Shown: piece after piece, positions 1 to 64,000 of the stretch | How positions within the stretch are numbered: position 1 is the stretch's first letter | Layout: every line of letters starts with the position of its first letter | Position numbers and translations under genes: made by a program | The notes under the pieces: generated by a model | What the model saw: the letters and a program-made list of their open reading frames with translations, nothing else | Told to the model about the DNA's origin: nothing | Databases searched by the model: none | Source of the DNA: an uncultured Pelagibacteraceae bacterium | Lineage (GTDB): Bacteria; Pseudomonadota; Alphaproteobacteria; Pelagibacterales; Pelagibacteraceae | Direction: 5' to 3' | NCBI GenBank assembly: GCA_902599955.1 | Contig: CACKHK010000001.1 | Span: 1-64,000 of the forward strand | DNA length: 64,000 nucleotides

Positions 1-326
1 ATTGATCTTAATAAACTTAAATATCTTGCACCATTTAACCCCATGGACATCCTCATCATTACAGGAAAAGGCAATCCATGTTTTTGAGATGGATGACCAA
101 TTAAGGAAATGAATAAATAAACAAGAATTGATGCAGCTATTGAACAAGTAAAGACTAAATAAGAATTTAAATTATATAGTAAATACAGAGAAGCTATAAG
201 AGCAAATCCAGCAATAGTTTGAATGCTGTTAGCCCAAAAACAGAACAAATCAGCTGAAGTCCATGTTTTGTTATTTGGATTAACTGTAGCTAATTCAAAA
301 TTTTTTAATTCTATATTTTGACTCAT
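1..326 (-). CDS. NCS1-family nucleobase/allantoin-type permease, N-terminal part (runs off window start)
   Basis: Minus-strand reading from ATG at 326 gives MSQNIELKNFELATVNPNNKTWTSADLFCFWANSIQTIAGF...GHPSQKHGLPFPVMMRMSMGLNGARYLSLLRS; the 'G.PSQK.GLPFPV..R.S.G..GA' block is typical of NCS1 transporters. Confidence 0.8.
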   Translation of the reverse strand, partial: MSQNIELKNFELATVNPNNKTWTSADLFCFWANSIQTIAGFALIASLYLLYNLNSYLVFTCSIAASILVYLFISLIGHPSQKHGLPFPVMMRMSMGLNGARYLSLLRS

Positions 327-354
327 ATTAAAGATTCTAAACTAATATTTTTAT

Positions 355-1290
355 ATGTCTATAAAAGTGATAACTGTAGCTTATTATTTTATGATTTTTA
401 TAAAAAGAAATGTTGGATACATTTCGATGTTCATTGCTGTTATAGGTTTTGGCTCTGGACCTCCATTTGTAAAATTGGCATTGCAAGAGTTTTACGTAAT
501 GGACTTGATGGCTGTAAGATTTTCTTTGGCATTTGTCTTAATGTTAATATTCGCTCTTTTAATGAGAGTAGATTTATCAATAAAAAAAATTGGATTAACT
601 CCATTTTTAATGGGTCTTCTAAATCCATTTTTGGTAACTCTCAGTTTTCATATAGGACTGTTGCTAACCTCACCAGTAAGCGGAGTTGCTTTGATCAGCA
701 CACTTCCTATTTGGCAACCTTTTGTAGCAAGAGTATTTTTGAAAGAAAAAATTGAGATCAAGGTAATAATTGGTGCATTCATTACAATTATTGGAACTTT
801 AATTTTATTATCAACTCAAAAGAAAATTGGTGGCGGAAATTATTTAGGGGACTTTATAATATTTTTAGGAATGATGTGTGTTTCTATTAACGAAGTTCTT
901 GGAAGACGTTTTATGCAAACTAAAGTAAATCAATTAGGTGTTAATACTTTTCAATACATGATTGGAGCAATCTTATCTATTCTAATACTTTTTATAGTAT
1001 GGCCTGATAGTAGTTTCACATATAATAATTACTTAAATTTTAGTCCTCCAGTTCTTGCAGCAATAACATTATCTTTTATAACTTTTGGGGCTTATTTATT
1101 CTATAACTTTGCTTTAAGAAGAGCACCTATCGGTAGAATTAGTTTGATGTATCCATTAACAGGTCCTATTGGTGCTACAATGTCATGGATAGTTTTGGGA
1201 TCAACAATATCCATTAATATATTTATATCGTTAATTATTATTTTAGTAGGAACTATTATTCCCCAAATTAATAAAAAAGCTAAGGACTAG
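355..1290 (+). CDS. EamA/DMT-family transporter
   Basis: 311-aa hydrophobic ORF with two EamA-like repeats; true start may be an internal ATG. Confidence 0.8.
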   Translation: MSIKVITVAYYFMIFIKRNVGYISMFIAVIGFGSGPPFVKLALQEFYVMDLMAVRFSLAFVLMLIFALLMRVDLSIKKIGLTPFLMGLLNPFLVTLSFHIGLLLTSPVSGVALISTLPIWQPFVARVFLKEKIEIKVIIGAFITIIGTLILLSTQKKIGGGNYLGDFIIFLGMMCVSINEVLGRRFMQTKVNQLGVNTFQYMIGAILSILILFIVWPDSSFTYNNYLNFSPPVLAAITLSFITFGAYLFYNFALRRAPIGRISLMYPLTGPIGATMSWIVLGSTISINIFISLIIILVGTIIPQINKKAKD

Positions 1291-2620
1291 GATACATTAT
1301 GCTTGGCAACCATAATGCTATTTGGGGAAATATAATAATTAATATTAAGCCAATTAATTGAATAACCATAAATTGCATCATACCTAAATATATATCTTTT
1401 AAATCCCATTGAGGGACCACACCTTTTAAGAAGTAAGCTGATAGAGCCACAGGTGGAGAAAGCCAGGCGGTTTGTAAATTGACTGCTACAAGAATAGCAA
1501 ACCAAGTTAAGTTAAAACCTAATTCCAAAATTAAAGGTAAAACTATTGGTAAAACTATTAATACTATTGGAACCCATTCTAAAGGCCAACCTAGTAAAAA
1601 TATTGCAGCCATTATAATTGCTAAGATCACATATTTATTTACATCAAGATTTAATAAGAAGTCTGTTAATAGAGATGGAGTTCCTAATTTTGAAAATACC
1701 GCACCAAAAAAATTTGAGGCTGCAACTAAAAACATAATTAATGCAGTTATCTCTAAAGTTTTTAATAGAGCTTCTTTAAGACCATGGTAGGTAAGTTTTT
1801 TATATGCTAATGCTAAAAGTATTGCTCCAAAAGCTCCCATGCCAGCACCTTCAGTTGGAGTTGCAAGACCAAATAAAATACTTCCTAAGGCAAAGAAAAC
1901 TAAACCAGCAGGAGGAATTAAACCCATTAAAAACTCATACCAAACTTTAGCCATATTTTTTGGTCGTTCTGAAGCTGGTAATACAGGGCCAAGTTTAGGA
2001 TTTAAAAAACATCTTAACGTTGTGTAAGCGGCATACAAAAATGCTAAAAGAATTCCTGGGATAATTGCTGCTGCGAATAAATCTGTAACTGGTATTTCTA
2101 ATACAGGACCCATAACAACTAACATAATGCTTGGAGGAATTAAAATTCCTAAAGTACCCCCAGCACAAATTAGACCTGCAGAAAGTCTAGTATCATACCC
2201 AGTCCTGATCATAGTTTTTCCAGCCATAATTCCTAAAATTGTGACTGAAGCTCCAACAATTCCAGTTGCTGCCGCAAAGATAGTTGAAACAAACATAACA
2301 GCATAAAACAATGCTCCTCTAGTTTTCGATAGCATTAGTTGTACCGCGTTAAACAATCTTTCCATTAATCCAGCTTGCTCCATCAAAATTCCCATAAATA
2401 TAAAGAGTGGAACGGCGGCCAGGGTATTCTCGGTCATTATCATATTGAATTGCAAGGTCATTAAATAGAAAACTAACTTTCCAAATCCCCAATAACCAAA
2501 AACAAGACCTAAAAAAATTAACGTAAATGAAATAGGAAACCCAACAAAAATTGCAAACAACATGCAACCAATCATTATTGCGCCGATTATTTCTGGTGAA
2601 AAGAATTCCATTAGGGCCAT
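1280..2620 (-). CDS. dctM: TRAP transporter large permease (DctM type)
   Basis: 446 aa; motifs 'LAAVPLFIFMGILMEQAG', 'GILIPPSIMLVVMGP', 'ATPTEGAGMGAFGA' typical of DctM. Confidence 0.92.
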   Translation of the reverse strand: MALMEFFSPEIIGAIMIGCMLFAIFVGFPISFTLIFLGLVFGYWGFGKLVFYLMTLQFNMIMTENTLAAVPLFIFMGILMEQAGLMERLFNAVQLMLSKTRGALFYAVMFVSTIFAAATGIVGASVTILGIMAGKTMIRTGYDTRLSAGLICAGGTLGILIPPSIMLVVMGPVLEIPVTDLFAAAIIPGILLAFLYAAYTTLRCFLNPKLGPVLPASERPKNMAKVWYEFLMGLIPPAGLVFFALGSILFGLATPTEGAGMGAFGAILLALAYKKLTYHGLKEALLKTLEITALIMFLVAASNFFGAVFSKLGTPSLLTDFLLNLDVNKYVILAIIMAAIFLLGWPLEWVPIVLIVLPIVLPLILELGFNLTWFAILVAVNLQTAWLSPPVALSAYFLKGVVPQWDLKDIYLGMMQFMVIQLIGLILIIIFPQIALWLPSIMYPSP

Positions 2621-3267
2621 CTTCCTTTCACAAAAGCATAATATGTTTTAAGTATTTCAGAAAAACCTTGAACTAAAAGTAGAAAGGCTCCAATTGGCAT
2701 ACAACTTTTTAGTGGCCACATAATTGGCATCCACGTGGTATCCATCGCTCTTTGAATTCTTACTTTTCCACCTAAACATTCTTCAAGATTTGATCTTCCA
2801 CAAATTGATGTGTAAGCATAATCAAAACTTACATAAAAAAATACTAAGAAACCTGGTATAAAAAATAAAAGATATAAAAATAAATCTACTCTAGCTTGAT
2901 TTTTAACTGTCCAATTTCTATAGAGAAAGTCAGCTCTTATATGGATACCTTTTGATAACGTATATGCTGCACCAAGCATGAACAAAGCTCCTGCTAACAT
3001 TCTGCTAATATCAAAAGACCAAAGTGTAGGTCTATTAAAAAAATGTCTTCCAATTACTTCATGTATCATTGCATAAATAAGTGGAATTGTGATCCACATT
3101 ATTATTTTGCCTGATAAAAGCATTTTTGAGTCAATAAATTCGATTGTTTTTGCCATCCAAGGAATCATGTCCTCAGGCATTTTTGTACTTGTTCTTCTTT
3201 CAGCAATTAATTCGTCAGTGATATCTAAATTTTCTTTAACTTTAGGTTCTGAATCTTTATCAACCAT
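2611..3267 (-). CDS. dctQ: TRAP transporter small permease (DctQ type)
   Basis: 218 aa, 4 TM pattern, overlaps dctM start; 'HIRADFLYRNW' motif. Confidence 0.85.
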   Translation of the reverse strand: MVDKDSEPKVKENLDITDELIAERRTSTKMPEDMIPWMAKTIEFIDSKMLLSGKIIMWITIPLIYAMIHEVIGRHFFNRPTLWSFDISRMLAGALFMLGAAYTLSKGIHIRADFLYRNWTVKNQARVDLFLYLLFFIPGFLVFFYVSFDYAYTSICGRSNLEECLGGKVRIQRAMDTTWMPIMWPLKSCMPIGAFLLLVQGFSEILKTYYAFVKGRWP

Positions 3268-3299
3268 TGAACAAGTATATTATTTTAATTAAATTATTT

Positions 3300-3332
3300 A
3301 AAAAACGGGGATTAGTAAAATCCCCGTTTTTT
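3300..3332 (-). terminator. Intrinsic terminator between dctP-type and dctQ-type genes
   Basis: AAAAAACGGGGATT-AGTAA-AATCCCCGTTTTTT: 14-bp perfect stem, 5-nt loop, T tract. Confidence 0.85.
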
Positions 3333-3342
3333 ATAAAGTTAC

Positions 3343-4431
3343 TTATTGTTGTGCTGCAAATGCAGATCCAATTGATGCATCAGATGTTTCCATTTGTGCA
3401 ATAAAAGGTACTACAACTTTTGCGTGCTCAGTCATGTGCTCGTAAACTTGTTTAAAGAAAGCATTCTCTGCTGCATTCTTTTTAAGAGTAGCTTGAGCAG
3501 CGTTCATGTACTCTGTGAAATAATCAGCTGGTGTATCCCATAGTTTTACACCATGATTTTGAGTAAGATCAATTAACGCTTTTCCATTTTCTACAGCTCT
3601 GTTTGTAATATTTCTTGTGATCATAGCTTCAGATGCAACTTCCATTGCATATTTTTGATGATCAGTTAAAGAATTATAAACATCACCATTTATGTAAATA
3701 TCTCCATTTACAACATTTTGGTGAAGACCTTGTAGATAGTAGTTTTTAAGAACTTTTTGGAAACCAAATACTGAGTCTGGTTTTGGACAACACCACTCTG
3801 CAGCATCAATTGTTCCTTTTTCAAGTGCTGGTAAAATATCACCACCTGATAAAGATACTGATGCAATTCCGATATCTTTGTATGTTTGTCCTGGAATTCC
3901 TGGAGGAGTTCTGAACCTGTATTTTCTGAAATCATCCATGTTCTTAATTGGCTCTTTAAACCAACCTAATGCTTCAGGTCCTGATGATGCCATCACGAAA
4001 CCTTTAACATTCATTCCCATTTCGCTCCATAATTGGTCGTATAATTCTTTACCACCATTATCGAAATACCATGCTAACCAAGATTTAGTACTTAAACCAA
4101 TTCCTCCACCAGCAACTGGCGATCCAAATAACATCGCAGCTGGGTGATAGTTTGACCAGTAGTGAGTCCATGCTGCACCACCATCTACTAGACCTTTGTC
4201 AACAGCTTCTAGTGTTTCTTTCATACCAACAACTTCACCTTTTGAAAGAAGCTCAAATTTTAACTCTCCACGAGTTAATTTTGTTACTCTGTCAGTCCAC
4301 ATTTTTACGATTTGTCCATCGTATGATGTTTTAGGAAAAGTAAGTTGGATTTTTAATGTTTTAGCAGAAGCAGATCCAATTACTGAAACTGCAAATACTA
4401 AAGCTAAAATCATTGAAGTGATTTTTTTCAT
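3343..4431 (-). CDS. dctP: TRAP transporter substrate-binding protein (DctP type)
   Basis: 362 aa with signal peptide (MKKITSMILALVFAVSVIGSASA); 'FRTPPGIPGQTYKDIGIASVSLSGGDILPALEKGTIDAAEW' typical of DctP family. Confidence 0.9.
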   Translation of the reverse strand: MKKITSMILALVFAVSVIGSASAKTLKIQLTFPKTSYDGQIVKMWTDRVTKLTRGELKFELLSKGEVVGMKETLEAVDKGLVDGGAAWTHYWSNYHPAAMLFGSPVAGGGIGLSTKSWLAWYFDNGGKELYDQLWSEMGMNVKGFVMASSGPEALGWFKEPIKNMDDFRKYRFRTPPGIPGQTYKDIGIASVSLSGGDILPALEKGTIDAAEWCCPKPDSVFGFQKVLKNYYLQGLHQNVVNGDIYINGDVYNSLTDHQKYAMEVASEAMITRNITNRAVENGKALIDLTQNHGVKLWDTPADYFTEYMNAAQATLKKNAAENAFFKQVYEHMTEHAKVVVPFIAQMETSDASIGSAFAAQQ

Positions 4432-4548
4432 TATATATCCCTCTCTTTTTATTTTTATTAAGACTTAATAATGAAGGGAGTAAAACTCATTGAGATAAAA
4501 ATGTAAAACGATAAATTGTTGCATTTACAACCTGAAGTTTAATAGTAA

Positions 4549-5475
4549 CTATTTCTTACCCTTAGGATCAAAGGGATAATCCCAAGCATCTCCACCAATT
4601 TTTTTTGATATACCTGAATAATCTGTTTCGCTATCACCACCCTCACAAAATTCATTAAATATATCTAAGGCATGTTTTCCTAGAGGTGTTGACGCATTTA
4701 CAGATTTTGCAGCATCATTAGCTAACTTTAAATCTTTAGTCATCATGGCCGCAGAAAAGCCTGGTCTATATTTGTTATTAGAGGGAACGCCATCTGTTAA
4801 ATTTGGCAGCGGTGTATAAGTTGATAAAGCCCAATTATTTCCAGAAGCATTTTTCATAATTTCATGAACTTTTTTTAAATCCATCTTTAGTCTTTTTGCC
4901 AACATTAGTGCCTCTGATGCTGCTATCATTGAAATTCCTAAAGACATATTGTTACAAATTTTTACTCCAACTCCACTTCCCTGTGGTCCAGCATGTAAAA
5001 TTTTTTGCCCCATAATATCCATTAATGGTTTAGCTAAATTTACAGCTTCATCATCTCCACCAACTAAAAAATTTAATTTACCTACTCTTGCTCCCATAAC
5101 ACCTCCTGTAACGGGCGCATCAATCATTTTAATTCCTCTATTTTTTGCTTCCTTGCCTAGTAATAAAGAAGTTTCAATATCAATTGTTGAACAGTCAATT
5201 ATGAGAGCATCCTTTGAAATTTTATCAATAATACCTTTGTCTCCTAAAAAAAGAGATTTTACATGTTTGCCTTCAGGTAACATTGAGATTACAAAATTTG
5301 CACCCTCAAGGACCTCATCTAATGTATCAACCACATCTAAATTCGCATCTTTGGCTTTTTTTGTCATTTCTGGTGAAACATCGTAGACTTTAACTTTTTT
5401 ACCAGCCTTAACTAGTTGATCTGCCATTGGGTTACCCATGTTTCCAACACCAATAAAAGCTATTTGATCTGTCAT
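4549..5475 (-). CDS. NAD(P)-dependent oxidoreductase, 3-hydroxyisobutyrate dehydrogenase family
   Basis: N-term IAFIGVGNMGNPMADQLVKAG; 'DAPVTGGVMGARVGKLNFLVGG' signature. Confidence 0.9.
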   Translation of the reverse strand: MTDQIAFIGVGNMGNPMADQLVKAGKKVKVYDVSPEMTKKAKDANLDVVDTLDEVLEGANFVISMLPEGKHVKSLFLGDKGIIDKISKDALIIDCSTIDIETSLLLGKEAKNRGIKMIDAPVTGGVMGARVGKLNFLVGGDDEAVNLAKPLMDIMGQKILHAGPQGSGVGVKICNNMSLGISMIAASEALMLAKRLKMDLKKVHEIMKNASGNNWALSTYTPLPNLTDGVPSNNKYRPGFSAAMMTKDLKLANDAAKSVNASTPLGKHALDIFNEFCEGGDSETDYSGISKKIGGDAWDYPFDPKGKK

Positions 5476-5477
5476 AT

Positions 5478-6995
5478 TTAAATATCTATATTTGATTTTC
5501 CTCTATTAATCAAAACCGTTTTACTTTGAGTAAAATGATTTATCATACTATCAAAGGCGTACTCTTTTCCTAGCCCACTCATTTTTAAACCACCATATGA
5601 AACATTTGCTCTAGGCGCTACACATTGATTTACTTGGACAAAACCTGCTTCAATTTCTTCAACAAACTGTAAAGCTCTAGATAAATTTTGTGTCCACAAT
5701 ACTGCTGATAATCCAAACGGTGTGTTATTTGCGCTGTTCATTACTTCATCAAATGTTTTAAATGGTATAGCACAAGCAACAGGACCAAATATTTCTTCTT
5801 GACAAACTGGAGAGCTTACTGGAACACCTGACATCAATGTAGGTTCATAAAAGAATCCGTTTTTATAATCACCACCTGTTGATTGATTGCCACCGTGTAC
5901 AACTTTGGTTGTAGAGTTTTTTTTTGCAATATTCATATAATGTAAAGTTCGTTTAAGCTGTTCTTCAGAAATAATTGCTCCAATATCAGAACTTTCATCT
6001 AGAGCATTTCCCATTTTTAATTTACTTAATTTTTCAACAACTCCATTTAGTACTTTGTCATAAATTTTTTCCTGAATATAAACTCTTGATCCAGCAGTAC
6101 ATGCTTGTCCTTGTCGAGTATATCTCATTCCATCAATAACCCCTTGAATTGCAATATCTAAATCTGCATCACTCATTATTATATTTGGATTTTTTCCTCC
6201 AAGTTCTAGAGTAACTGGGCACAATTTAGGGGCAGCTTTTTGTGCTATAATCTTTCCAACAGCAAAAGATCCTGTAAACGTTACTTTTCTGACTTTTTCA
6301 TGAGTTACCAAAGGTTCACCACACTCTTCTCCATAACCTGAGATTACATTTAAAACACCCGGAGGAAGTTCTTGTTGAAATATCTCTGATAATAAAAGTG
6401 CGCAAAATGGAGCTTGTTCAGCAGTTTTTAAAACAACACTGTTTCCTGCTACAATAGCTGGAGCGATTTTTGCAACTGTTAAAAATAATGGTGCATTCCA
6501 AGGGACGATTGCACAAACAACCCCTATTGGATCTCTGGTAGTATAATGAATACTGTTTGGAATATTGGTAGGATAATTTTCTCCTTTTAGCTCTCCAGAT
6601 AAACCTGCAAACATATTTGTAAGTTCAATGGAAGCAGCCGTTTCTGGTATAGCCTGTGTTCTTAAAGCATTACCTGTATCTAATGATAATAAAGTTTCAA
6701 TTTCAGACTTTCTTTCCTCTAATCTTTTTGCACCAGCAGCAACCATTTTTCCTCTTTCTCTTGCTGGTATTTTTTTCCATTTTTGAAAAGCTTTGTATGC
6801 TGACTCAACTGCAATATTTACATCATTTTTATCACACTGAGGAGCAGATCCAATATTGTCACCTGTGCTTGGATTTAATACCGGTATCTTATTATTTGTT
6901 TGAGCAGATATTAATTTGCCATCAATTAAAATTTTATCCGTTAATCTTTTTGCGTTATTAAGTGCCTGTTCAAGATTTTTTTCAAAGTTACTCAT
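5478..6995 (-). CDS. Aldehyde dehydrogenase family protein
   Basis: 505 aa; 'VTLELGGKNPNIIMSDADL', catalytic Cys in 'GQACTAGSRVYIQ'. Confidence 0.95.
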   Translation of the reverse strand: MSNFEKNLEQALNNAKRLTDKILIDGKLISAQTNNKIPVLNPSTGDNIGSAPQCDKNDVNIAVESAYKAFQKWKKIPARERGKMVAAGAKRLEERKSEIETLLSLDTGNALRTQAIPETAASIELTNMFAGLSGELKGENYPTNIPNSIHYTTRDPIGVVCAIVPWNAPLFLTVAKIAPAIVAGNSVVLKTAEQAPFCALLLSEIFQQELPPGVLNVISGYGEECGEPLVTHEKVRKVTFTGSFAVGKIIAQKAAPKLCPVTLELGGKNPNIIMSDADLDIAIQGVIDGMRYTRQGQACTAGSRVYIQEKIYDKVLNGVVEKLSKLKMGNALDESSDIGAIISEEQLKRTLHYMNIAKKNSTTKVVHGGNQSTGGDYKNGFFYEPTLMSGVPVSSPVCQEEIFGPVACAIPFKTFDEVMNSANNTPFGLSAVLWTQNLSRALQFVEEIEAGFVQVNQCVAPRANVSYGGLKMSGLGKEYAFDSMINHFTQSKTVLINRGKSNIDI

Positions 6996-7767
6996 TATCT
7001 AATTCTCCTCTTCTAACTTTAGAAGAGAGCCATCCGCCATCTATTTTTATTTCAGATCCATTTATAAAATCGGATTCATCACTTGATAAAAATACTGCTG
7101 CTCCTACAATATCTTTTGGTTGTCCCCATCTTCCAACAACGGTTTCTTTTCCCCAAGCTTCTCCATGTTTTGGGTCTTCAGCATATTTTTGGTTGAAAGG
7201 TGTTGATATCAATCCAGGACAAATCGTATTTACGTTTATGTTTTTTCCGGTAAGATCAACTGACAATGCTCTCGTTAAGCCGAGTACCCCACTTTTAGCT
7301 GCAACATAACCTACTCTATCAGGTCTGCCCATAAAACTAGCTATAGAACCAAAGTTAATAATTTTTCCCTTACCATTTTTAATCATGTGAGGAATAACTG
7401 CCTGACTTGCAAGAAATGGTGCTGTAAGGTTTACTGAAATCATATCGTCCCAGTCTTGTTTGGTATGATCTAATAATTTTTTTACATGCCTTATGCCTGC
7501 ATTATTTATAAGAATATCAATTTTTCCAAATGTTTGAATGGCTTTTTCTACCATTTCATTAATACTATCTTTTTTTGAAACGTCAGTTTTTACAATTATT
7601 GCTTCACTACCCGTATCTAAAATCTTTTTTTTAGCATTTTCTGAATTTGCAATATCTATTTCTGCTATAACAATCTTAGCTCCCTCTTTTGCAAGGCCTA
7701 AGCAAATTTCTTCACCTATGCCCTTACCTCCGCCTGTAACTATTGCTACTCTATCTTTAAGCTTCAT
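6988..7767 (-). CDS. SDR-family oxidoreductase
   Basis: TGGGKGIGE, NNAG, YxxxK (YVAAK) motifs. Confidence 0.93.
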   Translation of the reverse strand: MKLKDRVAIVTGGGKGIGEEICLGLAKEGAKIVIAEIDIANSENAKKKILDTGSEAIIVKTDVSKKDSINEMVEKAIQTFGKIDILINNAGIRHVKKLLDHTKQDWDDMISVNLTAPFLASQAVIPHMIKNGKGKIINFGSIASFMGRPDRVGYVAAKSGVLGLTRALSVDLTGKNINVNTICPGLISTPFNQKYAEDPKHGEAWGKETVVGRWGQPKDIVGAAVFLSSDESDFINGSEIKIDGGWLSSKVRRGELDNE

Positions 7768-7785
7768 TTTTTAAATGATTTGATG

Positions 7786-8529
7786 TTATTTTAAGAAGGA
7801 AACTAATGCTTTTTCCTCATTAATCCAAGCTTTAATTCCACCCTTTAAAACGTATACATTTTTAAAACCTAAGTCTTCTGCAAAGGCATTACCTAAAATT
7901 GATGCAGTCTCTCCATCATTGCTAACGAAAATAATTTCAATATTTTGTGACTCAGCGCCAGCTAAAGCTCTAACTCTATCCATTAAATAGACATTAAATT
8001 TTCCATTTTTATAAAACGCAGTTTCTTGAAATGATCCTTTAATTACTCCAGTTTTTTTCCATTGATCGTCCGTTCTAATATCTAATACAACTGCATTATT
8101 ATCTAACAAATTTTTTAATTCATCAGATGAAATTAAATTATAATTTGGATCTAAAACATCAATAATCTTAAATTCAAAAATAAGATCTGAATTTGGTGGT
8201 ATTACATCTCCAGCTCCAGAGGAACCATATGCTAATTCTGAAGGAATTTTTATTTTTCTAATTGTACCTTTATTTGTACCAACTATACCCATTTCAAAAC
8301 CAGGTATAACTTCTCTCATTCCTATTTGAACTACCAAAGGTCTATCTTTTCCAACGTTAGTATCAAAAACTTTTCCATCAATAAATGAACCAGTATATTC
8401 AATTTGTACCCAGGAATGATTAATAATTTTTTTTCCTTCACCTGGTTTATCAACTAAAATTTCTATCTCTGCTGAAATTAAATTAGTTGTTAGAAATAAA
8501 TATACTATTAAAAATTTTATAGTTCTCAT
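7786..8529 (-). CDS. FKBP-type peptidyl-prolyl isomerase fused to a rhodanese-like domain, exported
   Basis: Signal-like N-term; FKBP block 'VQIEYTGSFIDGKVFDTN...VIPGFEMGIVGTNKGTIRKIKIPSELAYGSSGAGDVIPPNSDLIFEFKIIDV'; C-terminal rhodanese-like 'NAVVLDIRTDDQWKKTGVIKGS'. Confidence 0.88.
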   Translation of the reverse strand: MRTIKFLIVYLFLTTNLISAEIEILVDKPGEGKKIINHSWVQIEYTGSFIDGKVFDTNVGKDRPLVVQIGMREVIPGFEMGIVGTNKGTIRKIKIPSELAYGSSGAGDVIPPNSDLIFEFKIIDVLDPNYNLISSDELKNLLDNNAVVLDIRTDDQWKKTGVIKGSFQETAFYKNGKFNVYLMDRVRALAGAESQNIEIIFVSNDGETASILGNAFAEDLGFKNVYVLKGGIKAWINEEKALVSFLK

Positions 8530-8530
8530 T

Positions 8531-10126
8531 TTAAGATATTTTTAATTCTTTATACTTATTCTTTTCAACTTTTATGCATTCATTTTTATATTTTGGCATT
8601 CCACCAGGATAAGGTAAAAAAGTCTTTGGCTTACCAGGTATATTGTCGCCTTTATACCATGAGCTTTTAGCTTTCATGAATAATGTTTTTTTAACTGAAT
8701 TCATAATTTCTTTTTGCCATTTTTTTGCTGCAAGATTGGTGGTTTCAATACTTTTTTTTTTATTTTTTTCTAAATATTTAATGCAATTTGTAATCCAATT
8801 AACATGTTGCTCTATTTGTACTGGGACATTTGTTAAAACTGATGGGCTACCAGGCCCGCTCACAATAAATAAATTTGGAAAATTTGGAACAAGAAGGCCT
8901 AAGAAACTTTTAGGACCTTTGCTCCAAAATTTAGATAAATTTATACCTTTTTTACCAGTTATATTTAGTTTTAAAATTGATCCAGTTAATGCATCAAAAC
9001 CTGTTGCAAAAATAATTTTATCCAAAATGTATTCACCTTTATTAGTTTTAATGCCTCTTTTTGTTATTTTAATTATTGGACTTTGCTTTAAGTCAACTAA
9101 TTCGACATTTTTTTTATTAAACATCTCATAATAATTTGTATTTAAAGTAGGTCTTTTAGATGTAAAAGGATGGTCAAAATTAGTTAATATATCAGCATAT
9201 TTTTTATTTTTTACTGTTGAATATATTTTACTCTTTATAAAGTTAACTGCTGTTTGATTTGCTTTGATATTTTTTACTATATCATTAAATGTTGCCCTAA
9301 AAGATAGAGTTCCATACTGCCAAGATTTTTCATAAAGTGAATTTCTTTTTGTCTCGTTATAATCAAAGTCAGATTTTTTAGGAAATTCAAAAGGATGTCC
9401 TCCAGGAGTTCTTTTTAAAAAATTTCTAAGTTTTTTGAAATTTTTTTTATAATTTTTAATATTTTCTTTAGTTAGTTTTCTATTTCTAGCTGGAATACTA
9501 AAGTTTGGTGTTCTTTGAAATAAAATTAATTTTTTAGCTTTTTTTGCAATTTCAGGCGCTATCTGGATTCCAGTGGAACCCGTTCCTACTTGTCCTACAA
9601 TTTTGTTTTTATAGTTTATTTTCTTTTTAGGCCATCTTCCACTGTGATGTAATTGACCTCTAAACTGATTAATTCCTTTTATTTTTGGAAGATTTATAGA
9701 TGACAAAGATCCTACAGCACATATTAAATATTTGGTGTAATATTTTTTTTTATTATTTGTTTGAATTTTCCATAAATTATTTTTTTCTATATATTTTGCT
9801 GAAATTACTTTTTGGTTAAAAACTATATTTTTTTTTAATTTTAGTTCATTTGAAAAATATTTTAGATATTTTAAAATTACTTTTTGCTTTGGATATCTTT
9901 CTTTCCAAGTCCAATTTTTAAAAATTTTTTCAGAAAAGGTAAAACCATAGGTAAAACTCTCAGAATCACAACGAGCACCTGGATATGTATTCCAATACCA
10001 TGTGCCACCAATATCTTTTCCTTCTTCGATAACTAAAGTATTTAATTTTAATTTATCTCTTAAACAGTGAAGTTGATATAAGCCTGAAAATCCGGCACCT
10101 ATTATTATACAATCTAACTTTTGCAC
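8531..10126 (-). CDS. Flavin-containing monooxygenase, type I Baeyer-Villiger-like
   Basis: Two Rossmann motifs (GAGFSG; GTGSTG) and FxGxxxHxxxWP fingerprint as 'FRGQLHHSGRWP'. Confidence 0.88.
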   Translation of the reverse strand: MQKLDCIIIGAGFSGLYQLHCLRDKLKLNTLVIEEGKDIGGTWYWNTYPGARCDSESFTYGFTFSEKIFKNWTWKERYPKQKVILKYLKYFSNELKLKKNIVFNQKVISAKYIEKNNLWKIQTNNKKKYYTKYLICAVGSLSSINLPKIKGINQFRGQLHHSGRWPKKKINYKNKIVGQVGTGSTGIQIAPEIAKKAKKLILFQRTPNFSIPARNRKLTKENIKNYKKNFKKLRNFLKRTPGGHPFEFPKKSDFDYNETKRNSLYEKSWQYGTLSFRATFNDIVKNIKANQTAVNFIKSKIYSTVKNKKYADILTNFDHPFTSKRPTLNTNYYEMFNKKNVELVDLKQSPIIKITKRGIKTNKGEYILDKIIFATGFDALTGSILKLNITGKKGINLSKFWSKGPKSFLGLLVPNFPNLFIVSGPGSPSVLTNVPVQIEQHVNWITNCIKYLEKNKKKSIETTNLAAKKWQKEIMNSVKKTLFMKAKSSWYKGDNIPGKPKTFLPYPGGMPKYKNECIKVEKNKYKELKIS

Positions 10127-10132
10127 TTAAAA

Positions 10133-10894
10133 TTATATGGTGTGATCTTTAAAAATTTTATTATTAGCTTTATCAGTGCCACTTACCAAGTGTAATTGGC
10201 GCTGTAATGAATAACCAATCTTTTTTTCAATTTCCCTTGCCCCTTCATGATCAAACAAACTTGTTGCAGGCATATACCTATATGTTAGGCCAGCTCTCCT
10301 TTTTCCAGAGTAGTTTGCTTTTGATCCATGAAATAAATAAACATCATGTATTGAGAACATGCCAGGTTGCAACGTAACATACTTTGATTTTTCTTTTAAT
10401 TTATCAATATTTTTTAATGTTTGATTTAAGGTTATATTTTTCTTGTCTAACGTTTTATGCTCAGCAAGGCTTTTGTTCAGATGTGATCCTGGAATATATT
10501 GAAGAGGTCCATTTTCAGATGTAACCTCATCAATGGCCAACCAAATAGTAACTGACTCTAATGGTTTAATTGGCCAATACTCTCCATCTTGGTGCCAAGG
10601 TGTTTCATTTCCAGTTTTTTGTGCTTTGCAGAATAATGACGAACCCCATAAAATAATATCCTCGCCTATCAGTTGTTTAACTTCATTAATAATTTCTGGA
10701 TAAAGTGCAAATTTTAAAAAAGCTTCATCTCTCTCATATAAACCACTTACAAATTCATTATTTTCATTTTTATGCTCCAAAAGATATTTATCTAGGGCTA
10801 AATTTAATTCTTTTACTTTTTGCTCAGATAAGCATGTTGGACTTTTAATTAATCCTTCGTTTTGATAAATATTTATTTGATCATCGTTTAGCAT
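10133..10894 (-). CDS. Phytanoyl-CoA dioxygenase (PhyH)-family protein
   Basis: Fe ligand motif 'WHQDGEYWPI', 'ENGPLQYIPGSH', distal 'FHGSKANYSGKRRAGLTYRYMP'. Confidence 0.88.
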   Translation of the reverse strand: MLNDDQINIYQNEGLIKSPTCLSEQKVKELNLALDKYLLEHKNENNEFVSGLYERDEAFLKFALYPEIINEVKQLIGEDIILWGSSLFCKAQKTGNETPWHQDGEYWPIKPLESVTIWLAIDEVTSENGPLQYIPGSHLNKSLAEHKTLDKKNITLNQTLKNIDKLKEKSKYVTLQPGMFSIHDVYLFHGSKANYSGKRRAGLTYRYMPATSLFDHEGAREIEKKIGYSLQRQLHLVSGTDKANNKIFKDHTI

Positions 10895-10959
10895 GGTTAA
10901 ATTTAGCAGATATAAATATTATTATCTATATGTTATTAGAATTTAAGAAATTAAATTAA

Positions 10960-12561
10960 ATGGAAAATTTTGATTACGTAATTTTAGGGGCCGGTTCAGC
11001 TGGATGTGTTTTGGCTAATAGACTAAGTGCTAATCCAAAACATAGAGTTTTATTAATTGAAGCGGGAAGCAAAGATACCAATCCATGGATACATATTCCA
11101 GGTGGCTATTTTAAAACAATGTTAAACCCTAAAACAGATTGGTGTTTTCAAACAGAAAAAGAGAAATATTGTGATAATAGAGAAATGGTTTATCCAAGGG
11201 GTAAAACATTGGGTGGAAGTTCCTCTATCAATGGAATGCTTTATATAAGAGGCCAGTCTAATGATTTTAATTACTGGAGACAGCTTGGTAATGTTGGTTG
11301 GTCTTGGGAAGATGTTCTTCCATATTTTAAAAAATCTGAAGATTTCCAATTTGGTGAAAACGAATTTCATGGATCTGGAGGTCCTTTAGCTGTTCAAGAA
11401 ATAAGAGGAACATTTAAAGTTTGTGATCTTTTTATGGATGCAGCAGAAGAGTTTGGACATAAAAGAACTGATGATTTTAATAATGGAGATAACGAGGGCA
11501 TGGGTTATTTTCCTTTTACAGTTAGAAATGGACTGAGATGTAGCACAGCAGTTGGATATCTAAATCCCGTAAAAAAAAGAAAGAATTTAAAAGTTGTAAC
11601 AAATGCTCATGTTAAGAATATTGAGTTCGATAATAAAAAAGCAGACAAAGTAAATTACTGGATTGGTAACAATGTAATATCTGTAAAAGCAAATAAGGAA
11701 GTGATTTTAAGTTCTGGAACAATTGGTTCTCCTCATATTCTTCAAGCCTCAGGTATTGGTCCAGGTGAATTGTTAAAAAAAAATAACGTAAATGTTGTTA
11801 AAGATCACCCTGGAGTAGGAATGAATTTAACTGACCATTTAATGCTCAGACCAGTTTACAAAGTCAAAAATTTAGAGAGTTTAAATGATATTTATTACAG
11901 TATGACTAAAAAATTTATGACAGGACTTAAATATCTTTTATTTAGAAAAGGACCGCTTACTGTTGGGGCTAGTTATTTATGTGGCTTTGTCAAAAGTGAT
12001 CCACACTTGGCAACTCCTAACTTACAGTTTCACGTTTCTCCTGCTAGTACAGATGTATTAGGCAAAGGATCTCTTCATAAATTTACAGCATTTACTCCTA
12101 GTATAACGAATGTAAGACCTACTAGCAGAGGTTCTATTGAACTAAAATCTTCAGATACAAGAGTGTCCCCAAAAATTAAAATGAATTATTTGTCTACAGA
12201 TGAAGACAGAGAAATTGCAGGCAAAGCATTAAAAATTACAAGAAACATTGTAATGAATTCTAAAGCATACAAAAAATATGAACCAGAGGAATATAGGCCA
12301 GGTATTCATATCACAGATAATGAGGAATTAGCTAAAGAGGCAGGAAAATTTTGTAGTACTATTTTTCATCCTGTAAGCACTTGTAGGATGGGTTCGGATG
12401 AAAATGCAGTGGTATCTGATAGATTAGTGGCTCATGGCTTGAAAAATTTAAGAATTGTTGATGCATCTGTTATGCCATCGATAACCTCAGGAAATACTAA
12501 TGCACCTACTATTATGATTGCTGAAAAAGCAGCAGATATGATAATAGAAGATGCTAGATGA
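10960..12561 (+). CDS. GMC-family FAD oxidoreductase (choline dehydrogenase-like)
   Basis: 'YVILGAGSAGCVLANRLS', 'GGSSSINGMLYIRG', C-term 'FHPVSTCRMG...RIVDASVMPSITSGNTNAPTIMIAEKAADMI'. Confidence 0.93.
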   Translation: MENFDYVILGAGSAGCVLANRLSANPKHRVLLIEAGSKDTNPWIHIPGGYFKTMLNPKTDWCFQTEKEKYCDNREMVYPRGKTLGGSSSINGMLYIRGQSNDFNYWRQLGNVGWSWEDVLPYFKKSEDFQFGENEFHGSGGPLAVQEIRGTFKVCDLFMDAAEEFGHKRTDDFNNGDNEGMGYFPFTVRNGLRCSTAVGYLNPVKKRKNLKVVTNAHVKNIEFDNKKADKVNYWIGNNVISVKANKEVILSSGTIGSPHILQASGIGPGELLKKNNVNVVKDHPGVGMNLTDHLMLRPVYKVKNLESLNDIYYSMTKKFMTGLKYLLFRKGPLTVGASYLCGFVKSDPHLATPNLQFHVSPASTDVLGKGSLHKFTAFTPSITNVRPTSRGSIELKSSDTRVSPKIKMNYLSTDEDREIAGKALKITRNIVMNSKAYKKYEPEEYRPGIHITDNEELAKEAGKFCSTIFHPVSTCRMGSDENAVVSDRLVAHGLKNLRIVDASVMPSITSGNTNAPTIMIAEKAADMIIEDAR

Positions 12562-13133
12562 CAGAAGAAATTACAATTTTTTTTCAAATAATATTTATTG
12601 ATTTAATTCTTGCTGGGGATAACGCAATTATTATAGGAATGGTTGCATCTAAGTTTCCTCCAGAACAAAGAAAAAAAATAATTTTCTGGGGAATTGGTGG
12701 AGCAGTAATATTAAGAATTTTATTAACGCTCATAACTGCTTACCTTTTACAAATAACAGGCCTAAGACTTTTAGGAGGTTTGTTGTTGTTATACATAGTT
12801 TACAAGCTTTATGTGGATGTAATTAAAAATTCACAAAATGATGAGGAAAATATCAAAGTAGATAGTTCATCTATGCTTAAAGCAATTTGGACTGTTTTGT
12901 TAGCTGATTTTACTATGAGTTTAGATAATGTATTGGGTGTAGCAGGTGCTGCCAAAGATCATTACTATTTATTAGTTTTTGGTCTTGTTTTATCAATTAT
13001 ATTAATGGCAACTGCTGCAACATTAATTTCTCGATGGATTAAAGAGTACAAATGGATAGCTTGGGTTGGTTTATTTGCTATATTATTTGTTGCAATTGAT
13101 TTAATTTATACGGACATCAAGTTATTTATTTAA
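12558..13133 (+). CDS. TerC/YjbE-family integral membrane protein
   Basis: 'IFIDLILAGDNAIIIGM' and 'ADFTMSLDNVLGVAGAA' repeats. Confidence 0.88.
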   Translation: MTEEITIFFQIIFIDLILAGDNAIIIGMVASKFPPEQRKKIIFWGIGGAVILRILLTLITAYLLQITGLRLLGGLLLLYIVYKLYVDVIKNSQNDEENIKVDSSSMLKAIWTVLLADFTMSLDNVLGVAGAAKDHYYLLVFGLVLSIILMATAATLISRWIKEYKWIAWVGLFAILFVAIDLIYTDIKLFI

Positions 13134-13892
13134 ATGTATTTAAAAAAAATTAATCTTAAAGGGAAATATGCTCTTGTAACAGGAGCTGGTAAAGGCTTAG
13201 GACGCGCTTGTTCAATTGCGCTAGCTGAAGCAGGAGCAACGATTATTGGTTTGAGTAGAACATCGTCTGATCTTGATAAATTAGAAAAGGACATAAAAAA
13301 AGTCAAAAGTAAATTAATCAAAATTAATTGTGATGTAATGAACTATAGCGAATTACAGAAAAAATTAAAAAAAATAAAAATTATTGATATCCTTGTAAAT
13401 AATGCAGGGACCAATATCCCAGAACCATTTGAGAAGATAAAACAGCAAAGTATGAATTATTTGGTAGATCTAAACTTAAAAGCTGCATTTAATGTTGCAC
13501 AGTTAGTTGTAAAGAAAATGATTAAAAATAAAAAAAGAACTGGATCAATTATAAATATGTCATCTCAACTTGGTCATGTAGGTATGTCCGGTAGAAATAT
13601 TTACAATATGACTAAATTTGGAATCGAAGGTTTAACAAAGGGTATGGGTGTAGAGTTAGCAACAAAAAATATCAGAGTAAATACAGTTGCTCCGACATTT
13701 GTTGAAACCCCTATGGTAAAAAAATTTTTTAAAAATAAAAAGTTCAAAAATTTGGCTTTAGGCAATATTCCTATGGGCAAAGCAGCTAAAGAGAGTGATG
13801 TAGCTACAGCTGTATGTTTTTTAGCATCAGATGCTGCTGCAATGATAACTGGATCATCTATTCTGATAGATGGAGGATGGACAGCAAAATAA
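13134..13892 (+). CDS. SDR-family oxidoreductase
   Basis: TGAGKGLGRA, NNAG, YNMTK motifs. Confidence 0.92.
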   Translation: MYLKKINLKGKYALVTGAGKGLGRACSIALAEAGATIIGLSRTSSDLDKLEKDIKKVKSKLIKINCDVMNYSELQKKLKKIKIIDILVNNAGTNIPEPFEKIKQQSMNYLVDLNLKAAFNVAQLVVKKMIKNKKRTGSIINMSSQLGHVGMSGRNIYNMTKFGIEGLTKGMGVELATKNIRVNTVAPTFVETPMVKKFFKNKKFKNLALGNIPMGKAAKESDVATAVCFLASDAAAMITGSSILIDGGWTAK

Positions 13893-14680
13893 TGAAAAAA
13901 CTGTTGCTAATACTAGCAATTTTTTTTCCAACAAATATTTTAGCAATTGAATTTGATGGTAAATTTATTCAAGGTCATTTTATTCTAGGAAAAACAGATC
14001 CTAACTCAAAAATAATAATTGATAAAAAAGATGTCAAAGTATCGAATGATGGCTATTTTGTTTTTGGAATTGATCGAGATAGGAAGTTTGATGTTTTGAT
14101 AACAAAAATTACTAACGGTAAATCAGAAAAAATAATCAAAAAAGTTTTTAAACGTAAGTATAATATTCAAAGAATTGATGGATTGCCTGAAAATAAAGTA
14201 ACACCACCTGAGTCTGTTTATAAAAGAATAAAAAAAGAAAATGGAAAAATTGGAGAAGCTAGAGCAATTAATTCAAATTTAACTTTTTTTTCTGAAAAAT
14301 TTATTATGCCTGTTGAAGGTATAATTAGTGGAGTTTATGGAAGCCAAAGAATTCTCAATGGTAAACCAAGATGGCCTCATTACGGTATAGATATTGCAGC
14401 AAAAAAAGGAACAGAGATTAAATCCTCTGGTACTGGAATAGTTACCATGGCTGAAAATGACCTTTATTACACTGGAGGTACTATTATTATGGATCATGGT
14501 CATGGTATATCAACAATTTATTCTCATCTTGATAATGTGATGGTTGAAGTTGGAGATTTGATTAAAAAAGGAGATATAATAGGAACTGTTGGTTCAACAG
14601 GTAGATCAACTGGTCCACATTTAGATTTTAGAATAAATTGGTTTCAAACAAGGCTTGATCCAATGACAGTTCTTCAATAG
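13892..14680 (+). CDS. M23-family metallopeptidase-like protein, exported
   Basis: ATG at 13892 (TAATG overlap with SDR stop) gives MKKLLLILAIFFPTNILA signal peptide; 'PHYGIDIAAKKGTEI...STIYSHLDNVMVEVGDLIKKGDIIGTVGSTGRSTGPHLDFRINW'. Confidence 0.88.
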   Translation: MKKLLLILAIFFPTNILAIEFDGKFIQGHFILGKTDPNSKIIIDKKDVKVSNDGYFVFGIDRDRKFDVLITKITNGKSEKIIKKVFKRKYNIQRIDGLPENKVTPPESVYKRIKKENGKIGEARAINSNLTFFSEKFIMPVEGIISGVYGSQRILNGKPRWPHYGIDIAAKKGTEIKSSGTGIVTMAENDLYYTGGTIIMDHGHGISTIYSHLDNVMVEVGDLIKKGDIIGTVGSTGRSTGPHLDFRINWFQTRLDPMTVLQ

Positions 14681-14689
14681 GCTATAGAT

Positions 14690-15460
14690 ATGAAAAATGA
14701 TATTCAATCAGTGTCAAAGAAATTAGTAAAGGCTTATAATAGTAATAAACTTATCAATCCAATTCCTGAAAAATTCTGTAAGAATATAAAATTAGCACAT
14801 AAACTAAGATTGTTATGTGAAAGTAAAATTAAGGATACAAAAGTTGGTTTTAAAGCGGGAGGTACAATAATTGCTCTCTTAAAAAAATTAAAAGAAAAAG
14901 AGCCATTTCATTCGACTGTATTTGGAAAAAATTTAATTAAATCTGGAGGAAGAGTAAAAATTAATAAATATGCTTTAGGCACTGAAGTAGAGGTTTACTA
15001 TATAATTAAAAAAAAATTTTTTGACTTTAAAGGAAAATTAAATTCAAAGAGTATAACAAAATTTATTACTCATATGGGTCCTTGCATTGAGGTTGTTGGA
15101 TTTAGACAGAAAAAAAAAGGTATTAAATATTTAGGCGACTTATGTAGTGATTTTGGTGTGAATATTAAATTTATTGTTGGAACTAAGAAAAAATTTAAAA
15201 AAATAAATTTCAGCAATTTAAAAACAAATTTAAAAAATAAAAAAGGATTAAACGTAAACGGTAATACAAATACTGTTTATATAAACCCACTAAATTCTTT
15301 AAAATTTGTTCTTAACAAAATAAGAAAAGAGAAAGTTTCTTTAGATAAAGATTTTTATGTATTTACTGGCTCAACGGTTGGTGTTGTGCCAATTAAAAGC
15401 AAAGGTGAATATATTGGTAAAGTAGACAAACTTGGTACTGTTAGAACAATTATCAATTAA
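14690..15460 (+). CDS. 2-keto-4-pentenoate hydratase/fumarylacetoacetase-family-like protein
   Basis: 256 aa; 'VGFKAGGT', C-term 'FVFTGSTVGVVPIKSKGEYIGKVDKLGTVRTIIN' resembles the hydratase family; YVFTGS read as DFYVFTGS. Confidence 0.65.
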   Translation: MKNDIQSVSKKLVKAYNSNKLINPIPEKFCKNIKLAHKLRLLCESKIKDTKVGFKAGGTIIALLKKLKEKEPFHSTVFGKNLIKSGGRVKINKYALGTEVEVYYIIKKKFFDFKGKLNSKSITKFITHMGPCIEVVGFRQKKKGIKYLGDLCSDFGVNIKFIVGTKKKFKKINFSNLKTNLKNKKGLNVNGNTNTVYINPLNSLKFVLNKIRKEKVSLDKDFYVFTGSTVGVVPIKSKGEYIGKVDKLGTVRTIIN

Positions 15461-16611
15461 TGGGTCTTCATTTTTCTGTAGGAGAATTCAAAAGTCGAAA
15501 AGATAAGATAATTAAACTTTTAAAAGAGGAAAAATTAGATGCTCTCCTTATGTTTAGGCAGGAGTCGATGTATTGGCTCACTGGATATGACACATTTGGG
15601 TATGTTTTTTTTCAAACATTAGTTTTGGATCAAAAAGGTAATATAATTTTATTAACAAGAGCTCCAGATTTAAGACAAGCACAAAATACATCAAATATTA
15701 ATGATGTCAGAATATGGGTTGATAAAAATGGATCAAACCCAACTGAAGATCTTAAAGTTATTTTAGATGAATTAAATTTAAAAGGTAAAAAAATTGGAAT
15801 TGAATATGAAGCATACGGATTAACTGGTCGAAATGCTTTAACGCTTAATAAATCTTTAGAAAATTACTGCTCAATAGAAGACAGTTCTGAATTAGTTACT
15901 AAATTAAGAGTTATAAAATCCAATGAGGAAATTGATTATGTAAAAAAGGCGGCAAATTTAGCTGACAAAGCTTTAAGTGAGGTTTGGAAACATGCAAAAG
16001 CAGGTGTGAGTGAGTCTAAGATTTTAGCTGAAATGAATAAAGTTATATTTGAAGGTGGTGGTGATTATCCAGCAAATGAATTTATAATTGGATCTGGTAA
16101 AAATGCACTTTTGTGTCGATACCAAGCTGAAAAACAAATTTTAAATTCTCAAGATCAACTGACAATTGAGTGGGCTGGAACTTACAGACATTATCACTCG
16201 GCAATGTTTCGAACTATTCCTATAGGAAAAGCTGATCCAAAACATTATAAGATGCATGAAGCTTGTATTGAGACTTTAAATAATTGTGAAAATAAATTGA
16301 AGGCAGGAAATAAAATTGGTGAAGTGTTTGATGTTCATGCAAAAACTTTTGATGATTTAGGTTATAAAAATTCTAGAATGAATGCGTGTGGCTATTCTTT
16401 AGGGGCAACCTTTTCACCTAATTGGATGGATTGGCCAATGTTATACACTGGAAATCCATATGTAATTAAACCAGGAAATGTATTTTTTATGCATATGATA
16501 TTAATGGACTCTGAAAATAATTTAGCAATGAACTTAGGTGAAACTTACCTAGTCACAGAAAGTGGAAACGAAAGACTTGGCAATCAAAAACTTGATTTAG
16601 TCGTTATTTGA
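15460..16611 (+). CDS. M24-fold (Xaa-Pro peptidase/creatinase-like) protein, probable non-canonical metal site
   Basis: 383 aa; 'QESMYWLTGYDTFGYVFFQ', 'LRVIKSNEEIDYVKKAANLADKAL', 'ACGYSLGATFSPNWMDWPMLYTGNP'. Confidence 0.82.
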   Translation: MGLHFSVGEFKSRKDKIIKLLKEEKLDALLMFRQESMYWLTGYDTFGYVFFQTLVLDQKGNIILLTRAPDLRQAQNTSNINDVRIWVDKNGSNPTEDLKVILDELNLKGKKIGIEYEAYGLTGRNALTLNKSLENYCSIEDSSELVTKLRVIKSNEEIDYVKKAANLADKALSEVWKHAKAGVSESKILAEMNKVIFEGGGDYPANEFIIGSGKNALLCRYQAEKQILNSQDQLTIEWAGTYRHYHSAMFRTIPIGKADPKHYKMHEACIETLNNCENKLKAGNKIGEVFDVHAKTFDDLGYKNSRMNACGYSLGATFSPNWMDWPMLYTGNPYVIKPGNVFFMHMILMDSENNLAMNLGETYLVTESGNERLGNQKLDLVVI

Positions 16612-16622
16612 TAAAAAAAGTT

Positions 16623-17615
16623 TTACATTCCCCATCTCATTGCCGCTGTATGAACTGGAGAGTCCCAATGCTTTAAGATTTCATCATCACATTTGAGAAG
16701 AGTAATTGAAGCACCTTGCATTTCAAGTGATGTACAATAATTTCCAACTAAACTTTTTGTTACTTGAACACCCTTTGATTGCAAAATTTGACATGCATCC
16801 TCGTAAACTAAATATAATTCTGTTAAAGGAGTGCCTCCCATTCCATTTACGAAAAGTAAATTCTTTTCATTTTTTTCTGGTTTTAAATTATCTAAAATAG
16901 CTTCAAGAATATTTCCTACAATCGTTTTTGAGGGTTGAATTTTTTCTCTTTTTCTTCCTGGCTCACCGTGGATCCCTACACCAAACTCCATTTCATCATC
17001 GCCAATATCGAAAGTAGGTTTTCCTGCAGCAGGAACAGTACAGCTTGTAAATGCAACTCCCATCGTACCAGCGTTTTTATTTACTTTTTCACCAAGTTTT
17101 TTACATTCTTCGAGTGATCCACTATGTTCAGCTAAGGATCCAACTATTTTTTCTACTAATACAGTTGCTGCAACACCTCTTCTACCGGTAGTAAATGTAG
17201 AGTCTTCAACAGCAACATCATCGTTAGTGACAATACTATCATTTTTACCAGAGTACATTTCAGCTCCCATTTGAAAGTTCATTATGTCTCCAGAATAATT
17301 TTTAACAATAAATAAAACCCCTGCGCCACTATCTACATGTTCTGCTGCTGCTTGCATTTGATCAGGCGTTGGTGCTGAAAATACAAAACCTGGGCATGCA
17401 GCATCTAACATTCCATGACCAACAAATCCTCCATGCATTGGTTCATGACCACTTCCGCCGCCTGAAATTAGGGAGACTTTTCCATCTTTGGTTTTATTTT
17501 TTCTTGAAACAAAACTTGGGTCTAGATTGACGTTTATAATGTCGCTATGTGCCTTACCAAAACCTGTAAGGCTCTCCTTTAAAAAATCATCATTATTGTT
17601 AATAAATTTTTTCAT
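16623..17615 (-). CDS. dhaK: Dihydroxyacetone kinase subunit DhaK-like
   Basis: 'ISGGGSGHEPMHGGFVGHGMLDAACPG', 'GVGIHGEPG' covalent-His motif. Confidence 0.92.
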   Translation of the reverse strand: MKKFINNNDDFLKESLTGFGKAHSDIINVNLDPSFVSRKNKTKDGKVSLISGGGSGHEPMHGGFVGHGMLDAACPGFVFSAPTPDQMQAAAEHVDSGAGVLFIVKNYSGDIMNFQMGAEMYSGKNDSIVTNDDVAVEDSTFTTGRRGVAATVLVEKIVGSLAEHSGSLEECKKLGEKVNKNAGTMGVAFTSCTVPAAGKPTFDIGDDEMEFGVGIHGEPGRKREKIQPSKTIVGNILEAILDNLKPEKNEKNLLFVNGMGGTPLTELYLVYEDACQILQSKGVQVTKSLVGNYCTSLEMQGASITLLKCDDEILKHWDSPVHTAAMRWGM

Positions 17616-17623
17616 TTTCCCTC

Positions 17624-18250
17624 CTAATTATTAATTACTGATTTACAAATTGTATCGATTATAAGCTGAGAAGAACGGGCTCCAGGATCTATATGTCCTT
17701 TTGCACGTTCACCTAAAAAAGAAGCTCTACCTTTTGTGGCTAACATATCTTTTGTGGATAACATTCTTTCTTCAGCAATTTTTATTACTTCATTTAAACC
17801 TGATTTAAATTCACTTTCATTTTTTAATTCGTTAAGTTTTTCTGAAACTGGTATTAAAACATCCATCATAGTCTTTTCTCCAACATCAGCTTTTCCTCTT
17901 TCTTTCATTGCTTTAATTCCACTAATAATCATTTCACATGCTTTATTAAAATCAACATCTTTATCTAGATCAGGAGATTTAGCCATGGTCATAAAAAAAG
18001 TTCCAAATAATGCGCCTGATGATCCACCGATACCTGACAGGACTTTCATTGCTATCATATTTAAAGCTTTGGCTAATGGTAAATCTTTGATTGAATCTTC
18101 AAGTTCAACAACTAACTTTAAACCTCTTTGAATGTTAAAAATATGGTCTCCATCTCCAATTTTTTGATCAAGAACCTCTATTTCAGCAGAATTTTCATCT
18201 ATAACTTTTTGGATACCTTTTGCTTGAGAAATTAAAAAACTAACGCTCAT
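17624..18250 (-). CDS. dhaL: Dihydroxyacetone kinase subunit DhaL-like
   Basis: 'LDQKIGDGDHIFNIQRG' (GDGDHG-type Mg/ADP motif), 'GGSSGALFGTFFM', 'TKGRASFLGERAKGHIDPGARSS'; start chosen at MSVSFLISQ. Confidence 0.9.
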   Translation of the reverse strand: MSVSFLISQAKGIQKVIDENSAEIEVLDQKIGDGDHIFNIQRGLKLVVELEDSIKDLPLAKALNMIAMKVLSGIGGSSGALFGTFFMTMAKSPDLDKDVDFNKACEMIISGIKAMKERGKADVGEKTMMDVLIPVSEKLNELKNESEFKSGLNEVIKIAEERMLSTKDMLATKGRASFLGERAKGHIDPGARSSQLIIDTICKSVINN

Positions 18251-19247
18251 AAATTCTTTTTCCTTCTTGATCAAATTTTAAAACTTTTTCATTGTTGATG
18301 TCAAAATTAATTGTCTCATTTATTGATGATTTATAATTACCTTGAATTGATACAAGTATTTCTTGGTCTTTAAAATTTAAAGCAACTACTGTTTCAGAGC
18401 CTAGATTTTCAATTGAGATAATTTTGGCTGAATGGTTACCATTTCCTATTGTAATATTCTCAGGTCTTATACCAAAAGTAGGTACATCATCCATTCCAAG
18501 TAAGGTTCCAGGGAGAATATTGATTTTTGGCGAACCCAATCTTTGCGAAACATATATAGAATTTGGATTTTCATATATCTCTTCAGGAGTACCTATTTGC
18601 ACTAAATGGCCTTCTTTTAAAACTCCAATTTTATCTGCTAAAGTAGTGGCTTCTGCTTGATCATGTGTAACATAAAGTATTGTTGCATTTAGATTAGTTT
18701 GAATGTTTTTTAATTCAACCCTTAAACTCTCTCTTAATTTAGCATCTAGAGAGGATAACGGTTCATCCATCAAGTATAAATTTGGCTCACGAACTAGCGC
18801 ACGTCCAATTGCAACTCTTTGCATCTCACCGCCGGATAATTGTGTAGCTTTATTATTTAGCTTATTTGAAATCTTTAACATACTTGCAATATTCTCAACC
18901 TTAGTTTTAATTTCACCCTCAGGTAATTTTCTCATTGGAGATCTTAAAGGGAATGCTAAATTTTCATAAACACTATAGTGAGGATATAAAGAGTATTGTT
19001 GAAACACAAAACAAACATCCCTTGATGCTGGTTGATCTTCGGTAACGGCTTCATCGTTAAATAGAATGCTTCCATTATCTATTTTCTCTAATCCAGCAAT
19101 ACATCTTAATGTAGTAGTTTTTCCAGCACCAGATGGACCTAATAAAACAAAAAACTGTCCATCCTCAATGGTAAAATTTATATCATGCAAAGCCTCAATT
19201 TTTTTATTATAGGTTTTAGATAAATTTTTTAATTCTATTTTTGCCAT
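18240..19247 (-). CDS. Sugar/polyol-type ABC transporter ATP-binding protein (UgpC/MalK-like)
   Basis: Walker A GPSGAGKTT, signature LSGGEMQRVAIGRA, Walker B NLYLMDEPLSSLD, C-terminal TOBE-like region. Confidence 0.93.
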   Translation of the reverse strand: MAKIELKNLSKTYNKKIEALHDINFTIEDGQFFVLLGPSGAGKTTTLRCIAGLEKIDNGSILFNDEAVTEDQPASRDVCFVFQQYSLYPHYSVYENLAFPLRSPMRKLPEGEIKTKVENIASMLKISNKLNNKATQLSGGEMQRVAIGRALVREPNLYLMDEPLSSLDAKLRESLRVELKNIQTNLNATILYVTHDQAEATTLADKIGVLKEGHLVQIGTPEEIYENPNSIYVSQRLGSPKINILPGTLLGMDDVPTFGIRPENITIGNGNHSAKIISIENLGSETVVALNFKDQEILVSIQGNYKSSINETINFDINNEKVLKFDQEGKRIYER

Positions 19248-20329
19248 TTATTCATAAACTCACTTTTAAGAGACTTGTCAGTCTCGCCGTCAAAAATAAT
19301 TATGTTATCATTTGAAGGTTTTACTTGAACGTTTTCATTGATTTTAACACTTGTTGAAATATCAGTTTTTACTTTTAATTCTCCAAAATTGGTCTTAATG
19401 GTAACAATTTTCCTTGAGCCTAAATATTCAACTCCAAATACCGAACCTTTAAGACCACCTTCGTTAGTAAGAGATAAATTTTCAGGACGAATACCAAATG
19501 AGTTTTTTTTGCCTTTTGATATCTCATACTGTTTAGGTATATTAAAATTTGTCCCTTCTATATTTAAAGTTGACTGTTCATTGGAAATCCCTTGATCAAT
19601 ACTTATAAAATTCATTCCAGGGGAGCCAATAAATGATGCTACAAATTTGGTTGCAGGTTTATTGTAGATTACTGAAGGTTCATCAGCTTGTAAAATTTCA
19701 CCACCATCCATTACGGCAATACGATCAGCTAAAGACATTGCCTCTAATTGATCGTGTGTTACATAAACAGTGGTAGCGCCAATATCGATGTGTAATTTTT
19801 TAAGTTCTAAACACATTAATTCTCTAAATTCTGCATCCAAAGTACCTAGAGGCTCATCCATTAAAAATGCTTTTGGTCTTCTCACTAAAGCTCTACCAAG
19901 AGCTACACGTTGTCTATCTCCACCTGATAAAGAAGAAATGTTGGAGTTTAAAATATGATCAATTCTTAAAAGTTTTGCTGCTTCTTCAACTCTAGTTTTA
20001 ATTTCACTTCTACTATAACCTTGCATTTTAAGTGGAAAAGATAGGTTATTTTTTACATTCATATGTGGATAGAGGGCAAACAATTGAAAAACGAAGGCAA
20101 TATCTCTCTCAGATGCTCTTAACATTCCAACTTCTTCTTCTCCTAAGTAAATTTCTCCTGATGTTGGTAATTCTAATCCAGCAATCATTCTAAGAGTTGT
20201 TGTTTTTCCACATCCAGATGGGCCAAGCAAAACAAAAAATTCTTTATCATTAATTGTTAAATTAGAATTTTTAACTGCAGTGAAATCTCCAAATGATTTT
20301 TGTAAATTTACTATTTTAATTTTAGACAT
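19235..20329 (-). CDS. Sugar/polyol-type ABC transporter ATP-binding protein (second ATPase)
   Basis: Walker A GPSGCGKTT, LSGGDRQRVALGRA, MDEPLGTLDAE. Confidence 0.93.
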   Translation of the reverse strand: MSKIKIVNLQKSFGDFTAVKNSNLTINDKEFFVLLGPSGCGKTTTLRMIAGLELPTSGEIYLGEEEVGMLRASERDIAFVFQLFALYPHMNVKNNLSFPLKMQGYSRSEIKTRVEEAAKLLRIDHILNSNISSLSGGDRQRVALGRALVRRPKAFLMDEPLGTLDAEFRELMCLELKKLHIDIGATTVYVTHDQLEAMSLADRIAVMDGGEILQADEPSVIYNKPATKFVASFIGSPGMNFISIDQGISNEQSTLNIEGTNFNIPKQYEISKGKKNSFGIRPENLSLTNEGGLKGSVFGVEYLGSRKIVTIKTNFGELKVKTDISTSVKINENVQVKPSNDNIIIFDGETDKSLKSEFMNKWQK

Positions 20330-20330
20330 A

Positions 20331-20522
20331 TTAATCCGGAAAGTGACTTGTGATTACGAAACCTATAGTTCCAACTAAAATTACAATAAATGAGTAAGTA
20401 TACATCCACATTGCAAATGGTTGCAATAACATGAAAACTCCTAATAAAATTAATACTGTAGATAAATTTTCCCAGTAAACTCTTCTAAATATTTTTCTCA
20501 TTAATGATTTTTCTTCTTGCAT
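20331..20522 (-). CDS. Small conserved-looking membrane protein in the ABC operon
   Basis: ATG overlaps permease stop (TAATG); MQEEKSLMRKIFRRVYWENLSTVLILLGVFMLLQPFAMWMYTYSFIVILVGTIGFVITSHFPD, two TM segments. Confidence 0.72.
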   Translation of the reverse strand: MQEEKSLMRKIFRRVYWENLSTVLILLGVFMLLQPFAMWMYTYSFIVILVGTIGFVITSHFPD

Positions 20523-21466
20523 TATTTTCTCACTGCTCCAAAAGTAATACCTCTCAAAAGGTGTTTTCTTAAAATAATTGTAAAAATCATCACTGGTAAT
20601 AAAAATAAAGTTGTACCAGCCCCAATAGCAGGCCAATCCAAACCTCCTTCTCCTATAATTGTCGGGATGAATGGTGGAGCTGTTTGTGCGTTAAATTGAG
20701 TGAGAAGAACAGCAAATGCATATTCGTTCCATGAAAAAATCATGCAAAAGATTGCTGTTGCAGCAATTCCGGTCATCGCTTGTGGAAGAACAACTTTAAA
20801 GAACGCTTGAAGTCTAGAATATCCATCAATCATAGCTGCTTCTTCGTATTCTTTAGGAATTTCATCCATAAATCCTTTTAATAGCCATACTGCTAAACTT
20901 AAATTTACGACTGTATATAATATGATCATTCCAAGGTGAGTATCCCCTAATCCTAATTTTCTATACATAATGAATATTGGAACAGCCACCGCTATTGGTG
21001 GAAACATCCTGGTAGAAAGAATAAAAAATAATAAATCATCTTTCAATGGAACTCTAAATCTCGAGAAAGCATACGCCGCTAATGCACCCAGAAATACAGA
21101 TGCGAAAGTTGACCCAAAGCCAATTATCATTGAATTTGAGTATCTACCTAAAAATTTTGATGGCCCTGTTATGACCATTTCTCTACTTCTAACTAATTCT
21201 TCATACCAAGTTTCTGGAGCAGGTAAAGAGTCAAGATATTCCTGAGATTGCCTTGATCTATTAGTAAACAAGTTAACATATCCCTCTAAAGATGGTTCGA
21301 ACAGTACTTCAGGTGGATAAGAAATTGCACTATTAACATTCTTAAAACTTGTCATTACCATCCAGGAAATAGGTATCAATGTTATTACTGTGTAAACAAT
21401 AATAATTGTTGCAGCAAGTTTCTTTGAAAACGATGAAGGTTCTAAATATGATCTGGATGTATCCAT
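20522..21466 (-). CDS. Carbohydrate-type ABC transporter permease (MalG-like)
   Basis: EAA loop 'EYEEAAMIDGYSRLQAFFKVVLPQAMTGI'. Confidence 0.92.
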   Translation of the reverse strand: MDTSRSYLEPSSFSKKLAATIIIVYTVITLIPISWMVMTSFKNVNSAISYPPEVLFEPSLEGYVNLFTNRSRQSQEYLDSLPAPETWYEELVRSREMVITGPSKFLGRYSNSMIIGFGSTFASVFLGALAAYAFSRFRVPLKDDLLFFILSTRMFPPIAVAVPIFIMYRKLGLGDTHLGMIILYTVVNLSLAVWLLKGFMDEIPKEYEEAAMIDGYSRLQAFFKVVLPQAMTGIAATAIFCMIFSWNEYAFAVLLTQFNAQTAPPFIPTIIGEGGLDWPAIGAGTTLFLLPVMIFTIILRKHLLRGITFGAVRK

Positions 21467-22365
21467 CAGCGTTCCTTTATTTTATTCATTACTTTTACAT
21501 AAACATTTCCAAAACCAAAAATAGTTACAAATAAAATGACAGCAAAAGCTGAACTGTAACCGGTTTTCCATTTTTCAAATGCTTCTCTTTTTAAATTGAT
21601 TGAGGCGAGCTCTGTAGCTGAACCAGGGCCGCCAGATGTAAGTTCAACGACCATGTCAAACATTTTGAAATTCTCAATCCCTCTAAATAACAAAGCCAAT
21701 AATAAAAATGGTAATACAGATGGTAGTGTGATGTATATAAATTGTTGCCATTTACTAGCCCTATCAACTTCAGCAGCCTCATATAAATAATTTGGAACTG
21801 ATCTTAGACCGGCTAAACAAATCAACATTGTAAAAGGTGTCCACATCCAAGTATCAACTATAACTATCGACCAAGGTGCGAGTTCACTTGAACCAATCAT
21901 ATCAAAACTTCCAAAATCGTAAAAAAAGTTTACTACATAATTAAATAAACCTACTTGAGGATTATAAAGATAAGTCCAAAAAACACCCACAACAGCAGGC
22001 GATAACATCATTGGTAATACTATTAGTGTGGTTAATAATTCATTACCTTTAAATTTCCTGTTTAATAATAAAGCCAAACCTAATCCAATTACTGCCTGAA
22101 GTAACAAAGTCCAAAACATAAAGTTTGCAGTAACCTGCATTTTTTCCCATATGGCCTCTTTATTGAGAACTTTTATATAATTTTTTAAACCGACAAACTG
22201 TGGTTCTCTCCCAATTTTATTTGCGTAAAAATTTGTAAAAGACATTCTGATTGCATAAATCAAAGGATAAATATTTATCGCCAATAAAAGAAAGACAGAT
22301 GGTCCAATGAAAAGCCATGCTACAGCCTTATCAGAAAGTCCTTTAAATTTTTTTTTAACGCTCAT
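21466..22365 (-). CDS. Carbohydrate-type ABC transporter permease (MalF-like)
   Basis: EAA loop 'YEAAEVDRASKWQQFIYITLPSVLPFL'. Confidence 0.92.
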   Translation of the reverse strand: MSVKKKFKGLSDKAVAWLFIGPSVFLLLAINIYPLIYAIRMSFTNFYANKIGREPQFVGLKNYIKVLNKEAIWEKMQVTANFMFWTLLLQAVIGLGLALLLNRKFKGNELLTTLIVLPMMLSPAVVGVFWTYLYNPQVGLFNYVVNFFYDFGSFDMIGSSELAPWSIVIVDTWMWTPFTMLICLAGLRSVPNYLYEAAEVDRASKWQQFIYITLPSVLPFLLLALLFRGIENFKMFDMVVELTSGGPGSATELASINLKREAFEKWKTGYSSAFAVILFVTIFGFGNVYVKVMNKIKER

Positions 22366-22375
22366 ATGATTTTTT

Positions 22376-22410
22376 AAAAAAAAGGGGAGATATTACCCCC
22401 CCTTTTTTTT
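22376..22410 (-). terminator. Intrinsic terminator between SBP and permease genes
   Basis: Minus-strand AAAAAAAAGGGG...CCCCTTTTTTTT hairpin, 20-55 nt past the SBP stop codon. Confidence 0.75.
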
Positions 22411-22430
22411 TATATTTTTAGATATTAATG

Positions 22431-23735
22431 TTAAAGTTTTCCGTCTGCTTCAAATACTTCAACCCACTCTTCGATAATTTTATCTAGAGCGCCTTTAGCA
22501 GTTCCTTTTCCATTAACAACGTAATCATGAATAGCTTCCTGCATAGGTAACATTAACTCAACAAATGTTGGTTCTTGCCAAAAATCTTTGACAATTCCCA
22601 TTGAGTCCAAGAAACCTTGTGCATAAACTGTAGATGTAGGGAACGATGGTGAATTTAATACATCATTATGACATGAATATCCGCCTAAATCCCACCATTT
22701 TTGCTGTACATCTGGTCTTGCAAACCATTTAATATATTCTAATGCAAGATCTTGTTTATCTGAATATTTAACAACAGATATACCTTGTCCACCTAATGTT
22801 GCAGCAGCTACGTTTTGTTTTGGATTTGCAAAGAAACCACTAACTCTTCCGTCGCTATCTTCTTTAGAAACACCTGGCCAAAAAGCATACCAGTTCATTT
22901 GGAATGCTACTTGTCCTGATTTATATGCATCTAAGTTTGCTACCATATAAGCATCAGAGTGTCCTGGAGGAGCACAGTCCTCATATAATTTTCTATAGAA
23001 TTCTACAGCTTCTACTGCTTGCGGAGAATTGAAATAACCTTCCATATCGTACGGTTTGTTTGGATTTTCATATTCCATACCCCATGCATACATAGCAGCA
23101 GTTACACCCATTGTAATACCTTCAGATCCACGCTCTGTATTTATAGCAGCACCGTATCTTTTTTGACCATCAATTTCTCTTCCTTGGAAAAAAGTACACA
23201 TGTCATATAGTTGATCCCAACTAGCAGGTACACCTAAATCATAACCATGTTTCTTTTTGAATTCAGATTTAAGCTCAGGTCTATCAAACCAGTCTTTTCT
23301 ATAAGCCCATGCTAATGCATCTCCCATAGCTGGTAGTGCATAATAGTTTTCACTTCCTTTTGGCCATGTTGAATACGCATAAACTGTTGCAGGTGAGAAA
23401 TCGTTCATTGAAATTCCTTCTTTATCAAAAAAGTCATTCAATTTTACATAGTGTCCATACACTGCACCAGCACCGATCCATTGTGAGTCACCAATTAACA
23501 AGTCAAAAGTTTTACCTTTGTTGTTAAGTTCGTTCAACATACGATCAGCAAAATTAGGCCATGGTACGAATTCGAAGTTAACATCTATTCCTGTCTCTGC
23601 TGTAAACTCTTTTGTAAGTTCTTGTAATGCATTAGCAGGGTCCCAAGCGGCCCATCCTAATGTTATTGACTTAGCATTTGAATTTGCAGAAAAAGTAAAT
23701 AGAGAAACAAACAATAAAATCATTATTTTTTTCAT
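22431..23735 (-). CDS. Extracellular solute-binding protein (family 1, sugar/polyol type)
   Basis: Signal peptide MKKIMILLFVSLFTFSANSNA; 'LAWAYRKDWFDRPE', 'FQMNWYAFWPGV'; start chosen at internal Met before signal peptide. Confidence 0.9.
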   Translation of the reverse strand: MKKIMILLFVSLFTFSANSNAKSITLGWAAWDPANALQELTKEFTAETGIDVNFEFVPWPNFADRMLNELNNKGKTFDLLIGDSQWIGAGAVYGHYVKLNDFFDKEGISMNDFSPATVYAYSTWPKGSENYYALPAMGDALAWAYRKDWFDRPELKSEFKKKHGYDLGVPASWDQLYDMCTFFQGREIDGQKRYGAAINTERGSEGITMGVTAAMYAWGMEYENPNKPYDMEGYFNSPQAVEAVEFYRKLYEDCAPPGHSDAYMVANLDAYKSGQVAFQMNWYAFWPGVSKEDSDGRVSGFFANPKQNVAAATLGGQGISVVKYSDKQDLALEYIKWFARPDVQQKWWDLGGYSCHNDVLNSPSFPTSTVYAQGFLDSMGIVKDFWQEPTFVELMLPMQEAIHDYVVNGKGTAKGALDKIIEEWVEVFEADGKL

Positions 23736-23851
23736 TTTATCTCCTATTAATTTAATTATTCTTAATAATAGTCTATCCAAGAAGACTTGTGCCTGCTAGT
23801 ATTTTTTTTGTAAAAAATAGTTGGGTAAAAAATTAAAGAGAAAGGGGAATT

Positions 23852-24907
23852 ATGAACAAAATAAAAGGTCCTGCAATTTTCCTAGCACAATTTGTAGGCG
23901 AAGATGCACCGTTTAATTCTTTAGATAATATTTGTAAATGGGCATCATCTCTTGGTTACAAAGGTATACAAATTCCAAGTTGGGACGGTAGATTAATTGA
24001 TTTAAAAAAAGCATCTGAAAGTAAAGATTATTGTGATGAGATTAAAGGAATTGCTAAATCACACAATTTAGAAATTACAGAATTATCCACTCACCTACAA
24101 GGTCAACTTGTTGCAGTACATCCTGCTTATGACACTGCCTTTGATGGTTTTGCTTCACCTGAAGTAAGAGGAAATCCCAAAGCAAGACAAGAATGGGCTG
24201 TAAATCAATTAATGATGGCTGGAAAAGCATCAAACAGTCTAGGAATAGATAAACATGTAACTTTTTCAGGAGCACTTGCTTGGCCTTATGTTTACCCTTG
24301 GCCTCAAAGACCTGAAGGGTTAATTGAAAATGCATTTGATGAACTATCAAAAAGATGGAAGCCCATTCTTGATCACTTTGATAATAATGGGGTTGATTTA
24401 TGTTATGAAATACATCCAGGTGAAGATCTTCATGATGGTGTAACTTTTGAAATGTTCTTAGAAAGAGTTGGTAATCACAAAAGATGTAATATGCTTTTTG
24501 ATCCAAGTCATTATGTTCTACAACATCTGGATTATTTAGCTCATATTGACATTTATCATGAGAAAATAAAAATGTTTCACGTTAAAGATGCTGAGTTAAA
24601 TCCATCTGGAAAACAAGGAGTGTACGGTGGATTTCAATCATGGGTAAATAGAGCTGGTAGATTTAGATCGCTTGGTGATGGACAAGTTGATTTTAAATCT
24701 ATATTTTCAAAACTAACTTCATATGATTATGATGGTTGGGCAGTTCTTGAATGGGAATGCTGCCTTAAACATCCAGAAGATGGAGCAAGAGAGGGAGCAG
24801 AATTTATTAAAAATCATATAATTAATACAACAGAAAAAGCTTTTGATGATTTTGCAGGTAGCGGAACTGACCATGAAGCAAACAAAAAAATGCTTGGCAT
24901 TAATTAA
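23852..24907 (+). CDS. Sugar phosphate isomerase/epimerase family (AP-endonuclease-2-like TIM barrel)
   Basis: 'VDLCYEIHPGEDLHDGVTFEMFLERVGNHKRCNMLFDPSHYVLQHLDY', 'IKMFHVKDAE', 'WAVLEWECC'. Confidence 0.88.
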   Translation: MNKIKGPAIFLAQFVGEDAPFNSLDNICKWASSLGYKGIQIPSWDGRLIDLKKASESKDYCDEIKGIAKSHNLEITELSTHLQGQLVAVHPAYDTAFDGFASPEVRGNPKARQEWAVNQLMMAGKASNSLGIDKHVTFSGALAWPYVYPWPQRPEGLIENAFDELSKRWKPILDHFDNNGVDLCYEIHPGEDLHDGVTFEMFLERVGNHKRCNMLFDPSHYVLQHLDYLAHIDIYHEKIKMFHVKDAELNPSGKQGVYGGFQSWVNRAGRFRSLGDGQVDFKSIFSKLTSYDYDGWAVLEWECCLKHPEDGAREGAEFIKNHIINTTEKAFDDFAGSGTDHEANKKMLGIN

Positions 24908-26061
24908 TGAATAGAAAAATACGCATCGGCATGGTTGGTGGTGGTAAAGATGCTTTTATTGGAAGTGTCCACAGAATAGCTTTAAGACTTGATGGGTATT
25001 ATGAATTAGTTGCTGGATCATTTTCATCAGACTTTGAAAATTCAAAAGAAACTGGAAAAAATCTTGGTCTAGAAAATGATAGGATCTATAAAACCTATCA
25101 AGAGATGGCTGAAAAAGAGTCAACTAGAGCAGATGGTATTGATGTAGTTTCAATAGTAACTCCAAATCATTTACATGTACCTATTGCAAAAATTTTTGCA
25201 GAAAATGGGATACATATTATTTGCGATAAGCCAATTGGTATGTCTAGTAAGGAAGCAATAGATCTTAAAAAGGTAATTGAAAGCAAAAAATTAATATTTG
25301 CTTTAACACATAATTACACTGGATATCCAATGGTTCGACATGCCAGATCTTTAGTTCAAAAGGGAGACTTGGGTTCTTTAAGAGTTATTCAAGCTGAATA
25401 TCCACAAGATTGGTTAACAACAAAAGCAGAGGATAGTGGATTAAAGCAAGCCGAATGGAGAACTGATCCCAATAGATCTGGTGCTGGTGGTTGTATAGGA
25501 GATATTGGAACTCATGCTTATAATTTGATTAGGTTTATAACTGGATTGGAGGTAGATGAAATTTCAGCTGATATTCATACATTTGTTGAAGGAAGAAAAG
25601 TAGATGATAATGCCCAAATAATGCTAAGATTTAAAGGGGGTGCAAAAGGATCAATATGGTCAAGCCAAGTAGCAGTTGGAAATGAAAATAATCTTAAAAT
25701 TAGAATATATGGAGAAAATGCTGGAATTGAGTGGAGACAAGAAGATCCAAATTACTTGAGTTATACTAAATTTGGTAGCCCTGCTCAAAACATTACAAGA
25801 GGAAGCAATATTACTAGTGATGAAGCTAAAAATGTAACAAGAATTCCCCAAGGTCATCCAGAAGGCTATTTAGAAGGTTTTGCTAATATTTATAGTGATG
25901 TTTACAAAGAGCTATCAGCTAATATTGATAGACAAGAATATGATAAGTCAAATAATTGTTATCCTACAATTGATGATGGAATTGATGGAATGAAGTTTAT
26001 AGAAAACGTTATTAAGTCAAATAAGAACAATAGTAAATGGATCCAATTTAATTCTAATTAA
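24907..26061 (+). CDS. Gfo/Idh/MocA-family oxidoreductase
   Basis: 'IGMVGGGKDAFIGSVHRIA', 'ICDKPIGMSSKEA', 'GGCIGDIGTHAYNL'. Confidence 0.92.
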   Translation: MNRKIRIGMVGGGKDAFIGSVHRIALRLDGYYELVAGSFSSDFENSKETGKNLGLENDRIYKTYQEMAEKESTRADGIDVVSIVTPNHLHVPIAKIFAENGIHIICDKPIGMSSKEAIDLKKVIESKKLIFALTHNYTGYPMVRHARSLVQKGDLGSLRVIQAEYPQDWLTTKAEDSGLKQAEWRTDPNRSGAGGCIGDIGTHAYNLIRFITGLEVDEISADIHTFVEGRKVDDNAQIMLRFKGGAKGSIWSSQVAVGNENNLKIRIYGENAGIEWRQEDPNYLSYTKFGSPAQNITRGSNITSDEAKNVTRIPQGHPEGYLEGFANIYSDVYKELSANIDRQEYDKSNNCYPTIDDGIDGMKFIENVIKSNKNNSKWIQFNSN

Positions 26062-26120
26062 ATTTTGTTGATAAATATAATTAATAAAACCCATTTTGAT
26101 CTTTTATTTTTTTTAATAAT

Positions 26121-26149
26121 TTGAAATCAATTTTCTAGAATGATAAATT
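26121..26149 (+). promoter_or_regulatory. Sigma70-like promoter candidate for the 26.2 kb small locus
   Basis: TTGAAA (26121-26126), 17-nt spacer, TAAATT (26144-26149). Confidence 0.45.
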
Positions 26150-26150
26150 A

Positions 26151-26196
26151 TTTTTACCATATCTCATGGTAAAAAAGAGACCGATATCGCATCGGT
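26151..26196 (+). other. Two tandem hairpins in the leader of the 63-aa ORF
   Basis: TTTTTACCAT-ATCTC-ATGGTAAAAA (26151-26175) and ACCGAT-ATCGC-ATCGGT (26180-26196), perfect stems with 5-nt loops. Confidence 0.6.
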
Positions 26197-26233
26197 TAAA
26201 AGCGAGTTTTGGAAAAACAAACAAGGAGAGTGT

Positions 26234-26425
26234 ATGAAAAGAATGCACAGAGTGTTAAGTTCGTTTAGCCGAGGCTCAAAGAACGCTAGGCTAAATCAAC
26301 TTATGTTTCGAAACTTGAAAACTGTAGAAACTAATGCAAATGGCACAAGTGGATACGTTATCAAATCTGGAAAAAATTCAGGAGAAACATTAGGTCACTT
26401 AAAAAAAGAGGCTAAAAAGTTTTAG
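26234..26425 (+). CDS. Small basic hypothetical protein (63 aa)
   Basis: ATG preceded by AAGGAGAG Shine-Dalgarno-like sequence; own promoter-like sequence and terminator. Confidence 0.6.
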   Translation: MKRMHRVLSSFSRGSKNARLNQLMFRNLKTVETNANGTSGYVIKSGKNSGETLGHLKKEAKKF

Positions 26426-26438
26426 CTTAAAGAATGAG

Positions 26439-26475
26439 ATATGGGGCAATCATATTTATATGCCCCATATTTTTT
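26439..26475 (+). terminator. Intrinsic terminator downstream of the 63-aa ORF
   Basis: ATATGGGGCA-N12-TGCCCCATAT followed by T tract. Confidence 0.85.
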
Positions 26476-26480
26476 CCTTC

Positions 26481-26882
26481 CTATTTTACTGGTGTCATAA
26501 TTTTTTGACCTTCAACTCCCATCGCAACAACAATCGCTTTAACAGGAATATCTCCAATATTATTTGATTCATGGACTACACCTACATCCTCTACGAATGC
26601 ATCTCCAGCTTTATAGATATAACTTTTACCGCCTTGGGTAAGTTCAATCTCTCCTTGCTGAATCATTATTAATACCGGAAAAGAGTGGGTATGAGGAACA
26701 ACTGGACCTCCAACGGGAACATTAAACTCAAAAGCAGTTATCTTTGCTTTGCCTGAAGGATATGCTATATCGTTACCCATTCCAGTTTGACTTGTAGATA
26801 TAATTCTCTTTACATGTCCATCAGCTAAAACTGAATTATTTATAACAAATATTGCGAATAGAGTGATTATTATTTTTTTCAT
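26481..26882 (-). CDS. Exported cupin-domain protein
   Basis: Signal peptide; 'GPVVPHTHSFPVLIMIQQGEIELTQGGKSYIYKAGDAFVEDVGVVHESNN' cupin motifs. Confidence 0.85.
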   Translation of the reverse strand: MKKIIITLFAIFVINNSVLADGHVKRIISTSQTGMGNDIAYPSGKAKITAFEFNVPVGGPVVPHTHSFPVLIMIQQGEIELTQGGKSYIYKAGDAFVEDVGVVHESNNIGDIPVKAIVVAMGVEGQKIMTPVK

Positions 26883-26956
26883 ATATTACCTTTCTGATTA
26901 TGAGATAATAGAACACAAATATTTTTTTATACGATATGACAAAAAGGTTTTATAAA

Positions 26957-27523
26957 TTATTTATTCCAAGAAACTTTAAACATTACTTCATTTCTTCTCA
27001 TCATAGGTAATGTAAAGGGACCATTATACGTTGCTCTTATTGCAGGTCCATTAATATTTATATTATCTTCAAGAAGCTTTTGATTAAGAATATCTCTGTG
27101 TTTTAAAAAATTATTATCAGATGCTCTACCCGAATACTGAATAACTGCAAAATGACCTTCTTTAATTGTTGAAATTTTTATATCTGGGTTATTTGGAAGA
27201 GGAGCATTATCTTTTGTAAATTTAGATGGTAAATAAAATTGCATATAATAACCGTCATCTTTTTCACCTTGAGTTACTGGAACTGTCATTTTTATTTCTT
27301 CAGATTTATTGTTTTGTCCTGAGATGTATCTAAAGAGTTTTCTAAAACTGTTATCATCATTTTTATTAACAACTTCTACAACCAACCTATCTTTATAGTG
27401 TCTTATCTCATAAGTATTAGTTGAATGAACTATATTATATGAAGCTTCTTCGTATGCCATTGATGAAGAATATTGGAAATAAAAAGATAAACAAATTAAA
27501 AAAAATATAGTTATTTTTCTCAT
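26957..27523 (-). CDS. SOUL heme-binding family protein, exported
   Basis: 'EEASYNIVHSTNTYEIRHY', 'FRKLFRYISGQN', 'KMTVPVTQ', 'MQFYLPSKF'. Confidence 0.88.
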   Translation of the reverse strand: MRKITIFFLICLSFYFQYSSSMAYEEASYNIVHSTNTYEIRHYKDRLVVEVVNKNDDNSFRKLFRYISGQNNKSEEIKMTVPVTQGEKDDGYYMQFYLPSKFTKDNAPLPNNPDIKISTIKEGHFAVIQYSGRASDNNFLKHRDILNQKLLEDNININGPAIRATYNGPFTLPMMRRNEVMFKVSWNK

Positions 27524-27528
27524 ATTAC

Positions 27529-28677
27529 TTACAAGTAATTTTCATTCATGAATAAGTTAATTCTTTTCATGCCCTCAACAATATCATCGGTGCTTCTGGC
27601 GTAAGAAAATCTTATCGTTGAATTACCTCTTTTTTGATCAAAATCTAATCCAGGAGTTATGGCAACTCCAGCTTTATTTAAAACTTCCTTACAGAAATTG
27701 AGGCTATCTTTGGAGTATTTAGAAATATCAACATAAATATAAAATGCACCATCAGGAGGAGAAAATTTTCCTAATCCAGCTTTAGGTAATTCTTCTAAAA
27801 GTATTTCTCTATTTTTTTTATAAACATTTACATTTTCATTTAATTCAATCTTAGCGTCCATTGCTGATAACGCTGTTAATTGGCTTACATGTGGTGGACA
27901 TATAAATAGATTTTGTGATAATCTTTCTACTTGCCTTACATGATCTTCTGGAACAATCATCCAACCTATTCGCCAACCAGTCATTGAAAAATATTTAGAA
28001 AAAGAATTTATAACGTAACATTTATCTGTTATTTCTAACGCTGTTGTGGGATTATTTTCATATTGAATACCGTGGTATATTTCATCACTTATAAAGCTAA
28101 CATTATTTTCGTGTGCAGTGTTTATTAAATTTTTTAGAGTTTCCTTATCAACCATCGATCCAGTAGGATTTGCAGGAGATGCAACAAGAATACCATTTAA
28201 ATTATTTTTTTTTATATCTTCAGGTACTGGCTGAAATTTATTTTGTATTTCAGTTTGAATATCTACTGGAATTAAATCTTGAGATTTTAAAATTTGTCGG
28301 TAACTAGGATAGCCAGGTGCTGCTATACCCACTCTATCACCAATATTAAACAAAGATGTAAAAGATAAAATAAAAGCTCCAGATGAACCTACGGTTATTA
28401 CAACTCTATTTGGATTTAAATCAATGTTGTACCAATCTCCGTATAACTTGGAAATACGTTCTCTCAAAGCGGGAAGTCCAAGAGTAACTGTATAGCCTAA
28501 GTTATTATTAGATATTTCTTTAGTGATAAACTTTTTTGCTAATTTTGGAGCTGGGGTACCTGGCTGCCCTACTTCCATATGTATAATATGTTTGCCATTT
28601 TTTTCAGCTATTCTAGCAGACTCCATTACATCCATTACAATAAACGGATCAACATTGCTTCTTTTTGAATTTCTCAT
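27529..28677 (-). CDS. Pyridoxal-phosphate aminotransferase class I/II
   Basis: 'SPANPTGSMVDKETL', 'FISDEIYHGIQY', 'SFSKYFSMTGWRIGW'. Confidence 0.93.
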   Translation of the reverse strand: MRNSKRSNVDPFIVMDVMESARIAEKNGKHIIHMEVGQPGTPAPKLAKKFITKEISNNNLGYTVTLGLPALRERISKLYGDWYNIDLNPNRVVITVGSSGAFILSFTSLFNIGDRVGIAAPGYPSYRQILKSQDLIPVDIQTEIQNKFQPVPEDIKKNNLNGILVASPANPTGSMVDKETLKNLINTAHENNVSFISDEIYHGIQYENNPTTALEITDKCYVINSFSKYFSMTGWRIGWMIVPEDHVRQVERLSQNLFICPPHVSQLTALSAMDAKIELNENVNVYKKNREILLEELPKAGLGKFSPPDGAFYIYVDISKYSKDSLNFCKEVLNKAGVAITPGLDFDQKRGNSTIRFSYARSTDDIVEGMKRINLFMNENYL

Positions 28678-28700
28678 TTTTAATTTGATTTTAAAAAAAT

Positions 28701-28892
28701 TTATAAATTAATTTTAAAAGTTCTTGCAGATTTTTCTTCTGAAATTTTAAGAATTTTGAATTTAGACGTTTTCTCTAATTTTTGACCTCTGTTTGTCACA
28801 AATGATTTCATTTTTTTTACTTCTCCCTCAGGCATCTTTCTTGTGTACTTAAGTGTATGTTTTTTCGAGCCTATAACAAAGATCGTTTTCAT
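28701..28892 (-). CDS. Small basic hypothetical protein
   Basis: 63-aa ORF in an otherwise unoccupied gap, co-directional with neighbours. Confidence 0.5.
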   Translation of the reverse strand: MKTIFVIGSKKHTLKYTRKMPEGEVKKMKSFVTNRGQKLEKTSKFKILKISEEKSARTFKINL

Positions 28893-28904
28893 AATTTCTA
28901 TATA

Positions 28905-29453
28905 TTATAAAGTATCGATTGATCCAATAATATTCAAGTTTTTATCTGTCACAACAATTTCGCCAGAAGATGTTCCAATATTTAAAATTGCCCCAATAAC
29001 TACGTAGTGCGTAACAAATACAATATTATTTTTACTATCTATGCTGTCTATAAATTCATAAAAATCTTTTATCTGTTTATCCTCATTAGCTGCAAATCTT
29101 TTATCATAGAATGAATTTAGAGCGTCAAATGTCTCAAAGTCATCAAAAGCATATTTTGCAGTATCTTTACATCTGCACCACTCACTAGAATAAATATTAT
29201 CAATTTGAATCTCATTTTTTTTAAAAATTAATCCAATTTTTTTTGATTGCTGAATTCCTATTTCATTTAAATTTCTTTGAGTATAACAGTTTTGCAATTC
29301 AAAATTTTCTGGATCACCATTGCCTGGGGCAAGTGCATGTCTTATAAATATAAGTTTGCCTCCCTCTTTTAAAGATTCAATAACTTTGTCATTGGCAAAT
29401 GAATAATTTAATTGAAACAATAAAAATGAAAAAATTAAAATTAATTTTTTCAT
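28905..29453 (-). CDS. Histidine phosphatase family protein, exported
   Basis: 'LIFIRHALAPGNGDP' RHG-type variant, 'SEWCRCKDTA', 'VFVTHYVVIGAI'. Confidence 0.85.
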   Translation of the reverse strand: MKKLILIFSFLLFQLNYSFANDKVIESLKEGGKLIFIRHALAPGNGDPENFELQNCYTQRNLNEIGIQQSKKIGLIFKKNEIQIDNIYSSEWCRCKDTAKYAFDDFETFDALNSFYDKRFAANEDKQIKDFYEFIDSIDSKNNIVFVTHYVVIGAILNIGTSSGEIVVTDKNLNIIGSIDTL

Positions 29454-29454
29454 C

Positions 29455-30000
29455 TTAAACAGATTGATCTTTAATTAGTTCCTTTATTTGAGGTATCATT
29501 ATTTTTGGAGACCTCATTGATGGATAAATTTTTTTTACTCTTTCGTAGCTGCTTAAAGCTTTTTCATAGTTTTTTAATTTCATTTGCACTAAGCCTTGAC
29601 CTGATAAAGCTCCAAAATGTCTTTTTTCTAATTTTAAAACTTCATCAATGTCGTCTTGTGACGCTTGATACTTACCCATCAAATAAAGAACTGTAGCTCG
29701 TTTATTCCACGCTTCAGCCCATTTTGGATCCAGTTCGATAACAGTTGTAAATATATTTTCAGCTTTTTGGTATTCTTGACTGTTCATAAATGATGTTCCT
29801 CTAGATAATAAACTGGTTAAGTTTTGATCTTTTGGATGAGTTGTCCAAATACCCCAAATTTTCATTTCAGTTTCCCTTGCTGAGATTTCGCCATCTTCTA
29901 AAAGTTTTTCAAAAAGTTTATCTAATTGATTATTATCTGCTGAATAGACTGGATTAAAAAATAAAGTTAAGACTATTAAGCTTTTTAAAATAATTTTCAT
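29455..30000 (-). CDS. Tetratricopeptide-repeat protein, exported
   Basis: TPR patterns 'AEAWNKRATVLYLMGKYQASQDDIDEVLKL'. Confidence 0.85.
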   Translation of the reverse strand: MKIILKSLIVLTLFFNPVYSADNNQLDKLFEKLLEDGEISARETEMKIWGIWTTHPKDQNLTSLLSRGTSFMNSQEYQKAENIFTTVIELDPKWAEAWNKRATVLYLMGKYQASQDDIDEVLKLEKRHFGALSGQGLVQMKLKNYEKALSSYERVKKIYPSMRSPKIMIPQIKELIKDQSV

Positions 30001-30006
30001 TAATTC

Positions 30007-31326
30007 TTATTTTCCCCCAACAATCATACCTTCAACATGCATTGTTGGTGAATTGGTAGAATAATTAAATTCTAGATCGTCAGCTAGAGTTATATTTTGA
30101 AAAATATTATTTAAATTTCCAGCGATTGTTATTTCGCTTACCGGATATGAAAATTCACCATTTTCAATCATTATACCACTTGCACCTACGGAATAATCTC
30201 CATTAATAATATTTGTGCCGTGACCGATAGTTTCTTTTATGTAAAGAAGTTTTTTTTCTGATTTTATCAACTCACTAAAAGTTTTTGATCCGTTTTCAAA
30301 ATACAGATTTGTTGTACCGCTTGCTCTACCATTAGACTTTCTGTTTATTTTTTTTCCATTATAAGTGTCAATCAAATAATCCTGAAGTATTCCATTTTTA
30401 ATTAAATTTAAATTAATTATACCTATACCTTCACTGTCAAAATAACGTGATCCATTAGCTTTTTTGATATCACCACGATCATTAATATTTATTTCTGTGT
30501 TGAATACTTTTTGGTTTAATTTGTCCTTTAAAAAAGTAGTACCTTTTGCAATAGCACTTGATGAAATGGCGCTAGCAAAAATTGAAAGAAAGTTTTTTGA
30601 TATTCTTTTGTCAAATATAAGGCTAATTTTTTCACTTTTAATCTTTTTTGGATTTAATTTTTTTACAGCATGATCCGCTGCGATAGATCCAAGCTCTTTT
30701 GGTTTTAAAATGTCATTATAAAATCTTTTACTAGTATATTCATAATCTCTTTCCATACTTCCATTGCTTTTAGAAACAACTTCACAATAAGCTGTAAATT
30801 GAGAAGTTTTATATCCATCAGCAAATCCATTTGAATTAGCTAATAAAAAATTTGATTTATTTTCCCCAAATCCCGAACCATTGGTATTTACAATTTTATT
30901 ATTTGAAAAAGCCTCATCTTCTGCCTCTTTTATATAATTAATTTTATCTTCATTACTCAAATGAGTTTCATCGTATAAATCTAAATCTTTCAAACCACTA
31001 AAATGAAGATCTTTATCTGGCAGTGAATTATATTCATCTTCGGGCGTTATCTTCATTGTTTCAATACATCTATCAACTAATTCATTTAAGTTACTCTCTT
31101 TAAGGTTTGATGATGCTATTGAGGATTTTTTTTTTCCTAAATATGTAGTAAGGACAACTCCAAGATTTTCTGATCTTTCAGAGCCATCTAATTTTTTATT
31201 CCTAACATTAATATTTTCAGATACAGAACTCTGTACCAAAATACTTGCATCAGTTGAGCCAAGTTTTTTTGATTTGCTAAGACAAATATCAGCAATTTTT
31301 TTTAGATAATCTTGATCTTTAATCAT
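30007..31326 (-). CDS. pmbA: TldE/PmbA-family metalloprotease subunit
   Basis: 439 aa; 'NGRASGTTNLYFENGSKT', 'GHGTNIINGDYSVGASGIMIENGE'. Confidence 0.9.
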   Translation of the reverse strand: MIKDQDYLKKIADICLSKSKKLGSTDASILVQSSVSENINVRNKKLDGSERSENLGVVLTTYLGKKKSSIASSNLKESNLNELVDRCIETMKITPEDEYNSLPDKDLHFSGLKDLDLYDETHLSNEDKINYIKEAEDEAFSNNKIVNTNGSGFGENKSNFLLANSNGFADGYKTSQFTAYCEVVSKSNGSMERDYEYTSKRFYNDILKPKELGSIAADHAVKKLNPKKIKSEKISLIFDKRISKNFLSIFASAISSSAIAKGTTFLKDKLNQKVFNTEININDRGDIKKANGSRYFDSEGIGIINLNLIKNGILQDYLIDTYNGKKINRKSNGRASGTTNLYFENGSKTFSELIKSEKKLLYIKETIGHGTNIINGDYSVGASGIMIENGEFSYPVSEITIAGNLNNIFQNITLADDLEFNYSTNSPTMHVEGMIVGGK

Positions 31327-31331
31327 TGAGA

Positions 31332-32744
31332 TTACAATTGAGTTCCACCCACTGTCATATTGTTTATCAACAAAGATGGTTGTCCAACACCAACCGGAAC
31401 GCCTTGTCCTGCTTTTCCACAGGTGCCAATTCCTGGGTCTAACATCATATCATTTCCAACCATTAAAATTTCTTTTAATGATGATGGTCCATCACCTATT
31501 AAAGTTGCGCCTTTAATCGGAGCTCCTACTTTGCCATTATTTATTTCATATGCCTCTGTACAATTGAAAACAAATTTTCCTGATGTTATATCCACTTGTC
31601 CACCACCAAAACTTACCGCAAATATTCCCTTATCGACTGATTTAATCATTTCCTCTTGAGTGTTTGTACCGCCTAACATGATTGTATTTCTCATCCTTGG
31701 CATTACGACATGTTTATAACTTTCTCTTCTTCCATTTCCTGTGGATTTTGTATTCATTAATCTGGCGTTTAATCTATCTTGCATAAAATTTTTTAGAATT
31801 CCGTCCTCTATTAAAACAGTTCTTTCGGTTGGAGTTCCTTCATCATCAATATTTAAACTACCTCTTCTATTATCTATTGTGCCATCATCTATTATTGTAA
31901 CTCCTTTGCTTGCAACTTTTTTTCCTACCAAATCATGAAACGCAGAAGTTTTTTTTCTATTAAAGTCTCCCTCTAAACCATGGCCAACAGCTTCGTGAAT
32001 TAAAATAGCAGGCCAGCCTGGTCCGAGTACAACTTTCATCTCTCCAGCTGGTGAGGGTTTACTTTCTATGTTTGTGTTTGCAATCCTAAAAGCTTCATCG
32101 CAAACTTTTTTCCAGTTATCGTTCTTTAAATATTCATCATAATCTTGTCTTCCGCCAATTCCATAAACACCAGTTTCTTTTCTTCCATTTTTTTCAACCA
32201 TCACTGACATGTTAATTCTTACCAATGGTCGATTATCTGATAATAGCTCTCCACCAGATCTAATAATTTCAATATTTTTCTTCTCAGCTAAAAGACTAGC
32301 TGTAACTTGCTTTACACTACTATCTTTAGATCTGGCATACTCATTCATATTATTTAGTAACTCTATTTTTGATTTCATTGATTTGCTTTCAATGGGATCA
32401 ATGTCTTTGTAAAGTTTTTGATTAGTTTTTTTTATTTCTGAATTGTAAGTGCCACTATTGTTTTTTAAGGTTGATTTAAGATTATCACTTGAATTTTTTA
32501 ACGATTTTTCTGAAATTTCATTTGAATGTGAGTAAGCCACGGTATCACCTGTGACCGCTCTAAAACCATAGCCTAAATCAGAGGTATAGTTTGAACTTTT
32601 GATTTTATTATCATCTAAAACAATGGTTTCTGATTTTGTATCTTCGATGTAAAGTTCACCATCATCACAACAATTTAAAGTCTCTGAAACAATTTTATCA
32701 GCTTTTTCTATAGATAATTCTGAATTTTTCAGTAAAAAGGTCAT
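31332..32744 (-). CDS. tldD: Metalloprotease TldD
   Basis: 'ILIHEAVGHGLEGDFNRKKTSAF' (HExxxH motif), 'GTPTERTVLIEDGILKNFMQDRLNARLM'. Confidence 0.95.
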   Translation of the reverse strand: MTFLLKNSELSIEKADKIVSETLNCCDDGELYIEDTKSETIVLDDNKIKSSNYTSDLGYGFRAVTGDTVAYSHSNEISEKSLKNSSDNLKSTLKNNSGTYNSEIKKTNQKLYKDIDPIESKSMKSKIELLNNMNEYARSKDSSVKQVTASLLAEKKNIEIIRSGGELLSDNRPLVRINMSVMVEKNGRKETGVYGIGGRQDYDEYLKNDNWKKVCDEAFRIANTNIESKPSPAGEMKVVLGPGWPAILIHEAVGHGLEGDFNRKKTSAFHDLVGKKVASKGVTIIDDGTIDNRRGSLNIDDEGTPTERTVLIEDGILKNFMQDRLNARLMNTKSTGNGRRESYKHVVMPRMRNTIMLGGTNTQEEMIKSVDKGIFAVSFGGGQVDITSGKFVFNCTEAYEINNGKVGAPIKGATLIGDGPSSLKEILMVGNDMMLDPGIGTCGKAGQGVPVGVGQPSLLINNMTVGGTQL

Positions 32745-32819
32745 AGATCATATTTAAGGGCGAATTATTTATAATCAAGAATGATATGCGCGATCATTGA
32801 TCACATCAAAACACATAAA

Positions 32820-33698
32820 TTACCTAATTTTATCTAAAAAAAAATCGGTTAAATATTTTACAGTTGCTTTTGGGTTTTGTTCTGGAATGAAATGACCTGA
32901 ATTTATTGCATGTCCTTCAATTTTTTTAGTTGTATATTTCTGCCAAATTTTTACTGGTTTGAACTGTCTACCAATTACACCCTTTTTTCCCCACAATACT
33001 TGAATAGGAATATTTAGTTTTTTCTTTCTGTCTTTTTTATCATGATCCAAGTCAATTGTTGCAGAAGCTCTATAATCTTCACATGATCCATGAATTCTTT
33101 TTGGTTGCTTAAAACATTTTAAATAACCTTCTTCAACTTTTCCAAATTTATGATTTCCAGACCATTTATCTAAGCAGTATTTCATCCATTTTCTTGGATC
33201 ACTCATAATCATTCTTTCAGGTAGCCACTTAGGTTGAATTAAAAAAAACCAATGAAAGTATGCTTTAGCAAAGTCTTTAGTTGTTAATTCATACATATCT
33301 AGTGTGGGGCAAATATCTAAAACACTCAAAGCTAATATATTTTTTCTATGGTCCCTTGCTAATCTGTGAGCCACTCTTCCTCCTCTATCATGTCCAGCTA
33401 CAAAGAATTTAGAATAACCTAATTTTTCCATTATTTGTTTCATGTCACTTGCCATTTCTCTTTTGGAATAATTAAAATGATTTTTATCTGAGGGTGGAGC
33501 TAAACTATTACCATATCCCCTTAGGTCTGCAGCAATAACCGTAAATTTTTTCGATAATTCTAGTGCAGTCTTGTGCCACATTAAATGTGTTTGTGGATAA
33601 CCATGAAGTAAAAGTAACGGTGGACCCTTACCTCCTACTCTACAGAAAATTTTACCTTTTCTAACTTTTATGTATTTTGACTTAAATCCTTTAAACAT
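32820..33698 (-). CDS. Alpha/beta hydrolase, haloacetate-dehalogenase-like
   Basis: 'LLLHGYPQTHLMWHK', 'ADLRGYGNSLAPP', nucleophile elbow 'GHDRGGRVAHRLARDH'. Confidence 0.85.
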   Translation of the reverse strand: MFKGFKSKYIKVRKGKIFCRVGGKGPPLLLLHGYPQTHLMWHKTALELSKKFTVIAADLRGYGNSLAPPSDKNHFNYSKREMASDMKQIMEKLGYSKFFVAGHDRGGRVAHRLARDHRKNILALSVLDICPTLDMYELTTKDFAKAYFHWFFLIQPKWLPERMIMSDPRKWMKYCLDKWSGNHKFGKVEEGYLKCFKQPKRIHGSCEDYRASATIDLDHDKKDRKKKLNIPIQVLWGKKGVIGRQFKPVKIWQKYTTKKIEGHAINSGHFIPEQNPKATVKYLTDFFLDKIR

Positions 33699-33803
33699 GC
33701 TTAATAATATGAATTTTTGAAAGTATAACTAATGAAAGCTTAGTATCAATATTAATAATATTTAATTTGAATTTACTTTGTGCACCTGTATAAATTCGGA
33801 TTT

Positions 33804-34838
33804 GTGAGAATTGAAGAAGAATTAAAACTAGATTATTCAGACGTCCTTTTTAGACCTAAAAGAAGTACGCTACAAAGTCGTAAAGATGTAAATCTTCTAA
33901 GAACATACAGATTTAAATATAGTAAAAATGAGTGGTCGGGTATTCCTATAATGGCTGCAAATATGGATGGGGTCGGAGAGCTTGGAGTAGCTGAGAAATT
34001 ATCTGAATATGGCATGATTACATGTTTAACTAAACAACATGATATAAAAAAAATAAAACAATTTAAAAAAATTAAATCTATTTATAAAAATATAGCTATT
34101 AGCATTGGTACTAAAAAAGAAGATTTTGAAAATTTAAACAAAGTTTTAAGAGAATTTGGATTTATAAAGTTCATTTGTATTGATGTTGCTAATGGTTATT
34201 CTGAATACTTTAGTAAATTTCTTAAATCTGTAAGAGATAAATATCCTACAAAAACTATTATAGCTGGAAATGTAGTTACTGCAGACATGACACAAGAACT
34301 TATTTTATCTGGTGCAGATATTGTAAAAGTTGGGATTGGTCCAGGAAGTGTTTGTACAACAAGAATTCAAACAGGAGTTGGCTACCCTCAATTAAGTGCT
34401 GTAATTGAATGTGCTGATGCAGCACATGGTTTAGGTGCTCATATAATTGCAGATGGTGGATGTACATGTCCTGGAGATGTTGCAAAAGGTTTTGGGGGTG
34501 GTGCAGATTTTGTAATGTTAGGTGGAATGTTTGCAGGTCACGACGAAGGCAAGGGTAAAATAGTTAAATCAAACGGCTCAAAATATATTGAATTTTATGG
34601 TTCAAGCTCTGAAACAGCAAATAAAAAGCATTATGGAGGATTATCAAATTACAGAAGTAGTGAAGGAAGAACTGTAAGAATTAAATATAGAGGAAAAATA
34701 AAAGATACAATTCAAGATATTCTAGGTGGCGTTAGAAGTAGTTGCACTTATGTAGGTGCTCCTTCATTAAAACAATTAAGTAAATGTACTACTTTTGTAA
34801 GAGTTGCAAAACAATTTAACGATACTTTCACAAAATAA
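33804..34838 (+). CDS. guaC: GMP reductase
   Basis: GTG start giving MRIEEELKLDYSDVLFRPKRSTL; 'CIDVANGYSE', 'SGADIVKVGIGPGSVCTTRIQTGVGYPQLSAVIECADAAHG' matches GuaC. Confidence 0.93.
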   Translation: MRIEEELKLDYSDVLFRPKRSTLQSRKDVNLLRTYRFKYSKNEWSGIPIMAANMDGVGELGVAEKLSEYGMITCLTKQHDIKKIKQFKKIKSIYKNIAISIGTKKEDFENLNKVLREFGFIKFICIDVANGYSEYFSKFLKSVRDKYPTKTIIAGNVVTADMTQELILSGADIVKVGIGPGSVCTTRIQTGVGYPQLSAVIECADAAHGLGAHIIADGGCTCPGDVAKGFGGGADFVMLGGMFAGHDEGKGKIVKSNGSKYIEFYGSSSETANKKHYGGLSNYRSSEGRTVRIKYRGKIKDTIQDILGGVRSSCTYVGAPSLKQLSKCTTFVRVAKQFNDTFTK

Positions 34839-34840
34839 AA

Positions 34841-35905
34841 ATGAAAGAGTATAAAATTGCATCCATTGCAGGAGATGGAATTGGTAAAGAAGTAGTTCCA
34901 GAAGCTCAAAAAATTTTAAAAGAGGTTGCCAATCAACATCAATTCAAATTACAAATTGATGAATTTGATTTTTCATCGTGTGATTATTATGAAAAACACG
35001 GAAAAATGTTGCCTGATGATTGGAAGGATAAAATTGGTAGCCATGATGCTATATTTTTTGGCGCTGTTGGAATGCCAGATCGATACCCAGATCATGTTAC
35101 ATTATGGGGATCACTACTTCAGTTTAGAAGAGAATTTGATCAATTTATAAATCTAAGACCAGTAAAATTATTTGAAGGTGTTAATGCCCCATTAGCTAAT
35201 AAGAAACCCGGCGATATTGACATGATGATAGTTCGAGAAAATACAGAGGGAGAGTATTCTTCAGTTGGTGGAAAGATGTATCAAAATACTGAAAGAGAAA
35301 TTGTAATTCAAGAAACTATTATGTCAAAACATGGGATAGACAGAGTGCAAAAGTTTGCATTTGAATTAGCAAAAAAACGTAAAAGAAAAAAACTAACTAA
35401 TGCTACAAAATCTAATGGTATATCAATAACTATGCCTTACTGGGATGAAAGATTTAATGAAAATAAGAAAAGCTATCCTGAAATTGAAACTGATCAATTT
35501 CATATTGATATATTAACTGCTAGATTTGTTTTAACTCCTGAATGGTTTGATGTTGTCGTGGCTTCAAACTTATTTGGAGATATTTTATCAGATCTAGGTC
35601 CAGCATGTACTGGAACTATAGGCATTGCACCGTCTGGAAATATTAACCCTACAAACAAATATCCATCATTATTTGAACCGGTACATGGTTCAGCCCCAGA
35701 TATAGCAGGAAAAGGTATTGCTAATCCCGTGGGACAAATATGGTCTGGTGCCATGATGTTAGATTACTTGGGAGAAAAAGAAGCTGCATCAAGAATAGTA
35801 AAATCAATCGAAAAGACTTTATTAGAAAAAAATAATAGAACAAAAGATTTAGATGGTGATAGCAATACCACAGAATGTGCTAGTAAAGTTCTAAGCAACT
35901 TGTAG
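34841..35905 (+). CDS. Tartrate dehydrogenase/D-malate dehydrogenase-type decarboxylating dehydrogenase (IPMDH/ICDH superfamily)
   Basis: 'IAGDGIGKEVVPEA', 'DHVTLWGSLLQFRREFDQFINLRPVKLF', 'DIGKGIANP'-type 'FEPVHGSAPDIAGKGIANPVGQIWSGAMML'. Confidence 0.88.
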   Translation: MKEYKIASIAGDGIGKEVVPEAQKILKEVANQHQFKLQIDEFDFSSCDYYEKHGKMLPDDWKDKIGSHDAIFFGAVGMPDRYPDHVTLWGSLLQFRREFDQFINLRPVKLFEGVNAPLANKKPGDIDMMIVRENTEGEYSSVGGKMYQNTEREIVIQETIMSKHGIDRVQKFAFELAKKRKRKKLTNATKSNGISITMPYWDERFNENKKSYPEIETDQFHIDILTARFVLTPEWFDVVVASNLFGDILSDLGPACTGTIGIAPSGNINPTNKYPSLFEPVHGSAPDIAGKGIANPVGQIWSGAMMLDYLGEKEAASRIVKSIEKTLLEKNNRTKDLDGDSNTTECASKVLSNL

Positions 35906-36820
35906 ATATTGAATTGCAAAAAAAATTGTGCCTATAGAGGCAAAAGTAGAAATAAATAGAGCTTTAATAATATTTTCAGGACTAACATTGTAAGCTGAAC
36001 ATAATACTACCGCAGTGTGTCCACAAGGTGCTACACTTACAAAAAATGCACCTGGTATTTTTTCAGGTAATCCAGCATCAAAAAATATAAATGCTATAAT
36101 TAATAAAATTAGCGGAGATATTACCAACTTTAAAATAGAGATGGTTGAAGTTAATTTATTAATAACTTTGTGAGTATAAAAAGAAAGAGTAATACCAATT
36201 GCAAACAAACCAACAGGAGAAACACAGGCCGCTAAAACAGATAGCACGTAATCAATCGGCGTATTATCAATTTTATAGTTAAATATAAAAAGCAAAAGTC
36301 CAATTAAAATTGAAAATATCATTGGATTAAAAGTCACATTTCTTAGAAAAAACAGTAATTTAATATTTTTTTTTGTAGTTAATTCTAAGAAAAAAGTAAT
36401 CACAGATAGTAATATAACTCCATCCATTAATATTATACTGGTAACTTGCGTTATAACTTCTGTTCCAAAATAAATTTTTGTAATTGGTAATAATAAAGTT
36501 ACGTGGTTAGACAAGGAAACCATTAGTGACCATATAATTGACTCAGGTATGGGTCTTTTAAAAAGTTTACTTGTCACAAAAAAAGTAAGCAAACCTAGAC
36601 TAGCTTGCATTAAAAAATATGAAATTATTTGCTTAATGTCTACCTGTCCAATTTCACTCTGTGCAACAAATTTTATAATTAGTGCAGGTACTGCAACGTA
36701 GAATAAAAATAAGTTTAAAACTTTTGCATGGCTTAGATCAAATATTTTCAGTCTTCCAAATATAAATCCAAGCAAAGTTATAAAAATAAAAGGTGTTAAC
36801 CCAAGAAAGATCGAATACAT
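35891..36820 (-). CDS. AEC-family (auxin efflux carrier) transporter
   Basis: 309-aa hydrophobic protein with AEC-like N and C termini. Confidence 0.82.
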   Translation of the reverse strand: MYSIFLGLTPFIFITLLGFIFGRLKIFDLSHAKVLNLFLFYVAVPALIIKFVAQSEIGQVDIKQIISYFLMQASLGLLTFFVTSKLFKRPIPESIIWSLMVSLSNHVTLLLPITKIYFGTEVITQVTSIILMDGVILLSVITFFLELTTKKNIKLLFFLRNVTFNPMIFSILIGLLLFIFNYKIDNTPIDYVLSVLAACVSPVGLFAIGITLSFYTHKVINKLTSTISILKLVISPLILLIIAFIFFDAGLPEKIPGAFFVSVAPCGHTAVVLCSAYNVSPENIIKALFISTFASIGTIFFAIQYLQVA

Positions 36821-36824
36821 TTGA

Positions 36825-37616
36825 TTATAATATTGTTATTCTGTGAAGAATTCTATTTCCTTTAAAAGGAGTAGCTTGATGAAGCATTGCTCTGTTATCC
36901 CAAATAGCAAGCTGGTCTTTTTCCCATTCTAAAGCATATTGAAATTTTTTTTTAGTCTGGTGACTGAATAAAAAATTCTTTAATTTGTTTTTTTGTTTAG
37001 TCATATTTGTGTTAAATTTTATAAAGTGTCCAGGGCTACAGTATATAGTTTTTTTATTATTAATAGTTTTAATAATCTTGTGACTGGCAATTAATTCTTT
37101 AGAAATTTTTCCTTTTTCTTTCTCTCTTTCAACTGTAGTAATTGATATAGGTCCATGCGATGAGTAAATACCTTTTAATTTATTAAGTCTAATTTTATGA
37201 TTTTTAGTCAGATTTTCATATGCTAAATACTGTGAGGAAAACTCAGTATTTGCAACACCTTTTTTAGGCACCAGTTTTGATAGCAACATAGTGTATCGTG
37301 GAGGTTTTTTTGTATATGAAGAGTCTGTATGAAATTGTTCACCAAAGCTTGGTCCCTTGTCTGAAGATTTTCTTTGTACAACAGTAATTTGTGGGTATTT
37401 TTTATTTAATCCTCTCAACCTTGGATAGTTCGCAGGTTTCCCAAATTTTTGTGCAAAATTTAGATAATTTCTAGAATTTAGCTTTTGTTTTGGAAAATAA
37501 ATCATACCATATTTATCAAGTGTAGATTTTATTTGTTTCAATTCATTTTTATTAATTTTATTAAGATTACAAATAATCTCTGCTGCCTTATTTTTTTTGG
37601 GGATAATTTTAAACAT
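36825..37616 (-). CDS. TauD/TfdA-family 2OG-Fe(II) dioxygenase
   Basis: 'EQFHTDSSYTKKPPRYTMLLSKLVPKKGVANTEF' HxD motif, distal 'WDNRAMLHQATPF'. Confidence 0.88.
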   Translation of the reverse strand: MFKIIPKKNKAAEIICNLNKINKNELKQIKSTLDKYGMIYFPKQKLNSRNYLNFAQKFGKPANYPRLRGLNKKYPQITVVQRKSSDKGPSFGEQFHTDSSYTKKPPRYTMLLSKLVPKKGVANTEFSSQYLAYENLTKNHKIRLNKLKGIYSSHGPISITTVEREKEKGKISKELIASHKIIKTINNKKTIYCSPGHFIKFNTNMTKQKNKLKNFLFSHQTKKKFQYALEWEKDQLAIWDNRAMLHQATPFKGNRILHRITIL

Positions 37617-40078
37617 TAGGCATTTTTAATATTTTTTTGATTAAGTGGCTTTTGAATTAATGAAACAGGATATTTTTTCTTTTCTATTTCAATAGACAAA
37701 TTTTTATCAAGTAAATTTTCAATTGTATTTCCAGAATTTACATAACCAAAAGATATATTTTTTTCAAAATTGAATGAATAATTACCTGAAGTTGTTCTAC
37801 CAATTATTTTATCATCTAAGTAAATCGGTTCTTCATGAAGCAGTAGAGGTTGTCCTGGTTTATTATCTTTAAGAACCATCATTGCCAACAATTTTTTTTG
37901 TTTTTGATCTTTAATTTTTAGTAAAGCTTCTTTTCCAATAAAATTAATATTTTTTTTATAACTGATAGCAAATTGAAGTCCTGCTTGGTATTGATTCTCC
38001 TCGGGGGATATATCATGCCCCCAATGTAAAAACCCACTTTCCATTCTCATTATATCCATTGCGTGCGCCCCACATAGAGATAAATTATGATTTTTACCTT
38101 CATTGATTATGGTTAAGAAAAGTTTTTTGCTATCATCTATTTTTACATATAATTCAAATCCAATTTCACCCACATATGACAATCTTTGAGCCCAAACATC
38201 AATTCCATCTATATTCACCTTTTTACCATGACTAAATTTTATTCCTTCATTTGAAAAATCATCATCACTTATATTTGATAATAGTTTTCTAGTATTTGGT
38301 CCATACAATCCTAAGCATGCAAAATCCTCTGTTACATCTTTAAAGTTTATTTTTTCTGAGAGGTATTTTTTTATATGAAATTTATCGTGTTCTCTTGTTG
38401 CAGCTGGACCTATTATTCTAAAATGATTTTTAGTCAGGCAAGTTATAGTTACATCTGTCTCTATACCACCATCTTCATTTAGCATCTGGGTGTAAGTTGA
38501 TCTACCCTCAACATCTTTTATGTTCGCTGTACACAATTTTTGTAATTCATCATGGACATTTTCTCCAGCAACATCAAATTTAGAAAAAGGTGTTAATTCG
38601 AATAAACCGACATTTTTTCTTGTATTTTTGGTCTCATATTCAGCAGATGGATACCAATTTTGATAACCAAAACTGTATTCATATTCAGCTTTTGCACCAT
38701 TCAAAGAATACCACATAGGTCTCTCAAAACCGCCTGAAGATCCAAAACAAGCACCTAATTTTTTTAGTTCTTCATGGTATGGTAAAGTAATTTGGTTTCT
38801 TGAAGTTTTATGTTGTTTATATGGCCAATGCATTCCATATAAATCACCAAGAGTCTCTGTAACTCTTTCCATAATAAATTTTTTTGAAGAATGGAATTGT
38901 TGAAATCTTTTTATATCTACAGAGAATAAATCCTCATTAATATGTCCATTGATCATCCATTCAGCAGTAACTCGACCTGCGCCACCTGAACTTGCTATAC
39001 CAATGCTATTAAAACCACAACAGGTAAAAAAGTTTTTTATCTCTGGAGTCTCTCCTAATAAATATTGTGTATCAGGTGTAAAAGATTCTGGGCCAGAGAA
39101 AAATTTTCTAATTCCAACATTTTCTAACATTGGCAATCTATGAAAAGATTTTTTTAAATAAGGTTCAAAATGATCAAAGTCATCTGGCAATTCTCCAAAA
39201 GAAAAATTTTCTGGTACAATACCAGTATCTTTAAAAGCAGGTTTGGCATTTGGTTCAAAAATTCCAACTAACATTTTCCCAGCATCTTCTTTTAGATAAA
39301 GACAATTATTATAATCTCTCAAAACTGGTAAATTTGTAGGTAGATCTTTCATCGGCTCCGTGATCACATAAAAATGTTCATTAGGATATAATGGAATACT
39401 CACATTCATTTTTTCACCAATTTGCCTTGACCACATACCGGTAGCTAGAACAACATATTCACAATCTATTTTTCCTTTTTCAGTCTCTACTCCAACTATA
39501 GATTTATTTTTGACTAAAATTTTTGTAACAGGTGTTTTTTCAAAAATTTTTGTACCTTCCATCCTAGCCGCTTTTGCTAAAACGTTAGTGACACCTACTG
39601 GATCAGCTTGTCCATCTTTAGGCATAAAAACACTTCCAATAATATCCTCGTTATTTACTACTGGGTATAAATCTTTTGTTTGTTTTTTATCTAAAACTTG
39701 CACTTCAACATCTGATAATTGAGCTGTCGTTGCTTGTCTTAGTAACTCTTGCATTCTATCATTTGTTGTTGCAACTGTAATTGCACCATTTTGTTTTAAT
39801 CCAATTGATAAACCAGTCTTTTTTTCTAAATCTTGGTAAAGATCTAAAGTATATTTTCTAAGTTTTGTTATAGTTGATGATGCTCCTAATTGGCCCATAA
39901 GACCTGCAGCGTGCCAAGTTGTTCCTGATGTCAATTGATCTCTTTCTAATAAAACGACATCTTTCCAGCCAAATTTAGCAAGATGGTATGCGCATGATGT
40001 GCCTGCAACACCACCTCCAATTACTACAACTTTTGAGCTTTTTGGTAATTCTTTATCCATGGATTTATTAACGTACAA
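37616..40078 (-). CDS. FAD-dependent oxidoreductase-GcvT fusion, dimethylglycine/sarcosine dehydrogenase-like (paralog A)
   Basis: DAO N-term 'VVVIGGGVAGTSCAYHLAKFG', 'SGTTWHAAGL' (presumed FAD-His), C-terminal GcvT aminomethyltransferase fold. Confidence 0.9.
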   Translation of the reverse strand: MYVNKSMDKELPKSSKVVVIGGGVAGTSCAYHLAKFGWKDVVLLERDQLTSGTTWHAAGLMGQLGASSTITKLRKYTLDLYQDLEKKTGLSIGLKQNGAITVATTNDRMQELLRQATTAQLSDVEVQVLDKKQTKDLYPVVNNEDIIGSVFMPKDGQADPVGVTNVLAKAARMEGTKIFEKTPVTKILVKNKSIVGVETEKGKIDCEYVVLATGMWSRQIGEKMNVSIPLYPNEHFYVITEPMKDLPTNLPVLRDYNNCLYLKEDAGKMLVGIFEPNAKPAFKDTGIVPENFSFGELPDDFDHFEPYLKKSFHRLPMLENVGIRKFFSGPESFTPDTQYLLGETPEIKNFFTCCGFNSIGIASSGGAGRVTAEWMINGHINEDLFSVDIKRFQQFHSSKKFIMERVTETLGDLYGMHWPYKQHKTSRNQITLPYHEELKKLGACFGSSGGFERPMWYSLNGAKAEYEYSFGYQNWYPSAEYETKNTRKNVGLFELTPFSKFDVAGENVHDELQKLCTANIKDVEGRSTYTQMLNEDGGIETDVTITCLTKNHFRIIGPAATREHDKFHIKKYLSEKINFKDVTEDFACLGLYGPNTRKLLSNISDDDFSNEGIKFSHGKKVNIDGIDVWAQRLSYVGEIGFELYVKIDDSKKLFLTIINEGKNHNLSLCGAHAMDIMRMESGFLHWGHDISPEENQYQAGLQFAISYKKNINFIGKEALLKIKDQKQKKLLAMMVLKDNKPGQPLLLHEEPIYLDDKIIGRTTSGNYSFNFEKNISFGYVNSGNTIENLLDKNLSIEIEKKKYPVSLIQKPLNQKNIKNA

Positions 40079-40084
40079 TAATAA

Positions 40085-41143
40085 TTAAAAACAGACAATG
40101 TGGTCAATATGAATTGGTCTTTTAATACCAAATTTTTCATCTATCTCATGTTGATGAATATGATGAGAATGAACAAATACAGGAATTTGTAAATTACTTT
40201 CAGTTTTAAGGGTGTAGATAAAATTTGTTCCTCTGAATTTTCGATCAACTACTTCCAACTTTAAATTACTTTTGTCATCATGCTCTAGATCTTCAGGTTG
40301 CAATAAAAGTTTAACATCAGATCCATTAGGGTAATGTTTTACAAAATTGCCTTGGATTGTTCCTAGATCTTTATTTTCTAAACTATTCTCACTTGTTACT
40401 TTTGCTGGAATTAAAATTCCTCTATTTAAAAAATTTACAACCTCAATTGAATTTGGAAAATGATAAACATTGTATGGGTCGTCAAATTGTTTAAGTTGTT
40501 TATTTAAAATAATTCCGCACTTGCTTCCCAAATAAAAAGCTTCATATGAGTCATGTGTTACAATAATAGTTGTTATTTTAGATTTGCTTAATAATTGTTT
40601 TAACTCAACTTGAATTTCTTCTTTAAAACTTTGATCAACATTTGAAAGTGGTTCATCTAGAAGAAGTAAATCTGGATTAGAAACTAATGATCTTGCAAGC
40701 GATGCTCTTTGAGCTTCTCCAGCACTTATTTCATGAGGATATTTATTTAATATTTTTTTTAGGTTTAAAAAACTAATTATTTCTTTTGGATTTATTTTCT
40801 TTTTCTTTTTACTTTTTTTTTCAGTACCAATTAAAATATTTTTTTCTACATTATAGTGAGGAAATAAACTATTTTCTTGAAAAGCAAGTGATATATTTCG
40901 GTCCTCTGGTTCAACATGTTTGTTTTTTGAGGACATTAACTTATTATTTATTGTTATTGATCCATTAACGATCTTCTCTAAGCCAGCAATAGTTCTTAAA
41001 ATTGTTGTTTTTCCTATTCCAGATGGCCCTAATAGACAAATTATATCGCCTTCATTTTGAATTGAAAAAGAGACGTTTTTTACTTTGGTTTGACCACTAA
41101 CTATAAAGTCAACATTTTTAATTTCTAAAAAATTTTTACTCAT
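40085..41143 (-). CDS. fbpC: Fe(III)-type ABC transporter ATP-binding protein
   Basis: Walker A GPSGIGKTT, 'ISAGEAQRASLARSLV', LLLDEPLSNVD; co-directional with FbpB-like permease. Confidence 0.88.
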   Translation of the reverse strand: MSKNFLEIKNVDFIVSGQTKVKNVSFSIQNEGDIICLLGPSGIGKTTILRTIAGLEKIVNGSITINNKLMSSKNKHVEPEDRNISLAFQENSLFPHYNVEKNILIGTEKKSKKKKKINPKEIISFLNLKKILNKYPHEISAGEAQRASLARSLVSNPDLLLLDEPLSNVDQSFKEEIQVELKQLLSKSKITTIIVTHDSYEAFYLGSKCGIILNKQLKQFDDPYNVYHFPNSIEVVNFLNRGILIPAKVTSENSLENKDLGTIQGNFVKHYPNGSDVKLLLQPEDLEHDDKSNLKLEVVDRKFRGTNFIYTLKTESNLQIPVFVHSHHIHQHEIDEKFGIKRPIHIDHIVCF

Positions 41144-42764
41144 TATTATCTTTTAAAATATATTTAGAAGATATTGTAATAAAAAAAGCTGCAATTAAAA
41201 TTAAAAATAATGATGGTACTGCTGCTGCCTCAAGCATGTCCTCGGATGCAGAAATATATGCTGTTGTTGCAAATGTTTCAAAATTAAAAGGTCTTAAAAC
41301 TAAGGTAATTGGTAATTCTCTAATTATCTCTAGCGAAATTAGTATAATTACAAATAAAAGTGAATTTCTTAAATATGGAATGTGGATATTAAAAAAAGTC
41401 TTTCTTTTTGAATAACCAAGTAGATAGGCACTTTCATCAACTGAAAAATTTATTTTTTCATAACCAGATTTAATCCCATTAAATGCTAATGAATAAAAAC
41501 GAATGAAATAAACAATTATTAATCCTAAGATTGACCCAATAAATATTTTTTTAATAGATAAAAAACCAAGAGATTTAATTATATTATTATCAAACCATGC
41601 AATAAAAGTTATAAAGGCTACAGCTAATATTACACCTGGTATTGCATATCCTGATATTGATAGTGTCGATAAAAAATTAAGAGTTTTATTTTTTGAAACA
41701 CGGTTACCATAATTTGAAAGCAATGCAAAAAATATTAAAACAATACTGGATAGTGTCACTAAATATAAAGTATTTAATAAAAGGTTCATTACATTTACAT
41801 CAAAAAAGTTTTCTGGAAATTTAATTGTCCAATAGACCATTTGACTTAATGGAAATAAAAAACTAAAAAAAAATAATAGAAAACAAAACAAGAAAGCAAA
41901 AAAAGAATTTATACCTGAGAGTTTTATTTTTTCTTTTTGTTTAAATCCACCTCTAGAGTCCAAATGATATTTTGCTTTTTTTCTAGATAGTTTTTCTGTT
42001 AAAAATAAAATAAATATGAATAATAGTAGAAAGAAAGATATTCTATTTGCAAAAGCTAAATCATCAAATGTTATCCATGCATTATAAATACCTGTTGTAA
42101 GAGTATTAACTGAAAAAAAGTCAACAGCTCCAAATTCTGCCAATGTTTCCATTGCAACTAAAGATAGACCTGCAACAATTGCGGGTCGTGAAGCAGGTAA
42201 TATAATAAAAAAAAAAGATTTAAATTTGGAAAAACCTAAGTTTTTTCCAAGTTCAATTAAGTTTTGTGATTGATATAAAAATGAAGATCTTCCTAATATG
42301 TAAACATAAGCGTAAAGTGAAAATGAAATTGATAAAATTAATCCAAACATACCGTCAAATTTTGGTATATGTTGATTAAATTCGCCCTCACCAAATAAGG
42401 TCTTTAATATAGTAAATGCTGTTCCGTAATTATCAAAGAAGGCAAATAACGAATATGCATATATATAAGGTGGAATTGCAAAAGATAAAATTAAAGCCCA
42501 TTTAAAAAAATTAACTCCAAGAAATTCATAAAACGATACTAAATATGATGCTCCTACTCCCAAGATAAAAGTTAAAATTAAAACACCAATCAAAAGCAAT
42601 AAAGAATTAAGAATATACTCAAATAGAAAAGTGGATTTTAAAATTTCAAAATATCGAGAGGTTTCTTCAAAAAAACTAATTGAAACGGTTATAATTGGAA
42701 TAATAACAAGTAATGAAACTAATAAAGAGCTTAGAAACCATATATTAAGTTTGTTTGAATTCAT
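41136..42764 (-). CDS. fbpB: Fe(III)-type ABC transporter fused permease
   Basis: 542 aa, two EAA loops ('ELGKNLGFSKFKSFFFIILPASRPAI', 'ESAYLLGYSKRKTFFNIHIPYLRNS'). Confidence 0.88.
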   Translation of the reverse strand: MNSNKLNIWFLSSLLVSLLVIIPIITVSISFFEETSRYFEILKSTFLFEYILNSLLLLIGVLILTFILGVGASYLVSFYEFLGVNFFKWALILSFAIPPYIYAYSLFAFFDNYGTAFTILKTLFGEGEFNQHIPKFDGMFGLILSISFSLYAYVYILGRSSFLYQSQNLIELGKNLGFSKFKSFFFIILPASRPAIVAGLSLVAMETLAEFGAVDFFSVNTLTTGIYNAWITFDDLAFANRISFFLLLFIFILFLTEKLSRKKAKYHLDSRGGFKQKEKIKLSGINSFFAFLFCFLLFFFSFLFPLSQMVYWTIKFPENFFDVNVMNLLLNTLYLVTLSSIVLIFFALLSNYGNRVSKNKTLNFLSTLSISGYAIPGVILAVAFITFIAWFDNNIIKSLGFLSIKKIFIGSILGLIIVYFIRFYSLAFNGIKSGYEKINFSVDESAYLLGYSKRKTFFNIHIPYLRNSLLFVIILISLEIIRELPITLVLRPFNFETFATTAYISASEDMLEAAAVPSLFLILIAAFFITISSKYILKDNNE

Positions 42765-42810
42765 AAGAGTAATTTAATTTAATTTTAAATATAGTCTCAA
42801 TTTAATAATT

Positions 42811-42845
42811 TAAAAGTGCCTACGAAAGATACATAGGCACTTTTA
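42811..42845 (-). terminator. Hairpin, probable terminator/attenuator between fbpA-small ORF and fbpB
   Basis: TAAAAGTGCCTA...TAGGCACTTTTA, 12-bp perfect stem; T run is short. Confidence 0.65.
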
Positions 42846-42855
42846 TTAAAAAAGG

Positions 42856-43005
42856 TCAGATATTGAATACTTTTAGAATGTGCGGAAAATCTTTAGTATT
42901 TATCTCTGATAACTTTCTTTTATTTATTCTTTTGTTAATTTTTTTACACTCCTCAGCACATGGGATACATGGCTTGACTGATTTATTGTAATTAACATCA
43001 GACAT
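42856..43005 (-). CDS. Small CxxCxxxC-containing hypothetical protein
   Basis: MSDVNYNKSVKPCIPCAEECKKINKRINKRKLSEINTKDFPHILKVFNI; lies between fbpA stop and the hairpin. Confidence 0.5.
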   Translation of the reverse strand: MSDVNYNKSVKPCIPCAEECKKINKRINKRKLSEINTKDFPHILKVFNI

Positions 43006-43028
43006 AAATTTTTTTTTAGTCCTCAATG

Positions 43029-44057
43029 TTATTTCCAACCTGCAGCTGTCATTACTTCTAATGCATCCGCTTGCTTAGCTCCATAACTAGCAACGCTTGT
43101 GGTAAAATCTTGTTTAAAATCTAAACCTAAGTTGTTTACTACTAACGGGTTTGGTGAAACACCTGCAATCATCGGAAACTCAAAAGTATTATTAGTGAAA
43201 TGTTCTTGTGCTTCTGGTGATAACAAATAATCTACAAGTGCAATTGCATTAGCTTTATTTGGAGCACCTTTAACTAGAGCAGCACAACTAATATTCATAT
43301 GTGTTCCTCTATCATTTTGATTAGGGAAAAATGCCTTTACTTTTCTAGCTGCTGCTTGTTGTTCTGCACCTTTGTTCCCGGATAACATCAAAGCTAAATA
43401 GTATGTGTTTGCAACTGCAATGTCTGCTTCTCCTGCGGCAACTGCCATAATCTGAGCTCTGTCATTTCCTTTAGGATCTCTTGCCATATTGGCAACAACA
43501 CCTTTTGCCCACTCTCTAGCAGCTTTTTTTCCATTATTTTTTACTAATGATGCTACTAAAGATTTATTGTAAATATTGCTAGATGCTCTTATTGCAATTC
43601 TACCTTTCCATTTAGGATCAGCCAGACTTTCATAAGTTAGTCCAGATAATTCTGCTCCACTTACTCTTTCTGGAGCGTAATAGACTATTCTAGCTCTCTT
43701 AGCTACGCCAACCCAGTGAGTTGTTCTAAAGTTTTTTGGAACTGAAGATTTGATAGTTGGTGAAACAAGTCCTGCTTGCGTCATACCTTTTGCTTTAAAA
43801 GCACCACATCTTCCTGCATCTGCTGTGATGTAAAGATCGGCAGCTGAGTCTGCACCTTCCTCGATCATTCTTTTCTCTAAAGCTCCAGCTTTACCATTAA
43901 TTAAATTTACTTTAATTCCAGTTGCTGCAGTAAATTTGCTATAAAGTTCTGCGTCAGCTTTATAGTGTCTAGCATTGAATATATTTACCTCATTTGCTTT
44001 AGCAAAAGTTGAAACAAATAATGATAGAATTAATGCTGAAATTGATATTTTTTTCAT
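43029..44057 (-). CDS. fbpA: Fe(III) ABC transporter substrate-binding protein
   Basis: Signal peptide; 'VNIFNARHYKADAELYSKFTAATGIKVNLINGKAGALEKRMIEEG' and 'VANTYYLALM' (tyrosine iron-binding motif). Confidence 0.93.
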   Translation of the reverse strand: MKKISISALILSLFVSTFAKANEVNIFNARHYKADAELYSKFTAATGIKVNLINGKAGALEKRMIEEGADSAADLYITADAGRCGAFKAKGMTQAGLVSPTIKSSVPKNFRTTHWVGVAKRARIVYYAPERVSGAELSGLTYESLADPKWKGRIAIRASSNIYNKSLVASLVKNNGKKAAREWAKGVVANMARDPKGNDRAQIMAVAAGEADIAVANTYYLALMLSGNKGAEQQAAARKVKAFFPNQNDRGTHMNISCAALVKGAPNKANAIALVDYLLSPEAQEHFTNNTFEFPMIAGVSPNPLVVNNLGLDFKQDFTTSVASYGAKQADALEVMTAAGWK

Positions 44058-44085
44058 TTATCTCTCTATGTTAATTGTTAATGTA

Positions 44086-44129
44086 TTTATAATGATTTTG
44101 AGAACTATTCGCAATGATAATGATTATCA
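44086..44129 (-). promoter_or_regulatory. fbpA promoter with adjacent Fur-type operator
   Basis: Fur 7-1-7 palindrome TGATAAT-G-ATTATCA at 44115-44129 (+ strand); minus-strand -35 TTGCGA (44109-44114), 17-nt spacer, -10 TATAAA (44086-44091). Confidence 0.8.
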
Positions 44130-44174
44130 ATCTCAATAGTGTCACACATATAATTTATGTGATTTTTAGCGTTT

Positions 44175-45065
44175 TTAAGACTTAAACTCAGAAATTTTAC
44201 TATAAAGAAAATTTCTGAAGGTTGTAACTCTAGCCACGTTTTTAAGAGATTCTGGAAAAACGAAATGTGCTTCCGTAATTGGGCCTTCGACGTTAGGTAA
44301 AACTTTAATTACATTTCTTGATAATGATACCAAATAATCAGGCAAAGCAGCAAGACCTACTCCACTTTCAACTGCTAGCAATAATCCCATCACACTATTT
44401 ACCTTCATAACAGTTTTCCTTTTTTTATTGTCCTTCACTCCTAATTTTAATGCCCAATCAGGGTTAAAAACAGGAGACGGTGCACCTCTTCCAAAAGATA
44501 TAAATTTGTGTTTGCTTAAATCATTTATTGTTTTTGGTATTCCATATTTTTCTAAATATTTAGTAGACCCATAAATATGGTAATTAATATCCATCAATTT
44601 TCTTTGAATATAATTTAATTGTTTAGGTCTTCTCATAAAAATGCCAATATCAGCTTGTCTAGTACTTAGATCTAATTCTTTATCGTCAAAAATTAATTCT
44701 ATTTCAATTTCTGGATTTAATTGCATAAATTCTTGAATCCTTGGTGTTAACCAGTGAGTGCCAAAACTTCTTACAGTTGTAATTGTTAGTTTTCCAGTTG
44801 GTTTATGTTTTTGATCTCCTAAAGTTGTTTCTACCTCCTTTAGTTTACTAATAACTTCATGTGCAGTTTTATAAACATATTCACCATTTTCTGTGAGCGT
44901 TAGTCCTCTTGCATGTCTTTCAAATAACTTTACTTTTAAATCTTCTTCTAAAGATTGAATTTGTCTACTAATTGCAGATTGGCTTAGATTTAAAATTACA
45001 GTAGCGCTTGTAAAACTACCAGCTTCAGCTACTGCATGAAAAATTTTTAATTTGTCCCAATCCAT
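44175..45065 (-). CDS. LysR-family transcriptional regulator
   Basis: 'LKIFHAVAEAGSFTSATVILNLSQSAISRQIQSLEEDLKVKLFERHARGLTLTENG'. Confidence 0.93.
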   Translation of the reverse strand: MDWDKLKIFHAVAEAGSFTSATVILNLSQSAISRQIQSLEEDLKVKLFERHARGLTLTENGEYVYKTAHEVISKLKEVETTLGDQKHKPTGKLTITTVRSFGTHWLTPRIQEFMQLNPEIEIELIFDDKELDLSTRQADIGIFMRRPKQLNYIQRKLMDINYHIYGSTKYLEKYGIPKTINDLSKHKFISFGRGAPSPVFNPDWALKLGVKDNKKRKTVMKVNSVMGLLLAVESGVGLAALPDYLVSLSRNVIKVLPNVEGPITEAHFVFPESLKNVARVTTFRNFLYSKISEFKS

Positions 45066-46069
45066 TATTTATTTACATCCACTAGAATTCTATTTTTCAG
45101 TTTTCCTTCAAGCATTTCCGGAAATACAGTCAATAGTTCTTCAAGCCCAACTATTTTAATTGATTTTTCTATAATACTAAAATCTACTAAACTTGGTACT
45201 TCAGCCCATACAAATTCTTTTCTTTTGTTGCTTACATTAACTGAGTCTACGCCCCATAGTTTTACAGCTCTGATATAAAAAGGAACAACAGAAGTATTTA
45301 ATTTGTTAGTTCCACTCGCATTACCACAAACAGCTACAATTCCTTTTAATCTTGTTTGAGATATTGCGTTTGCTAAAATATTTCCACCAACAGTGTCAAC
45401 AACACCATCCCAAGTACCTTTACCAATTAATCTTGGTTCACCTTCAAATTCTTTACGATCTAAAACAGTTTTTGCTCCTAATTCTTTTAAATAATCAGTT
45501 TTTTCAGGTTTTCCTGTGATTGCGGTTACATTACATCCCATTTTTGATAGAATATTTACTGCAACCATCCCTACTCCACCTGTTGAACCTGTTACAAGGA
45601 CATCATTCACTTTACTTTGTAGTAATAATTCTTCTTTTGCTTTAACGGCAAATGCGCACAACATTGCTGTAAAGCCTGCAGTACCCATCATCATTGCTTG
45701 CTTCAAATCAATACCTGAAGGTTTCTTTATCAGAAATTCTTTTTTAACTCTTGCATATTGAGAGAATCCTCCATGAAATAATTCTCCAACCCTACAACCA
45801 GTAAGTATTACCTCATCACCTTCTTTAAATTCATCTGACTTGCTTTCTGCTACTGTACCTGAGAAATCAATTCCAGGAATTCTTGGAAACTCTTTAACTA
45901 ATTTTGCACCATCTTTTAAAATCAAAGCATCCTTATAATTAAGATCTGAGTATTGTATTTTAACTAAAACTTCACCTTCGTTTAAAAAATCAAAATTTAA
46001 TTCTTTAACTTCTTGAGAAAAATTTTCACCCACCTGGTTTATAACCAGGGCTTTGAAAGTATCAGGCAT
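45065..46069 (-). CDS. acuI: MDR-family quinone/acryloyl-CoA reductase (AcuI/YhdH-like)
   Basis: 'YSDLNYKDALILKDGAKLVKEFPRIPGIDFSGTV', 'GTAGFTAMLCAFAV', 'VLVTGSTGGVGMVAVNILSKMG'. Confidence 0.82.
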   Translation of the reverse strand: MPDTFKALVINQVGENFSQEVKELNFDFLNEGEVLVKIQYSDLNYKDALILKDGAKLVKEFPRIPGIDFSGTVAESKSDEFKEGDEVILTGCRVGELFHGGFSQYARVKKEFLIKKPSGIDLKQAMMMGTAGFTAMLCAFAVKAKEELLLQSKVNDVLVTGSTGGVGMVAVNILSKMGCNVTAITGKPEKTDYLKELGAKTVLDRKEFEGEPRLIGKGTWDGVVDTVGGNILANAISQTRLKGIVAVCGNASGTNKLNTSVVPFYIRAVKLWGVDSVNVSNKRKEFVWAEVPSLVDFSIIEKSIKIVGLEELLTVFPEMLEGKLKNRILVDVNK

Positions 46070-46082
46070 ATGTGATTATACT

Positions 46083-46691
46083 CTATTCTTTAATAAATCG
46101 TAAGTATCTATTCTGAATAGAAAGATCGTCCTTAAATTGACCTAAAAAGTAATTAGTAACTGTAGATGCTCTTTCTTTTTTTATCCCTCTAGTAGTCATA
46201 CATTGATGAGCTGCATCGATTGTTACTGCAACACCCTTAGCATCAAGAGCAGTCATAATTGATTTAGCAATTTGTAGTGTTAATCTTTCTTGTGTTTGCA
46301 ACCTTTTTGCAAATACATCAACAACCCTTGCTAGCTTACTTAGTCCTACAACTCTTTCTTTTGGTATGTATGCAACGTGTGCCATACCCAATATTGGAAC
46401 CATATGATGTTCGCAATGACTTTGCACAGATATATTCTTTTGAATTACCATGTCATTATATCCTTCAACGTCACCAAAAGTTTTTTCTAAAACTTTATTA
46501 GCATCCTCTTTATACCCACTAAAAAATTCCTTATATGCTTTTATTACTCTCTTTGGTGTTTCTAACAAACCTTCTCTATTTGGATCCTCACCAATCCAAG
46601 TTAATATCTTAATCAAAGCTTCTTCAGCTTCTTTATCTGAAACTTGTTTAGTCTCTAAATTTTTATTGTCTGTGTCTTTTACTAATTTCAT
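46083..46691 (-). CDS. folE: GTP cyclohydrolase I
   Basis: 'SHCEHHMVPILGMAHVAYIP', 'QHQCMTTRG'-like 'HQCMTTRGIKK'. Confidence 0.95.
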   Translation of the reverse strand: MKLVKDTDNKNLETKQVSDKEAEEALIKILTWIGEDPNREGLLETPKRVIKAYKEFFSGYKEDANKVLEKTFGDVEGYNDMVIQKNISVQSHCEHHMVPILGMAHVAYIPKERVVGLSKLARVVDVFAKRLQTQERLTLQIAKSIMTALDAKGVAVTIDAAHQCMTTRGIKKERASTVTNYFLGQFKDDLSIQNRYLRFIKE

Positions 46692-46770
46692 AGCGCTTTT
46701 TTATACAGTAAATCCTTAAAATTAAAATATTTAATATATTCATTAATATGCTAGATAATGCGGATTATAT

Positions 46771-47238
46771 ATGTTTAAAAAAAGAGAAAATGTCGCTGAT
46801 ATAGAGGAAGGTAACCTATTATCGCCAAAATTTGATAATGATGGTTTAATTCCTGTGATTACTACATGTAGTAAAACCAAAGAAATCCTAATGCATGGTT
46901 ACATGAATGTTGAAGCATTAAAATTGACTATTGAAACAAAAGAAGCTCATTACTGGAGTAGATCTAGAAAAGCGATTTGGCACAAAGGAAAAACAAGTGG
47001 CTTTACTCAGAAAGTAAAAGAAATAAGAATTGATGACGATCAAGATGCGGTATGGATTACTGTTGATATTGGTGATGGAGCTAGTTGCCATGTTGGCTAT
47101 AGATCTTGCTTCTACAGATCGGTTCCAATGGGAAAAATTGAAAATGGTCGAAAAGTCGAAATGAAATTTGAAGAAGAAAATAAAAAATTTGATCCAGAAG
47201 TTGTTTATAAAGGACAACCAAATCCTACAAAAATTTAG
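46771..47238 (+). CDS. hisI: Phosphoribosyl-AMP cyclohydrolase
   Basis: 'LMHGYMNVEALKLTIETKEAHYWSRSRKAIWHKGKTSG', 'GDGASCHVGYRSCFYR'. Confidence 0.93.
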   Translation: MFKKRENVADIEEGNLLSPKFDNDGLIPVITTCSKTKEILMHGYMNVEALKLTIETKEAHYWSRSRKAIWHKGKTSGFTQKVKEIRIDDDQDAVWITVDIGDGASCHVGYRSCFYRSVPMGKIENGRKVEMKFEEENKKFDPEVVYKGQPNPTKI

Positions 47239-47886
47239 ATGAAAATAGAGTGTAAACATATTAGACACTTCGGTCCATCAATATTGAAAGCCAAGATACC
47301 AAATGAATTGGTAGATAAAATAAATAATTACGTAGAGGAAATTATCAAAAGTAAAGAAAAATCAAAACAATTAAATTATGGAGAAGGTTTAGTTGGGGAT
47401 GTTACACAAGAATTATATCTAGATAATGAATTTATAAAATCTTCTGGGTGGCTAGACTTTTTAGGAAATTGTACAAAAGAATATATTTTAAAAAGTGAAG
47501 GAAGAACTATCTCAAAATTTCAACTATTAAAAACATGGGTTGTAAGACAATACCAACATGAGTTTAATCCAACACATTGGCATAGCGGTCATATATCTGG
47601 TGCAGGTTTTCTAAAAGTTCCAAAATCATTTGGTGAAAGTGTGCAAAAAAAACAAAATAAAGGTTATCATGGTGGTAAATTAGAACTAATACATGGATCA
47701 AGAGCATTTTTGTCTAATTCAAGTTTAAGAATTGTTCCAGAAGTTGGTGACTTTTATTTTTTTCCTAATTATCTGATGCATACAGTTTATCCTTTTAAAA
47801 ATACTTATGAAGAGAGAAGATCAATTTCTTTCAATGCAAAAATTGATGAAACAACATGGGATATTTTTGGAGGAAAAGAAAAATGA
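47239..47886 (+). CDS. Putative 2OG-Fe(II) oxygenase-like protein
   Basis: 'FNPTHWHSGHISGAGFLKVP', 'VPEVGDFYFFPNYLMHTVYPFK...RRSISFNAKID' (Fe ligand and 2OG Arg pattern). Confidence 0.65.
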   Translation: MKIECKHIRHFGPSILKAKIPNELVDKINNYVEEIIKSKEKSKQLNYGEGLVGDVTQELYLDNEFIKSSGWLDFLGNCTKEYILKSEGRTISKFQLLKTWVVRQYQHEFNPTHWHSGHISGAGFLKVPKSFGESVQKKQNKGYHGGKLELIHGSRAFLSNSSLRIVPEVGDFYFFPNYLMHTVYPFKNTYEERRSISFNAKIDETTWDIFGGKEK

Positions 47887-48242
47887 ATGTACTAGGTGAA
47901 CCTTTAGAGGAATGTTCTAAAAATCCATTAACAGGATGGTTTAGAGATGGATGTTGTAATACTGACAAAAATGATAATGGTTTGCATACCGTATGTGTAA
48001 AAGTAAATGAAGAATTTCTACAATGGTGTAAAGAAGCTGGTAATGATTTGATCACACCCCACCCTGAGTTTGGTTTTCCTGGACTTAAAGATGGTGATAA
48101 CTGGTGTGTATGTGCAGGTTGGGTTGCAAGAGCGTTAGAGGCAGGAATTGGATGTTCAATATATCTAAAAAAGACACATATAAATACTTTAAAATTAGTT
48201 CCTTTAGATACCTTAAAAAAATTTGCAATAGACCTTTCTTAG
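47883..48242 (+). CDS. DUF2237-family protein
   Basis: MNVLGEPLEECSKNPLTGWFRDGCCNTDKNDNGLHTVCVKVNEEFLQW; ATGA overlap with upstream stop. Confidence 0.82.
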   Translation: MNVLGEPLEECSKNPLTGWFRDGCCNTDKNDNGLHTVCVKVNEEFLQWCKEAGNDLITPHPEFGFPGLKDGDNWCVCAGWVARALEAGIGCSIYLKKTHINTLKLVPLDTLKKFAIDLS

Positions 48243-49862
48243 TTACATATTTCCATATTTTGGCCCACCACCGCCTTCTGGGGTAACCCATGTAATATTC
48301 TGTGATGGCTCTTTTATGTCGCAAGTTTTGCAATGAATGCAATTTTGAGAATTAATAATAAATTTTTCAATTTCGTTTTCTTTTTGAACTTCATAAACTC
48401 CAACAGGGCAATATCTTTGAGCAGGCTCATCATATTTTCCTAAAGTATATTTGATTGGCAAATCATTATCTTTTAGTTGAAGATGAACAGGTTGATTATC
48501 AGTATGGTTTGTTCCTGTTAAGTAGACTGAACTGGTTTTATCAAATGTAATCACATTATCTGGTTTTGGATACTCTATTTTAGGCATTTCATTAGCAGGC
48601 TTCAATGTTTCGTGATCAGCATGTTTATGTTTAAGAGTAAATGGTAATTTTCCTTTAAATAAAATTTGATCAATTCCAGTAAATATTATTCCTAAAATTA
48701 ACCCCCAACTAAAACTTGGTTTAACATTTCTGGCTTCATACAATTCTCTAAAAACCCAACTATTTTTAAATTTTTCCTCATAAACAGATAATTTTTTGTT
48801 TGAATTTAAATGATCTACGATAGTTTCAGCTGCAATCATCCCACTCTTCATAGCCGTGTGAGAACCTTTTATTTTTGGCATATTTAAAGTACCAGCATCA
48901 CAACCAACCAATAATGCGCCTGGCATAAACATTTTAGGCAAACTTTGAAAACCACCTTCTATAAGTGCTCTTGCTCCATAGGATATTCTTTTACCACCTT
49001 CCAACATTGATCTGATCGCAGGATGAGTTTTAAATCTTTGAAATTCATCAAAAGGTGATAGATGAGGATTTTTATAATCAAGCCCTATGACATAACCTAA
49101 AAAAATCTGTTTATTTTCAGCATGATAAACAAAGCTTCCTCCATAGGTATTATTATCTAAAGGCCAGCCCGCTGTATGCATTACTAAACCTTCTTCATGT
49201 TTTTCCTCTTTTAATTCCCAAATTTCTTTGAAACCAATTCCATATTGTTGTGGATCTTTTCCTTTATCTAATTCAAATTTTTTAATTAATTCTTTTCCTA
49301 AATGACCCCTACAACCTTCAGCGAAAACTGTTACCTTTCCATGGAGCTCCATTCCAGGTTCATAGCTATCTTTTTTATTTCCATCTTTGTCTAAACCCAT
49401 GTCTTGAGTTGCAATACCTTTCACAGAACCATCTTCATTATATAAAACCTCACTTGCAGGAAACCCTGGAAATATTTCAACACCTAAATTTTCAGCTTGC
49501 TCTGCTAACCATCTACATAAATTAGCAAGACTAATTATATAGTTATTATGATTTTGTTGAATTTTAGGTAATAACCAAGTTGGCCAACTAATTTTTTTAG
49601 TCTTTCCTAAAAATAAAAATTTTTCTTTAGTAACTTTTGTTTTAATTGGTGCATTAAGATCCTTCCAATTAGGCAGCAGTTCATCTAAAGCTCGTGTTTC
49701 AAACACGTTCCCTGATAAAATATGTGCACCTATTTCAGATGCTTTTTCTAACAGGCAGACATTAATATCTGGATTTAACTGCTTTAATTTAATTGCAGTT
49801 GAAAGTCCTGATGGTCCGCCACCTACGATTACTACATCGTATTCCATCACTTCTCTGGACAT
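48243..49862 (-). CDS. Electron transfer flavoprotein-ubiquinone oxidoreductase
   Basis: 'YDVVIVGGGPSGLSTAIKLKQ', 'GCDAGTLNMPKIKGSHTAMKSGM', C-term 4Fe-4S 'NCIHCKTCDIKEPSQNITWVTPEGGGGPKY'. Confidence 0.95.
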   Translation of the reverse strand: MSREVMEYDVVIVGGGPSGLSTAIKLKQLNPDINVCLLEKASEIGAHILSGNVFETRALDELLPNWKDLNAPIKTKVTKEKFLFLGKTKKISWPTWLLPKIQQNHNNYIISLANLCRWLAEQAENLGVEIFPGFPASEVLYNEDGSVKGIATQDMGLDKDGNKKDSYEPGMELHGKVTVFAEGCRGHLGKELIKKFELDKGKDPQQYGIGFKEIWELKEEKHEEGLVMHTAGWPLDNNTYGGSFVYHAENKQIFLGYVIGLDYKNPHLSPFDEFQRFKTHPAIRSMLEGGKRISYGARALIEGGFQSLPKMFMPGALLVGCDAGTLNMPKIKGSHTAMKSGMIAAETIVDHLNSNKKLSVYEEKFKNSWVFRELYEARNVKPSFSWGLILGIIFTGIDQILFKGKLPFTLKHKHADHETLKPANEMPKIEYPKPDNVITFDKTSSVYLTGTNHTDNQPVHLQLKDNDLPIKYTLGKYDEPAQRYCPVGVYEVQKENEIEKFIINSQNCIHCKTCDIKEPSQNITWVTPEGGGGPKYGNM

Positions 49863-49883
49863 ATTATTTTTTTACAGTATTTG

Positions 49884-50837
49884 TTATTTTTGTATAGTGT
49901 TTAATTTGTTCAACTCCTCTAAGAATTGAGGAAGTGCTTCGAATAAATCAGCTTCTAGGCCGTAGTCTGCGACACTAAAAATTGGTGCCTCACCATCTTT
50001 ATTTATAGCCACGATAACTTTACTTTCTTTCATGCCAGCTAAATGCTGGATAGCCCCAGAAATTCCAACTGCTATATATAAGTCTGGAACTACTACTTTA
50101 CCTGTTTGTCCAACCTGATGTTCGTTTGTAATATAACCTGCATCAACTGCTGCTCTTGATGCCCCTATTGCAGCATTTAATTTGTCTGCAACATCAGTTA
50201 TTAATTTGAAATTCTCACCACTTTGCAACCCTCTTCCTCCAGAAATAACAATTCTAGCTGTTCCTAATTCAGGTCTATCTGATTTAATTTCCTCTCTGTT
50301 CACAAATTTTGTATTTTCAGTTTTATCTGCTGCATCCACTTTCTCAATTTCTGCTGACCCACCTGTGGTTTCAGCCGCCTCAAATGATGTTGGTCTTATT
50401 GTTATACATTTTTTATCGTCATTACTTTTGACGGTAGCAAATGCGTTACCAGCATAAATTGGTCTTAGGAATGTATCTGGAGCAATTACTTTTATTATAT
50501 CACTCACTTGAGAAATATCTAATAATGCAGCAATTCTAGGCATTAGATTTTTTCCAAAGGTATTTGCTGAACAAACTATATGAGAATATTTATCAGCATG
50601 TTTTAAAATTGCTGAAGTATAATTTTCAGCAATATAATTTTCATAAATTTCATTGTCCATATGAAGTACTTTTTTTACCAAAGGTACCTCAGATAAGGAT
50701 TTTGCAACGTCATCTGCATTATGACCAATCAATAAAACATGTAAGTCTCGATCTATCTGAGATGCAGCTGTAATTGCGTTTAAAGTAAATGATTTGACTT
50801 CTTTGTTGTTATGCTCTGCTATCAATAAAACTGACAT
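49884..50837 (-). CDS. etfA: Electron transfer flavoprotein alpha subunit
   Basis: '[13 protein letters not shown]', '[42 protein letters not shown]'. Confidence 0.95.
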
Positions 50838-51586
50838 TATATTACCTTAGCCTCATTTTTTAATTTTTGCACCAACTCCTCAACACTAGCAACCTTTATA
50901 CCTGCTTTTCTTTTTGGCGGTTCCTCAATTTTAATATGTTCTATTCTAGGGTTAGTATCAACTCCTAGATCTGACGCATTAATTTGTTCAATAGGTTTTT
51001 TCTTTGCTTTCATAATATTTGGTAGTGATGCATATCTTGGTTCATTTAGTCTTAAGTCACATGTCACTATTGCAGGTGTATTAACTTCAATAGTTTCTAG
51101 ACCCTCATCGACTTCTCTAGTTACTTCTAATAAATTTTCTTTAACCTCAATTTTTGAAGCAAAAGTAGCTTGAGGCCAGTTTAAATGTGCAGCCAACATT
51201 TGACCAGTTTGGTTGCAATCATCGTCAATTGCTTGTTTGCCCATGAAAACTAAATCCGGATTTTCTTTTTCAACAATTTTTTTAAGAATTTTAGAAACAG
51301 CAAGAGGTTCTAGTATACTATCCACTTTTACATGAATACCTCTATCCGCTCCAACTGCTAGTGCTTTTCTAACAGTCTCTTGGGCTTTTTCTTCTCCAAC
51401 TGTTACAGCTATTATTTCTGAAGCTTTTCCAGCCTCTTTAATTTTAACAGCTTCCTCAATTGCATTATCATCTGGTGGATTAGTTGACATTTTAACATTG
51501 TCTGTCACAACGCCACTGCCATCCTCTTTTACTCTTATTTGGACGTTATAATCAATTACCCTTTTTACAGCGACTAAAATTTTCAT
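50837..51586 (-). CDS. etfB: Electron transfer flavoprotein beta subunit
   Basis: '[19 protein letters not shown]', '[34 protein letters not shown]'. Confidence 0.95.
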
Positions 51587-54021
51587 TATGCTCTTAATAA
51601 TTTATTTTCTGCATCATAAGGACTCTCTTCTAAGATTGTTGCCTCATGCATCTTACCAAGTATATCAATCTTTAGTTTTTGTCCAATATTAGCTAGCTCT
51701 GGCTTAACCATTCCGAGTGCGATAGATTTTCCTAGTCTAAAACCAAAGTCACCTCCTGTTGCTCTACCAACTACACTGCCATTTTCATAAATAGGGTTAT
51801 TTCCTAGCACATCTGCATCACTTGTTTCATGAACTTCTAAAGTAACAAGTTTGTTATCAAAACCTTTCTCTCTCCATTTATTCAAAGCTTCTAAGCCAAT
51901 AAAACTTCCTTTATTTGGATGGACAAATCTATCTAAACCACTTTCATATGGTGAATATTCAATGGATAATTCGGTGCCAACCAATTTGTAAGATTTTTCA
52001 ACTCTTAGACTGTTCATAGCTCTTATACCATATGGTTTTAAACCTAAATCTTGTCCTTCATCCATTAACTTATCAAAAATATGGTTTTGATATTCAATAG
52101 GATGATGTAGTTCCCAACCTAACTCTCCTACAAAATTTACTCTCATTGCATTTACTGGGGCAAATCCTACATCTACTTGTTTTGCACTTAACCATTTAAA
52201 ATTTTCATTTGAAAAATCATCATTAGATACTCTTTGCATTAACTCTCTGGCTTTTGGTCCTGATACAACTAGAACACCTTTGCTGTTTGTTAAATTTTCA
52301 AATTGAACAGATCCATCTTTTGGCATCCAACCTAATATCCAGTCATGATCTAACCTTTGAAACGCTCCAGCAGAAACCAAATAAAAACTACTTTCCGATT
52401 CTCTCATTATTGTAAATTCTGAATGAACACCACCTTTAGTATTCAATGCATGACATAAATTAATTCTACCTATTTTTTTTGGAAGTTTATTTGCGACCAA
52501 CTTATCTAAAAATTCCTCAGCTCCAGGACCTTTTATTCTACATTTTGCAAATGCTGTCATATCTAGTAGACCAACATTTTCCTTTACATTCTTGCACTCT
52601 TTCTTAATAGCCTTGAACCAATTTGATCTTCTAAAGGACCAATCGTCCTTTTGCTCCATCCCATCAGTTGCAAAAAAATTAGGTCGCTCCCATCCAAACT
52701 TTTGACCAAAAACTGCACCAAGATTTTTCATTCTGTCATAACAAGGAGCTGTTCTTAATGGTCTTGCAGCTGGTCTTTCTTCATCTGGAAAGTGAGTGAT
52801 AAACACATGGCTGTAAGCTTCCTCATTTTTCTCTTTAAGATAAGATTTTGAGCAATAATCACCATATCTTCTTGGCTCAACACCTAACATATCTATTGTT
52901 GGCTCTCCATCTACAATCCACTCTGCTAATTGCCAACCTGCTCCACCAGCAGCAGTAATTCCAAAGCTGTGACCTTCATTTATCCAAAAATTTTTTAAAC
53001 CCCATGCTGGTCCAACAATGGGATTTCCATCAGGTGTATAACAGATAGCACCGTTGTAAACTTTTTTAACTCCTACTTCTCCAAAAGCAGGAACTCTATG
53101 TATCGCACCTTCAATATGTGGTGCTAGTCTATCCAAGTCTTCTTGGAACAATTCGTATTCAGACTCTTTGGAAGGTCCATTAACATAACATGCTGGAGCT
53201 CCATCTTCATAGGGACCTAATATTAAACCACCGGCCTCTTCTCTCATATACCATCTACTATCACTATCTCTTAATACTCCCATCTCAGGTAATCCATCTT
53301 TTTTTCTTTTTTGAATTTCTGGATGTGGCTCTGTTACAATATATTGATGTTCGACAGGTATTACCGGAATATCTAAACCTACCATTTTTCCAGTTTGTCT
53401 AGCAAAGTTTCCAGAGCAAGAGATTACATGTTCGCATTCTATTGACCCTTTATCTGTTTCAACAATCCAACCATCTTTATTTTGTCTCATCGCTAAAACT
53501 GTTGTGTTTCTATATATCTCAGCTCCTCTATTTCTCGCTCCTGTTGCTAACGCTTGAGTTAGATCCGCAGGTTGAATGTAGCCATCTTCAGGATGTTGTA
53601 TTGCTCCAACTAGATCATCTGTATGACATAACGGCCAAATTTCTTTAACTTGTTCAGGAGTTAAAAATTTAACATCTACTCCGATTGTTTTAGCAACACC
53701 CGCATACTGATGGTATTCATCCATCCTGTCTTGATTGCTTGCTAATCTGATATTTGATACAACACTAAATCCAACATTCTTTCCAGTTTCCTCTTCTAAA
53801 CTTTTATATAAATTGACGGCATACTTATGAAGTTGTCCTACTGAATAACTCATATTAAATAATGGAAGAAGTCCTGCAGCATGCCACGTGGAACCTGAGG
53901 TTAATTCTTTTCGTTCAACTAATACAACATCAGACCAACCTTTTTTTGCTAAATGATAAAGGGCGCTGACACCAACAACGCCTCCACCAACTACTACGAC
54001 TTTTGCTTTTGATTTCATCAT
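51586..54021 (-). CDS. FAD-dependent oxidoreductase-GcvT fusion, dimethylglycine dehydrogenase-like (paralog B)
   Basis: '[22 protein letters not shown]', '[14 protein letters not shown]', C-terminal GcvT domain; overlaps etfB. Confidence 0.92.
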
Positions 54022-54061
54022 GCGATTTTTACCTAATTTTTCTTATAAACAAAACATAATT

Positions 54062-54277
54062 CTAATAGTCATAATCGTCATCATCGTCATCTCTCCATCC
54101 CATTTGATACATCAGATAAGCTGCGGTTATTACACTAATGACACCTGCAACCATACCAAAATTTACCCCCATCTCTTGTCCAAAATAGTACCATCCAATT
54201 TGGGTCGCTCCAATCGGCGGGATGCAAAGAATAGCCATTAATATTGCAATTCTAACTGGAAAACTTGGTTTTTTCAT
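54062..54277 (-). CDS. Small membrane protein with Asp-rich C terminus
   Basis: MKKPSFPVRIAILMAILCIPPIGATQIGWYYFGQEMGVNFGMVAGVISVITAAYLMYQMGWRDDDDDDYDY; start overlaps upstream CDS. Confidence 0.6.
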   Translation of the reverse strand: MKKPSFPVRIAILMAILCIPPIGATQIGWYYFGQEMGVNFGMVAGVISVITAAYLMYQMGWRDDDDDDYDY

Positions 54278-54759
54278 TAGATAGATGAACCCATCGGCAT
54301 AGGTTGAGATACTGCTGTGGTCAACCAGCAATTTTTTAAAAATCCATCGAGCTCATATTTTTCAACTTGCCATTTAAATTTATAATACTTTTTGTCTTTA
54401 TCCATAATTGTCACTTCAAAAGTCGATACACCCTTTGATTTATATACCTCAACAATTTCATAATTCTCGTGATTTAAAAGCATTGAGTAGGAATCTGTTT
54501 TGATCATATTTTTAAACCTTTCAATAGGTCCTGTTACTCTCTGATTGTTTGGGTGAGCAAAAAACCATGTTTGAATTATCCCATGATCTTTACTGGGAGT
54601 ATCATTTTTCATCAAAGCATTAAGTTGAATTTCAATTACTTCTCTAGGTTTAATATCTGGATTTGGTTTTTTTATTTCAGCTTTTAATTCATTTGTAGAA
54701 AAAATTAAAAATATAAATACAATAAAAATTCTATAAATGTCTGGCTGTATTTTTAACAT
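54277..54759 (-). CDS. DUF4864-like exported protein
   Basis: 'PREVIEIQLNALMKNDTPSKDHGIIQTWFFAHPNNQRVTGPIERFKNMI'; start assumed at MLKIQPDIYRIF. Confidence 0.7.
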   Translation of the reverse strand: MLKIQPDIYRIFIVFIFLIFSTNELKAEIKKPNPDIKPREVIEIQLNALMKNDTPSKDHGIIQTWFFAHPNNQRVTGPIERFKNMIKTDSYSMLLNHENYEIVEVYKSKGVSTFEVTIMDKDKKYYKFKWQVEKYELDGFLKNCWLTTAVSQPMPMGSSI

Positions 54760-55300
54760 CTTCCAAAAACTCAATTCTTTTTTCATTTGATACAAATGGT
54801 ACAGCAAAATATCGTTTATAGGTAATGTCATAAATACCACACTTATTAAAAATACCTTTTTTAATTCTTCTAAGGGGTAAATTTAAAAAAAAATCTGAAA
54901 TTGAGAATCTGGGTGAACCATATGTGCAAAAAATCAAAGCTTTTTTGCTTTTTAGTTTACCAACAGCATATCCATAATTGCCGAAAAGTTTCTTAAATGA
55001 AAAAGCCCAGGGTGGCGCTAAAACCTTATCGATCCAACCTTCTACAATAGCAGGCATTCTATAATTCCATATAGGAGCAACTAGAACAATTAAATCAGAA
55101 TCATCAATTTTTCTTCTATGATCCAAAACAATATCATCAGCGTTCTCACCAGCATATACAGGATCGAATTTTTCTCTATATAAATCTACACATTCAACTA
55201 CATGACCATTTTCTCTAGCAGATTTTATGAAATTATCTTTTATAGCAGAATTAAAAGATTTATCGTTGTAATGCCCATATACCAAAAATACTTTTTTCAT
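54731..55300 (-). CDS. NAD(P)H-dependent oxidoreductase, flavodoxin-like fold (NQO/YwrO-like)
   Basis: 'VFLVYGHYNDKSFNSAI', 'DLIVLVAPIWNYRMPAIVEGWIDKVLAPPWAF'. Confidence 0.88.
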   Translation of the reverse strand: MKKVFLVYGHYNDKSFNSAIKDNFIKSARENGHVVECVDLYREKFDPVYAGENADDIVLDHRRKIDDSDLIVLVAPIWNYRMPAIVEGWIDKVLAPPWAFSFKKLFGNYGYAVGKLKSKKALIFCTYGSPRFSISDFFLNLPLRRIKKGIFNKCGIYDITYKRYFAVPFVSNEKRIEFLEDVKNTARHL

Positions 55301-55767
55301 TAATCTTTAAGGACTGGAAAAACTGGATTAGATTTTTGAAAAAGTTTTTGATACTCCTGTTTTATACATCTATTGGAAATAAATTGGATATTTTCTTTAT
55401 CTGCTAAAACTTTTGCCTCATCACTGTGAATTCCGTATTGTAACCATAAAACTTTTGTTCCTTTTTTAATTGCTTCTTTTGCAATTCCTTCAGCCTCTTT
55501 TGAGGGTCTAAAAACATCAACTATATCTATTTCTTCCTTTATTTTATCTAAACTTTCGATCATTTGTTCCCCATTTACAATCTCACCAACTGCAAAAGGG
55601 TTAATAGGAATAACTTTATAACCAAAATTTTGCATATATTTCATAACAACATTTGCTGGTTTTCTCTTAAGATTTTTTCTATCCTCTCCTTTTTTTTCAG
55701 AGCTCACTCCAATCATAGCTATGGTTTTTGATTTTCTTAAAATAGATTTAATTTCATTATCGTTCAT
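55300..55767 (-). CDS. CoA-binding protein (YccU-like)
   Basis: 'TIAMIGVSSEKKGEDRKNLKRKPANVVMKYMQNFGYKVIPINP', 'VDVFRPSKEAEGIAKEAI', 'LWLQYGIH'. Confidence 0.88.
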   Translation of the reverse strand: MNDNEIKSILRKSKTIAMIGVSSEKKGEDRKNLKRKPANVVMKYMQNFGYKVIPINPFAVGEIVNGEQMIESLDKIKEEIDIVDVFRPSKEAEGIAKEAIKKGTKVLWLQYGIHSDEAKVLADKENIQFISNRCIKQEYQKLFQKSNPVFPVLKD

Positions 55768-55788
55768 TATTTTCTTTCTTAATAGCTA

Positions 55789-56562
55789 TTATTTATTTTT
55801 CCAACTAGGTTTTCTTTTTTGTAAAAAAGCCGATATTCCCTCTTTTGCATCTTGTGAAGCCATATTTACAGTCATCATTTTACTTGTAAACTTATAAGCA
55901 TCTCCTAGTGGCATCTCTAATTGTTTATAAAATGCTTGTTTTCCAATTTTAATTGTTAAATTTGATTTTGAAGAAATTTTGTTTGCAATTTTTAAAACTT
56001 CCGCATTTAGTTTTTTGTTTGAAAAATAATCATTAATCAAACCAATTTCCTTAGCGTATTTTGCATTTATTGGATCCCCAGTCAGAAGCATCTTCATCAT
56101 AATTTTACGAGTTACTTTTCTACTTACAGCAACCATTGGAGTACTGCAGAAAAGTCCAATATTTACTCCTGGTGTTGCAAAAGTGGCATTTGTTGTACTA
56201 TAAGCTAGATCACAACTTGCAGCTAACTGACATCCAGCTGCGTAAGCTGCACCATGCACTTTTGCAATAACAGGTTTCTTTCCTTCAACAATTTTCATCA
56301 TTAATTTTGAGCAAAGATTAAATAATTTTAAGTGATTTGATCTATTTTTAATTCCGCCAACCTCTTTAAGATTATGACCAGCACTAAATCCTTTACCTGA
56401 TCCCTCTAATATTATTACTCTTGTATTATCATCCTTATCTAATCTAATAAAAGTATTCAAAAGATCTCTTAAAGTTTTAAATGACAGTGAATTATAAGTT
56501 TTAGGATCATTAATTATTACATTTGTAATTCCATTTCCTAATTTTTTTATTTTTACATTCAT
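55789..56562 (-). CDS. Enoyl-CoA hydratase/isomerase family protein
   Basis: 'GSGKGFSAGHNLKEV', 'KPVIAKVHGAAYAAGCQLAASCDLAYS'. Confidence 0.92.
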   Translation of the reverse strand: MNVKIKKLGNGITNVIINDPKTYNSLSFKTLRDLLNTFIRLDKDDNTRVIILEGSGKGFSAGHNLKEVGGIKNRSNHLKLFNLCSKLMMKIVEGKKPVIAKVHGAAYAAGCQLAASCDLAYSTTNATFATPGVNIGLFCSTPMVAVSRKVTRKIMMKMLLTGDPINAKYAKEIGLINDYFSNKKLNAEVLKIANKISSKSNLTIKIGKQAFYKQLEMPLGDAYKFTSKMMTVNMASQDAKEGISAFLQKRKPSWKNK

Positions 56563-56569
56563 ATTGAAG

Positions 56570-56944
56570 TTATTTTAACTCACCATCTTCACGCATTTTA
56601 GCTCTAATTTTTGTAGCAGAAATTTTTTGTATTTCTTCAGACAATACTATCTCCTCAATTTTGTAACCAACTCCTCTCCCGTAACAAATATTTGTAATAT
56701 TTGGCACCATCATTATTTTAAATCTTCCTTCAAATTCAGGATTTAATTTATTTTCAATATTTTTTTTTACTGTTTCAAAGTCAAATGGATTATCATCAAC
56801 TCCTTGAACGTCTCTTATTTGAATACACACTTGACCGGTCTTTTTGATGATCTCTTTAAATAAAGCATAGTGACCCTCATGAAATGGCTGCCATCTTCCA
56901 AGCATTTGTGCTGTTGGTTTTTTATTATCCCATTCATAACTCAT
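56570..56944 (-). CDS. Nucleotidyltransferase (HxGH-type, cytidylyl/adenylyltransferase-like)
   Basis: 'GRWQPFHEGHYALF' and 'ISATKIR' motifs. Confidence 0.82.
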   Translation of the reverse strand: MSYEWDNKKPTAQMLGRWQPFHEGHYALFKEIIKKTGQVCIQIRDVQGVDDNPFDFETVKKNIENKLNPEFEGRFKIMMVPNITNICYGRGVGYKIEEIVLSEEIQKISATKIRAKMREDGELK

Positions 56945-57351
56945 TATGATATCTCCTTAATTATTTTATCTGCCCAAACCTTAGCATCTTGAGTAGTTAC
57001 ATGAAAATCATATTTTTCAGGTCTAACAAACATTTGATTAGTATCGTCAAATCTTCCTTCTTTAATAGTGTCTACCCAAATAACAAAATCTGCAGGGAAT
57101 AAACTTCTTGCTTCTGGTGTTGGGCAAATAAAATCTGCCACAACATAATTTCCATTATTTTTCAGCTTTAAAGCAAAGTCTGCCATTCTTTTAGCTTGTC
57201 TCTTTCTACCCTCTTCAGAAAAATCCCAATCATTTGCTTGTTTTCTAACTTCGTCAGCATTTAATCTTTTTGCATTAAGTTTTGGAGCAAGTTCTTCTGC
57301 CAATGTTGTTTTGCCAGCCCCGGGCAAACCCATAATTAAAATTATTTTCAT
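56944..57351 (-). CDS. P-loop kinase, adenylylsulfate-kinase-like
   Basis: 'ILIMGLPGAGKTTLAEELAPKLNAKRLNADEVRKQANDWDFSEEGRKRQAKRMADFA', 'VVADFICPTPEAR'. Confidence 0.82.
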   Translation of the reverse strand: MKIILIMGLPGAGKTTLAEELAPKLNAKRLNADEVRKQANDWDFSEEGRKRQAKRMADFALKLKNNGNYVVADFICPTPEARSLFPADFVIWVDTIKEGRFDDTNQMFVRPEKYDFHVTTQDAKVWADKIIKEIS

Positions 57352-58586
57352 TAAATTTGTTCTAAAGGATGATGAGATATTAATTCTAATCCATTTTCGC
57401 CAACTAAATATTGTTGTTCTAATTTCACTCCCTCATGACCTCCAACTTCGCCGATATAACTTTCTAGGGTAATTGTCATATTTTTTTGAAATATACCACT
57501 TCTTTCTCCACCATCAGTCGGATATCTAATTGCTGGCCACTCATCACATAAACCTATTCCATGAAGCATAACTGAATATCTATTTCCGTAATATTTTTCA
57601 GGAAGTATCCATGCCTTTTCAGTAAATTCTCTAAATGATACTCCGTCTTTAATTAATCTTGAATTATAGTCAATTTGCTCAACTGCTGTTAAATAAATTT
57701 TTTTTTGATGTTCATTAAATTTATTTCCACAAACAAAAGCTCTAGAAATATCTGCACAATATCCATAAGGGCCTACCATATCTGTATCAAACGATACGAT
57801 CTCACCATCTTGAATAATCTTATTACTACTTTCTTGCATCCAAGGATTGGTTCTAGAGCCTGAAGATAATATTCTACACTCTATCCACTCTCCACCATTT
57901 TCAATATTCGTTTTATGTAAAATCGACCATAACTCATCTTCAGTAATTCCTGATTTCAAGTAATCTCTCATTTTAATTATTCCAATATCAGCAACATCTA
58001 AAGCTGCTCGCATGCATTTAATTTCTTCAGATGATTTAATAACTCTAGCCTGTTCAAGTATTTTTTTCGCTTCAAAAACTTGAATTCCTTTTTTATTAAG
58101 TTCATTTACGGCTGGACCATTAATTACATCAATTGCAATTTTTTTGCTTTTAAAATAAGAGTTAGATAAATCATTTACTTCATTGACCCATTTTTTAAGT
58201 TGTAATTCTGATTGGTCACCATTGCTAAAATAATCCCAAGTAATTGCTGGTCTTATTTCATCTATTAAATTAAGACCTTTAGATAATATTTCACAATTGA
58301 AATATTCATATAATATTGTTGGACCATCAACAGGGATAAAACAATATCTTGTAAGATTATGCATATTATAAACACTCATATTTACAGTATCTAATGCATA
58401 CCTTACATTTACTGGATCAAATAAAATACATGCCTCAATATTATTTTTCTTTAATTCATTTCTTACTCTGTCAAGTCTATAAGATCTAAGTTTGTTAAAA
58501 TCTATTTCATCTTCTCTTAATCTTTTTTTTGAAATGTATTTCTTAATTGGTTGGTTTTCTGAAAGAATTTTTCTGTTAAACTTCAT
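57351..58586 (-). CDS. M24-family protein, DddP (DMSP lyase)-like
   Basis: 'SSGSRTNPWMQESSNKI', 'SFDTDMVGPYGYCADISRAF', 'YSVMLHGIGLCDEWPAIRYPTDGG', 'TLESYIGEVGGHEGVKLEQQYLV' matching my recollection of DddP motifs. Confidence 0.7.
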   Translation of the reverse strand: MKFNRKILSENQPIKKYISKKRLREDEIDFNKLRSYRLDRVRNELKKNNIEACILFDPVNVRYALDTVNMSVYNMHNLTRYCFIPVDGPTILYEYFNCEILSKGLNLIDEIRPAITWDYFSNGDQSELQLKKWVNEVNDLSNSYFKSKKIAIDVINGPAVNELNKKGIQVFEAKKILEQARVIKSSEEIKCMRAALDVADIGIIKMRDYLKSGITEDELWSILHKTNIENGGEWIECRILSSGSRTNPWMQESSNKIIQDGEIVSFDTDMVGPYGYCADISRAFVCGNKFNEHQKKIYLTAVEQIDYNSRLIKDGVSFREFTEKAWILPEKYYGNRYSVMLHGIGLCDEWPAIRYPTDGGERSGIFQKNMTITLESYIGEVGGHEGVKLEQQYLVGENGLELISHHPLEQI

Positions 58587-58588
58587 CC

Positions 58589-59029
58589 CTATAACATCTG
58601 AACACCAACTCCTGTTTTTGGATAGGTGTATAAATTATAATTTGCACAAAGTTCATCTCCAGGTTTCAAATCTTTTATTGAAACCATAAAAAAATATTTT
58701 GCGTCTGGTTTCTCCCTTAAATTATAATACATGTTTTCTAAGTTATCATCATTTTCGTTAAACTTCTTTGCTTTTGCCGTAGGGTCAATTGGATCACCAA
58801 ATTTTAATGTAGGTAAAATATTTGATACCATTCTTTGAACTGTGGGATTATCGGAATGATTATAAAAACCACCTAATGGAGTTCTGATATATTTATTTTC
58901 AAACTGCTCATCTCTTATATGAGTGATTCCAATAAAAGTATTTGCTTTAATTTCTTTGGTTGCGAATAATCCCAAACCTTCAATTGGTGAACTTTTAATT
59001 GTTAATTCATCTGGTAAAGGTCTGTACAT
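58589..59029 (-). CDS. SET-domain protein
   Basis: 'IEGLGLFATKEIKANTFIGI', 'GGFYNHSDNPTVQR', 'LKPGDELCANYNLY'; start assumed at MYRPLPDEL. Confidence 0.82.
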   Translation of the reverse strand: MYRPLPDELTIKSSPIEGLGLFATKEIKANTFIGITHIRDEQFENKYIRTPLGGFYNHSDNPTVQRMVSNILPTLKFGDPIDPTAKAKKFNENDDNLENMYYNLREKPDAKYFFMVSIKDLKPGDELCANYNLYTYPKTGVGVQML

Positions 59030-59043
59030 ATTTTTCGCACTTT

Positions 59044-60219
59044 CTACACAATGTGAGTTGCCACCCACTTGTGAAATTGATGGGTTGGATTATCCATATC
59101 AGGAGAAAAATTTCCACCATTATATGCATGTGAGTTGCGGCCTAATTGCATTCTTTGAATTATACCTACATCTTCTTTTTGAATATCTTCCCACAATTTA
59201 TGATTTTGTTTTCTTAATGATTTAAATTCTAATGATTTTGAGGCTTTTTCACCTACATAATATATTTCCATGTGCTCTAAAGTTTTTTTATGACTAATAG
59301 GTTCTAACCAATATGCGTAGAAATGATCTTTGTGTATACCTAGCATAACATTGGGAAACAAAGCTACATACTCTGCAATATTTTCTTTTTCTTTGGGCCA
59401 GTTAGGAAAGCAAGGAAATTTTTTCTTACCTTTGAATTTTGGATTGTAAACAACCGTACCTTGGCCTGCAAAGCGGTTTGGTAATCCTTGAATATGATAG
59501 TGATCTTCTATTTTTGAATAAGAATTTAAACCTGGATGAACCCATGGCAAATGATAACTTTCACAATAATTTTCAATTGCAAACTTCCAATTACATTTTG
59601 CATTTAATTTAAAATAACCAAAATCATTTGCATGATTAATTAATTTTCTATCTTTTTTTTTCCAAAATTTAGCCCACCTATCACTTAAGGGTTTGATATA
59701 TTTTTCAAATGGAATTTCGTTGTTGCTGATATTAATAAAAATTAAATCTAACCAAACATATGATCTTATTTCTTTTAAATTGTTTTTATCTTTTTTAAAT
59801 TTCGAGCTACTATGTTGGTTCATCCCGCCTATATGAGGTGTTGCAATTAGCTTTCCATCTGATGTGTATGACCATGAATGATAAGGACATCTAATAACAT
59901 TTCTAATATTGCCTTTTTTGTTTACTAGCTTTACTCCTCTATGACTACAGACGTTATGAAAAACTTTTATCTGATTTTTTTTATTCCTTACTAAAAATAA
60001 TGGCAGTCCTAACAAGTTAAATGGTTTTACATCGCCGATATTTGGCAAAGAACTTGCTACTCCTATTACGGTCCATTTATTTTCAAATATTTTCTCTCTT
60101 TCTATTAAAGTATAATCTTTACTTATATAACATTCGTTAGGAAGTCCATGTGCTTTGGAAATTGGTCTCTTAACTATATCTAATTTTTTTTTATCTATAA
60201 TTTTATAAATTGCTGACAT
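59044..60219 (-). CDS. Rieske non-heme iron oxygenase alpha subunit (ring-hydroxylating/betaine-oxygenase-type)
   Basis: Rieske 'CSHRGVKL...CPYHSWSY'; mononuclear iron 'IENYCESYHLPWVHPG'. Confidence 0.9.
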   Translation of the reverse strand: MSAIYKIIDKKKLDIVKRPISKAHGLPNECYISKDYTLIEREKIFENKWTVIGVASSLPNIGDVKPFNLLGLPLFLVRNKKNQIKVFHNVCSHRGVKLVNKKGNIRNVIRCPYHSWSYTSDGKLIATPHIGGMNQHSSSKFKKDKNNLKEIRSYVWLDLIFINISNNEIPFEKYIKPLSDRWAKFWKKKDRKLINHANDFGYFKLNAKCNWKFAIENYCESYHLPWVHPGLNSYSKIEDHYHIQGLPNRFAGQGTVVYNPKFKGKKKFPCFPNWPKEKENIAEYVALFPNVMLGIHKDHFYAYWLEPISHKKTLEHMEIYYVGEKASKSLEFKSLRKQNHKLWEDIQKEDVGIIQRMQLGRNSHAYNGGNFSPDMDNPTHQFHKWVATHIV

Positions 60220-60220
60220 T

Positions 60221-60850
60221 TTATTTTGTCACTTCATATAGACCAAGCCATGCATTTACATCTTTACTAGCAATATAATCAGATTTAAAAAACTCTATTT
60301 CTTTCCATTTATTTTCATTTTTTAATTGTTTAATTTTTTTATCAAATCCATATTCCTCATATATTCCCTCGTTAATAGTGAAACAAATTAGACCTTTATT
60401 TTTAGTAATTCTAATAAACTCATCTAATGCAGGTGGTTTTACATGTCCAAAAGTAAATGTGCCCACACACATTAAAGCATCATATTGATCATCTTTTTCA
60501 TTTATTGGTTTATTTAAATCTAATTTATCTAATTTTTTATAAAGATTATTTGGAACCAAATCTAAAAGTTTTTGGGATAGATCGGCGCCAAAAAAATTAG
60601 TGAAACCATGCTTTTTTAACTCTACACCAACCAATCCAGTTCCGCATCCAGCATCATAAATATTGATATCTTTTTCTTTTTGATGTTTGTTGAAAACTTC
60701 TACAGTTTCCTTTGGACCAGTATAATTCCATTCAACCATATCTTTATCATATTTATTATCCAGACCCCATTCGTCATAAAAATCCATCACCTCTTTTGTT
60801 TCTTTTAATTTATAAATTGGAACTTTGTTACCTACGTCTTTTTGGGCCAT
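60221..60850 (-). CDS. Class I SAM-dependent methyltransferase
   Basis: 'NIYDAGCGTGLVGVELKKHGF', 'YDALMCVGTFTFGHV'. Confidence 0.88.
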   Translation of the reverse strand: MAQKDVGNKVPIYKLKETKEVMDFYDEWGLDNKYDKDMVEWNYTGPKETVEVFNKHQKEKDINIYDAGCGTGLVGVELKKHGFTNFFGADLSQKLLDLVPNNLYKKLDKLDLNKPINEKDDQYDALMCVGTFTFGHVKPPALDEFIRITKNKGLICFTINEGIYEEYGFDKKIKQLKNENKWKEIEFFKSDYIASKDVNAWLGLYEVTK

Positions 60851-63255
60851 TACCCTCTCATTTTTTCTCCACTTGGATCATAAAGTGGTTCTTTGATAAT
60901 TGAACAATTGAATAAATCACCATTAATTTCTACTTGTATTCCATCTTCAGATGATAAATTTTTTTGATCTAGATACGAAAAAGCAACACTTTTATTTACA
61001 AAATGAGCAAATCCACCTGAAGTTATATACCCAATGCTATTATCTCCCTTCATTACTGCTTCATTGTTTGTGACGTCTATGTCATTTGTTTGAATTATTA
61101 AAGGAACTAATCTATTCGAACTATCGTCTTGTTTAGCTTTTTCTTTACCAATAAATTCTTTGTTCCAATTAATGAAACTTTCTAATCCAGTTTCTTTAGC
61201 AGTAAAATCAGGTCGATAGTCTAAAGTCCACGCACCCCAATTTTTCTCTAGTCTCATAGACATTAAAGCTCTTCCACCAAAAGGTTTAATACCAAATTCT
61301 TTTCCCGCCTCCATTAACTCCTCATAAAGTTTAATTTGGAAATGTGGCGCAACATATATTTCATAACCAAGTTCACCCGTGAATGAAATTCGGTTTATAA
61401 TTGCTGGAACACCTCCAACAAACATTCTTCTTGAGTCTCTAAATCTAAATTTTTCATTAGATACATCGTCTCTAACTATTTTTTCTAAAACTTTTCTCGA
61501 ATTAGGTCCTGCTATAGATATTCCATGAAATTCATCTGATCTATTTTTATATTCAACATTAAATTTATCTAAATGGCTTTCAAACCAACGTCTATGCATT
61601 TCTTGAGCTGCACCTGAACCAAAAACCATAAATTCGTTTTCATCAAGGCATGAAACTGTAAGATCACCACATAATTTTCCTCTATAAGATAGCATTGGAG
61701 ATAACGATATTCTTCCAGGACTTGGAAGCTTACCTGCCATTATATGATCTAAAAATTTTCTTGCATCTTGTCCTTTAAATTGATGTTTTGAAAAATTAGC
61801 AACTTCAATAAAACCAACATTTTCTCTTACATTAATAACTTCTTTGGAGACATAATTATGCGATCTAGATCTTTTTATAGTTGGCTCTTCGTATGCATCT
61901 TTTTTATCATTTGCAAACCACAAAACATTTTCTAAACCAAAGCTGTCTCCCATAACTGCACCTTGATCTACAAACCGATCATAAAGAGCTGTTGTTTTTT
62001 GTTTTCTTCCTTTTGGTAAAGTTTCATTTGGAAATGTCATAATAAATCTTCGTTCATAATTTTCAGAAGATTTAATTGTTCCGTATTGAGGTGATGCATA
62101 ATCTCCAAATCTTGCAACATCCATTGCCCAAACATCTATTGATGGTTCTCCGTCAATTATCCATTCAGCAATACATTTTCCAACTCCACCTCCTTGACAA
62201 AAACCAGCCATTACCCCCACTGCTACCCAATAATTTTTCATTCCTGGAACAGGACCAATTAATGGTGATCCATCAGGTCCAAAAGTAAAAGGCCCATTTA
62301 CAATATTTTTAATTCCTGCTTTTTCTAACGCTGGCATTCTTTCAAAACCTATTGCTAATCTATCTTGAATATTATCTAGTTTTGGTTCTAATAATTCATG
62401 ACCAAAATTCATGGGAGTTCCTTCAACCTTCCATGGTGTTGATTTTGGTTCATAAGTTCCAAGAAGCATTCCTTTTCCTTCTTGTCTAAAATAAATGTTA
62501 CCTTCAAAATCAGTTCCAATAGGAATCCTTTGATCGCCCATTGCTTCAATTTCTGGAATAGCTTCAGTGATTAAGTAGTGATGCTCCATTGGTTGAACTG
62601 GTAGATTAATTCCTGCAAGCTGCCCGACTTCTCTTGCCCATAAACCTCCAGCGTTAATAACTATTTCTGCTTTTATATTGCCTTTGTCAGTTATCACATC
62701 CCAAGTTCCATCCTCTTTTTGTTTTGTGTCTTTTACAACTGTGTGTGTATAATATTTTCCACCGTGAACTTTTGCTGCTTTTGCAAAAGCATAAGTTACG
62801 CCCGATGGATCTACTTCCCCATCAATTGGGTCCCATAATGCCAGAAGGTATCTTGATGGATCAATTAAAGGATTTTTCTTTTTTACTTCCTCTAAAGAAA
62901 CAAACTCTTGGTCAAGACCCATATATCTTGCTTTAGACCTCTCTCTTTTTAAATAATCCGCCCAAACATCATTTGAAGCCAAATAAAATCCCCCACTTGG
63001 TTTGAATCCAACTGAATGGCCAGACTCTTTTTCAATTTCTTTATACAATCCGATTGTATAAGCCATCATTCTAGAAATATTTGGATCAGATGAAATCACA
63101 TGTACATTTCCAGCTGCATGCCAAGAGGATCCAGATGTAAGTTCATTTCTTTCTAGAAGAACGCAATCCTTTAACCCAAACTTTGATAAATGATAAAGAA
63201 TGGAACAGCCTACTACGCCACCACCTATGATGACTACTTTTGCATGATTTTGCAT
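60850..63255 (-). CDS. FAD-dependent oxidoreductase-GcvT fusion, dimethylglycine dehydrogenase-like (paralog C)
   Basis: 'VVIIGGGVVGCSILYHLSKFG', 'SGSSWHAAGNVHV', C-terminal GcvT domain. Confidence 0.92.
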   Translation of the reverse strand: MQNHAKVVIIGGGVVGCSILYHLSKFGLKDCVLLERNELTSGSSWHAAGNVHVISSDPNISRMMAYTIGLYKEIEKESGHSVGFKPSGGFYLASNDVWADYLKRERSKARYMGLDQEFVSLEEVKKKNPLIDPSRYLLALWDPIDGEVDPSGVTYAFAKAAKVHGGKYYTHTVVKDTKQKEDGTWDVITDKGNIKAEIVINAGGLWAREVGQLAGINLPVQPMEHHYLITEAIPEIEAMGDQRIPIGTDFEGNIYFRQEGKGMLLGTYEPKSTPWKVEGTPMNFGHELLEPKLDNIQDRLAIGFERMPALEKAGIKNIVNGPFTFGPDGSPLIGPVPGMKNYWVAVGVMAGFCQGGGVGKCIAEWIIDGEPSIDVWAMDVARFGDYASPQYGTIKSSENYERRFIMTFPNETLPKGRKQKTTALYDRFVDQGAVMGDSFGLENVLWFANDKKDAYEEPTIKRSRSHNYVSKEVINVRENVGFIEVANFSKHQFKGQDARKFLDHIMAGKLPSPGRISLSPMLSYRGKLCGDLTVSCLDENEFMVFGSGAAQEMHRRWFESHLDKFNVEYKNRSDEFHGISIAGPNSRKVLEKIVRDDVSNEKFRFRDSRRMFVGGVPAIINRISFTGELGYEIYVAPHFQIKLYEELMEAGKEFGIKPFGGRALMSMRLEKNWGAWTLDYRPDFTAKETGLESFINWNKEFIGKEKAKQDDSSNRLVPLIIQTNDIDVTNNEAVMKGDNSIGYITSGGFAHFVNKSVAFSYLDQKNLSSEDGIQVEINGDLFNCSIIKEPLYDPSGEKMRG

Positions 63256-63256
63256 A

Positions 63257-64000
63257 TTAGTATTTTATTTCTTTATTGACGTCTTTCAATGTCTTGTCTG
63301 TCCCATGGTGAAAATGTTTAGTCATATCTGGCATGTACTTCATGGCAATTGGTTTTTTACCAACTGCAACAGCCATTTCTCTAACATGATGAGCTTCAGC
63401 ACCACAACAAATACCGATTAAATTAATTTTTTCTTTAAGACATTCTTTTGCAAATTCAGCCATTTCAAATCTGTTACAATATAAATTATCTAGAGCAACA
63501 GGGAATGCATTTCCTCCAGGAATGCAATCACATCCGTGATCTGTCTGATTCAAAAATCCTGGTTCTTCCTCTGTTGTTCTATATGGAACAGGAAGACCTG
63601 CAACATGACAGGAAACTTTTTTTCTTATTTTTTTTAAAAGTTTCATGGTCATTTCTGGACCTCTATAACAATTCAAACCAACAACATCAGCACCAAGATC
63701 TTCAATTATTTTACATGCGTCTTCAGCAGTGTGGCCATCTCTTGTCAAATCACCTCGAGGTATTGCATAATTAGCAACTGCAATCAAACCTTCATTCTTA
63801 ATTGCTTTTAAAGCTATCTTCATTTCATCTACCCAATTAATTGTTTCTGCAACTACAAAGTCAACTCCTGCCTCTTTGGCCCAAAGCACTTGCTCTTCGT
63901 ACATCTTTTGACATTCTTTGAATGAGTTTTTGTCTTTTGGATCAAAAATATTTGTATTAGCAACATCTCCACAAACCATTAAGTCTAAATCTTTAAATTC
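63257..64000 (-). CDS. Betaine-homocysteine/homocysteine S-methyltransferase family protein (5' end beyond window)
   Basis: 'VGLNCYRGPEMTM' and 'LIGICCGAEAHHVREMA' (Cys and GGxxxCC-type zinc ligands); reading frame open through 64000 (EFKDLDLMVCGD). Confidence 0.88.
   Translation of the reverse strand, partial: EFKDLDLMVCGDVANTNIFDPKDKNSFKECQKMYEEQVLWAKEAGVDFVVAETINWVDEMKIALKAIKNEGLIAVANYAIPRGDLTRDGHTAEDACKIIEDLGADVVGLNCYRGPEMTMKLLKKIRKKVSCHVAGLPVPYRTTEEEPGFLNQTDHGCDCIPGGNAFPVALDNLYCNRFEMAEFAKECLKEKINLIGICCGAEAHHVREMAVAVGKKPIAMKYMPDMTKHFHHGTDKTLKDVNKEIKY

Follow-up and report, generated by a model that had tools for sequence, protein, structure and literature searches.

In the SAR11 genome analyzed here, a hairpin after substrate-binding-protein (SBP) genes is close to a genome-wide rule, and we consider it probable that these hairpins, most of them leaky internal terminators, form a class that yields an excess of SBP over translocator. 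Three members of the class lie in the window (the whole stretch of 64,000 nucleotides that was analyzed), where a first-pass annotation had proposed a general post-transcriptional mechanism of transporter stoichiometry. The hairpin of the iron (fbp) operon is the unusual member and may have a regulatory function as well.

The hairpin of the iron operon

The fbp operon of the window lies on the minus strand, in the order fbpA, small Cys ORF, hairpin, fbpB, fbpC. The first gene, fbpA/sfuC (43029..44057), encodes a periplasmic ferric-iron-binding protein (SBP) of 342 aa (Pfam SBP_bac_6/8), whose best sequence matches among solved structures are iron-binding SBPs (6g7n, 2pt1, 2voz) and whose near matches come from single-cell genomes labelled uncultured Pelagibacteraceae (SAR11). 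The small Cys-rich ORF (42856..43005, 49 aa, motif CxxC...EC), for which no match was found in Pfam or NCBIfam, belongs to a family of ∼49–64 aa with the pattern NKSS..C.PC..EC.KIN.RIN.RKLSEI...VPHILKVF; the family adjoins fbpA throughout the Pelagibacteraceae (L085–L224) and was not found at those loci of the sister family that were inspected. Downstream of the hairpin lie fbpB (41136..42764), a fused ABC permease of 542 aa (Pfam BPD_transp_1), and fbpC (40085..41143), an ABC ATP-binding protein (Pfam ABC_tran). Upstream of fbpA we found a candidate Fur-box-like palindrome at 44116..44128 of the minus strand (GATAATGATTATC on the plus strand); similar 13-mers are present in 74 of 109 related loci, a count that has no shuffle baseline. 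Some relatives (L086, L088, L094, L321 and others) have an extra gene of ∼180 codons between fbpA and fbpB, which sits 3' of the hairpin in L086, L088 and L094; its translation from L321 resembles, by eye, a peroxiredoxin.

The hairpin that the first-pass annotation had claimed at 42811..42845 is real: its arms, TAAAAGTGCCTA (42811–42822) and TAGGCACTTTTA (42834–42845), lie where that annotation placed them, between the stop of the small Cys ORF (42856) and the start of fbpB (42764), and form a 12-bp perfect inverted repeat with an 11-nt loop. When folded, the transcribed (minus) strand forms 14 pairs around a 7-nt loop, TATCTTT, with an energy of −18.4 to −19.2 kcal/mol. The 7-bp core with its spacing has one match in the window, compared with 0.03 expected from shuffles, so that the gap 3' of fbpA and the small Cys ORF contains a stable stem-loop beyond chance. 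Only "AAATTATT" follows the closing stem, or TTTTAAATT if the tail is counted from the last C, giving an interrupted U-tract with 6 T in 9. In a canonical intrinsic terminator, a run with at least 5 T in 8 comes immediately after a GC-rich stem; with its AAATTATT tail the fbp hairpin falls outside this definition, and because the tail is short and broken it is absent from the sites of a simple terminator scan. No Rfam 15 covariance model matched it over the gathering score. REP elements form a family of repeated sequences; the fbp hairpin is a single match in the window, and the hairpins after SBP genes all differ in sequence, as the first-pass annotation had stated.

The other two hairpins on which that annotation relied are also present, both on the minus strand. 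One, at 3299..3333, follows the TRAP SBP gene dctP (3343–4431) and precedes a small permease gene; the other, at 22376..22410, has a U-tract and lies between a sugar ABC SBP gene (22431–23780) and a permease gene that starts at 22365 (genes named by Pfam). Separately, a strong hairpin with a T-tract at 26436–26473 lies between convergent genes, one of them for a cupin protein whose beginning resembles a signal peptide, and appears to be a bidirectional terminator.

Hairpins after SBP genes across the genome

We examined the host draft genome (SAR11; 1,038,725 bases in 47 contigs, 71% complete, 29% G+C), in which 1082 genes were called with a simple purpose-made gene caller, which leaves the calls of start codons and very small genes approximate. 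The best local hairpin was scored in every gap, and SBP genes were named via Pfam, independently of the hairpins. Strong hairpins (−12 or lower) at most 40 nt past the stop codon were found after 24 of the 28 SBP genes and after 16 of the 1016 remaining genes (Fisher p = 3e-34), and fbpA becomes the 25th SBP case once the small ORF before its hairpin is allowed for. The SBP genes without a hairpin are two of TctC type and one DctP, with gaps of 23–26 nt. When the comparison is restricted to length-matched co-directional gaps (40–170 nt, without tRNA, threshold −14), a hairpin is found in 22/22 gaps after SBP genes, compared with 5/119 others (p about 3e-21). The proposed rule therefore survives the genome-wide scan that had been suggested as its refutation test. 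The effect is specific to position: none of 17 gaps of similar length before SBP genes has a hairpin, and only 1 of 50 later junctions within the same operons does.

Terminator-like hairpins were found after 31 genes in the whole draft, 22 of them SBP genes and 9 others, and of 268 genes that end a strand run just 11 have a strong hairpin on their 3' side; strong 3' hairpins are thus largely an SBP feature of this genome. With hairpins so scarce at run ends, and a median of 0 nt between convergent genes, most transcripts must end otherwise, perhaps by Rho.

Except in the fbp operon, the stem starts about 8–35 nt after the SBP stop codon, and the distance from stem end to the next start has a median of 23 nt, being ≤36 nt in 19 of 25 cases and <10 nt in several. 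At least 7 T in the 9 nt after the stem are present in 18 of 25 hairpins, and the U-tracts outweigh the A-tracts on the upstream side (Wilcoxon p = 1e-4).

Hairpins in related genomes

The enrichment recurs in other Pelagibacterales. All 30 family-3 SBP loci have a hairpin, as do most DctP loci of relatives, the exception being one DctP group with a 24-nt gap. In six further genomes a hairpin is present in 21/31 stretches after SBP genes compared with 0/30 after permeases (p = 4e-9), a count that retains as misses both Peripla_BP_6 cases, including weakly scoring proteins that are maybe not transporter SBPs, and SBP_bac_8 cases, which are fbpA loci with the hairpin further downstream. The hairpin of the family-3 amino-acid SBP genes (GGCGACTATA..TATAGTCGCC, in gaps of 43–46 nt) has no U-tract; both sides have changed in 3 of its 8 pairs, and its covariation score exceeds all 500 shuffles. 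A rule for all Alphaproteobacteria was rejected: a significant hairpin follows just a subset of DctP genes in GC-rich genomes and in other small ones (a fixed stretch after the stop was used in GC-rich loci because several downstream ORF calls are unreliable there). Given this mixed picture, we claim the rule for Pelagibacterales only.

In the fbpA–fbpB gaps of relatives, hairpin energy is −10 or lower in 103/107, mostly just 3' of the small ORF; a minority score best inside the small ORF, yet these also have a hairpin after it. One subclade (L094, L096, L108, L201 and others) has a second strong hairpin, GAGCGGTTCAC...GTGAACCATGCTC, inside the small Cys ORF itself, ∼50 nt past the fbpA stop. 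Stem sequences vary widely among clades, and the anchored outer pairs covary, with up to 5–6 pair types per position, although this count is favoured by an anchoring that relied on pairing itself. The apical loop contains CC in 50 of 78 distinct fbp hairpins (related loops, not independent events) and in 0 of 24 other SBP hairpins. C-rich loops among relatives include TATCCTT, TCTCCTT and TTTACCC, and some clades have GAAA or GGGG instead. In the sister family, the gap lacks the small ORF and still has, by eye, an inverted repeat around a pyrimidine-rich loop, which scores weakly in local folding windows.

In some clades (L089, L111, L332) the loop is perfectly complementary to the fbpB start region, and pairing of each loop with its own fbpB start is better than with swapped ones (p = 0.01, driven by one or two clades). 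The window's own loop, TATCTTT, has no CC and no convincing complement at the fbpB start. A universal loop–start pairing (pseudoknot) was therefore rejected. Two natural variants were also observed: the hairpin is decayed or deleted in L160, L161 and L162 (gaps of 266, 224 and 132 nt), and in L145 (CACDFI010000003.1), whose FbpA is 100% identical, a one-base change from TAGGCAC to TATGCAC weakens the stem to −12.6 kcal/mol.

The fbp hairpin had been put forward as a further instance of the post-SBP design. It does belong to the class, but it is only in part of the same kind as the others: it lacks a proper U-tract, its stem covaries, and its loop is C-rich in relatives.

Discussion

The directional U-tract, the stem close to the SBP stop and the short distance to the next start together fit a leaky internal terminator better than two transcription units. 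From this anatomy, and from the enrichment, conservation and compensatory stem changes of the hairpins, we infer partial termination, mRNA protection and their effect on protein ratios. Most SBP genes of the class head transporter operons (ABC, TRAP). RNA polymerase would often halt at the hairpin, producing a short SBP mRNA with its 3' end capped by the hairpin, while a minority of read-through transcripts would carry the permease and ATPase genes; the predicted outcome is SBP in excess of translocator. In the fbp operon, with its Fur-box-like site upstream, the unit before the hairpin would comprise fbpA and the small Cys ORF, and because the U-tract is poor, 3'-end protection or processing probably contributes more there than termination. 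Hairpins without a U-tract, that of fbp included, fit 3'-end protection, and either route would raise SBP mRNA over permease mRNA. Of the mechanism proposed in the first-pass annotation, the enrichment that underlies a stoichiometry rule holds, while its "post-transcriptional" character is unproven, since most of the hairpins, having a U-tract, resemble partial terminators internal to the operon.

Integral membrane proteins such as SfuB are hard to detect in any case. When iron is limiting for Ca. P. ubique, microarrays show mRNA increases of 16-fold for sfuC, 10-fold for sfuB and 5-fold for sfuA, and SfuC protein increases 27-fold, while SfuB peptides were never detected (PMC2864753). This gradient fits SBP excess, with the proviso that the values are fold changes rather than levels and come from the operon of a relative.

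How far could the same outcome arise with no termination at all? The hairpins might only block 3'-to-5' decay after endonucleolytic cleavage, so that the SBP part of the message outlives the permease part, as in mRNAs of the malE/malF or puf type. We regard this as possible but on balance not likely for the class. Several SBP hairpins do lack a U-tract, namely that of fbp and that of family 3, whose stem is kept via compensatory changes; E. coli SBP mRNAs are stabilised in this way whatever their operon position (PMC5927463); and four SBP genes of the draft with a hairpin have no permease next (g0156, g0404, g0427, g1004). However, a directional U-tract is present at most SBP hairpins and is not needed for decay protection alone.

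For the fbp hairpin, a regulatory RNA element with a function beyond stoichiometry is a tentative alternative. Its C-rich loop, on a fast-changing stem, could pair with a Shine-Dalgarno-like sequence (that of fbpB in some clades, those of other mRNAs elsewhere) or bind a CspL/CspE-like RNA-binding protein; control of SfuC synthesis by CspE/CspL has been invoked (PMC2864753). The CC bias of the fbp loops, the pyrimidine-rich loops of the sister family and the perfect complementarity in some clades argue for such an element. Against it stand the window's own loop and the GAAA and GGGG loops of some clades, and the swap test hangs on one or two clades, the 78 loops not being independent events. 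Still more doubtful, in our judgement, is the fuller proposal of a new Pelagibacterales iron-operon element whose C-rich loop would pair with Shine-Dalgarno sequences, either that of fbpB (in cis) or others (in trans). One hairpin would then both set SBP excess and regulate translation under iron stress, in a genome that keeps its terminator-like hairpins largely for SBP genes.

It is unlikely that a 3' hairpin is a general mark of high expression, with SBP genes merely dominating the genes so marked. The non-SBP genes with such hairpins include groEL, recA and the genes for HU, glutamine synthetase, an ammonium transporter and a peroxiredoxin (named by eye), which are usually highly expressed kinds, but only 16 of 1016 non-SBP genes have a hairpin at all. 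Ordinary complete terminators, with SBP and permease genes as separate transcription units under their own promoters, are very improbable: the U-tract hairpins do resemble terminators, and sigma-70-like matches occur near fbpB, though no more commonly than in shuffles, but the spacing to the next start leaves little room for a separate permease promoter. A chance inverted repeat in AT-rich DNA, to which the A/T ends of the fbp stem might point, is refuted by the expected frequency of the core, by the presence of the hairpin at mostly the same place in relatives and by the covarying stem.

The preferred reading, SBP excess set mostly by leaky internal termination, matters for SAR11, whose cells rank with the most abundant on the planet and rely on SBPs in the periplasm. 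Should a single hairpin in each operon set that excess, a streamlined genome whose intergenic gaps are very short could tune protein ratios with no additional promoters. SBP reads would then not report transporter numbers, and uptake estimates from metatranscriptomes would need correction. In Ca. P. ubique the post-transcriptional response to iron is still unexplained, and the fbp element gives a concrete lead that can be tested.

Comparison with known systems

Our literature search, which covered few subscription papers, found no report of hairpins at SBP genes for SAR11 or TRAP operons. The mechanism itself is not new, since internal terminators in Clostridia and decay-based SBP excess in E. 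coli, of which malEFG is one example (Dar and Sorek 2018, PMC5927463), precede it; the SAR11 finding is a fresh instance. Wu et al. (2022, PMC9045158) showed internal terminators after SBP genes in Clostridia (Ruminiclostridium cellulolyticum) via Northern blots and reporters, and predicted further ones for 15 or more E. coli operons. The ABC importers of R. cellulolyticum resemble the operons described here in having a single stem-loop just 3' of the 5' SBP gene and before the translocator genes, with long stems and variable U-tracts, and the fbp locus has the same layout, an SBP gene followed by translocator genes on one (minus) strand. Termination and transcript ratios were measured in R. 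cellulolyticum, whereas the SAR11 case is known from sequence alone; on the other hand, the SAR11 hairpins are near-universal in the genome, extend to TRAP as well as ABC operons, and dominate the terminator-like hairpins of a streamlined genome.

The malE–malF intercistronic hairpin of E. coli (Newbury 1987; PMC5927463) is likewise a structure after an SBP gene, with SBP mRNA exceeding permease mRNA. Each SAR11 hairpin, in contrast to a member of the REP family, has its own sequence, and most have a U-tract. The iron-sparing sRNAs of the IsrR/RsaE type, which have C-rich loops, recall the fbp operon, with its Fur-box-like site and, in most relatives, a C-rich single-stranded loop. Such sRNAs are independent small transcripts that act on target mRNAs; the fbp hairpin shares with them the loop bias, has no strong terminator tail, and its loop motif is weakened in the window. 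Compared with these systems, the SAR11 pattern is an unusually complete instance of a known mechanism, and the fbp hairpin is its one unusual member.
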